From contig QOQW01000036.1 in the NCBI GenBank assembly GCA_003327425.1, positions 1 through 38,526 on the forward strand: 38,526 bases of DNA, given 5' to 3'. The DNA is from Candidatus Ozemibacter sibiricus (GTDB taxonomy: Bacteria; Muiribacteriota; Ozemobacteria; Ozemobacterales; Ozemobacteraceae). Of this stretch, positions 1 to 38,526 are shown in pieces; position 1 is the first letter of the stretch, and each line of letters starts with the position of its first letter. Under the pieces are notes generated by a model, which saw only the letters and a list, made by a program, of their open reading frames with translations, did not search any database and had not been told where the DNA came from. The position numbers and the translations under genes were made by a program.

Positions 1-2
1 TC

Positions 3-890
3 GGCGGCGATGCGAATCTCAAGAGCGAGAACATCAAGGCCGGCACGTCGATCTTCGGCGTGAGCGGCAATGCCAACGTCGTCGACACCTCGTCGGGCGA
101 TGCGACGGCGGCGCACATCGCCACCGGGAAGAAGGCCTGGGTGGCGGGCGCCGAGATCACGGGGAACATGCCCGTCATCACCCCCACCACCATCGTGCCG
201 GGGGCGGCGACGCAGACGATCCCGGCCGGGTATCACGACGGCACCGGGGAAGTCAGCGGCGACGCGAATCTCAAGAGCGAGAACATCAAGGCCGGCACGA
301 CGATCTTCGGCGTGAGCGGCAACCCTGCGGTGGTCGACACCTCGACCGGGAACGCGACACCTGGGGCGATTCTCGCTGGCAGCCAGGCCTGGGTGAACGG
401 CGTGCTCGTGCGCGGCACCCGCTACGCCGGCGTCTCCTGCCCCGACCCGGATCCTGCCCGCTGGAGCCCGAATCGCCGCTTCTACGACAACCAAGACGGT
501 ACGATCACCGACACCACGACGGGACTGATCTGGCTGAAATACGGCTCAATTGGGAAATTCTTTTACAGAGCTTCTTTTCCAAATTACCCAGCCAAGGTGG
601 AAGTACTTAAGGTATATAATGGATTTTATGAATTGACTGATGGTTCAATAGGAGGGGAGTGGCGATTGCCATCCCGAAGAGAGCTAGATCATCTGACACA
701 CGGTGTCGATGCGGTCCGTGCTACGTCGCCTCAGCTGTTTTCTTCTTTCCCCTCAGGAAAAATATGGACGGAAACTATTGGCACTATGAATGTTGAGCTA
801 TATGTCGTGGATGGAACAAGTGGCGCATTTTTTTTGCTTGAAGATAATGAACAAGCCGATGTGATACCTGTCAGAAACCCCCGCCCGTGA
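3..890 (+). CDS. DUF1566 (Lcl C-terminal) domain protein with N-terminal 84-residue tandem repeats, 5'-partial
   Basis: The reading frame is open to the left edge of the window (first full codon at 3), so the true start lies outside; the GTG at 60 is inside a repeat and is not a credible start. The N-terminal part is a tandem repeat of 84 residues containing NLKSENIKAGT, IFGVSGN and VVDTS motifs, followed by AWV.G and ITGN segments, a pattern common in surface or tail-fibre-like proteins. The C-terminal part (from about 480) matches the DUF1566/Lcl domain: DNQDGTITDTTTGLIW, then GEWRLPSRRELDHL, and a final VIPVRNPRP. The domain is usually found in exported or surface proteins and has no assigned enzymatic activity. 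From about 535 to the stop the DNA turns strikingly AT-rich, with codons unlike the GC-rich repeat part, so the gene looks chimeric. The family call is firm; the function is unknown. Confidence 0.85.
   Translation, partial: GGDANLKSENIKAGTSIFGVSGNANVVDTSSGDATAAHIATGKKAWVAGAEITGNMPVITPTTIVPGAATQTIPAGYHDGTGEVSGDANLKSENIKAGTTIFGVSGNPAVVDTSTGNATPGAILAGSQAWVNGVLVRGTRYAGVSCPDPDPARWSPNRRFYDNQDGTITDTTTGLIWLKYGSIGKFFYRASFPNYPAKVEVLKVYNGFYELTDGSIGGEWRLPSRRELDHLTHGVDAVRATSPQLFSSFPSGKIWTETIGTMNVELYVVDGTSGAFFLLEDNEQADVIPVRNPRP
9..400 (+). repeat. In-frame 252-bp tandem repeat (one full unit plus part of a second)
   Basis: The stretch beginning at 9 recurs almost unchanged at 261, a period of 252 bp or exactly 84 codons. 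The best conserved block is about 60 bp (9-69 and 261-321). The second unit diverges after about 350. The array probably continues to the left of the window. Confidence 0.85.
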
Positions 891-1374
891 GGGGGATAGG
901 GAAATATCCTCCTCTACCGCCTGGCTCAGCCCATCTTCCCGCCAATGGCGAGAGCTGACACCCTCCTCTACCCCTCTGGTCTGCCTGGCGAGACCGGGAT
1001 CCAGTTGCTCTTCATCCTTCATTGCCTACGACACAGCCCTCGGGGGCCGGTGGCGTGCCCTTCGACCGCCAGGACCCCGAGGGCATGCGCAAAACGGCTG
1101 TGTCGGGCCCCTCCGTGGGGCAACGTGGCATGGTCGCGCCGCTTGCCGATGCGAACGGCGGGTTCCCGATGAGCCCGCACAGCTTGGGTGGGGTCGTTCT
1201 TCCACCAGGCTCCAGGCCAATGGCACCTTGGTGACGGCCCAACCGGCCTGATCCGATGCCGGGCGGGGCTACCCTCACCCTTCGGCCTTTTCCTTGCTGG
1301 GCCGGGAAGGCGCGCCATCGGATTCTCCCCGCCCGCCGAATTGGGCAAAAGCCGGGCCGTCCGCCGATGGGGTG
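891..1374. other. Gene-free stretch rich in inverted repeats
   Basis: No reading frame here resembles a protein I recognise; the overlapping frames on both strands look like by-products of high GC. The DNA contains several inverted repeats, notably the nested one at 1030-1104 and a CCATCGG/CCGATGG pair at 1315-1321 and 1364-1370. It lies between the DUF1566 gene and the first 153-bp repeat and is probably part of the same accessory island. Confidence 0.5.
1030..1104. repeat. Nested inverted repeat, possible structured element
   Basis: GACACAGCC at 1030-1038 is complementary to GGCTGTGTC at 1096-1104, and just inside it CCCTCGGGG (1037-1045) is complementary to CCCCGAGGG (1075-1083). A GCCCC/GGGGC hairpin follows directly downstream. 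The nested pairing is visible in the sequence. Whether it is an RNA, a terminator or a mobile-element remnant cannot be told. Confidence 0.45.
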
Positions 1375-1527
1375 CAGGGCAGGGCGCCCCGGCGGATGCG
1401 GTTGTCGATGCCATTTAACCGCCCCCCCCACGGCACGCACCCGCCGGCCCCGGCTGACGTCGGGGCCGGCCCGCCCTCCGCCCGTCGGGCGTCCCTCCCC
1501 ATCCGCCTCCGCCCGCGGCCCGGGAGC
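1375..1527. repeat. 153-bp dispersed structured repeat, copy 1
   Basis: Nearly identical to 3191-3343 in the same orientation, with only a handful of substitutions and one-base indels. It contains a perfect 10-bp stem GCCGGCCCCG (1443-1452) / CGGGGCCGGC (1461-1470) around an 8-nt loop, a small CGCCC/GGGCG hairpin, and an outer GGCGGATG/CATCCGCC pair near its ends. The overall shape is one long imperfect hairpin with side stems. On the minus strand it directly follows the broken end of the helicase fragment. No coding role is evident. Confidence 0.7.
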
Positions 1528-1597
1528 TTACAGAGCCGAACAGCTGATTTTGCTCATAAAACTTCCTCGAGGGAGACTGGAACAAACGCACGGCAAG

Positions 1598-2049
1598 GAG
1601 ATAGGGTTCTTTGGCGCGAGCAAACTGGTAAGAGCAAATCACAACCATGGGTTGTTTGAAGGGGTTGAGATTACCCTTACGGATCTCGTCGTTGAATGTA
1701 CGGTTCTCGAGGATAATCGAGGGAAGGAAGAATTTTTCGGAACGTTCCTGGCTCCACTGTTGGCGAAGGTTTGCGGGGATGATAATCAAAAGATGCCGGG
1801 AACGCTCGGCCCACTTCTGGGCCCGAAGAATACCGGCCTCAATGGTCTTGCCCAAACCGACTTCGTCGGCAAGGATGGCACCCTTTGAAAGCGGAGAACG
1901 GAAGGCGAAAAGAGCGGCTTCGACCTGATGCGGATTCAGGTCCACCTGGGCATCAGACAGGGCCCCGCGAGTTTTTCCACGCTGTCTGACGGACAACGCT
2001 TCGTCAGCTCGTAGGCGAGATACTTTGCGTGATACGGTGTTATGCCCAT
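1598..2049 (-). pseudogene. SNF2-family helicase, N-terminal fragment, frameshifted and truncated
   Basis: From the ATG at 2049 the translation starts MGITPYHAKYLAYELTKRC and runs about 28 codons. The conserved sequence then continues in another frame with ALSDAQVDLNPHQVEAALF and the Walker A motif DEVGLGKTIEAG, then IIIPANLRQQW and VVICSYQFARAKEPYL. This is the typical start of a roughly 1,000-residue SNF2/DEAD-box helicase seen in phage-defence and restriction contexts. Only about 150 residues remain. The frame change sits at a GGGG run (plus-strand cccc, 1963-1966), consistent with loss of one base. Recognisable homology stops near 1598, where Walker B and the rest of the motor should follow, and the 153-bp repeat begins 70 bp further on. 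It cannot be an active helicase. Confidence 0.8.
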
Positions 2050-2071
2050 TGCCAGTGATGGGTCAGGCCCA

Positions 2072-2515
2072 TCAAGACTTGTTTTCTTCGTGAAAAGCGG
2101 CCAGGAATTCCCCTGGTGACATTATCGGCACCTGGAAGGATGCCCGGACTTTCGGCAAAAGAATGTGGTCCTTGTCGAAGGATAGGAGGGCATCGGCCTT
2201 CGATTTGAAGGCCCCGGCCAAGACATGACAATCCTTCGGGGGGACCAGAAAGACCCAACGCAAAAGTTCTGGTTCCTTGAAACGCTGCAATATGAGCGGC
2301 TTTCGGCGGGTCAAGATGGTATCGAGGCGTGCCCCATTCGGAATCCTTTTTATTTCGATGTTGCGGCGGACTTCCTCCAACACCTGTTCCGAGGAAACAA
2401 CCTCGATCTCCCCAGACTCGACCAGAAAAAGGACCCATCCGGCAGCGCCCCAGGGAGATCCGAGACCGGCCAACCAAACGGAAGAATCCAGGAAAAGCCT
2501 GGGCGTGGGGGTCAT
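2072..2515 (-). CDS. PIN-domain ribonuclease toxin (VapC-like)
   Basis: A 147-residue protein with the PIN-domain layout: LFLDSSV near the N-terminus (Asp10), SSEQVLEEVRRNI (Glu47/48), KDCHVLAGA (Asp95) and ADALLSFDKDHI (Asp114). The acidic residues are those that bind metal in this RNase family. VapC-type toxins cleave tRNA or other RNA when not held by their antitoxin. The start overlaps the stop of the upstream RHH gene by ATGA (2512-2515), the usual coupling in such modules. It is transcribed on the minus strand, 22 bp ahead of the helicase fragment. The RNA target cannot be inferred. Confidence 0.8.
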   Translation of the reverse strand: MTPTPRLFLDSSVWLAGLGSPWGAAGWVLFLVESGEIEVVSSEQVLEEVRRNIEIKRIPNGARLDTILTRRKPLILQRFKEPELLRWVFLVPPKDCHVLAGAFKSKADALLSFDKDHILLPKVRASFQVPIMSPGEFLAAFHEENKS

Positions 2516-2802
2516 CGCCTGTAGCGTTTCTCAAGCCAGGAGCGGGTTTTCGCGGGGATCGTATCGTCTTCCCCGATCTGTTGCATCTCGGCGTCGGAGT
2601 AGATTCGAGGCTCATAGAAGGCCGACATATCGAGGCGGGCCTTGGCCAGGGAGATGAGGTAGCGGATTGCATCCGCGCGGGTGGCGTTGAGACCTGGCGT
2701 CTCTTGGCGAAGTCGGTTGACCTCCTGGTCGAGAACCTCGATCAGGGGCAACGGAAGCCGAACGGTGATGGTGGCAGTCGGTTCGATGGCTCTGCGTGGC
2801 AT
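2512..2802 (-). CDS. Ribbon-helix-helix antitoxin partner of the PIN toxin
   Basis: A 96-residue protein. The N-terminal TITVRLPLPLIEVLDQEV, followed by RADAIRYLISLA, has the strand-helix-helix pattern of RHH/CopG DNA-binding antitoxins. The charged C-terminal part (YSDAEMQQIGEDD, ending SWLEKRYRR) would bind the toxin. A clear ribosome-binding site (GGAGG, about 8 nt upstream) fixes the start. The gene is first in a two-gene unit with the PIN toxin. A short palindrome over the presumed promoter suggests autorepression. The fold assignment comes from the sequence pattern and context; the subfamily is not resolved. Confidence 0.75.
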   Translation of the reverse strand: MPRRAIEPTATITVRLPLPLIEVLDQEVNRLRQETPGLNATRADAIRYLISLAKARLDMSAFYEPRIYSDAEMQQIGEDDTIPAKTRSWLEKRYRR

Positions 2803-2822
2803 GGTAGCCTCCGGGTTGTGAA

Positions 2823-2837
2823 ATACTTATGAGTATA
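2823..2837 (-). promoter_or_regulatory. Operator-like palindrome over a -10 box of the RHH/PIN module
   Basis: ATACT-tatg-AGTAT (2823-2836) is a perfect 5-bp inverted repeat with a 4-nt spacer. It overlaps a minus-strand -10-like TATACT (2832-2837) in an AT-rich patch just upstream of the antitoxin gene. RHH antitoxins commonly bind such sites to repress their own operon. The -35 element is poor. Confidence 0.45.
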
Positions 2838-3190
2838 ATGTAATACAGAAAAAACTTATTGGCAAGCGGCTTCATCTTCACCGCCGGTGGTCCCATTTCC
2901 GAATCACCGGTCTGGTCCCGGAGATTTAGCTTTCCCGAGGTGCCACCCTTCCTCGGAGGGTTGGTCCGGCCTGCGTCTCTTGCCACCCTGAATTCATCAT
3001 TGCCGCCGGAGGTCTGATCGCCCGCACCGATCATGGCGGTTTGGCCTGATTCGTTGCCCCCCGGTGCGGACCTTTCCATCCCCTGATACCGACACCTTGA
3101 AGGTGGTCCTCTCTTGGGAGCCCCGAAAGGGAGCATTGCCGTGCCTGTTTGGCACGGTGATCTTGATGGGATTGGTGAGCCGCAACAGTT
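2838..3190. other. Gene-free stretch upstream of the RHH/PIN module
   Basis: No recognisable gene. The only clear structure is a hairpin CCGTGCC (3139-3145) / GGCACGG (3151-3157) with a 5-nt loop, some 35 bp before the second 153-bp repeat. Confidence 0.45.
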
Positions 3191-3343
3191 CAGGGCAGGG
3201 CGCTCGGCGGATGCGGTTGTCGATGCCATTTAACCGCCCCCTCCACGGCACGCACCCGCCGGCCCCGGCTGACGTCGGGGCCGGCCCGCCCTCCGCCCGT
3301 CGGGCGTCCCTCCCCCATCCGCCTCCGCGCCCGGCGCGGGAGC
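3191..3343. repeat. 153-bp dispersed structured repeat, copy 2
   Basis: Direct-repeat partner of 1375-1527, with the same 10-bp stem (3258-3267 / 3276-3285) and the same 8-nt loop. On the minus strand it follows the MazF-like gene, just as copy 1 follows the helicase fragment. Sequence flanking the two copies is not similar, so the unit itself was duplicated or inserted rather than a larger block. Confidence 0.7.
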
Positions 3344-3485
3344 GACCAGCGTGAACAACCTTCGCCTGAAGGCGAAGGCATCGGGGGCAAAAATGCCTTG
3401 TCGAATGAATTCGACTGCGGCAGCCCTCAGGAAATACTCCCGGCATTGTTTTTCACCAATTCGCCTGCTCCATGGAGGAAACTTT

Positions 3486-3499
3486 CCGGCTAAAGCCGG
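3486..3499 (-). terminator. Short hairpin downstream of the MazF-like gene
   Basis: CCGGCT-aa-AGCCGG lies 29 bp past the toxin stop codon on the minus strand. No clear T-tract follows, so a terminator role is tentative. A second hairpin, CCTTCGCC/GGCGAAGG, lies further on at about 3359-3378. Confidence 0.25.
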
Positions 3500-3527
3500 G
3501 GGGTTTGCAGATTCCCAACGGGGGACT

Positions 3528-3866
3528 CTAAACGTCGAGGCACGTCCGAAGATTGTCATCCACCCGCTTCAGGTCATCCGCATCCAACGTGCCCAGTTTC
3601 TTTTCGACAAGGGTTTTCTTGATGGAAAGCAGAATCCCGGTGACGACGGAAGGATACAGCAAACCGGCTTCTTTCCATTTCAGGAGTTTGATATCCCCGA
3701 AAATCCTTCGAATGGTATTGCTGGTAATGGCGGCGACAACCACCCCTTCCCGCTTGCTATTGAACTGGTGCCCGCTCAAGACGACCACTGGCCGTTTCTT
3801 CGTGGCGCTTCCGTCGGTGAAGATGATCCGTGCCAGAACGATGTCGCCCTTTTTACAGTCCGTCAT
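3528..3866 (-). CDS. MazF/PemK-family mRNA interferase toxin
   Basis: A 112-residue protein beginning MTDCKKGDIVLARIIFTDGS and continuing KKRPVVVLSG, the hallmark start of the PemK/MazF SH3-like fold (GDIV...FTDGS...KRPVVVLS). These toxins cut mRNA at short sequence motifs. The next block, VVVAAITSN, is also typical. The start at 3866 is chosen because homology begins there and because it overlaps the upstream antitoxin gene by 14 nt, consistent with coupled translation. An in-frame extension further upstream only reads through the antitoxin in another frame. The C-terminal half (LLSIKKTLVEKKLGTLD and beyond) fits family members that have an extra helical end. Confidence 0.85.
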   Translation of the reverse strand: MTDCKKGDIVLARIIFTDGSATKKRPVVVLSGHQFNSKREGVVVAAITSNTIRRIFGDIKLLKWKEAGLLYPSVVTGILLSIKKTLVEKKLGTLDADDLKRVDDNLRTCLDV

Positions 3867-4101
3867 AGGCCCCGTCACGGTCGTTATCCCAGAGTTCTCG
3901 CAGGCATTCCGTGGGTTTGGTGGTAAGAAGGCGAAGATCCGCTTCTTCTTCGTCTCTTTCCATTTGCGCCTTGATGCTTCCCAGAATGAACTCCCGGAGG
4001 GTTTGCCCTCGAATCGCCGCATAGGCCTTGATTTTCCGATGTTCATCGGTGGAGATGTCGATGGTCAAGCGCTCCCGCTTCTTGGTGGCTGTCATATCCA
4101 T
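3853..4101 (-). CDS. RHH-type antitoxin partner of the MazF-like toxin
   Basis: An 82-residue protein. ERLTIDISTDEHRKIKAYA followed by GQTLREFILGSI has the ribbon-helix-helix pattern of CopG/ParD-like DNA-binding antitoxins; the acidic C-terminal tail (ECLRELWDNDRDGAYDGL) would contact the toxin. The ATG at 4101 is preferred over that at 4095 because AGGA lies at a suitable distance upstream. It overlaps the toxin gene by 14 nt. Likely autoregulatory, as for most such antitoxins. Confidence 0.78.
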   Translation of the reverse strand: MDMTATKKRERLTIDISTDEHRKIKAYAAIRGQTLREFILGSIKAQMERDEEEADLRLLTTKPTECLRELWDNDRDGAYDGL

Positions 4102-4123
4102 GTGGTCCTTTCCACTTTTGTGA

Positions 4124-4129
4124 ATTGTA
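4124..4129 (-). promoter_or_regulatory. Possible -10 box (TACAAT) for the RHH/MazF module
   Basis: Minus-strand TACAAT lies 23-28 bp upstream of the antitoxin start in an AT-rich patch. No good -35 match is visible at the expected distance. Confidence 0.3.
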
Positions 4130-4535
4130 CCTTTTTTCCCGCCGGTTCGCCACCCAACCATTCCGGGGAGAGCCAAGGGAAAATCCTGCTCTCTCCTGCG
4201 AAGAGGTCCAGTGGGGAGCTTCTCTTGTCACAAACCTATCGTAGGGCTCAGCACCATGGATGGTTTGTCATTTCTGTTCGCATGTTTCCGTTCGAGTCGC
4301 ACCACCAGGGGTGAATCTGTCCCGGGCCGCGCCTCGTCGGGCCATCGAAGGCAGGTGGGAGACCGCTGGGGGGGGCCGCGTGCGAAAAGAGAGAAGGCGT
4401 CGATCGTCCGATCACAACGCCCCCCCGGCGAGCGGGGCGAGGCAAGGGCGAGGGATTGGCTGCTAACTACAGGCCGCGAGGCGGGAGGGAGGAGCAATGT
4501 GGGCGAGATATCCTTCAGGCGAGCACGCCATCAGC
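4130..4535. other. Gene-free stretch at the right edge of the toxin-antitoxin island
   Basis: No recognisable gene, RNA or repeat. Base composition shifts from the lower GC of the toxin-antitoxin genes back to the high GC of the chromosome within this interval. Confidence 0.4.
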
Positions 4536-4952
4536 CTAGCGCATGCCGGTGTGCATGGTCTGGTTGAGCATGGTCGTCGTGAGGGAACAGACAGTGCGCA
4601 TGTGGGCCCGAGCGGTTTCCAGATCCCGGCCGGTGACCAGCGCGAAGTGGGCTTTCTTGGTCAGCTCGCGGACGGTGCGGGCCTCGCGACTCTGAGAATG
4701 GAGGATCGCCCACCGGGAGTTCTCCAGGAGGGTGATCAGGTCTCTGGCTTCGGTCACGAGCTGGTCGATCCGGTTCTGGGCGTCGGGGCGGTTCAGGTTG
4801 CGCTCGAGCGCCTCGGCGGCTCGCATGATCCGCTCCTGGGTCCGCAAGATACGGGGAATCTGCTCGCTCGTTTGAGCCTGAGCGATTCCGGCCGAATACG
4901 CCAAAAGCGCTGTGGCCAGGATGGCCAAGGCGATCATTCTTGGGGTTTTCAT
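4536..4952 (-). CDS. Small secreted all-helical protein, family not recognised
   Basis: A 138-residue protein starting with a clear Sec signal peptide (MKTPRMIALAILATALLAYS, cleavage likely after AQA near residue 27). The mature part is predicted helical and charged (ERIMRAAEALERNLNR, IDQLVTEARDLITLLE, ARTVRELTKKAHFALV), suggesting a small helical bundle. There is no catalytic motif and only one Cys, near the C-terminus. A strong ribosome-binding site (GAGGAG) precedes the ATG. It stands alone with gene-free DNA on both sides. No function can be assigned. Confidence 0.7.
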   Translation of the reverse strand: MKTPRMIALAILATALLAYSAGIAQAQTSEQIPRILRTQERIMRAAEALERNLNRPDAQNRIDQLVTEARDLITLLENSRWAILHSQSREARTVRELTKKAHFALVTGRDLETARAHMRTVCSLTTTMLNQTMHTGMR

Positions 4953-5142
4953 GGCAAACTCCTCGGAATAGGGTGAATTCGTTATCTGTCATGACCGATA
5001 ATCCGGGGCGTTTGTGACATCTTCCCGGTCGAGGGCGGTCGTTCGACAGGGTCGGCTATCTCAGGTTCACCCGGTGTCCATGGTCAGGAACGGACGAGTT
5101 TCGGCCGATAGGTAGGGAAGATCCCCACGTCAAAGGTGAGGC

Positions 5143-6120
5143 ATGCCCGATCCTGCAACGGTTCCCCCCACGCCCTCGCCCGCGCCGCCTCGGCCCGCCG
5201 CGCCGCGGCCGGCGGGCCTGCCGCCGGTGGCGTCGGCGCCGAAGAACACGACCGCCGCGGCCCCGGCGTCGGGCTCGTCGGCCGGCAACCCCGAAGGGGC
5301 CGAGGGGCAACCCTCCCGGTTGTATCGGGCGCTCAGCACGGTGATGTACCTGATGTTGCTGGGCATCTTCGGGGCCACCCTGGTGGCGGCCCTGTTCACC
5401 CTCGATTTTCTCGATATCCTGCAATTCCGCTATCGCATTCCCGAAGCCCTGCGACAACGGTGGCCATTGTCCTCGTATTACTCGTTCGTGGCCCTTCACC
5501 AACTGCCCGATGAAGAGCGCTTCAAAGAACTGATGCGCCGGCGGCAGCAGGAATTCGACGAACTGATCGCCCGCGGCCATGCCGACATCGCCCGGCGCAA
5601 CCGCGAACTCGAAGCAGCCTACCAGAACCTCGCCAAAGCCCAGGAGGAGGCCTATCAGCGACGGCAGCGCGAACTCGATGCCGTGCAGGAGGAACTGCTC
5701 AAGCAGAAGAAGCAGATCGAAGATCTGCGCCAGGACCTCGAAGCCCGCAAGGCCGGCGTCGACATCCTGGCGCGTCAGGTGGCCTCCGAAGCGGCCAGCC
5801 TCGAATCGAGCCTGATCCGGTTCATGGAAGAGGAGAACCGGCTCCGCCCCGTGCAGGAGATCGCTGCCACCATGAACCCCCAGGCCCTGGCGGCGATTCT
5901 CGATGAAGTGCCTGACAACAAGCTGATCTACGACATCTTGAAAGGGGTCGCCCCCGAAGTGTCGGCCGCGGTGCTCGGATTCATGGATCCGGAAAAGGCC
6001 GGCAAGATCCTGAAGATCGCGAAACAACCGCCTCAGTTGCCGCCGCCTGGCCCGTCACGATCATATATCCCGCCCAGCTTGAATGACCTCATCGCATCCT
6101 CCGCCGCCAATCTGCGGTAA
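5143..6120 (+). CDS. Membrane-anchored coiled-coil protein with MotE/MgtE-N-like C-terminus
   Basis: 325 residues in four parts. There is a Pro/Ala-rich cytoplasmic N-terminus (1-60), one membrane helix (about 68-92, VMYLMLLGIFGATLVAALF), a long Glu/Arg/Gln-rich coiled coil (about 125-240), and a C-terminal helical repeat with MNPQALAAILDEVPDNKL and MDPEKAGKILKIAK. The last part matches the pattern of the MgtE intracellular N domain as found in MotE, a flagellar motor chaperone. No flagellar or Mg2+ transporter genes are nearby, so a motility role is only a possibility. The ATG has an AAGGTGAGG ribosome-binding site. The gene is flanked by gene-free DNA and appears monocistronic. Confidence 0.65.
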   Translation: MPDPATVPPTPSPAPPRPAAPRPAGLPPVASAPKNTTAAAPASGSSAGNPEGAEGQPSRLYRALSTVMYLMLLGIFGATLVAALFTLDFLDILQFRYRIPEALRQRWPLSSYYSFVALHQLPDEERFKELMRRRQQEFDELIARGHADIARRNRELEAAYQNLAKAQEEAYQRRQRELDAVQEELLKQKKQIEDLRQDLEARKAGVDILARQVASEAASLESSLIRFMEEENRLRPVQEIAATMNPQALAAILDEVPDNKLIYDILKGVAPEVSAAVLGFMDPEKAGKILKIAKQPPQLPPPGPSRSYIPPSLNDLIASSAANLR

Positions 6121-6566
6121 CCAGAGACCCTCGTCGACCGGGGCAACCGCCCCGGTGGCCGAACCGGTCGGCGAACGCCACCCTTCGGCCCGAGGGCGCG
6201 ATGGCCGATGCATATTGAAGAGACCATTCGTGTCGGGCCATCCCGACAGAGGAGGGAACATGCTTCCTGTCGCTGAAAGTTCCGTGCCGCTGCCGCTCGG
6301 AAGACCGTCTGCCCATCGCGCCCTGTTTGCTCGCGGCCTTCCCCCGTTCAAACGGTGGGTTGGTCCGATCTTCCCCCGTCTGAGCGCAACCTTCTGACGA
6401 AATCGAAGAGTCTGCCATTCGTATGGAGGAATTCGCAGCTCGGTGATGCCCACTGCCATCGGTGCCAGGCCTGGAAGAGAATCTCTGGCATATCGGATTA
6501 GCAGAGAAGATGTGGCGTTCGCGGCCCCCCGACCAGGGCGATGGATAGGGTTGGTTTGACGCATCC
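6121..6566. other. Gene-free stretch between the MotE-like and rhodanese genes
   Basis: No credible gene on either strand. One perfect hairpin is visible, TGTCGGG (6231-6237) / CCCGACA (6242-6248) with a 4-nt loop, too far from the upstream stop codon to be an obvious terminator. Confidence 0.4.
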
Positions 6567-6971
6567 ATGGAATCATCGCGCTGGCTCTGGATCGTTCTCA
6601 TCTTGCTGGGCATCGTGCTCTGGCGACGGGGGTCAGGCTATGGCGGTCCCCAGGTGACCGTCCAGGAATTGAAGGCCCTTCTCGAGCGGCCGTCGGCCGA
6701 AGCGGCTGCCGCGGTGCTGATCGACGTGCGCGAACCCGAGGAGTTCGCGGCCGGCCACGTGCCGGGGGCGCGCAACATCCCTTTATCAGAGGTCGCGCGG
6801 CGTTCAGCGGAGCTGCCGGCGGGGGCGACCGTCTTCGTCATCTGCCAGGTCGGCGGACGTTCGGCGGTGGCCTGTCAGATGCTGGCCGGGCGACTTCCCG
6901 GCGCGCGCGTGGTCAACGTCGAAGGCGGCACCTCGGCCTGGCAGGCGGCCGGATTTCCCCTCGAGCGCTGA
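6567..6971 (+). CDS. Membrane-anchored rhodanese-domain sulfurtransferase
   Basis: 134 residues. An N-terminal membrane helix (residues 6-19, WLWIVLILLGIVLW) is followed by a single rhodanese domain: LIDVREPEEFAAGHVPGARN, then the active-site loop CQVGGRS with the catalytic Cys93, and GGTSAWQAAGFPLER at the end. Rhodaneses carry sulfane sulfur as a persulfide on this Cys. The intact CxxGxRS loop suggests a working enzyme, but the physiological acceptor is unknown. The stop codon directly abuts the stop of the convergent acetyltransferase gene. Confidence 0.85.
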   Translation: MESSRWLWIVLILLGIVLWRRGSGYGGPQVTVQELKALLERPSAEAAAAVLIDVREPEEFAAGHVPGARNIPLSEVARRSAELPAGATVFVICQVGGRSAVACQMLAGRLPGARVVNVEGGTSAWQAAGFPLER

Positions 6972-7442
6972 TCAGGCTCTCGCTGGCTGGGCCAGCGACT
7001 TCTCCATCCGGTGGTGGGGAATGACCCCGAACAGCGTGGGGGCCGGTCCGCGGATGACGTAGCCCGCCCGCTGGTAGAAGCCGACCACCCCCTCGCGGGC
7101 GTTCAATACCAGGCGTTCCAGGCCCCATCGAACCGCTTCCGCCTCCAGGGCATCGAGGATGGCCCGACCGACGCTCCGCCCGCGCGCCCGAGGATCGACG
7201 GCCATGTACCGGATCTGGCCCGTGGTGGCGTCGAGGCGATGGAGGCGGCCGGTGCCCCAGACCTGACCGGCGGCGTCGACCGCTACCACCAGGAAGGAGG
7301 CTTCTTCGTCGGCATCGAGGTCGTCGCGTTCGCTGCCCGGCGGCTGCTGCCACCGCTCGCGCAAAATCCTCCAGCGCAGATGGAAGGCGGCCTCGCGCTC
7401 GCTCGGCGTGCGGGGAGGGCGAATCTCGAGCTGGTCAGCCAT
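6972..7442 (-). CDS. GNAT-family N-acetyltransferase
   Basis: 156 residues. The protein shows the GNAT order: an N-terminal strand-helix (EREAAFHLRWRILRERW), VWGTGRLHRLDATTGQIRYMAV, then the acetyl-CoA pyrophosphate-binding segment RARGRSVGRAILDALEAEA, and VGFYQRAGYVIRGPAP near the end. The layout is close to ElaA-like small-molecule acetyltransferases. The substrate cannot be told. The gene is convergent with the rhodanese gene without a gap and lies 51 bp from the photolyase-related gene upstream on the same strand. Confidence 0.8.
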   Translation of the reverse strand: MADQLEIRPPRTPSEREAAFHLRWRILRERWQQPPGSERDDLDADEEASFLVVAVDAAGQVWGTGRLHRLDATTGQIRYMAVDPRARGRSVGRAILDALEAEAVRWGLERLVLNAREGVVGFYQRAGYVIRGPAPTLFGVIPHHRMEKSLAQPARA

Positions 7443-7493
7443 GACGGACTTCCTGAGAGATGAGGTGGGGCCGGCCCCGATCCGAACGGGAGT

Positions 7494-9191
7494 TCATGCC
7501 TTTTCTTCGAGGGCTTGGCCGGTGCGGTCGCGCCACTCGGCTACCAGCGCGGCGTGCCGGGCGATCTGGTCGGGCGGTCGGGCCCGCGCCTGGCGGGCCA
7601 TCATGGCCAGGCGCGGCTGCCGGTCGAAGAAGTCCTGGTGGGTGGCGATGAACTGCCAGAACAGGGCATCCCACAGGTCTTCCCAGGGGCCGCCCGGAAA
7701 GTCGCCCAGGCGGCGCAGGTAGGCAGAGCCGGAGATGTAGGGCTTGGTGGCGAACAGCCCGCCATCGGCGAACTGGCTCATGCCGTAGACGTTGGGCACC
7801 ATGACCCAGTCGTAGGCATCGACGAACAGCTCCATGAACCATCGGTAGACGTGGTCAGGATGGAATCCGGCCAGCAGCATGGCATTGCCGACCACCATCA
7901 GCCGTTCGATGTGATGACACCACCCGAGCCGGCCGATCCGCTCGATCACGATATCCAGCGGGGTCAGGCCGGTCGTGCCCTCGTAGAACGATGACGGCAG
8001 CGGCCGGGAATGACCGAAGAAATTGGCGGTGCGCTCGGCGACCCCGGCGCGCTCGTAGACTCCGCGGATGAATTCCCGCCAGCCGATCACCTGTCGCAGG
8101 AAGCCCTCGAGCGAAGCGAGGGGAATGGGGCCTCGCCCGGCCGTTCCTGATGGGGCGACGCCCGCGGCTTCTGGGCCCGCAGCGGTCGGGCCGGCCTGCC
8201 GTCGCCTCCGGGCCGTGGCTGGCGGCTGGCGTGGGTGGGCCGCGCCGCCTCGGGGCCGACGAGAAGCGGCCTGGGGAAGAGACGCGCCAAGCGACGGAGG
8301 AATCACGCCGCGGTCGGCGGCGGCGGCCAGGGTGGCCTCGACCACCTCGGCCGGCGTCAGCAGGCCGATATTCAACAGCGGCGACAGCACCGAATGGCAC
8401 AACACCGGTTCGGTCGCACACATCGCGTCTTCGTACGGGCCGAACTCGGCCAGACGATGGTCGAGGAAATCGATCAGCCAGCGGCGCGCCTCGCGGCGGG
8501 TGACGGGCAGCCAGAAGGTGCCGGGGTCGCCCGGATGGCCGGGGAACTCGGCACGGACGGCGCGCGCGAGGGCGGGCAGCCACTCCAGATGGCGAACGTC
8601 CGGGAGGGGCGGCGGCACGGCCCCGGCCGGCCAGCGCCGGCGGTTCTCGGGATCGAAGCTCCAGCGTCCGCCGACCGGTTTGTCCCTTTCGAGCAGGATG
8701 CCCAGGCGCCGGCGTTGCATGATGTAGAAGGTGGCCATGCGCCAGGTGTCATGACTGCCGAAATAGTCGTCGAGAACGCGGCGCGGCGTCAGAAACAGCG
8801 GCGTGGGGCAGAGCCGCACTTCCCCGCCCAGCCGCTGCACGCTTTCGTGCAGGCGCTTCTCGAGCAGGAAGTCGACCGGTTCGGCGACGAAGAACGCCCG
8901 GTAGCCTTGGCGGCCGAGATCGGCGATCACCTCGCGCAGCGTTCGTCCCGGGCGGTATTCGATCGGTTCGACCTGGTGGCCGGCCTGCCTCAGCTCGTCG
9001 GCATAGGCGCGCATCGTCGCCCGATGGAGCAGTAGTTTGTGCGTATGCCGCCGCAGCGGATGGTGCGGATCGCCGAAGAACAAAGAATCTTCGACCAACG
9101 CGATCGGTCGCCCGGCCGCCACCGCCGGATGCCGCTCGAACAATTGGTGCGGGAAGATCAACGTGATTTCCGAACCCGACATGTCAGGCAT
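7494..9191 (-). CDS. Cryptochrome/photolyase-related FAD protein (DPRP, (6-4)-photolyase-like), apparently without Fe-S cluster
   Basis: 565 residues. The N-terminal photolyase-related domain is clear (LIFPHQLFERHP, VEDSLFFGD, KLLLHRATMRAY, MATFYIMQRRRLGIL), followed by the FAD-binding helical part (LEGFLRQVIGWREFIRGVY, CHHIERLMVVGNAMLLAG, DAYDWVMVPNVYGMSQFADG, KPYISGSAYLRRLGD). Bacterial (6-4) photolyases such as PhrB carry a 4Fe-4S cluster near the C-terminus. Here the cysteine-rich segment after KPYISGSAYLRRL reads GDFPGGPWEDLWDALFW with no Cys, so the cluster is probably absent, as in a known clade of these proteins. A Pro/Ala/Arg-rich insert of about 55 residues (298-356) precedes the LEGFLRQ motif. 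Either ATG (9191 or 9182) could be the start; neither has a good ribosome-binding site. Role: light-dependent DNA repair or light sensing. Confidence 0.85.
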   Translation of the reverse strand: MPDMSGSEITLIFPHQLFERHPAVAAGRPIALVEDSLFFGDPHHPLRRHTHKLLLHRATMRAYADELRQAGHQVEPIEYRPGRTLREVIADLGRQGYRAFFVAEPVDFLLEKRLHESVQRLGGEVRLCPTPLFLTPRRVLDDYFGSHDTWRMATFYIMQRRRLGILLERDKPVGGRWSFDPENRRRWPAGAVPPPLPDVRHLEWLPALARAVRAEFPGHPGDPGTFWLPVTRREARRWLIDFLDHRLAEFGPYEDAMCATEPVLCHSVLSPLLNIGLLTPAEVVEATLAAAADRGVIPPSLGASLPQAASRRPRGGAAHPRQPPATARRRRQAGPTAAGPEAAGVAPSGTAGRGPIPLASLEGFLRQVIGWREFIRGVYERAGVAERTANFFGHSRPLPSSFYEGTTGLTPLDIVIERIGRLGWCHHIERLMVVGNAMLLAGFHPDHVYRWFMELFVDAYDWVMVPNVYGMSQFADGGLFATKPYISGSAYLRRLGDFPGGPWEDLWDALFWQFIATHQDFFDRQPRLAMMARQARARPPDQIARHAALVAEWRDRTGQALEEKA

Positions 9192-9206
9192 TGTAGGGGA
9201 ATCGGC

Positions 9207-9280
9207 GGTCGTTCGCCAGCCCTCGCTGGCGAACGACCAACCAAGGTGATCGCGCGCGACGGTGGCGGATCGTCGCGCGC
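9207..9280. repeat. Two strong palindromes between divergent photolyase and nitroreductase genes
   Basis: The first is a perfect 14-bp inverted repeat (9207-9220 and 9225-9238, 4-nt loop CCTC). The second is a perfect 10-bp one, GCGCGCGACG (9252-9261) / CGTCGCGCGC (9271-9280). They fill most of the divergent intergenic region, so they may be operators, RNA hairpins in a 5' leader or repetitive extragenic elements. Confidence 0.6.
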
Positions 9281-9325
9281 TGCGCTACTTTAGGCAAGAA
9301 GCCATTTCTGACCAGGAGGTCGTCG

Positions 9326-9835
9326 ATGGAATCGGTTCTGAACCTGTTATCTCGGCACAGTGTGCGCAAGTTCCTGTCCACGCCGGTCGAGGAGTGGAGG
9401 CTCGAGTTCCTGCTCAAGGCGGCCATGCAGGCCCCCTCGGCCGGCAATCAGATGCCCTGGGAATTCCTGGTCATCGATGATCGCGCCTTGCTCGATCGCC
9501 TTCCCGAGGTCCATCCCTATGCCGCCATGACCCGGACGGCGCCGATGGCCATCCTCGTTTGCGGCGATCAGCAGCGCGAGAAGTACCAGGGGTTCTGGGT
9601 CCAGGACTGCGCCGCCGCCACGCAGAACATCCTGCTGGCCGCGCACGGCATGGGGCTCGGCAGCGTCTGGGTCGGCGTCTATCCGATCGCAGAGCGGGTC
9701 GACGCCCTGCGCCAGTTGTTCAACGTTCCGGCCCACCTCATTCCCTTCAGCCTCATTCCGGTCGGGTGGCCGGCCGAGAATCGGTCGTCCCCGTCCCGGT
9801 TCGATCCGTCGCGCATCAAACGCAACCGCTTTTGA
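9326..9835 (+). CDS. Nitroreductase-family flavoprotein
   Basis: 169 residues, usual for the short FMN-dependent nitroreductases. HSVRKFLSTPVEE holds the FMN-contacting Arg-Ser-x-Arg-type motif at the N-terminus. AAMQAPSAGNQMPWEFLVI is the next signature, and QNILLAAHGMGLGSVWVGVYP is the family's central helix. SLIPVGWPAE and the basic end RIKRNRF close the protein. These enzymes reduce nitro or other electron-poor compounds with NAD(P)H. An AGGAGG ribosome-binding site precedes the ATG. Divergent from the photolyase-related gene. Confidence 0.88.
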   Translation: MESVLNLLSRHSVRKFLSTPVEEWRLEFLLKAAMQAPSAGNQMPWEFLVIDDRALLDRLPEVHPYAAMTRTAPMAILVCGDQQREKYQGFWVQDCAAATQNILLAAHGMGLGSVWVGVYPIAERVDALRQLFNVPAHLIPFSLIPVGWPAENRSSPSRFDPSRIKRNRF

Positions 9836-10034
9836 GCCTCGTGCCATCTTGCGCTGTCTCTTCAGGGGGCGGCGGCTTCGCGGGGCCTCGTCGCCCCAGG
9901 AGGCCTCGGCCGGGGTGGCCGCCGGGTCCGGGCGTGCCGTCTCGGCCAAAACAGGTGGAGGACGCGCCTCGAAGAAGACCTGAGCCGCCTGGCGAGGTGC
10001 TGCGTGGTGCCCAGAAGACGGCGCGGAGCCTGGC

Positions 10035-11801
10035 TCAGAGGAACTGCAGCTCGTAGAGCTTGTGGTAGAAGCTGCGGCGGGCCAGCAGCTCGTCGTGCGT
10101 GCCCGATTCGACGAGGTGCCCCTGGTGCAGCACCAGAATGCGGTCGCAATGCCGGATGGTCGACAACCGATGCGCGATGATCAGGCAGGTGCGCCCTCGC
10201 GTCAGGGTCTTGATCGCCTCCTGGATGATCTTCTCGCTCTCGGAATCGATCGAGGAGGTGGCCTCGTCGAGCACCAGGATGGCGGGGTCGGCGCACAGCG
10301 CGCGCGCGAACGAGATCAACTGCCGCTGGCCGGTCGACAGGTTGGCCCCGCGTTCCTGCAGTTCGGTGCGATAGCCGTGCGGCAGAGCCCGGATGAAGGG
10401 ATCGGCCCCGATCTCGCGCGCGATCTGCTCGACCCGCTCGGGCGGCACGGCGGGGTCCCAGAGGCGGATGTTCTCGAGCACCGTATCGGCGAACAAGAAG
10501 ACGTCTTGATGGATGACGGCGATCCGCCGGCGCAGATCGAACTTGGCGATGTCGCGCAGGTCGCGCCCGTCGAGCAAGATGCGGCCGCGGGTCACTTCGT
10601 ACATGCGGTTGAGCAGCGCGGTGATGGTGGTCTTTCCGGCTCCGGTATGGCCGACGATGGCCACCGACTGGCCGGGGGCCACGGTGAAGCTGATCTCGTG
10701 CAGCACTTCGTGGGTGCCGGTGTAGGAGAAGCTCACCCGATCGAAGACGATCTCGCCGCGCACCTCGCCCAGCGCGGCGCCTTCCCGGCAGCCCGATTCC
10801 TCGGGCTCGTCGAGCAGGGCGAAGACCCGTTCGGCCGACGCCATCGCGCTCTGGAAGATGGTCACCTTCTCGCTGATGTTGCGGATGGGATGGAAGAAAT
10901 TCTGGGCATAGGTCAGGAAGCTGACCAATAGCCCCAGCGACAGGGCGCCGGTCTGGTGCATGTGTCCGCCCAGCAGCAGCACCACGACGATGCAGACGGC
11001 GTTGATGATGGTGACGGTGGGGGTGAACAGGGAATGGTAGAAGACCGAATCGAGCTGGGCGTCGCGGTGGCTGGCGTTCAGCTCGTCGAACCGGCGGGCC
11101 CGTCTCGCTTCCTGGGTGAAGATCTGGATGACGCGGATGCCTGACAGGTTCTCGGACAGAGCCGCATTGACCCGGGCGATGCGCGTGCGCACCTCGCGGA
11201 AGGCCATGCGGATGCGGGTCTGGAAGAACCAGGCCGCCACCGCCAGCAATGGCACCGTCGACAGGGTGGCCAGCCCCAGCGTCGGCTGCAGGCCGATCAA
11301 CGTGGCGGCGATGCCGATGATCAGCACCAGATCGCCGATCACCATGACGATGCCCGAGCTGAACAGCTCGGCGAGCGTGGCGATATCGTTGGTGACTCGC
11401 GTCACCAGGCGCCCGACCGGGTTGCGGTCGAAGAAGGGCAGGGGCATCCGCTGCAGATGGCTGAAGAACTCGGCGCGCAGGTCGTACATCACCCGCTGCC
11501 CGATCACCTGCAGCAGGTAGTTGTGGGCATAGGTGACGACGAAGATCAGCAGTTCGACTGCCCCGTACAGGCAGCCGAGCTTGACGAGCATGTCGGCATC
11601 GCGTCCGCGGATGCCCAGATCGACGATCCGGCCCAGCAGCCAGGGATTGACCAGGAACAGGCCCATGCCCGTCAACACCAGGACGAGGGCCAGCACGGCC
11701 AGGGCGGCATACCTGCCGACATACCCCAATAGTCGCTTGATCAGGCGGGCGTCGTAGAACCGACCCACCACCTCATCATCGCTGAAGAAGCCATTTCTCA
11801 C
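10035..11801 (-). CDS. ABC exporter half-transporter B (catalytic Walker B, divergent signature motif)
   Basis: 588 residues from a GTG at 11801. This start is chosen because it overlaps the upstream transporter's stop as GTGA and has GGAGG 7 nt ahead; a longer frame would overlap the neighbour by 100 bp. Six membrane helices (type IV exporter fold) are followed by an ATPase domain with Walker A GHTGAGKTT, signature LSTGQ instead of LSGGQ, Walker B ILVLDEATSSID with the catalytic Glu, and the H-loop IIAHRLSTI. With its partner it should form a heterodimeric exporter for lipids, drugs or peptides. The substrate is unknown. Confidence 0.88.
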   Translation of the reverse strand: MRNGFFSDDEVVGRFYDARLIKRLLGYVGRYAALAVLALVLVLTGMGLFLVNPWLLGRIVDLGIRGRDADMLVKLGCLYGAVELLIFVVTYAHNYLLQVIGQRVMYDLRAEFFSHLQRMPLPFFDRNPVGRLVTRVTNDIATLAELFSSGIVMVIGDLVLIIGIAATLIGLQPTLGLATLSTVPLLAVAAWFFQTRIRMAFREVRTRIARVNAALSENLSGIRVIQIFTQEARRARRFDELNASHRDAQLDSVFYHSLFTPTVTIINAVCIVVVLLLGGHMHQTGALSLGLLVSFLTYAQNFFHPIRNISEKVTIFQSAMASAERVFALLDEPEESGCREGAALGEVRGEIVFDRVSFSYTGTHEVLHEISFTVAPGQSVAIVGHTGAGKTTITALLNRMYEVTRGRILLDGRDLRDIAKFDLRRRIAVIHQDVFLFADTVLENIRLWDPAVPPERVEQIAREIGADPFIRALPHGYRTELQERGANLSTGQRQLISFARALCADPAILVLDEATSSIDSESEKIIQEAIKTLTRGRTCLIIAHRLSTIRHCDRILVLHQGHLVESGTHDELLARRSFYHKLYELQFL

Positions 11802-13771
11802 AGGCTGCCCTCCGTGCCGGCGCTGGTCGGGGTCAGGCCGGTCTGGCGGCGGGGCTGCTCGCTCTCGAGTTCCCGCTTGAGGCGCTGCCGTTCCCACAAC
11901 CGCGCATAGCGCCCCTCCCAGGCCAGCAGTTCGGCGTGCGTACCTTGCTCGACGAGGCGCCCGCCTTCGAGGTACAAGATCTGATCGGCGTGCTGGACGC
12001 TGACCAGCCGGTGCGACACGACGATGGCGGTGCGGCCGCGGCAGACCTCGCGCAAGGCGGTCAGCAGCCGCTCTTCGGTATCGGTGTCGACGGCGCTGGT
12101 GGCGTCATCGAGCAGCAGAAGGCGCGGCTCGACCGCCAGGGCGCGCGCGATGGCCAGGCGCTGCTTCTGTCCGCCCGACAGGTTCACCCCTCGTTCCCCG
12201 AGCAGGGAAGCATACCCCTCGGCCAGGGCGACCACCTCGTCATGGATCTGCGCCGCCCGGGCGCACGCTTCGATGCGGGCCGCGAGGTCGGCGGCGCCCG
12301 CCGGCGTCTCGGGGAGGCCGAACCCGATGTTGTCGCGGATCGTCTCCGAGAACAGGAACGTGTCTTGCGGCACGTAGCCGAAGAGGCGCCGCAGACTGGC
12401 CAGGTCGTAGTCGCGGATGTCCCGGCCGTCGAGCCAGATCGTGCCCGGCGGCGGGTCGAGCAGCCGCAGCAGCAGGTGCAGCAGCGTGCTCTTGCCGCAG
12501 CCGACCGGGCCGGTCAGGCCCAGGGTGCGTCCTGCCGGCAGCGTGAACGAGAGATCATGCAGGGCGGGAACGGCGGCGCCGGGGTAAGTGAAGGTCAGGC
12601 CGCGCACCTCGAGATGGCCGACGACCGACGCGGCCGAGACGGCATTCGCCGGCGAGGCGATCTCGGGCCGTTCGTCGAGCACCTCGGCGGCCCGGCCCAA
12701 CGAGGCCATGCCGCGCTGGTGGATGTTGATCGTCATGCCCACCGCGGTCATCGGCCAGACCATCTTCAGCAGGTAGGCCTGGAAGGCCACGAACGAACCG
12801 ATCGAGATCTCGCCGGCCAGCACCCGCTGGCCGCCGGCCAGAATGAGCAGGAAGGCGCCGAGGCCGACGATCAGCTCGAGCGTCGGGTGGAACCCGGCCT
12901 CGACCCTGGCCAGGGTCAGCTTCTCGTCGACCAGCGTCTGGCTGAGGCGGTTGAACCCGTCGATCTGGGCTTCCTCGCGGGCGAACCCCTTGATGATGCG
13001 GATGCCTGAGAAATTCTCCTGGGCTCGCGCCGACAGGTCGGCGATCCGTTCCTGCACGATCTTCGACATGGCATGGATGTAGCCGCCGACCTTGGTCACG
13101 AAGATCGGCACCAGCGGCAGCGGGATCAGCACATACAGGGCCAGCCGTGGCGACAGCCACAGCATGATGAACGGCACCGTCAGGAAGTAGAACAGCGCGT
13201 CCATGATCAGCAGCAGACCGATCCCGAACATCATCCGGATCTCGTCGATGTCGTTGGTCAGTCGCGACATCAGCTCGCCCGTCTTGTTCCGCGCGAAATA
13301 CCCGAACGACAGGGTCTGCAGATGCTCGTAGAGCTGTTTGCGCAGGTCATAGGCGACGATGTGGCTGGTGCCCAGGAAATACTTGCGCCAGTAGTAGCGG
13401 AAGACGGCCTGCACCGCCGAGGCGGCCAGATAGACGCCGGCCAGCGTCCAGAGCATCGCCTGGCCTTCGCCCTTCTCGAGCACGTCGATGGCCCCCTTGA
13501 TGATGAGCGGGGGCAGCACGTCCATGGCGTCGACGAGGGCCAGGGCGCCCACTGCCAGCCCGAACTCGCGTCGGTACTGTCGGATGAACCCCCAGAACAG
13601 GTCGCGGGCGCGCTTTCGGAAGTCGGCGGCCTCGCCGGCGGGTGACGGCGCCGCGCCCCGCGATGGCGGGTCGGGCGGCGGCGTGGTAGGCGCGGGCGTC
13701 GCGGCAGACCCGGGCGTCGTGGCGGTCGGCCCCGTCGAAGAAGAAGGCTGAGGGGGCGGTTGGGTGCTCAT
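11798..13771 (-). CDS. ABC exporter half-transporter A (canonical signature, degenerate Walker B)
   Basis: 657 residues. A Pro/Thr/Ser-rich N-terminal tail of about 50 residues precedes a six-helix exporter domain (EHLQTLSFGYFARNKTGELM is typical of the first intracellular loop) and an ATPase domain. The latter has Walker A GPVGCGKST, intact signature LSGGQKQRLAIARAL, Walker B LLLLDDATSAVD with Asp in place of the catalytic Glu, and H-loop VVSHRL. Loss of the Glu here and of the consensus signature in the partner is the arrangement of asymmetric heterodimeric exporters such as TM287/288. It is translationally coupled to the downstream half-transporter. Confidence 0.88.
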   Translation of the reverse strand: MSTQPPPQPSSSTGPTATTPGSAATPAPTTPPPDPPSRGAAPSPAGEAADFRKRARDLFWGFIRQYRREFGLAVGALALVDAMDVLPPLIIKGAIDVLEKGEGQAMLWTLAGVYLAASAVQAVFRYYWRKYFLGTSHIVAYDLRKQLYEHLQTLSFGYFARNKTGELMSRLTNDIDEIRMMFGIGLLLIMDALFYFLTVPFIMLWLSPRLALYVLIPLPLVPIFVTKVGGYIHAMSKIVQERIADLSARAQENFSGIRIIKGFAREEAQIDGFNRLSQTLVDEKLTLARVEAGFHPTLELIVGLGAFLLILAGGQRVLAGEISIGSFVAFQAYLLKMVWPMTAVGMTINIHQRGMASLGRAAEVLDERPEIASPANAVSAASVVGHLEVRGLTFTYPGAAVPALHDLSFTLPAGRTLGLTGPVGCGKSTLLHLLLRLLDPPPGTIWLDGRDIRDYDLASLRRLFGYVPQDTFLFSETIRDNIGFGLPETPAGAADLAARIEACARAAQIHDEVVALAEGYASLLGERGVNLSGGQKQRLAIARALAVEPRLLLLDDATSAVDTDTEERLLTALREVCRGRTAIVVSHRLVSVQHADQILYLEGGRLVEQGTHAELLAWEGRYARLWERQRLKRELESEQPRRQTGLTPTSAGTEGSL

Positions 13772-13800
13772 GAAGGAAAACCCCGATCAACGGCCGGGAA

Positions 13801-13816
13801 GGGCAGCATACTGCCC
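13801..13816. other. Perfect hairpin upstream of the ABC exporter genes
   Basis: GGGCAG-cata-CTGCCC lies 30 bp upstream of the half-transporter A start. It could be an operator, or a weak terminator for the metallopeptidase gene that ends at 13927 on the same strand. Confidence 0.3.
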
Positions 13817-13926
13817 GCGCCCGGTCATGTCAATGCTCGAATCGGGGCGCTCAGGGCGCAATACTGGCCGAAGCCTGCCAAGCCCGCCCCTCATCTGCGC
13901 GGAGCCCGGGGATGGCCGAAGAGCAG

Positions 13927-15252
13927 TCAGCGATCTTCGAAGGGATTGGTGGCGGCGCCTTCGCCGACCGTGACCTTGGTCGGTTCGACCTGGGGCTGGC
14001 CAGCGTCTTCGGTGGGGGCGGCGGGCGCCTCTTCGGTGGCCGGCAGCGTCGATGTGCCGCGATCGGCCAGGGCGTTGCGCGCCTCGGCGGTGTCGCCCAG
14101 CAGATCGAGCAGTTCGGCGTCGCTCAGCTTGCCGTGCGTCTGTTCATTCAGAATGCGCATGACCAGGGCGGTTTCCCCGGGGTTGCGCTTGACGTACTCG
14201 CGCAGGAAGTCTTTCAACTCGTGCAGGGCCTTGTTGCTGCCGACGAAGGCCTCGAATACCGCCTGGCGCCCGCCCTTGCCTTCCTGCGCGATCCGGAACA
14301 TGATCGCGGCGACGACGCCTTCGACCGACAGCAGATCCTGGCCGGTCACTTTGGGGTCGGTGGCGGAGATCCCGTTATAACCGCCCTGCTTCTCGAAGTC
14401 GATGGTGGCGATGCTGCGGAAGACAGCATCGGCTTCGTCTTTCGATTCGAGCATCTCGTTGAAGATGGCCCAGCCTTCGAGGTAGGCGACCCGCGGGTAG
14501 GTCTTCTCGTTGGTGTGGTGCATGTTGTCTTTGCCGTAGAGCGGGGCCCCGTCCTTGATGGTGGTGCGGATCGCCTCCCAGGTGATGCCCAGCGGGTTGG
14601 CGCGGTCGAGGGTGTGGCAGTATTCGTGCAGGAAGGTCGACCGGGCATGCGCCTCGCTGCCTTTGTAGTTGTACTGCAGCGAACTCATCTGGATCGAGCC
14701 GTAGGACATCGGCCAGAAGTCTTTTTCGACGGTCGGCACGTTGTCGAACCCGGTGGTATCGGTCAGCAGCACGCGCACCGCATCCTTGCGGTAGGCATAG
14801 GGCTGCCGCTCTTTGATGGCCGGCGACGAGGCGGCCCGGAAGGCGGCGAGCAGGCCGCGCTGCCCGTCGGTCAATTCGGCTTCGCTCTTGACGCCCATGG
14901 CGGCCAGCAATTCGGCCTCGGTGGTGACCTTCACGCGCTTCACCTTGTAGGCGATGCGGGGGTTCTGGACCGACCGGACCCACTTGGTGCCGGTGCCGGG
15001 GAAGAACCGCATTTCGGCCTGGCTCCAGGCCATCTGGGCGTAGTTGAGGATCTGCTTGCCGAAATTCTTGGTTTTGTCCCACCAGGAGCCGCCTTCCGAC
15101 GGTTTCTCCTCGTTGACCTCCTGGATGGCCTGGTAGTAGAACTCGAATCCGCCATCGGCCGCCCGCAGCCTGGCTGGCGTGGCCAGCAGACTGACGGTGA
15201 GCAACAGGAGCAGGGCAAGGGTCGGTTCGATCCGGCGATTCGACAACAACAT
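13927..15252 (-). CDS. Secreted putative zinc metallopeptidase (gluzincin-like), paralogue A
   Basis: 441 residues with a signal peptide (LALLLLLTVSLLATPARLRA). A zinc-peptidase motif HEYCH occurs at 209-213 within RSTFLHEYCHTLDRA. DNMHHTNEKTY follows at about 242, and YLEGWAIFNEML (Glu259), 46 residues after the second His, would supply the third zinc ligand of a gluzincin. The C-terminal part has MRILNEQTHGKLSDAELLDLL and a Pro/Glu/Thr-rich tail. The protein shares this motif order and several blocks with the product of 32767-34161, so the two are paralogues. I do not recognise a named family. Export to the periplasm or surface is likely; the substrate is unknown. Confidence 0.72.
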   Translation of the reverse strand: MLLSNRRIEPTLALLLLLTVSLLATPARLRAADGGFEFYYQAIQEVNEEKPSEGGSWWDKTKNFGKQILNYAQMAWSQAEMRFFPGTGTKWVRSVQNPRIAYKVKRVKVTTEAELLAAMGVKSEAELTDGQRGLLAAFRAASSPAIKERQPYAYRKDAVRVLLTDTTGFDNVPTVEKDFWPMSYGSIQMSSLQYNYKGSEAHARSTFLHEYCHTLDRANPLGITWEAIRTTIKDGAPLYGKDNMHHTNEKTYPRVAYLEGWAIFNEMLESKDEADAVFRSIATIDFEKQGGYNGISATDPKVTGQDLLSVEGVVAAIMFRIAQEGKGGRQAVFEAFVGSNKALHELKDFLREYVKRNPGETALVMRILNEQTHGKLSDAELLDLLGDTAEARNALADRGTSTLPATEEAPAAPTEDAGQPQVEPTKVTVGEGAATNPFEDR

Positions 15253-15551
15253 GGAGTCACCTCGGCGCGGGTATCTTGGGTATCAATTCATACTACCAGA
15301 AATTTTCGAGGAAGTTTTCACCGCGCCTGAGGATGGGCGGGGCAAAAGGCTCAGGCCCAACTGGCGCCAAGATCGGGGGAGATGACCATTCCACTGAGGT
15401 CGTCGCCAAGGGCAAGGGGTCCAAGGTCCTTTCGATGCTCCTCTGACCGACACTGTCGGGTGCGGGAGGCGGATCGGCCGTTTCGCCGATCGCGACGTTC
15501 GCCGGAGCCTCCCCTGGGCCGACCAGACGGCCCATAGAGGAGGACCGAGGG
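15253..15551. other. Intergenic region between the giant cyclase gene and metallopeptidase A
   Basis: No gene seen. The part next to the metallopeptidase start is AT-rich and may hold its promoter (minus-strand TATGAAT around 15287), but no convincing -35 was found. Confidence 0.35.
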
Positions 15552-18500
15552 TCACCCCTCTTCGGGAATCGCCAGGAACAAGCGCAAGATCTGGCTTTTC
15601 CCTTTGACCGAGGTCTCCTCGAGAGGGGTGAACCGCCACTGGTGGCTGGCGGCCGTTCGGCTGGCCGCTTCGTGCAGGCGGTCGTCGCAGACCAGGCCGC
15701 CGCCAGGTCGGCTGGCCGCGAGATCGCACAAACGGGCGGCGAGGTTGACGGTGTCGCCGAGCACCGTGTATTCGAGCCGGATGTCGTCTGCCCCCATGAT
15801 GCCGGCCAGCACCGGTCCATTCGTCATTCCCATCGCCAGCGGACAAGGCAGGCGATCTCGGTGCCGTCGGGCGACCTGCCACAGGTTCCTGGCCGCCGTC
15901 AGGGCCGCCTCGACCGCGTCGGGCGGGAAGAGCGCCAGGATCTTCTCGCCGATGAACTTGTCGATCTCGCCGTGGTGGGCCAGGATCGCTCGCGAGGCCT
16001 CCTCGAGGAAGCGGTTCAGGTCATGGATGACCGCCTCTGGCGGGCGGCGGGCCAGGACCTCCTTGAAGCCGGCGAGGCTGGCGAAGAGCACGATCGCTTC
16101 GCGTCGTTCTCCCGAACGGGCGATGGCGGCTGATTGCTGATCGCGAGCCACCTTGCGAACGCCAGCCGAGACGAATCGCCCGAGCAGACGACCTTCTCGG
16201 CCCTCCTTGGTCATGTGGTTGAATGCCCGCGCCAGTTCGCCGAATTCACCCGGGTAGCATTCGCTGATGGCGACCTGGAAATCGCCATCCATGACCCGTC
16301 GAATGGCCAGGGTCAGTTCCGAGACCGGCTGCAGGACATGGCGCGCCACGTGGCGCGCCAGGAGAAGAACGAAGAAGATCAACCCGAGGAACGTGCCGAG
16401 CTGCACCATCCGGTAGCGTTCCCACGCCTGCAGCATGCGGCCGAGCGGCACTTCCATCAACACCGCGAGGTTGCCCAGGCGAGCGAGGGGCGCGGCCAGG
16501 TGCAGCGTCCGGCCTTCCCCTGCTCCTTCATCCTGCCAGGCAGGGGATTGGCGTTGGGCCGCCGCCAGGGCCATGCCTGCCAGAAAGGGGGGCAGCCGAT
16601 GCAGGTTGCGCGGGGATTCTGCCGGCAGCAGCTCGGTGAAGGTGCCCACCTTCCGGTACGGAGCCACCAGACTGCAATACGGTTCGCCATCGGCGGCGAA
16701 GAGGACGGGCAGCGTCCATCCCTGGTGCTGGATCCGGCCATGCGGAGCCCACATCGAGAGGACGATCGGTTCGCGGTCTCGGGTGACCCAGGTGGCCAGG
16801 TACAAGCCGCGGGGGATGCCGCCCGCGAAATGGAATCCCCAGACCCCGAATTCCGAACGTCGGCCGCTGGCCATCCAGTGGCCGATGCGATGCGGCGAGG
16901 CAAAGCTCTGCAGGAAATGTTCCGGGCCGAACACCAGCCCTGCCAGGTCCAGGAGTTCTTCGACCTGGCTGCCGACGAGCAGATGATCGCGTTCGTTCAA
17001 CCGGAGCGGCCGCCAGGATTCGGGAGGGATGCCGGACAGACCGGCCAGTATCGAGGATCCTAGATAGGCCAGCAGACGACGATACCCCGTCAGATTCTCC
17101 TTCCCTTCTGTGGACGGGTAGCTGACCACGCGGCCGTTGGTGGCCATCACCAGACCGCTCTGGACCAAGATCCCCCGTGAGGCCAGGTCGCGAGCCCACG
17201 AGCGCCAGGCCGTGGGGATCGGTTCGGCGAGGGAAGCGGCGTCAGTGGCCGATACGGCATCGATCACGGGAGGGAAGCTGTCGGCCAGGATGCGATGCGT
17301 CCAGGCCAGATCGAGGTCCAGGGACCGATCGATCTCGCGGGCCAGCCGGAGAGCTTCCTCGCGCCATTCCCGCGGGATCCGCAGGACTCCCTCGCGGACA
17401 TCATACTGCAGGATCTGCCAGCAGATCGCCAGCATCGGCAGCAGGGCGGCCAGGAACGTTCCTCCCAGTTGGACGCGGAGAAACCTGCCGCGGGGCACGG
17501 AACCGCCGAGGAACCACCACAGCCCGCCCGTCAGCCAGGCCACCAGGAATCCCAAGCCCGCCAGGGCTTCGCCGGAGAGGACGGCGGCTGGGGGCCACGG
17601 CACGGCCAGGATGAACCCATGGCGGTCCCAGGTCCGTTCCCACACGATCCAGTCATTGCCTCTGATCGGGCCGAATCCTGGCTGGACCCGGTGGGGATGG
17701 AAGCCGGCGACGTTCTTGAACCCGGGGCTTGCCCACCAACTCGGCTCCGGGCTGCCTGGCGGCGGTTTGATGGCGATCTCGAGTCCACCGGTGGCGATGG
17801 CGGCCGCAGCCCGCTCGACGAACCGACGGGCGAGCGCGGGATGATCGGCATACCAGGCCACGATCCATCCCTGGAACCCTTGGTGGAAGGAGTGCAGAAG
17901 CTGGTAGCGATCTCCCAAGGCCCTGGGATGGCGAACGGTGGCGGCGAGAACGGCTTCGATCGCCTGGTCGGATTGGGAGGGGGGAGCGCTCTGGTCTTGA
18001 GCGAACACCGGAATGAGGTGCAGCGCGATGGTTCCTGTCCCCACCTTCAGGGGCGTGAAGCCCCGCAACAGGTCGGTGGCCAGGTACACGAAGCGGGAAT
18101 ACTGCGATTGCCATCGCGGAAAGTCATTCTGGAGCCATGTCGCCAAGGCTGGCGATTGAATGACCACCCCGGTCAGGTGGTTGCCCAGTTGGCTTTTGAC
18201 CATTCCCAGCAGGCTGGTCACCAGGGGGGCCGGCAGGGGCAGGTCCGGTCCGCCCTGGGCCGCTTTTCGTGCCTGCGCTGGCGTGACGAGGACCTCGGGC
18301 GGTCCAGGATCCAGCCAGGCTCCAGCTGTCCAGCCGCGCCGGGCGGACGGCTGAGCGGACGAACCCAGCAGAGAGGCGGCGGGCAGGCTCAGGCCGGTGA
18401 TCGCCTGGTTTTGGGCATCGAGCACCTCGAGCGTGAGGCCATGCGTCAGCCTCGCCACCCCCAGAACGACGGGCCACTCAAGGATTCTCCCCAGGAAGAC

Positions 18501-21500
18501 CCGCCGCCAGGCCGGTCCCGACGGTCCCCTGGCCGATGTTTCCACCCAGAGTTCCTGAGAGGGAAAATCAATGGCCAGGGTCAGGCAGATGTCGGGAGAC
18601 GGGCCATCGACGCCGACCCACAGGCCGAAACGCGGGGCCGGACGCTCCTCGATCGGGGCGAGAAACGGCAGACGAAGCGCCCCGCCCTCTGGCAGCGGGG
18701 CCAGCAGGCGTACCGTCTCGGAGACCGGGCGCCCCTCGTGGTCGCCCTTGAGTTCAAGGCGGAAGGAATCATCGTTGGTGGCATGCAGCGCATGAGGCGG
18801 CGGCTGATCCCTGCCGCCAAGGATCTGGACCTGCTCGGGGCCGATGGGTGCGAATGGTTGTCCGGGATGCGAACGAGCGCGGGGGCGGCCCAGGCGCAAG
18901 ACCACTTCTGGGGGGGCCGTGAATTCCACCCATTGCCAGCCCAGCTCGGGAAAGCCCTTCTGCAGCGGAGAAAGATGCTCGGCCAAGCGGGCGGCGAACG
19001 GCGTTGATGATGGGCCTGCTTGCGCTCGCTCGACGGCCTGCCGCAGATCGAGGGCCAGCTGCGCCCCCGGGGTCAGGCGATGTTCCAGGTCGGTCCAGGC
19101 ATCCTTGAGCCGCTGGAGGGCCTGGGCGGCCTGCTGGCGCTGGCCGAGGTCGAGGTTGGCCTTCCATTCCCCTCCCAACCAGATGACCGGCAGGCAGAAC
19201 AGGGCCAGCCTCCACCAGGTGGCTCGTGGGCGGGCCGACCCCGGCCTCGGGCCCGGCGGGCCATGATCTGCGGCCGGCCACCGGGCGGTCGGTCTCTCAT
19301 CGGGCCGTACGGCCAGGTCGGGTGCCAGACCAGCGCCGGTGGCCGAAGAGCCTGAGAGCAGGATTTCCTCCAATTCCCAGGCGCCCGTGGTTCCTTCGAC
19401 CGGGCAGACCGCCCGGGCGGTCCGCCAGGCGGCGCGGGTGGCCTCGTCCACGATGATGCGCGTATGACGGCCGTGCCGAGAGAGGCTTTCCAGCGCGCCG
19501 GCCCGCGTGACCGTCTCGCCCAGGACGGTGTAGTCGAGACGCACATCTTCGGCCCCCACGATGCCGCTGACGACCCGCCCGGTCGCCAGCCCGATGCCGA
19601 TGGCGTAGGGGAAGGCGCCCTGCGCCAGGCGCTCCTGCACCAGGCCCGCCTGGGCGGCCATCATCTCCTGGGCGGCCGCCGTGGCCCGCTCGGCGCCAGC
19701 GCCGGCCGCCGCGGTGGTGGGGAAGACGGCGACGATGGCATCGCCGATGAAACGATCGACGATTCCCCCATGGTGCTGGATGATGGCCACCATACGTTTC
19801 AGGTGGGCATTGAGCAGGGCGAAGATGGCCTCCGGTGGATGGGTCTCACAGAGGGTGGTGAAACCACGGATATCCGAGGCCAGCACAGTGACGTGTTCGG
19901 CGCAGCCGTCGGTCAGCCGGCGCAGGTCGCCGCCCGCCACCGCCTCGAGGACCTGCGGAGGGACGAAGCGGGTCAGGCGTCGGCGCTCGCGCAGCGTCTC
20001 GGTCATGCGGTCGAGGGCCTGGGTGGCGAAGCCCAGCTCGTCATTCCGCCCTTCATGGATGGTCGCGTCCAGATCGCCGGCGCTGATGCGGCACAGCGCC
20101 CTGGTCATGCGATGCAGCGGATCGGCCAGGTGATCGGCCAGCTCCCAGGCGATGCCCACGAGATACAGCAGCATCATTGCCAGAAGCGCCAGAAACCAGG
20201 TGCGATGGCGGTCGAGACGGGCATGGATGTCGGTCAAGGGCGCCGCCGCCACCAAGGTGTATCCAGGCAGGTGATGAGCCGGTCGACTGGCGCCGAGCAT
20301 CGGTTGCCCGGCCATCATGAACTCCTGGACGACCGGCGAGCCGCGACCGAGACGACCCAACCGTCCAACCCAGGGATTGGGATGACTGCTCCAGATGAGA
20401 CGGTGGTCCGCGAACTGACAGCTTCCCAGCAAAAGGGTGGTCGAGGGTAAGCGGGGGCGGATCGCCCGACTGGCCAACAGGTGGTGCAGTTCTTTTTTCT
20501 GGTCCCAGACCACCACCACCAGGAAGCGGCTCTGCCCTCGATACCGCACGATGTCGTAAAAGGCCACCAGTTGCTGGGTTCCGATGGCCATGAAATTGGC
20601 CTGGCGGGCTTTGATGCCTTTGAGGTTGCCCATGGGAGTGGTCAACCCCAGACTGCCTCCTCCGGGGCGCGTGGTTCGGGTCTGGGGCGGAGGCTTCTCA
20701 GGAGGGGCGTCAGCTTTCGGCAGACGGCCTTTCAATCGTTCTCCGAACTGGTCCAGGATCAGGTTGCGTTGAGACTCTCGAATGGGCAGGTCCCACGCCG
20801 CGATGGTGAAATCATGGTGACCGAACACCACGAGGGCCTTGAGGGCGAGGCCCGCCTGTCGGAAGGCTTGCCGAATCCTGGATTCGATCGGGGTGAAAGA
20901 TCGTCGGGCATACTGCACCTCGTGCAGCGGTCCACCGAGATCCAGCCGTGCCAGGATCCGGGCGGCCTTCTTCTCTTGGAACCGTGTCAAGCGTGAGCCC
21001 AGGCCATCCATGAAATCCAACTGGGCTTCCAGTTCCTGGAGCCGCTCCTCACGCAGACTGCGGAACGTATGGTCGAGCCGCTGGAATCCATTGCCCGCTA
21101 CCATGACGAGAGGGATGGTCGCCAACCCGATGAACCAACCAAGGAGGGTGGCATGGATGCCGGCGCGCCAGGCGGGCCGCTGGCGACGGCGAGGCCAGAT
21201 CAAAACCCAACCCAGAGGAAGGGCCAGACCGACCGCCACTGCCCCCGACCACCACCACCAGCTCCGGTTGCGCTCGGCGAGAACGGCGACCATCCGGGTC
21301 TGGGGGTCGAGGGGGAAGAGGCGGCCGCGCCATCCATCGCGGCGGGCGATGTTGGCCAGATGCTCTACCGGAAATCGCCACCGTCCGAGGTGGTCTGGTT
21401 GGCGGGTGGGCGGTGAGATGCGGATCTGCGCTATGAGATGAGTCAGGAGAGGATGGGCTTCCGAGGGGTGAAAATCGGGGTGGGCCAGGCTCGTCGAGGC

Positions 21501-22332
21501 GGTCTCTCCTGGTGCCGCCGGCAACGACAAGAAGGCCGGCCGAATGGTCGGATGTGACCAGTATTTGAGGAGCAGCCGCTGTGCCTGACGGACGGGGTCG
21601 GCCGGGCGGGGCACGAACAGGATCAGGCAGGCGGCCGGCCGCCCCTGGCGGGTGATCAGGCTCCAAGCCATATAGCCGAATCGGCCCCCATGAATGACGG
21701 GAATGGCCTGGCCGGCGTACCGAAGGTCGAACATCTCGCCTTGGAAGAAGGGGCCGAACAGGTGGCGAAGGCGGTTCTCCCAGCGAAGGCTGCTCAGTTC
21801 GGACGGTTGATTCGGATCTTGACCGGCCAGGCTGGTCATGATCCGGCCGATCAGGAAGCGATGGCTGGCGGCCAGGCCGGGGCCTTCGAGCAAACGGACC
21901 TGGGCGAGGCCGCCGGGGCCATGCTGGCAGACCCCGACCCATAGTCGCTCTGGTGGGGGAGGGCCGCCACGTGGCGGCGCGGTCGGGCGATCGGGGGGGG
22001 CTGTCGTCGAGGTGGTCGAGGCGTTTCTCCCACCATCTCCGCCAGGCTTGCAGGCGGTGTTCGACCCAGGTCTCGAACAGGGTATGGCGTTGGACGAACG
22101 GGACCAGCGCGGCTGAGGCCTGCTGGAAATGGTGGTCGCGATCTTCCTCCCAGCGTTCCTGGAAGGCTGCTGCCTGCCAGAGGAGCAGACTTCCGGTAAG
22201 AAGCGCCAGGACCAGGGCCAGCCAGCCCGGGCCCTGGTGGCAGCCGGCCTCGCCTGGGGCTGGTGGCCCCGGGCGGGGGCCCGTGGGGGAGGCGATGCTG
22301 ACCGATTCAGGGGGTTGCAGCGACCAGGACAT
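15552..22332 (-). CDS. Giant two-unit transmembrane class III adenylate cyclase with complementary C1/C2-type catalytic domains (frameshifted near the N-terminus)
   Basis: About 2,260 residues if one base is removed from the G8 run at 21993-22000. Before it, the ATG at 22332 encodes a 100-residue segment with a membrane helix (LALVLALLTGSLLLW). After it, one frame runs to the end; residue numbers here count from the TTG at 21893. Unit 1 has helices 211-233, 245-267 and 567-584, an extracytoplasmic sensor between the last two, HAMP (588-640) and cyclase 1 (665-830). Unit 2 repeats this with helices 893-910, 1437-1464, 1474-1495 and 1830-1848, HAMP (1849-1895) and cyclase 2 (1930-2110). Cyclase 1 keeps metal ligands Asp674 and Asp718 but has Thr796 and Ala800 for the transition-state Asn and Arg. 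Cyclase 2 has Ser1939 and Glu1983 for the Asp pair but keeps Lys1979, Thr2043, Asn2050 and Arg2054. One complete ATP-cyclizing site should form between them. Confidence 0.88.
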
Positions 22333-22471
22333 GGGGGAGAACGGGCAACCTGCCTGCGATCAGGGCCTTCTGGCCGGAAATGATGGCGAACGGCGAGAAG
22401 TGGGGCTCAGCATCGGCTTCGGAAGGTTGACAGGTGGTGTGACCAGGATGGGGGAGAAATCGCCTTCGGGG

Positions 22472-22666
22472 TCAGGATCGCGGGGTACGGAGCCGCCAGT
22501 AGACGGCGTAGCCGACCGGGCCGCCCAGGAGGGTGCACACCAGCCAGACGACCCGGCAGCGGCCGGGCGCGCGCGGTATCAGGTAGATCGAGGCGACCAG
22601 CCCGAGCTGGATCAGGCACGCGATGATCATGAAGGCACCTACGGCGGTGCTGAGATTGGCCAGCAT
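22472..22666 (-). CDS. Small two-helix membrane protein (PLDc_N-like)
   Basis: 64 residues, with two hydrophobic helices (AFMIIACLIQLGLVASIYL and WLVCTLLGGPVGYAVYW). The second, with its GGPVGYAVYW end, has the pattern of the PLDc_N/immunity-protein-like two-helix family. The ATG at 22666 has an AAGGAG ribosome-binding site and lies only 14 bp past the stop of the C39-like peptidase gene, so the two are co-transcribed. In other genomes such proteins can guard against toxins or anchor partners, but no specific role can be read here. Short length and lack of catalytic residues limit the call. Confidence 0.65.
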   Translation of the reverse strand: MLANLSTAVGAFMIIACLIQLGLVASIYLIPRAPGRCRVVWLVCTLLGGPVGYAVYWRLRTPRS

Positions 22667-22680
22667 GGCGATAAGCTCCT

Positions 22681-23940
22681 TTACCGGAAGACCGAGCCCA
22701 GTTTCTTGAGCCCGTTGCCCAGCAGCGTTCCTGCGCTGGCCAGCAGATTGGCGGCGGCGCTGCCGACCTGGCCCGCCGCCCGCAGGACGGTGCCGCCCAG
22801 CTTGCCCAGGCCCCCCAGCACCTGGTTGCCGGCCCCGCCCTCGGCCGCCGTGCGATCGCCCCACAGGGCCAGCCGATCGCCCAGATAGCTCAGGCCGCGG
22901 CCGCCCAGCGCGATGGCGGCGGCCGGGATGGCGCCGATTCCCTTGACCAGACCGCCGCCCATCGAGAAGAAGTCCATGTGCTTCCAGCCGGTGTAGACGT
23001 CATTGATGGCGCCGGCCACCGAGTCTTCGAGGGCGGTGGAGAATGTGCCGGAATAGATGGGGACCGCCGTCACCGCGGCGTTGGCCCCGGCGATGTCGAC
23101 CATCAGGTTGGAATAGCCGACGAACTGGCCCAGCCGGCCGGTGCACGGTTGTCGCCAGATCGACTGGAACGTCGCGACCGGCATGGTATACGTGCCCGAC
23201 GGCTGGTTGATCGCCCAGTAGGAATCGCGCAGCTCGAGACTGACGATATTCCCGTTCGGATCGGCGGTATAGCCGCTGACGCAGACCCAGTGCGGGGTGC
23301 CGCCGCAATCGACCAGCACGATGACCGGCAACCTGGCATCGAGCCTAGCCTTCAGCTCGCGCAAACTGGCGTTCTGGCGCAGGCGCGCCTGCACCCCTTG
23401 CGAATTCAGGTATTCGACGATGGTCGGCGGGGCGGTGAAGATGCCCCCGGGATTGGTGGCCTGGTAGACCTCCTGGGCGATGACATGGGCGCCGAAGTAC
23501 TGCAGCACGCTGGTCATCGCGTACTGGCCGCAGTAGTTGTTCCCGTCGATCGGCTCGGGCTTCTTGAACCCGGGAAGGGACACGGTGGTGGTGGCGCCGG
23601 CCCCCGCGACCGAGCTGGCGGCCGGCCCGGCCGCAGCGGCGGCCTCCTGGGGCGGCCGTTCGACCTTGATTTCGACCTTCAGGTTCTGCAGGCCTTTCAA
23701 GGCTTCCTGCCACGCGGCCTTGGCTTTTTGCACTTCATCGCGCAGGGCCGGCAGCGCCCGGTCGGTCGGATCGCTGGCCATCGTCTCGGCCAGTTTGCGG
23801 TACAAGGCCTCATAGCGCGCCTTGAGGGCCTGGGCCGCCTCGCTGGCTGGGCTGGCCGCGTGGGCGGTGGGCAGAAGGCCTGCCGTCAACAGCAGCAGGC
23901 CGAAGACCACGGTCAGCCAGATCGTTCGCTTCCGGTTCAT
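22681..23940 (-). CDS. Secreted C39-like (papain-fold) cysteine peptidase with hydrophobic Gly/Ala-rich C-terminus
   Basis: 419 residues. Signal peptide 1-28 (ending AHA). A charged helical segment (35-95) and an Ala/Pro linker lead into a C39_2-like domain. NNYCGQYAMTSVLQYFG carries the candidate catalytic Cys137, GTPHWVCVSGY His217, and LRDSYW Asp239. The C-terminal 130 residues are rich in Gly, Ala and Leu (AIPAAAIALGGRGL, NLLASAGTLLGNGLKKL), resembling membrane-active or pore-forming segments. The next gene on the strand is a tiny membrane protein 14 bp away, which might be an accessory or protective partner. A strong sigma-70 promoter lies 32 bp upstream, and the ribosome-binding site GGAG precedes the ATG. 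Target unknown. Confidence 0.78.
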   Translation of the reverse strand: MNRKRTIWLTVVFGLLLLTAGLLPTAHAASPASEAAQALKARYEALYRKLAETMASDPTDRALPALRDEVQKAKAAWQEALKGLQNLKVEIKVERPPQEAAAAAGPAASSVAGAGATTTVSLPGFKKPEPIDGNNYCGQYAMTSVLQYFGAHVIAQEVYQATNPGGIFTAPPTIVEYLNSQGVQARLRQNASLRELKARLDARLPVIVLVDCGGTPHWVCVSGYTADPNGNIVSLELRDSYWAINQPSGTYTMPVATFQSIWRQPCTGRLGQFVGYSNLMVDIAGANAAVTAVPIYSGTFSTALEDSVAGAINDVYTGWKHMDFFSMGGGLVKGIGAIPAAAIALGGRGLSYLGDRLALWGDRTAAEGGAGNQVLGGLGKLGGTVLRAAGQVGSAAANLLASAGTLLGNGLKKLGSVFR

Positions 23941-23971
23941 GTCGTCATCTCCAATGGCACATCGTTTCTAA

Positions 23972-24000
23972 ATTGTACGGATGGCCAGAAGAAGTGTCAA
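23972..24000 (-). promoter_or_regulatory. Near-consensus sigma-70 promoter for the C39-like peptidase operon
   Basis: On the minus strand, TTGACA (23995-24000) and TACAAT (23972-23977) are separated by exactly 17 bp, ending 32 bp upstream of the start codon. It is the best promoter match in the window. Confidence 0.8.
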
Positions 24001-24042
24001 ACCTCAGGCGAGGCGAGGTCTGGTGATCTCCCCTGGTGAGTG

Positions 24043-24048
24043 CTATAA
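24043..24048 (+). promoter_or_regulatory. TATAAT -10 box ahead of thioredoxin reductase
   Basis: Perfect TATAAT lies 43 bp before the trxB start. The -35 position (TGGTGA, 17 bp upstream) is weak. It is divergent from the promoter at 23972-24000, and the two start regions overlap closely. Confidence 0.5.
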
Positions 24049-24091
24049 TCACCCGGATCAAATTCCGACTCTCCCTTGGAGGATTTCCGGT

Positions 24092-25036
24092 ATGCACAAA
24101 GTCGTGATCGTCGGAGCCGGCCCCGCCGGCTTGACCGCCGCCATCTATACCGCTCGGGCCGATCTGCGGCCCCTGGTCATCGAAGGCTTCATGGCGGGCG
24201 GCCAGCCCGGGGGCCAGTTGATGACCACCTCCGAGGTCGAGAATTTCCCCGGGTTTCCGAAAGGCATCATGGGGCCTGCCTTGATCGGCCAGATGCGCGA
24301 ACAGGCGGTCCGGTTCGGCGCCGAGATGCTGACCGAAGATGTGGTCGCGGTCGAGCTGAAGAGCCCGCCGTTCCGCTTGAAGACCACTTCGCGCGAGATC
24401 GAAGCCGAAGCGGTCATCCTGGCCACCGGCGCTTCGGCCCGCCTGCTCGACCTGCCCAGCGTCAAGACGTTCTGGGGGAAAGGCGTCTCGGCGTGCGCCA
24501 CCTGCGACGGGCCGATGCCCATGTTCCGCCACCAGGTCATCGCCGTCGTCGGCGGGGGCGACACCGCCATGGAAGAAGCCACCTTCCTGACCCGCTTCGC
24601 CGCCAAGGTCGTGCTCATCCACCGCCGCGCCGAGTTCCGCGCCAGCAGGATCATGGTCGAGCGGGTCCGCGCCAACCCCAAGATCGAAATCGTGACCGAT
24701 GCCGTGGTCGACGAGGTGTTCGGCGACACCATGATGCAAGGCCTGGTCATCAAGAACGCCAAGACCGGAGCGACGCGCCGGCTGGAAGCGCGCGGCCTGT
24801 TCATGGCCATCGGTCATGAGCCCAACACGAAATTCCTGGCCGGGCAGGTGCGCACCGATGAGAAGGGGTACATCGTCGTGCGCCACCCGACCTCGGCGAC
24901 GTCGGTCGAGGGCGTCTTCGCCTGCGGCGATGTCATCGACCCCCACTACCGCCAGGCCATTTCCGCCGCCGGCACCGGCTGCGTGGCGGCGCTCGATGCC
25001 GAGCGCTGGCTGGCCGCCCGGGCCGCCGCCTCCTGA
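24092..25036 (+). CDS. trxB: Thioredoxin-disulfide reductase
   Basis: 314 residues, full family length. FAD-binding GAGPAGLTAAIYTARA at the N-terminus, GGQPGGQLMTTSEVENFPGF, the redox-active pair in ACATCDG (about residue 135-141), the NADPH-binding VVGGGDTAMEEATFL and VLIHRRAEFRAS, and the closing FAD motif VFACGDVID are all present. The enzyme reduces thioredoxin with NADPH in the cytoplasm. The ATG at 24092 follows GGAGG. The next gene starts 20 bp downstream, so the two are probably co-transcribed. No thioredoxin gene is in the window. Confidence 0.93.
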   Translation: MHKVVIVGAGPAGLTAAIYTARADLRPLVIEGFMAGGQPGGQLMTTSEVENFPGFPKGIMGPALIGQMREQAVRFGAEMLTEDVVAVELKSPPFRLKTTSREIEAEAVILATGASARLLDLPSVKTFWGKGVSACATCDGPMPMFRHQVIAVVGGGDTAMEEATFLTRFAAKVVLIHRRAEFRASRIMVERVRANPKIEIVTDAVVDEVFGDTMMQGLVIKNAKTGATRRLEARGLFMAIGHEPNTKFLAGQVRTDEKGYIVVRHPTSATSVEGVFACGDVIDPHYRQAISAAGTGCVAALDAERWLAARAAAS

Positions 25037-25056
25037 TCCGCCGGAACCGCTGCGCC

Positions 25057-26307
25057 ATGACCGACGACTTCAGCCAGTTTCCGTTCTCCCTCGAACTGAC
25101 CGCGACCGGCCATCTGATCGATTCCGGCATCATGTCGGCGATCATGGATGCCATCATCAAGAACGAGGGCGTCTACAGGATCCATGAGTTCGTCGTGGGG
25201 CACACCCACGAGGAGACCTCGCGCACCCGTTTCGAAGTCTTCGCTCGCACTGAAGAGCAACTGACCCGCATCGCCCAGGCTCTGCACGGGTTCGGGTGCG
25301 CCCGCGTCATCGAAGAAGACGTCGTCTTGCGCCCGGCCGAGCGCGACTGGGTCGTGCCCGACGATTTCTACTCGACCACCAACCACCTCACCGAGGTGCG
25401 ACTCGAAGGGAAATGGGTGCCCGCTCGCGACCAGCGCATGGATACGGTCATCGTCTGCCGCAAGGAGGCCGATGGCTGGCAGGCCTGGTGCCGCAAACTG
25501 CGCGATGTGCGCCAGGGCGATCTCATCGCGTGCGGGTTCCGAGGCATCCGCATCCATCCTGAATTCAAGGGGCGCGATCCCGAAGAATTCGCCTTCATGA
25601 ACAGCGAGGTCAGTTCCGAGCGCCGCGTGCGCATCGCCGTGCGTCAGATCGCTCGACTGATCCACGAGCGCCGGCGCGAAGGCAAGCGCATCGGCGTCAC
25701 CGCCGGGCCGGTGGTCGTGCACACCGGCGGGGCCGAGTTCCTGGGCCGGCTCATCCGCGACGGCTACATCGATTTCCTCCTTTCCGGCAACGCCCTCGCG
25801 GTGCACGATATCGAAACCTGCCTGTACGGCACGTCGCTGGGCATCGATGTGCATACCGGCGAGCCGGTCGAAAACGGGCACCGCAACCACCTGCGGGCCA
25901 TCAATACCATCTACCGCCACGGCTCGATCAAGGGGGCGGTCGAGGCCGGCGTGCTGACCTCAGGCATCTTCTACGAATGCGTCAAGAGGAATATTCCCTT
26001 CGTGCTGTCGGGCAGCATTCGCGATGATGGCCCCCTGCCCGAGGTCATCACCGACCAGATCGAAGCGCAGAAAGCCTATTTCGCACAGTTGCGCGACTGC
26101 GGGCTGATGATGATCCTGTCGACCATGCTGCATGGCATCGGGGTCGGAAACATGCTCCCCGGCTACGTCAAGACGATCTGCGTCGATATCAACCCCGCCG
26201 TGGTCACCAAGCTGGCCGACCGCGGCTCGCACCAGACCGTCGGCATCGTCACCGATGTCGGCAGCTTCCTCCACGCCCTCGCCCTGGAACTCGAGTCCCA
26301 GACCTGA
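25057..26307 (+). CDS. TIGR00300/LOR-SDH family protein (alternative ornithine cyclodeaminase-like)
   Basis: 416 residues. The N-terminal part (TATGHLIDSGIMSAIMDAI, IHEFVVGHTHEETSRTRFEV, VPDDFYSTTNHLTEVRLEG) matches the conserved LOR/SDH region. The C-terminal part (GVTAGPVVVHTGG, IDFLLSGNALAVHDIE, CLYGTSLGIDV, NHLRAINTI, VLSGSIRDDGPLPEV, MLPGYVKTICVDINPAVVTKL) is the NAD-binding half typical of TIGR00300. Archaeal members are alternative ornithine cyclodeaminases making proline from ornithine; in cyanobacterial ArgZ/AgrE the same domain is fused to an arginine dihydrolase. The stand-alone length fits the archaeal type. It starts 20 bp after trxB, and no arginine pathway gene is adjacent. Activity is inferred from family only. 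Confidence 0.8.
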   Translation: MTDDFSQFPFSLELTATGHLIDSGIMSAIMDAIIKNEGVYRIHEFVVGHTHEETSRTRFEVFARTEEQLTRIAQALHGFGCARVIEEDVVLRPAERDWVVPDDFYSTTNHLTEVRLEGKWVPARDQRMDTVIVCRKEADGWQAWCRKLRDVRQGDLIACGFRGIRIHPEFKGRDPEEFAFMNSEVSSERRVRIAVRQIARLIHERRREGKRIGVTAGPVVVHTGGAEFLGRLIRDGYIDFLLSGNALAVHDIETCLYGTSLGIDVHTGEPVENGHRNHLRAINTIYRHGSIKGAVEAGVLTSGIFYECVKRNIPFVLSGSIRDDGPLPEVITDQIEAQKAYFAQLRDCGLMMILSTMLHGIGVGNMLPGYVKTICVDINPAVVTKLADRGSHQTVGIVTDVGSFLHALALELESQT

Positions 26308-26392
26308 TGTCGCTTCGGCCCCTCTGCCGGCCCGGGGGTGCTCCCTCTGGCCGCGCGATAAATCTCAACAACAACGATCAGGAGGCATGACC

Positions 26393-27016
26393 ATGGATCT
26401 TTTCGAGTTGCTCGCCAAGCGTCGGACCGTTCGCCAGTTCAAAACGGATCCCGTACCTCAGGCCGATGTGGAAAAAATCGTCCAGGCCGGGTTGCTGGCG
26501 CCCAGCCCCAACGATTCCCACCCCTGGCGGATCATCGCCATCCGCAACCAGGGGATCCTGCGGGAAATGCGGTCGGCGGTCGAGAAGAAGCTCGATGCGT
26601 TGTTCCCCGCCCCCACTGGCGACAAGAAAACCCGGCTCGACAAGGTCAAGAATTTTTCGACGATCTTCGCGCAGGCTCCGCTGGTGCTCGCCGTCATGAT
26701 GAAGCCCTATCGCGCCATCGTCGATGATCTGCTGGATGGTTCCGCTTTGACCCACGATCAGATCAACGCCCTGCGCAAATACCCCGACGTGCAGGCGACC
26801 GGGGCGCTGGTGCAGAACATGCTGCTGGCCGCGACCGAACTCGGGTACGGCGCGGTCTGGGTGTCGGGCGCCCTGGTGGCCTCGGAAGATCTCGACCGCC
26901 TGCTGAAAGGCGGGGAATACAAAGTGCAGACGCTGGTCGCCCTCGGTCGGCCGGCCGTCTCGCCCGAGCCTCGCCGGGCCTACGATCTGAAGGAGTATCT
27001 CGCGACGATCGATTGA
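26393..27016 (+). CDS. Nitroreductase-family flavoprotein, second in window
   Basis: 207 residues. LAKRRTVRQFKTDPVP carries the FMN-binding basic motif, LLAPSPNDSHPWRIIAI the second signature, and GALVQNMLLAATELGYGAVWVSG the central helix; TLVALGRPA follows near the end. The start at 26393 is preferred over the in-frame ATG at 26387 because GGAGG lies 7 nt ahead of it. Only distantly similar to the product of 9326-9835, so not a recent duplication. Followed by mutM after 11 bp. Confidence 0.88.
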   Translation: MDLFELLAKRRTVRQFKTDPVPQADVEKIVQAGLLAPSPNDSHPWRIIAIRNQGILREMRSAVEKKLDALFPAPTGDKKTRLDKVKNFSTIFAQAPLVLAVMMKPYRAIVDDLLDGSALTHDQINALRKYPDVQATGALVQNMLLAATELGYGAVWVSGALVASEDLDRLLKGGEYKVQTLVALGRPAVSPEPRRAYDLKEYLATID

Positions 27017-27027
27017 CCCTGGCCTGA

Positions 27028-28187
27028 ATGCCCGAGCTGCCCGAGGTGGAGGCCCTGGCCATGGCCTTGCGGCCCTGGCTGGAAGGGCGCTGTCTGCGGT
27101 CGTTCGAACCGCGCCGGGCCGGACTGCGACGGCCCTTCCCGCCCGAGGCGGCGGCGATCGTGGTCGGCCGGCTCGGCGGCGGGTCGAACGGCGGGCCAAG
27201 TTCCTGCTCTTCGACCTCGGCTGGCCCTGGGTGCTGCTCATGCACCTGGGCATGACCGGGCACCTGCGCCTCTGCCCCGCCGCCGAGCCGGCCGACCCCC
27301 ACGACCATCTGGTCTGCCGGCTCGATGGCGGGATGCACCTGCGGTTCACCGATCCGCGGCGATTCGGGGTGGTCGATCTGTTCCGCCGCACGCGCGCCGC
27401 CCCGTGGCCGCCCGAGCTGGCCCGCCTCGGGCCCGAGCCGCTAGGGCCTGAATTCACGGTCGATCGCCTGGCCGAGGCGCTGCATCGGCGTTCGGGGCCG
27501 ATCAAAAATGTGCTGCTCGATCAAAGGGTCGTCGCCGGACTGGGCAACATCTACGCGGCCGAAGCCCTGTTCCTGGCCCGGATCCATCCGGCCACCCCGG
27601 CCGCGCGGTTGAGCGACAGACAGATCGAGGCTCTCCATCAGGCCATTCGGGAGACGTTGCAGCGGGCCATCGCGGCCGGCAGCACGGTGCCGCCAGAGGT
27701 GCCGCCAGCGCCGGCCGCACCCGCCGTGCCGCCGGCGCCTTCCGGCTCCGATGCGTCCGCCACCCGCGCCACGGCCCGTTCGCGCCGGCGGGCGGGGGCT
27801 TCCCCGCGCGCCAGCGCTGGCCAGGCGCCCCCTCGTCGTGGTGCCCGGCCGTCGCCGGCTCCTGAGCCAGCCATCGACCGCTCGCACACCTATTTCCCCT
27901 TCGCTTTCGCTGTCTACGGGCGGGAAGGACAGCCGTGCCCACGCTGTCGCACCGGCCGCGTGGCCCGGCTGGTCCAGGTCGGCCGCTCGACCTTCTTCTG
28001 TCCGCGGTGCCAACCCGCCGGCCGTTCGCCAGAGCGGTCGGTTCCTCATTCGCCGAGGAAGCCCTCTCCTCGTCCCGGGCGCTCCACCTCGGGAACGACG
28101 TCCTGCCCCGCCTCTTCCCGTTCAGGCCGAGGTCCGTTACGGCGTCGTCAGGGACGCCCCCTCGCCACGCCAGGAGGTATCGTATGA
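27028..28187 (+). CDS. mutM: Formamidopyrimidine-DNA glycosylase, one-base frameshift and low-complexity insert
   Basis: Starts PELPEVEALA, giving the catalytic Pro and Glu of Fpg. Near 27170-27195 the conserved sequence leaves this frame and resumes in another as RRVERRAKFLLFDLGWPW and MHLGMTGHL, then FTDPRRFGVVDLF, GPIKNVLLDQRVVAGLGNIY and the zinc finger CPRC...FFCPRCQ. One missing base explains this. A Pro/Ala/Arg-rich insert of about 60 residues (27676-27872) sits between IRETLQRAI and SHTYFPFAFAVYGREG, where Fpg normally has a short loop. After the zinc finger the frame runs on for about 55 residues to a stop overlapping the MFS start by ATGA. The enzyme removes 8-oxoguanine. If the frameshift is real, the gene is inactive. 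Confidence 0.85.
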
Positions 28188-29419
28188 CCGGCGCCCTCCG
28201 CCGCTTCGCGGATTTCTTCGGCCTGCGCCGCAGCATCGTCGGGGTGCTCGGCATGTGCATCCTGATCGGGCTCGGCGAGAAGATGGCCGAGCGCTTCCTG
28301 CCGATCTATCTGGTGGCCCTGGGCGGCGGCCCGTGGGTCGTCGGCGCGCTCAATTCCCTCGACAACCTGCTGTCGGCGCTTTATTCCTATCCTGGCGGCT
28401 GGCTGTCTGATCGGTTCGGGCCGCGCCGCGCCCTGTTGATCTTCAATCTCATCGCCATCGTCGGCTACCTCATCGTCATCCTGTTCCCGGCGATGTGGGC
28501 GGTTTTCCTGGGGGCGGTCCTGTTTATCTCCTGGACCGCCCTCTCGCTGCCAGCCACCATGAGCCTGATCTCCGAGGTCCTGCCGAAAGGGAAGCAGACC
28601 ATGGGCGTCTCGGTGCATTCGCTGGTGCGTCGCCTTCCCATGGCGCTGGGGCCGGTGCTCGGCGGGTTCTTCATCACTCGCTACGGTCCGGTGGAAGGCG
28701 TGCGGCTGGCGTTCATCGGGGCCCTGGCCATGGCGGTGGTGGCGATCATCTTCCAGGAGGTCATGTTCGGCGACCAGGTGCCGAAGGAAGCGCCCCCGGC
28801 GCCCGCCGAGGCGGTGGCGGGCGCCGCCCTGCTCACGCCGGCCCTGCGCCGCCTGCTGGTGGCCGATGTGCTGGTGCGGTTCTGCGAGCAGATTCCCTAC
28901 CCGTTCGTCGTGCTGTGGGCGATGAACCTGCATGGGCTGACCGGCGTCGAGTTCGGGATCCTGACCGCGGTCGAGATGGCCACCGCCGTGCTCATCTACA
29001 TCCCCGTGGCGTGGCTGGCCGACCGCAACCGCAAGAAACCCTTCGTCGTCGCCACCTTCGCCATCTTCACCGCCTTCCCGCTGGTGCTCTGGTGGTCGAC
29101 CTCGTTCTGGCCTCTCGTCTTCGCCTTCATCGTGCGCGGCCTCAAGGAGTTCGGGGAGCCGACCCGCAAGGCGCTCATCCTCGAGCTGGCGCCGGAGGGG
29201 CGCAAGGCCGTGGCCTTCGGCACCTACTACCTGTGGCGGGATGTGCTCGTCTCGGTCGGCGCTCTGTCAGGGGCCTGGTGGTGGTCGATCAGCCCGGCCA
29301 CCAATTTCCTGGTGGCCGCCGGGTTCGGGCTGCTGGGCACCCTCTGGTTCGCGATCATGGGTACCGACCTGCCGGTCGAACCTTCGCCCGAACCGGCTCC
29401 TGGCCAGACCACCGCCTGA
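28184..29419 (+). CDS. Major facilitator superfamily transporter
   Basis: 411 residues with about twelve hydrophobic helices. The N-terminal half has GGWLSDRFGPRRALLI, the classical MFS loop 2-3 motif, and the C-terminal half has AWLADRNRKKPFVVA at the equivalent place. The ATG at 28184 has a strong AGGAGG and overlaps the mutM stop by ATGA, so the two are translationally coupled. The substrate is not evident; the sequence resembles multidrug or small-solute efflux types. Confidence 0.88.
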   Translation: MTGALRRFADFFGLRRSIVGVLGMCILIGLGEKMAERFLPIYLVALGGGPWVVGALNSLDNLLSALYSYPGGWLSDRFGPRRALLIFNLIAIVGYLIVILFPAMWAVFLGAVLFISWTALSLPATMSLISEVLPKGKQTMGVSVHSLVRRLPMALGPVLGGFFITRYGPVEGVRLAFIGALAMAVVAIIFQEVMFGDQVPKEAPPAPAEAVAGAALLTPALRRLLVADVLVRFCEQIPYPFVVLWAMNLHGLTGVEFGILTAVEMATAVLIYIPVAWLADRNRKKPFVVATFAIFTAFPLVLWWSTSFWPLVFAFIVRGLKEFGEPTRKALILELAPEGRKAVAFGTYYLWRDVLVSVGALSGAWWWSISPATNFLVAAGFGLLGTLWFAIMGTDLPVEPSPEPAPGQTTA

Positions 29420-29640
29420 ATTCAGGCGTGCCTTTCTGCCGCGGGTGCCCTTCCTGGCCGGGCCGAGGGGGCTGCTTCCCCCGGGGTTCGGGTCGGTAGG
29501 GCGTATGTCCCTTGCTGATCGCGAACCACGGCCCGCCTGCCTGTGGTTCGAGCGGCGGTCACCCTCGATCGGGCGGATGGGCGATTTCGTCGCGGCGCCA
29601 TGATGGGGACCGGCGCGTCGGAATGGCGCGCCACCGGTGG

Positions 29641-31380
29641 TCAGGGGCGTTCGGAGTGGATGGCCAGGTAGTCGAGGTTGCGCAGCATGCTGCGGATGCC
29701 GCTCAACAAGGTGAGATGCAGGACCTGCGCCAGGGAGGCCGAGGTCTGCTTCTGCATGCGGGCGAAATGCTGGCGGTGGATCTCGCTTTCCAGCAAAACG
29801 TAGTCGCGGATCCGGGTGCGGATCCATTCCGCCTCGGCTTTGCCCAGTCGCAGCCGCTGGTGGAATCGATTGACCACTTCGAGACAGTGGCCGATCCCTA
29901 CCCGGATCTCTTGAATCTGTTCTGGCGGGATGGTCTGGCCTGATTCATAGTGCTCTTCGATCTGCTCGACGAAATTGTGGATCTGGCCGGCCATGATGTC
30001 GAGATCGCGGACCTGGTGCAGGAGGGCGGTGGCGTGTCGCAACTGCCGCTCGCCGATGTTGCTGGCCGACAGCCGCACCAGGAACTGCTGCAGATCGTCG
30101 GCGATCTGATGCATGCGCGAAACCCCGGTCTTGATCGAAGCCCGCAAGGTATAGCAATCGTCGAGGTCGATCGGCGAGAGCTCCAGGAACTCGCAGATGC
30201 GCCCCAGCTTGCGTTCCACGGCCCGCAGCAGCGTCTCGGCCTGGGTGGTGGCCTGTTCGAGGGCGACGAACGGCGTGGCCAGCAGACGCTTGTCCAAGGT
30301 GGGTACCGGGGTGGAATCGGCACCCGGCGGTTCCGGCACGACCCACTCGACCGCGCGACGCAGCCAATCGACGAAGGGCAGGATGAGCAAGGCGTTGATC
30401 ACATTGAACAGGGTATGGGAATTGGCGACCTGCCGGACCGGATCGGCCGAGGTCCAGCTCACCAGGGTGACGAAAGGCTCGAGCAACGGCAGGAACAGGA
30501 TGGTGCCGAAGATATTGAACAGCGAGTGGGCGACCGCCGCCCGCTTGGCGTTGGTCGAGGTGCCGATCGATGCCAGGATGGCGGTGATGGTGGTGCCGAT
30601 GTTGTCGCCGAAGATGATGGGAACGGCCGCCAGTTGCGCGGCCCGCGGGTCGTCGCCGAACGCCCCGGCGGCCATCAGCCCCATGGTCAGACCGACGGTG
30701 GCCGAGCTGCTCTGGACGATCAAGGTGACCACCAGACCGGCCAGCACGCCGAACAGCCGGTTGCTCGATAGCACCACGAAGGTTCGCTTGAACAGCTCAT
30801 GCTCACGATAGGCTTTCAGCGAATCGCCCATGAAGGCCATGCCCATGAAGAGCAGGGCGAACCCGACCAGACATTCCCCCCATGAGCGGTTGCTCTTCGA
30901 TTTGCCCAGCATCATCATCAAGGTGCCCAGGAAAAGCAGCGGCCAGGCGAGGTCTTCCAGCTTGAAGGCCATCAACTGGGCGGTCATCGTCGTGCCGATG
31001 TTGGCGCCCAGGATGACGCCGATCGCCTGCAGCAGGGTCATCATGCCCGCATTGACGAAGCCGACCACCATGACCGTGGTGGCCGAACTGCTCTGAATGA
31101 CCGCCGTCACCCCGGCGCCGGTCAGCAGACCCCGCCAGGGCGTGCTGGTGAGGCTGGCGATGATCGCCCGCAGGCGGTCGCCCGCGATGCGTTGCATGGC
31201 CGCGCTCATGAAGGTCATGCCGAACAGGAACATGCCCAGACCGCCGAAGAAATGGCCGAACTCTTTCTGGGCCGCCTTGCCGTAGTTGTAGGAAACGAAG
31301 AAGAACGCCACGAAGAAAGAGGTGGCCAGCAGAACCTTGGCCACCATCTTGATCTGGCGTTTGGTCGAACGGTCGATCAT
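29641..31380 (-). CDS. Na/Pi-cotransporter II family protein with PhoU-like C-terminal domain
   Basis: 579 residues. The start at 31380 follows AGGAGG and fits the family; an upstream in-frame extension has no support. The membrane part contains the duplicated QSSSAT motif (AVIQSSSATTVMVVGF and LIVQSSSATVGLTMG) and GANIGTTMTAQL/GDNIGTTITAIL, all hallmarks of NptA/PF02690 transporters. The last 200 residues are helical (LRASIKTGVSRMHQIADDL, HFARMQKQTSASLAQVL), like a PhoU domain. Likely imports phosphate with sodium. No pho genes are adjacent. Confidence 0.9.
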   Translation of the reverse strand: MIDRSTKRQIKMVAKVLLATSFFVAFFFVSYNYGKAAQKEFGHFFGGLGMFLFGMTFMSAAMQRIAGDRLRAIIASLTSTPWRGLLTGAGVTAVIQSSSATTVMVVGFVNAGMMTLLQAIGVILGANIGTTMTAQLMAFKLEDLAWPLLFLGTLMMMLGKSKSNRSWGECLVGFALLFMGMAFMGDSLKAYREHELFKRTFVVLSSNRLFGVLAGLVVTLIVQSSSATVGLTMGLMAAGAFGDDPRAAQLAAVPIIFGDNIGTTITAILASIGTSTNAKRAAVAHSLFNIFGTILFLPLLEPFVTLVSWTSADPVRQVANSHTLFNVINALLILPFVDWLRRAVEWVVPEPPGADSTPVPTLDKRLLATPFVALEQATTQAETLLRAVERKLGRICEFLELSPIDLDDCYTLRASIKTGVSRMHQIADDLQQFLVRLSASNIGERQLRHATALLHQVRDLDIMAGQIHNFVEQIEEHYESGQTIPPEQIQEIRVGIGHCLEVVNRFHQRLRLGKAEAEWIRTRIRDYVLLESEIHRQHFARMQKQTSASLAQVLHLTLLSGIRSMLRNLDYLAIHSERP

Positions 31381-31643
31381 CCGATCCTCCTGCGGGGTGG
31401 GAACTCCCACGGACTGGCGCCGGCCAGGAACGAATGGTCCCATCGCCGGCGCCGCGAGGGTACCACAACCCGTCGAAAAAGCCAAATTCGGCCGGATCCG
31501 TTGCAGGAGGCGGGGGGAGGGCTGGTGACGTTCATACGCCCGCTCTAGCAAGGCAGGCTGGCCAAGAACCGGCCCTCCTCGCGCTGGTTGCCCGGCCAGG
31601 CCATCGCCGAACGCCGGTCGCCAGAAGAATCACCCCGGGCGAT

Positions 31644-32621
31644 TCAAGGAGCGGGGGCCGGCTCTTCGTGAGGCGAGGTCGGCCCAGGGCGCAGGACCAG
31701 GGCCAGGGCGGCGAAGATCAGCAGGGTGCCGAGCAGGCCGGCCGACCCCAGCCGTTCGCCGAACAGCACGGCCGAGAGGATGGCCCCGGAGATCGGCTGC
31801 AGGTAGAGGACGAAACTGGCCGTCGCGACGGGGATCATGGCCAGGGCGCTGTTCCAGAGGCCATAGGTGACGACCGAGTTGCAAACGCCGAGGTAGAGCA
31901 GAGTCAGCAGTTCCCGCGAGCCCCAGGTTCCCAGGCCGAGCCAAATGGCTTCGACCGCCGCGAACGGGGCCAGCATCAGGGCGCCCAGGGCGAAGGTGTC
32001 GCGGCACACCGCCGTCCAGGGATACCGGGCGATCACGGCTTTCCCCAGAAGACCGTAGATGGCCCAGGCGATCTGGGGCACGGTCACCAGCCCCAGACCC
32101 AGCCAGTATTCGGGCCCCTGCGCGACGGTAGCGGGGGCATCGCCGGCCAGCAGGAACAAGCCGAGCAGGGCGAGCCCGACGGCGATGAACTGCCGGCCCT
32201 GCCAGGGCTCCCGCCACCAGATCGCCGCCAGGATGATCGTGAACAACGGCGGAGTGCCGGAAATGATCGAACTGGCGATGCCCGGCGCCCAGCGCAGGCC
32301 GAAATTCATGCCGAGCACGAGGACGAAGGTGCCCCAGAAGGCCAGCCAGCCCATCGCTCGCCGATCCTCAGGGGCGATGCCGGCCAAGGGCCCCGAGCGG
32401 GTCAGCGCCATCAGCACCCCGCTGGCCAGGGCGAAGCGGGCGAACCCCAGGCTGATGGCCGGCAGGGAGGCCAGCGCCCCCTTGGTCAGGGGGTAGGCCG
32501 CTCCCCACAACCCGGCTGCCACGGCGACCTGCAAGATGCCGCGCCGATAAGACCCGGGGCGCGGCGCAGGAGAGGTGGTGGGGGGTGGGTGGTCCATGGC
32601 GGTGTCGGTCGAGATGCTCAT
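31644..32621 (-). CDS. EamA/DMT-family transporter
   Basis: 325 residues with ten predicted helices in two EamA repeats. GLWGAAYPLTKGALASLP opens the first, with GTPPLFTIILAAIWWREPW; ATASFVLYLQPISGAILSAVLFGERL closes the second. Members export amino acids or other metabolites. The start at 32621 (MSIST) is chosen to avoid a long non-conserved extension; an ATG further downstream (MDHPPP) is also possible and no ribosome-binding site decides. Divergent from metallopeptidase B. Confidence 0.85.
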   Translation of the reverse strand: MSISTDTAMDHPPPTTSPAPRPGSYRRGILQVAVAAGLWGAAYPLTKGALASLPAISLGFARFALASGVLMALTRSGPLAGIAPEDRRAMGWLAFWGTFVLVLGMNFGLRWAPGIASSIISGTPPLFTIILAAIWWREPWQGRQFIAVGLALLGLFLLAGDAPATVAQGPEYWLGLGLVTVPQIAWAIYGLLGKAVIARYPWTAVCRDTFALGALMLAPFAAVEAIWLGLGTWGSRELLTLLYLGVCNSVVTYGLWNSALAMIPVATASFVLYLQPISGAILSAVLFGERLGSAGLLGTLLIFAALALVLRPGPTSPHEEPAPAP

Positions 32622-32707
32622 AACGGTATCATGGTTTCTCGATCGGGGCGAGGGGACGCAAGGCCTACCCTCTTTCCTTGCACGAGAGTCCTTGGCTCCG
32701 GGGGCCA

Positions 32708-32736
32708 TGGACGTACCCCCGATTCATTCATATAAT
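32708..32736 (+). promoter_or_regulatory. Sigma-70-like promoter for metallopeptidase B
   Basis: TGGACG (32708-32713) and a perfect TATAAT (32731-32736) are 17 bp apart, in an AT-rich patch 30 bp upstream of the start codon. Confidence 0.55.
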
Positions 32737-32766
32737 TGAAGAAATATTCGAACGACGGGGGAGCGT

Positions 32767-34161
32767 ATGCGCCATCCGATCCGCTGCAGAGTTTCCCATT
32801 GGTCCGCCACTGCCTTCTTCCTGCTGCTCCTCGCCGTGGGACCGGCCTTCGCTGGGGCATTCAATCTCTATTACGAGAAGGTCGTCTACGACGCCTACGG
32901 GAACGAACTCGGCTATCAGACGCAGCGGCTGACCTCGATCGATGATCTGCCGCCCACCAGCCCGTGGCGGGCCTATCTCAATCTCATGGTCGGCGACCGC
33001 TCCATCTATTCGTATGCCCAGACCATCGCGGCCATGCTGAACATGCCGCTGAACATGACCATCAGCGACCGCAACCTGATGTCCTCTTCGAGCAAGAACG
33101 CCAGCGGCTACAATCTCAAGCTCTACCGCCATGTCACCCAGTATTCGACCGCCAACAGCCAGCGGTTCGTCTTTCTGCACGAACTCGGCCACGTGGCGAT
33201 GCTCAATGCCTATCCCGCCTCCTACAATTTCACCGGGCTCGATTACGGGGCCGACAACCTTCATTACATCGATGAAATCCTGCCCAACGCCAACACCGCC
33301 TGGGTCGAGGGCTGGGCCAACGCCTTCGCCGCCTGGAAGAACGGCGGTCGGGTCTTCAACCTCGATCTCGGGTCGACCGCCACTCTGGCCTTCCTGAAGG
33401 CCAACACGTTCGAAGAGATGACGCGCAACGAGCTGTTCACCGGTAAGGCTCTCTATGACATCATGAGAACCCTTCCTTCCGGCCGAGACAAAGTCTACGA
33501 TGTCATCGCCCGCACCGGGCCCCATTACTCCCTCCGCCATTTCTGCCGGGCCTACATGTCGATCTACCCGCAAGACCAGGTGGCTCTGGCCAATATCCTC
33601 AACCAGAACAGCTTCGGGAAGATGTCGCTCAACGAGATGCTCGACTATCTGAACAACGGGTCCAACCAGGTCAGTCGCTCGTTCTACGACTATCTGGCGG
33701 GGGCCGGCAAACTGAGCGGCACGTCGACCGGCTCCGGCACGAGCACCGGGGCCAAGACCTCGTGGTGGAGCGGGATCGCCAGCTGGTTCTCGCGGGTGTT
33801 CGGCGGGCTCTTCGCCCGGTCCGAGGCGCCGGCCTGGTCCGAGACCCAGCAGGCCCAGCCCCCCGATGGGGCCAGCCTCGCCCTGGGCGGAGGCTCGATC
33901 AGCGTTCCGGCCCAGTTGAGCGACGGGTTGGCCCAGGCCGCCTCTGGTCAAGGGCAGTCGCCGGTGGCGGTCGATCCCAGCGAACGGGGCCCCACCGATC
34001 TGGTGGCGGCCCAGGAAGCCTACGAAAAGGCCTTCGCCGCCTACACCGCTGCTTGCGCCAAAGGCAGCCCCGATTCGGCCGAAGCCAAGGCCGCCCGGGC
34101 GCGCCTGCAGGCCGCCAAGGCCAACCTGGTGCGCATCCGCAAACAGCTTCGAGCCCGCTGA
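32767..34161 (+). CDS. Secreted putative zinc metallopeptidase (gluzincin-like), paralogue B
   Basis: 464 residues with a signal peptide (ATAFFLLLLAVGPAFA). RFVFLHELGHVAML has the HExxH zinc motif at 138-142. DNLHYIDE follows (His166), and AWVEGWANAFAAW provides Glu181, 39 residues after the second His, as candidate third ligand. The product of 13927-15252 has the same order (HEYCH, DNMHHTNE, YLEGWAIF), and further downstream ILNQNSFGKMSLNEMLDYL parallels ILNEQTHGKLSDAELLDLL there. A Gly/Ser/Thr linker and a helical Ala/Lys-rich C-terminus (EAYEKAFAAYTAACAKG) complete it. The ATG at 32767 has a GGGGAG ribosome-binding site. No named family is recognised. Confidence 0.75.
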   Translation: MRHPIRCRVSHWSATAFFLLLLAVGPAFAGAFNLYYEKVVYDAYGNELGYQTQRLTSIDDLPPTSPWRAYLNLMVGDRSIYSYAQTIAAMLNMPLNMTISDRNLMSSSSKNASGYNLKLYRHVTQYSTANSQRFVFLHELGHVAMLNAYPASYNFTGLDYGADNLHYIDEILPNANTAWVEGWANAFAAWKNGGRVFNLDLGSTATLAFLKANTFEEMTRNELFTGKALYDIMRTLPSGRDKVYDVIARTGPHYSLRHFCRAYMSIYPQDQVALANILNQNSFGKMSLNEMLDYLNNGSNQVSRSFYDYLAGAGKLSGTSTGSGTSTGAKTSWWSGIASWFSRVFGGLFARSEAPAWSETQQAQPPDGASLALGGGSISVPAQLSDGLAQAASGQGQSPVAVDPSERGPTDLVAAQEAYEKAFAAYTAACAKGSPDSAEAKAARARLQAAKANLVRIRKQLRAR

Positions 34162-34487
34162 CCGCTGACCGCCGCCCGTATCGCCGCCGCGACCGGAGAT
34201 CCTCCGCCAGGGTCGGGAAGTTCAGCGCCCCCACGTCTCGAACCCGCCCAGGTCATCGCATGAGAGGGCCTGGGTGAGGGCCGGCGAGGCATACGCCAGC
34301 CCTCAACGAAGGGCCCGGAGCGCCTGGCTCCGCCCCCTTTTGGCCTGAGGTGTCGCCATTGGCCACCGGTGCTGGCGCCACCCACGCCGGGTGCCGAGGG
34401 GCGGTCGGCTGGAGGTGGCGATCGGCTTGTCCGAGGGGGCTGGGCGCGGTATGATCAGGGCCATCCCACCTGCCCCGGAGGCCCCCC
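34162..34487. other. Gene-free stretch with a terminator-like hairpin
   Basis: No gene seen. GGAGC (34317-34321) / GCTCC (34327-34331) followed by CGCCCCCTTTT could end the metallopeptidase B transcript, though it is about 155 bp past the stop. An AGGGC/GCCCT imperfect hairpin lies just before it. Confidence 0.35.
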
Positions 34488-35090
34488 ATGGACCACCTGC
34501 TCCTGACCCGTCTGGAAGCGCTCGAATCGGCCAACCGCCGCTGGCGGCGGGCCTGTTTCGCCTTGGTGCTGAGCCTGGCCGCCTGGACCATCATGGGCGC
34601 GAGCCACCCCCCCGGCGCAGAGCTCATCGCACGGCGACTGATCCTCCAAGATCATCTTGGACAGACTCGCGGCACCTGGGAGGTCACCCCGGACGGCTGT
34701 CGCCTCAGCCTCTTCACCGCGGCAGGGACGCCGGCCTTCGTGCTGTCCGGGGGGCGCCCCGTCAGCAGTCTCGAAGTTCGCGATGGCAGCGGCACGCCGC
34801 GGGTCGAGCTGGTGTTCCGCGAGGGCGAAGGCTCGGCGCTGTGGTTGCGCGATGCCCGCCGGCGGGCGCGCTTCGAGGTGTTCGAGGCCGGCGCCGGGCC
34901 GATGCTGACCTTGCGCGATGCCTGGTCTCGCAAGCGGCTGGCCATGATCGTCACCGAGGCCGGGCCCGGCATCTCGCTGCTCGATTCGCTGGGGAAGAGC
35001 CTGCTCGGCCTGGTGGTGGCCAGCGACAGTCCGTCTATCGGCCTCACTGACGGGCTGGGCCATATCCTGTGGATGGCCCCTACCCGTTGA
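34488..35090 (+). CDS. Membrane-anchored beta-repeat protein, family not recognised
   Basis: 200 residues. A short basic N-terminus and one membrane helix (24-41, FALVLSLAAWTIMG) precede a periplasmic part made of short repeating strands (ARRLILQDHLGQTRGTWEV, RLSLFTAAGTPAFVLSG, SSLEVRDGSGTPRVELVF, ISLLDSLGKSLLGLVV, IGLTDGLGHILWM). The recurring [hydrophobic-strand]-D/G-turn pattern suggests a beta-solenoid or similar. GGAGG precedes the ATG. Convergent with the two-gene unit at 35102-36285. No function can be given. Confidence 0.65.
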   Translation: MDHLLLTRLEALESANRRWRRACFALVLSLAAWTIMGASHPPGAELIARRLILQDHLGQTRGTWEVTPDGCRLSLFTAAGTPAFVLSGGRPVSSLEVRDGSGTPRVELVFREGEGSALWLRDARRRARFEVFEAGAGPMLTLRDAWSRKRLAMIVTEAGPGISLLDSLGKSLLGLVVASDSPSIGLTDGLGHILWMAPTR

Positions 35091-35101
35091 CGCGGCAACG
35101 G

Positions 35102-35269
35102 TCAGCCGACGTTCTTCAGATCTTCACGAGCCAGCAGGAAGACGACCGCCAGCGAGCCGAGGGTCGACAGCCAGGTGCGCCAGCCCAGCTCTTTCAATTG
35201 CCGCATCGAGCACAAGAACAGGAACACGGCCACTCCCAGGGTCGAAAAGGCGAAGAACCAGATCATCAT
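35102..35269 (-). CDS. Small two-helix membrane protein, unknown function
   Basis: 55 residues. Two membrane helices (IWFFAFSTLGVAVFLFLC and WLSTLGSLAVVFLLA) flank a basic loop (RQLKELGWR). The ATG at 35269 overlaps the stop of the upstream secreted-protein gene by ATGA, and GGGAGG lies just ahead, which supports real translation. No family recognised. Confidence 0.55.
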   Translation of the reverse strand: MMIWFFAFSTLGVAVFLFLCSMRQLKELGWRTWLSTLGSLAVVFLLAREDLKNVG

Positions 35270-36285
35270 TTCCTCCCGAGCGAATCCTGCCATTCCCGCA
35301 CCAGATTCCAGGCGGGCCAACGCTCCAGAGCCAGTTGCCAGGCCGTGCTGGCCACGGTGGTCGCCCCCTGGGCCGCCAGCAGAACTCCCAGGTTGGCGGC
35401 CCGGAAGCCATCGGTGAAGGAGGGGGGGGCGGCGCGCAGCGCCTCGACCTGCTTGGCCAGCACCGGCGGCGGGCTTTCCAGGCTTTGCAGCGCCTCGATC
35501 GACATCTGCACGAGCTGGCGGGCCATCTCTGGATGCAACGCGATGGGCGGCTGCTCGGCCGCTGGCTTCACCTCGTAGGGCTCGGTGCCGCCGAGGGCGG
35601 CCAGTAGGGCGGTGCCGGCCTGACGGGACGGCGTCGCCTGCTGGGCCAGCACCGCGGCCTGCCACTCAGCGAACCGCTGCTGCACGGCCGGATCGGTGAA
35701 GGCGACGGCCGGTGCCCACAGGTGCAGTCGTCTTCCCGCGACCGGCCAGAGAGGCAGGGGAAGGAACGCCCGGGGCACGGTCGCCGCCAATTGGGCCTCG
35801 ATCGACAGTGGGCTGCAGAACCCGATGGGGAGCGGCTTGGCCAGGTTGGCGAGTTCGGCCAGCAAAACGGCCTTGGCGCTGGCGGCATACGCCCCCGGCT
35901 GTTCGATGTGGGCCTGCAGAGCCTGGCGGTCGGGGCGGCCGGTCGCCACCACCTCGAACCAGCCATCGAACGAAGCGGGGGCCTCGGCGACGAATTCGGC
36001 CGCCCAGCTCTGGCCGGCCGGCAGCCGGTCGAGCGTGCGACGCGGCGTGCGACCGGTGAACCCGGCCGGCCAGACCACTTCGACCGCCAGATCGGCGATC
36101 GGGCCGATGGGGGCTTCCACCCTGACGGTGACCCGCAGTTCACGGGTGGCAGGGTTCCAGGCGGTGACCAGCGCCGAGGTCTTGTACCAGTCAGGAAAGC
36201 GGATCGCCGGGGGCATGGCGGCCGCCGGGCTTCCGGCGCCCATCCACCAGGCCAACCCCAGAATGGCCAGCAGCATTCGTGTCAT
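35266..36285 (-). CDS. Secreted protein of unknown function
   Basis: 339 residues with a signal peptide (MTRMLLAILGLAWWMGAGSP, cleavage near AAA-MPP). The N-terminal mature part looks like an immunoglobulin-like beta domain (TRELRVTVRVEAPIGPIADL, AVEVVWPAG, SWAAEFVAEAP, GWFEVVATG). The rest is helical and Ala/Gln-rich, with FAEWQAAVLAQQATPSR and MARQLVQMSIEALQSLE. An AGGAGG precedes the ATG at 36285 by 9 nt; a longer upstream frame is Pro/Arg-rich and not credible. Coupled to the small membrane protein downstream. I do not recognise the family. Confidence 0.65.
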   Translation of the reverse strand: MTRMLLAILGLAWWMGAGSPAAAMPPAIRFPDWYKTSALVTAWNPATRELRVTVRVEAPIGPIADLAVEVVWPAGFTGRTPRRTLDRLPAGQSWAAEFVAEAPASFDGWFEVVATGRPDRQALQAHIEQPGAYAASAKAVLLAELANLAKPLPIGFCSPLSIEAQLAATVPRAFLPLPLWPVAGRRLHLWAPAVAFTDPAVQQRFAEWQAAVLAQQATPSRQAGTALLAALGGTEPYEVKPAAEQPPIALHPEMARQLVQMSIEALQSLESPPPVLAKQVEALRAAPPSFTDGFRAANLGVLLAAQGATTVASTAWQLALERWPAWNLVREWQDSLGRK

Positions 36286-36385
36286 CGGTCGCTTCCTCCT
36301 CGCAGGTCGCGTCTCCACCGTAGCACGCCCGGCGGTCTGGTGCAAACCTCGGCCGGCCGGCCCGCCGCGGCCAGTGGCCGGCGGT

Positions 36386-37954
36386 TCACCGCCCGGCCGG
36401 CGGGGCCGAGCTGCCGGCCTCGGCGGCGGCGGGCCCGTCGGCGCGGGCGGCCGCGCCGCGACGGCGCAAGGTCGGGAACAGGATGACATCGCGGATCGAG
36501 GGCGAGTTGGTCAGCAGCATGACCAGCCGGTCGATGCCGACTCCCAGGCCGCCGGCCGGCGGCATGCCGTAGCGCAGGGCATTGACGTAGTCGGCATCCA
36601 TCTGGTGGGCTTCCTCGTCCCCGGCTTCTCGCTGCCGCAACTGGTCTTCGAACCGGGCTTTCTGTTCCTCGGGGTCGTTGAGCTCGGAAAAGGCGTTGGC
36701 CATTTCCCGCCCATAGATGAACAGCTCGAACCGATCGACCAGCGTGGGGTCATGCGCGTTGCCCTTGGCCAGGGGCGAGGTCTCCTTGGGGTAGCCGATG
36801 ACGAAGGTCGGGTTCAGCAGCGTGCTCTCGATCTTCTCCTCGAAGATCTTGACCACGATCTTGGCGGTCGAGTCCTTGGGATCGACCTCGATACCCAGCG
36901 CACGGGCCTTGGCCGCCACCGGCTCGCGCGGCGAGCCGAAGGTCAGGTCGGGCAGGCCGGTCACCTCGCGGACCGCTTCGAGCATGGGCAACCGGCGCCA
37001 CGGTCGCGAGAAATCGAGCACCTTGTCCTCGTAGGGCACCTTGCCGTCGGGGAAGAATTTCGCGGCTACCGTGCTGATCAGGTCCTCGGTCAGCTCGAGC
37101 ATGGTCTCCATATCGCCGTAGGCCTGGTAGGCCTCCATCATGGTGAACTCGGGGTTGTGCTTGATCGAGATGCCCTCGTTGCGGAAGTTTCGGTTGATCT
37201 CGAAGACCCGGTCGAAGCCGCCGACCAGCAGGCGTTTCAGATACAGCTCGGGGGCGATCCGCAGGAACAGCTCCATGTCGAGCGCGTTGTGGTGCGTGAC
37301 GAACGGTCGCGCCGCCGCCCCGCCCGCGATGGGATGCATCATCGGCGTCTCGACCTCGAGGAAGCCCCGGGCGGTCATGAAGTCGCGCACCATCTGCACG
37401 ATCTGGCTGCGTCGGATGAAGGTCTGGCGGACCTCCGGGTTGGCCAGCAGATCGACGTAGCGTTGCCGGTAGCGGGTCTCGACGTCGGTCAGGCCATGCC
37501 ATTTCTCGGGCATCGGGTTGACCGCCTTGGCCAGGATCGTCACCGCGGTGGCGCGCACCGTGACCTCGCCGGTGCGCGTGCGGAACAGCATCCCCTCGAT
37601 GCCGAGGATGTCGCCCACATAGATGCGCTTCAACAGGGTGAACACCTGCTCGCCCAGCACGTCCTTGCGGAAGTAGACCTGCAGCTTGCCCCACATGTCT
37701 TCGAGGTGGCCGAAGGCCGTTTTGCCCTGCTCGCGCTTAGCGACCAGACGACCGGCGACCTTCACCGGTCCCCACTCGAAATGTTCGGCCGGGCCGTGGG
37801 CTTTCTCGGCCTCGAGGAAGGCCTGCCGAGCCGCTTCGGAGGTATGGGTGCGGTCGAAGCGCCGCCCGAAGGGCTCGATGCCCTCGCGGCGGAGTTCTTC
37901 GATCACATTCAAACGCTGTTGCTGTTCGAGGTTCAAGTGGTTGATGTCGTCCAT
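36386..37954 (-). CDS. lysS: Lysyl-tRNA synthetase, class II
   Basis: 522 residues. The N-terminal anticodon-binding OB-fold domain (VKVAGRLVAKREQGKTAFGHLED, LQVYFRKD, VGDILGIEGMLFRTRTGEV) is followed by the class II catalytic core: RYRQRYVDLLANPEVRQTF, motif 2 FEINRNFRNEGISIKHNPEF, and motif 3 GLGVGIDRLVMLLTN, ending RDVILFPTLR. It charges tRNA-Lys in the cytoplasm. A Pro/Ala-rich tail of about 25 residues after FPTLR is an extra. The bases just upstream of the start include AGGAGG. Confidence 0.95.
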   Translation of the reverse strand: MDDINHLNLEQQQRLNVIEELRREGIEPFGRRFDRTHTSEAARQAFLEAEKAHGPAEHFEWGPVKVAGRLVAKREQGKTAFGHLEDMWGKLQVYFRKDVLGEQVFTLLKRIYVGDILGIEGMLFRTRTGEVTVRATAVTILAKAVNPMPEKWHGLTDVETRYRQRYVDLLANPEVRQTFIRRSQIVQMVRDFMTARGFLEVETPMMHPIAGGAAARPFVTHHNALDMELFLRIAPELYLKRLLVGGFDRVFEINRNFRNEGISIKHNPEFTMMEAYQAYGDMETMLELTEDLISTVAAKFFPDGKVPYEDKVLDFSRPWRRLPMLEAVREVTGLPDLTFGSPREPVAAKARALGIEVDPKDSTAKIVVKIFEEKIESTLLNPTFVIGYPKETSPLAKGNAHDPTLVDRFELFIYGREMANAFSELNDPEEQKARFEDQLRQREAGDEEAHQMDADYVNALRYGMPPAGGLGVGIDRLVMLLTNSPSIRDVILFPTLRRRGAAARADGPAAAEAGSSAPPAGR

Positions 37955-37994
37955 GGATTGGCCTCCTGGTGGGTGCGGGCCGCTCGACGGCCCG

Positions 37995-38033
37995 GAAAGA
38001 GAAGAGGCGGACCTGGCCTCGGCCGGTCCGCCC
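37995..38033 (-). terminator. Rho-independent terminator downstream of the cold-shock gene
   Basis: GGCGGACC (38007-38014) pairs with GGTCCGCC (38026-38033), with an inner GGCC/GGCC extension. On the minus strand the stem is followed by TCTTCTCTTT. It lies 18 bp past the csp stop and separates csp from lysS. Confidence 0.65.
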
Positions 38034-38051
38034 CTGGAGTCGCGGTTGGGG

Positions 38052-38252
38052 TCAGACCACGCGCACGTTCACGGCCTGCGGCCCTTTGGGGCCCTGTTCG
38101 ACCTCGAATTCGACGGTCTGGCCTTCCTGCAGGGATTTGTACCCATCGCCCATGATCTGCTTGTAATGGACGAAGATGTCCTTCCCACCTTGGGTGTTCT
38201 CGATGAATCCGAATCCCTTGGCGTTGTTGAACCATTTGACACGACTCTGCAT
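38052..38252 (-). CDS. Cold-shock family protein (CspA-like)
   Basis: 66 residues, one cold-shock domain. [14 protein letters not shown] contains the RNP1 motif KGFGFI, and [10 protein letters not shown] the RNP2-like motif (FVHY for the usual FVHF). [10 protein letters not shown] closes the fold. Binds single-stranded RNA/DNA as an RNA chaperone. The ATG at 38252 follows GGAGGAG. It has its own promoter and terminator, so it is a single-gene unit. Confidence 0.93.
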
Positions 38253-38353
38253 GATACTCCTCCGAATGAACTGATGCCGTAGCGAATTGCCAATCGCCCG
38301 GTGGGAAGGCTTCGAATCGATTCGGGATCTTCCCCAGGACCTCGGCGGGAGGG

Positions 38354-38382
38354 AGAATAGCACAGCCTGAATGGGAATTCAA
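38354..38382 (-). promoter_or_regulatory. Sigma-70-like promoter of the cold-shock gene
   Basis: On the minus strand TTGAAT (38377-38382) and TATTCT (38354-38359) are exactly 17 bp apart, leaving a 5' leader of about 95 nt. Long leaders are common in cold-shock genes. Confidence 0.55.
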
Positions 38383-38526
38383 CTTTTCTCTCGATAGGTC
38401 AGCAATTATCGGTCAACTCATGAAACCATCACCCAGTGCTAATTTCCAAGAACGAAGTCCGGAATGCCTCATCAATTCATCCTTTGGCCATTCTATGTGC
38501 CTTGAAGCTTTTGCCGAAGCCGATCA
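38383..38526. other. AT-richer end of window, no gene seen
   Basis: The last 144 bp are clearly lower in GC than the rest and contain no convincing gene start or RNA. Confidence 0.35.

What the first reader, a model, noticed from the sequence alone, without database searches (positions are those of the whole stretch)
15552..22332. Bacterial adenylate cyclase built like animal membrane cyclases: complementary C1/C2-type domains in one chain
Seen directly: cyclase 1 keeps Asp674 (LASDIRGF) and Asp718 (FIGDAIVAVF), 44 residues apart, but has VTRAGA (Thr796, Ala800) where class III cyclases have VNxAAR. Cyclase 2 has LFASLAGF (Ser1939) and FIGEKILALF (Glu1983), again 44 apart, yet keeps Lys1979, Thr2043, Asn2050, Arg2054 and a VKGK motif. 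Known biology: the active site forms between two domains, metal Asp from one and purine/transition-state residues from the other. In mammalian membrane cyclases C1 gives the two Asp (Asp396/Asp440, also 44 apart) and C2, with FAS in place of FAD, gives Lys/Asn/Arg. Even the V-T replacement in C1 and the FAS replacement in C2 recur here. Inference: a fused pseudo-heterodimer with one working site, reached in a bacterium by gene duplication and reciprocal loss. Lys plus Thr points to ATP.
Basis: partly seen in the sequence, partly recalled or inferred. Interest (0 to 1): 0.92.

Follow-up and report, generated by a model that had tools for sequence, protein, structure and literature searches.

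The report
Bacterial two-half membrane adenylate cyclase family
This bacterium carries 17 membrane receptors in which two half-broken cyclase domains complement each other, one keeping the metal-binding residues and the other the ATP-handling ones, so that together they should make one working cAMP-producing enzyme, as in animal cyclases but apparently evolved separately.

Summary
The window lies in a Riflebacteria-type genome (named relatives: Candidatus Riflebacteria/Ozemobacteraceae) with 54 class III cyclase domains. Seventeen are C1-type (both metal Asp kept, Asn/Arg pair broken) and seventeen C2-type (first Asp lost; Lys, Thr, Asn, Arg kept). They form 17 complementary pairs, 7 fused in one chain and 10 as neighbouring genes; 18 intact domains serve as control. 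Pairs examined in seven further genomes and named MAGs all follow the pattern (about 56 in all). With catalytic columns removed, C1 domains form one clade, and C1 plus C2 group with three intact ~970-aa receptors of the same four-TM plan: the undivided type. The sensor regions of the two halves are homologous, so a whole receptor was duplicated. Mammalian C1/C2 branch elsewhere, so this is convergence. Most likely each pair makes one ATP-cyclising site at a heterodimer interface, gated by two sensors. Activity, domain pairing and ligand are untested; only single domains could be modelled. The window gene has a frame break at a C8 tract near its 5' end. I found no earlier description.

The parts
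15552..22332 (-). whole receptor-cyclase gene, M1-HAMP-C1-M2-HAMP-C2, as drawn from ATG 22332 with a frame break at the C8 tract
21993..22000 (-). run of eight C where the frame of the N-terminal anchor changes to the frame of the 2113-aa ORF; sequencing/assembly indel or real slippage, not decided
22165..22227 (-). TM1 (GWLALVLALLTGSLLLWQAAA), in the other frame; weak match to the N-terminus of paralogue L015
   Evidence: approximate coordinates
21198..21254 (-). TM2, aa 214-232
   Evidence: hydropathy
21096..21152 (-). TM3, aa 248-266
   Evidence: hydropathy
20139..20195 (-). TM4, aa 567-585
   Evidence: hydropathy
19986..20144 (-). first HAMP domain, about aa 584-636
   Evidence: PF00672 has two stretches; limits taken from HAMP-bearing NCBIfam matches, approximate
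19359..19931 (-). C1 cyclase domain, aa 655-845: Asp674 and Asp718 kept; Lys to Arg, Asn to Thr796, Arg to Ala800
   Evidence: AlphaFold mean pLDDT 90.0 for HAMP+C1
19164..19217 (-). weak TM5, aa 893-910, start of the second half
   Evidence: below the hydropathy threshold; placed by analogy with the other halves
17532..17588 (-). TM6, aa 1436-1454
   Evidence: hydropathy
17418..17474 (-). TM7, aa 1474-1492
   Evidence: hydropathy
16344..16400 (-). TM8, aa 1832-1850
   Evidence: hydropathy
16206..16349 (-). second HAMP domain, aa 1849-1896
15555..16121 (-). C2 cyclase domain, aa 1925-2113: first metal Asp to Ser1939, second to Glu1983; Lys1979, Thr2043, Asn2050, Arg2054 kept
   Evidence: AlphaFold mean pLDDT 93.6 for HAMP+C2

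Best explanation
The gene encodes a membrane class III (IIIb-like, Lys/Thr) adenylate cyclase made of two homologous receptor halves in one chain. Each half has four TM helices with two extracytoplasmic regions, a HAMP domain and a cyclase domain. C1 brings the two metal-binding Asp; C2 brings Lys/Thr for adenine and Asn/Arg for the transition state. The two domains pair into one working ATP site; the second site of the dimer is dead. Because the halves differ, the enzyme can read two unlike sensors at once. It is one of 17 such units found in this genome. The family arose by duplication of a homodimer-forming receptor cyclase, reciprocal loss, and fusion in part of the family. Shown here: residues, pairing of genes, homology of the halves, phylogeny, folds of single domains. 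Inferred: physical pairing of the domains, activity, ATP specificity, two-sensor gating, and the order of loss and fusion.
For: Residue census: 17 C1 and 17 C2 domains in the own genome, each C1 beside a C2. Mirror-image constraint: C1 has Asp/Asp 17/17 with variable Asn/Arg positions (entropy 3.45 and 1.94 bits); C2 has Lys, Thr, Asn, Arg 17/17 and the first Asp 0/17; relatives the same. The C1/C2 pairs found in G001, G003, G005, G007, G009, G011, G013 and named MAGs are all complementary. Profiles separate on known enzymes: the C1 profile finds VC1 (1azs_A) and the C1 parts of AC5, AC8 and sAC; the C2 profile finds IIC2 (1azs_B) and the C2 parts of AC5, AC8 and sAC. C1 and C2 distances correlate across pairs (Mantel r 0.76 for 52 pairs, 0.79 for 17 own pairs; 0 of 2000 permutations as high). 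Sensor regions without TM4/HAMP align over 540 columns, E 7e-28. Single-domain folds are intact, TM-score about 0.8 to CyaB. 14 cNMP_binding matches in the genome.
Against: No model of the two domains together and no assay. AC9 is an exception to the profile test (the C2 profile prefers its C1 half). C2 is not cleanly one clade in the careful tree (46 of 56 rows). The window copy carries a frame break, so this particular copy could be broken. A few C1 domains keep Asn or Arg singly. A few of the 52 Mantel pairs were mispaired by the script. Pairs were sampled, not exhaustively listed, in the related genomes.
Confidence: 0.87

Rival explanations
1. The paired domains are catalytically dead and act as regulatory or ligand-binding pseudo-cyclases.
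For: Dead cyclase domains exist here: L038 (own) and L195 (G009) have lost residues of both sets, and L038 carries Cache, HAMP and HEAT repeats.
Against: In the pairs, each lost set is exactly supplied by the partner, and both kept sets are invariant or nearly so over about 55 pairs. Dead domains would drift at both sets.
Confidence: 0.06
2. Partners are not fixed: C1 of one unit may pair with C2 of another, giving a combinatorial network of cyclases. (This modifies rather than excludes the best explanation.)
For: 17 C1 and 17 C2 in one cell; 10 units are separate polypeptides.
Against: C1 and C2 divergence is correlated by unit, and fusion in 7 units argues for fixed partners.
Confidence: 0.15
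3. The product is cGMP or another cyclic nucleotide.
For: The nearest structure to the C1 model is the guanylyl cyclase Cya2.
Against: Lys 17/17 and Thr 17/17 in own C2, and Lys 34/34 with Thr 33/34 in relatives; the base-recognition residues sit in C2, whose nearest structures are adenylyl cyclases.
Confidence: 0.07
4. The window copy is a pseudogene or a phase-variable copy because of the C8 frame break. (Concerns this copy, not the family.)
For: The N-terminal anchor lies in another frame, joined at a C8 run.
Against: The remaining 2113 codons are open and the catalytic set is complete between the two domains; assembly indels at homopolymers are common (own knowledge).
Confidence: 0.25

Closest known systems
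Mammalian membrane adenylyl cyclases AC1-AC9 (class IIIa pseudoheterodimers)
   Same: Two membrane halves; C1 with both metal Asp, C2 with Lys/Asn/Arg; one predicted site. Same division of labour checked against AC5 C1a and AC2 C2a sequences verified in the PDB.
   Different: Bacterial; four TM plus large extracytoplasmic regions and HAMP instead of six TM; Thr instead of Asp for adenine; separate branch in the tree; also exists as two genes.
Mammalian soluble adenylyl cyclase ADCY10
   Same: C1/C2 in one chain, Thr-type (IIIb, own knowledge) site; both profiles find the matching domain.
   Different: sAC has no membrane half between C1 and C2. ADCY10-like tandem proteins with AAA and TPR exist separately in this phylum (L214, L215, L221).
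Bacterial homodimeric class III cyclases, e.g. CyaB of Pseudomonas aeruginosa, CyaC, Cya2, Rv1625c
   Same: Same fold; three intact Riflebacteria receptors (L191, L241, L242) have the same plan as one half.
   Different: Homodimers with a complete set per chain; here the set is divided.
Soluble guanylyl cyclase alpha/beta
   Same: True heterodimer of divergent cyclase subunits; the C1 profile prefers alpha, the C2 profile prefers beta.
   Different: Makes cGMP; soluble, haem-regulated, animal.

Membership tests
Class III nucleotide cyclase | Guanylate_cyc (PF00211) domain above cut-off | tested here: met
   two domains, whole-protein 93.4 bits against a cut-off of 21.9
Class III nucleotide cyclase | full catalytic set (two metal Asp, Lys, Thr/Asp, Asn, Arg) | tested here: met
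   met only by the two domains jointly; neither domain alone has it
Class III nucleotide cyclase | dimer of cyclase domains with the site at the interface, and cyclase activity | not testable with these tools
   no complex model (1200-aa limit), no assay
Pseudoheterodimeric cyclase (C1/C2 type) | complementary loss of catalytic residues between two domains, conserved in homologues | tested here: met
   17/17 own pairs and all pairs examined in related genomes
Mammalian-type class IIIa membrane adenylyl cyclase | common descent with AC1-AC9 as an already duplicated C1/C2 protein | tested here: not met
   C1a and C2a group with each other (100/99) and apart from this family; long branches, so their exact place is coarse
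Mammalian-type class IIIa membrane adenylyl cyclase | two six-TM domains | tested here: not met
   hydropathy and homologues give four TM per half, with HAMP
ADCY10-like tandem cyclase | adjacent cyclase domains followed by AAA/TPR | tested here: not met
   domains over 1000 aa apart, no AAA or TPR match
Adenylate (not guanylate) cyclase | Lys and Thr/Asp in the adenine pocket | tested here: met
   Lys1979, Thr2043 and 17/17 in own C2; specificity itself not assayed

The most novel reading that the evidence does not exclude
A bacterial lineage independently invented the animal-type membrane pseudoheterodimeric adenylate cyclase, expanded it to many dual-sensor receptors per genome, and still holds the stages side by side: undivided receptor, divided gene pair, and fused single chain. 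With ten units as separate chains, a combinatorial two-input cAMP receptor network is possible.
Probability: 0.6. Interest if true: 0.88.

Novelty: new variant of a known kind. Interest (0 to 1): 0.8.

Why it matters
A 2022 review states that bacterial class III cyclases homodimerise and places the duplication and fusion behind C1/C2 cyclases in an early eukaryote (PMC9552081). Here the same solution appears in bacteria in many copies, apparently evolved separately, with undivided, split and fused forms living today. That makes the old question of why and how a symmetric two-site cyclase became an asymmetric one-site enzyme directly testable. It also offers small, separable C1/C2 pairs for biochemistry and suggests receptors that compare two signals.

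Tried and rejected
A search centred on a non-Riflebacteria phylum failed because the centre must be a genome handle, so absence outside the phylum rests on the 80 best loci of one capped scan. Counting C1 members across 40 phylum genomes by profile score was not used as a census, because intact domains may reach scores of C1 members. The letter-for-letter likeness to mammalian V-T and FAS was rejected as a sign of kinship. The residue classifier labelled some outside domains C1 for a single changed Arg (for example L054, L066, L067); they are unpaired and not counted. L224 was mispaired by the script (a C2 fragment at the locus edge) and is counted as fused; the second C1 of L225 was misaligned and was read by eye.

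Full report
What was checked. Pfam finds two cyclase and two HAMP domains. The reported end at 22332 comes from a second frame. The N-terminal membrane anchor is read from ATG 22332, and the frame changes at a run of eight C at 21993-22000 into the 2113-aa frame, whose coding sense starts before the TTG at 21893. The anchor matches the N-terminus of paralogue L015 only weakly. Whether the break is an assembly error, a real mutation or a phase-variable tract is not decided.

The family in the own genome. A Pfam search of the 5.68-Mb genome gave 53 cyclase domains, and an iterated profile on fetched regions gave 54. Classified by six catalytic positions, 17 are C1-type and 17 are C2-type. Eighteen are intact, one (L038) is degenerate at both sets, and one is an odd small domain (L032 5287-5874). 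Every C1 has a C2 partner: seven units are single chains (window, L013, L014, L015, two in L020, L021) and ten are neighbouring same-strand genes with overlapping frames (L016-L019, L022-L027). In L018, L019 and L026 the C2 gene comes first.

Constraint. In C1 both Asp are invariant, while the Asn and Arg positions hold twelve and six different residues. In C2 Lys, Thr, Asn and Arg are invariant, while the first Asp is never kept (G, S, T, H, E, Q) and the second is D or E. The intact domains keep both Asp, Lys, Asn and Arg in all 18. The same holds, with few exceptions, when relatives are classed by profile score rather than by residue. Loss in each domain is therefore what its partner supplies.

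Breadth. Named relatives are Candidatus Riflebacteria and Ozemobacteraceae MAGs. Among the 80 best loci of one capped scan of GTDB genomes, only Riflebacteria carry such pairs. Pairs were seen in all seven genomes of the family that were sampled, the own genome included, and in one genome of another family (G013); with named MAGs about 56 pairs in all, every one complementary.

Origin. In a tree of 188 domains built without the six catalytic columns, 55 C1 rows form one clade (94/88). All C1 and C2 rows, with three intact and two degenerate domains, form one group (97/76). C2 is one clade for 46 of 56 rows only. The three intact members (L191, L241, L242) are 953-987-aa receptors with the four-TM-plus-HAMP plan of a single half. 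Profiles of the regions before C1 and before C2, with TM4 and HAMP removed, align over 540 columns (E 7e-28), and both align with the intact receptors (E 7e-13 and 2e-14). So a whole receptor was duplicated. Fused and split states need few changes on the tree (4 on C1 rows, 3 on C2 rows); L024/L044, split inside a fused group, look like a later split. Mammalian C1a and C2a, whose sequences were verified against the PDB, sit elsewhere together.

Likeness to known enzymes. The C1 profile finds the mammalian C1 chain and the C1 parts of AC5, AC8 and sAC, and prefers sGC alpha; the C2 profile finds the C2 chain and C2 parts, and prefers sGC beta. AC9 is the exception. AlphaFold models of the window's two HAMP-cyclase regions are confident (mean pLDDT 90.0 for C1, 93.6 for C2) and match bacterial cyclases.

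Mechanism. From established class III enzymology, metal Asp from one domain and Lys/Thr plus Asn/Arg from the other make one site; the mirror site lacks both sets. Two unlike sensor halves would then feed one site. C1 and C2 divergence is correlated across units (Mantel r 0.76 and 0.79, 0 of 2000 permutations), as expected of fixed partners or of units duplicated whole. Lys and Thr point to ATP, and the genome has 14 matches to the cNMP-binding family. No activity has been measured.

Literature. A 2022 review says bacterial class III cyclases homodimerise and dates the duplication-fusion to an early eukaryote (PMC9552081). Searches for Riflebacteria or Ozemobacter with cyclase found no description. 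The library holds only open-licence papers, so earlier reports may exist elsewhere. ADCY10-like tandem cyclases with AAA and TPR occur in the same phylum, so tandem C1/C2 proteins as such may not be new to bacteria; the membrane-receptor form, in this number and in both fused and split states, appears to be.

Scores. Confidence 0.87 for the composite-site cyclase, interest 0.8, new variant of a known kind.

Noticed in passing
L213 (G016) 3794-8144: Adjacent dCache cyclases with complementary losses (KDKTNR and DDKSSR at the six positions) that group with each other and not with the main family: a second, apparently independent origin.
   Followed up: partly
L214, L215 (G017), L221 (G019): ADCY10-like proteins with tandem cyclase domains, AAA_16 and in two of them TPR; C1/C2-like residue split.
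   Followed up: partly
L038 2024-4381; L195 from 4404: Receptor whose cyclase domain has lost residues of both catalytic sets, followed in L038 by HEAT repeats; a related degenerate domain in another genus.
   Followed up: partly
L082, L089, L105, L114: Adjacent cyclase genes in Rhodospirillaceae/Reyranella and others in which both domains keep metal and Asn/Arg residues but the Lys position is Asn or Ser in one and Thr in the other.
   Followed up: no
L032 5287-5874; G007:C14:69054-69482: Small stand-alone cyclase-like ORF of 196 aa, in L032 next to an intact cyclase; an ORF of the same length gives a cyclase match in another genus.
   Followed up: no
window 13927-15252 and 22681-23940, - strand: Flanking genes: a protein with an HEYCH motif like a zinc peptidase (no Pfam match) and a C39-like peptidase (just below cut-off). 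No evident link to the cyclase.
   Followed up: no
window 1422-1429, 4368-4375, 35422-35429: Three further 8-base C or G runs like the one at the frame break; not examined.
   Followed up: no
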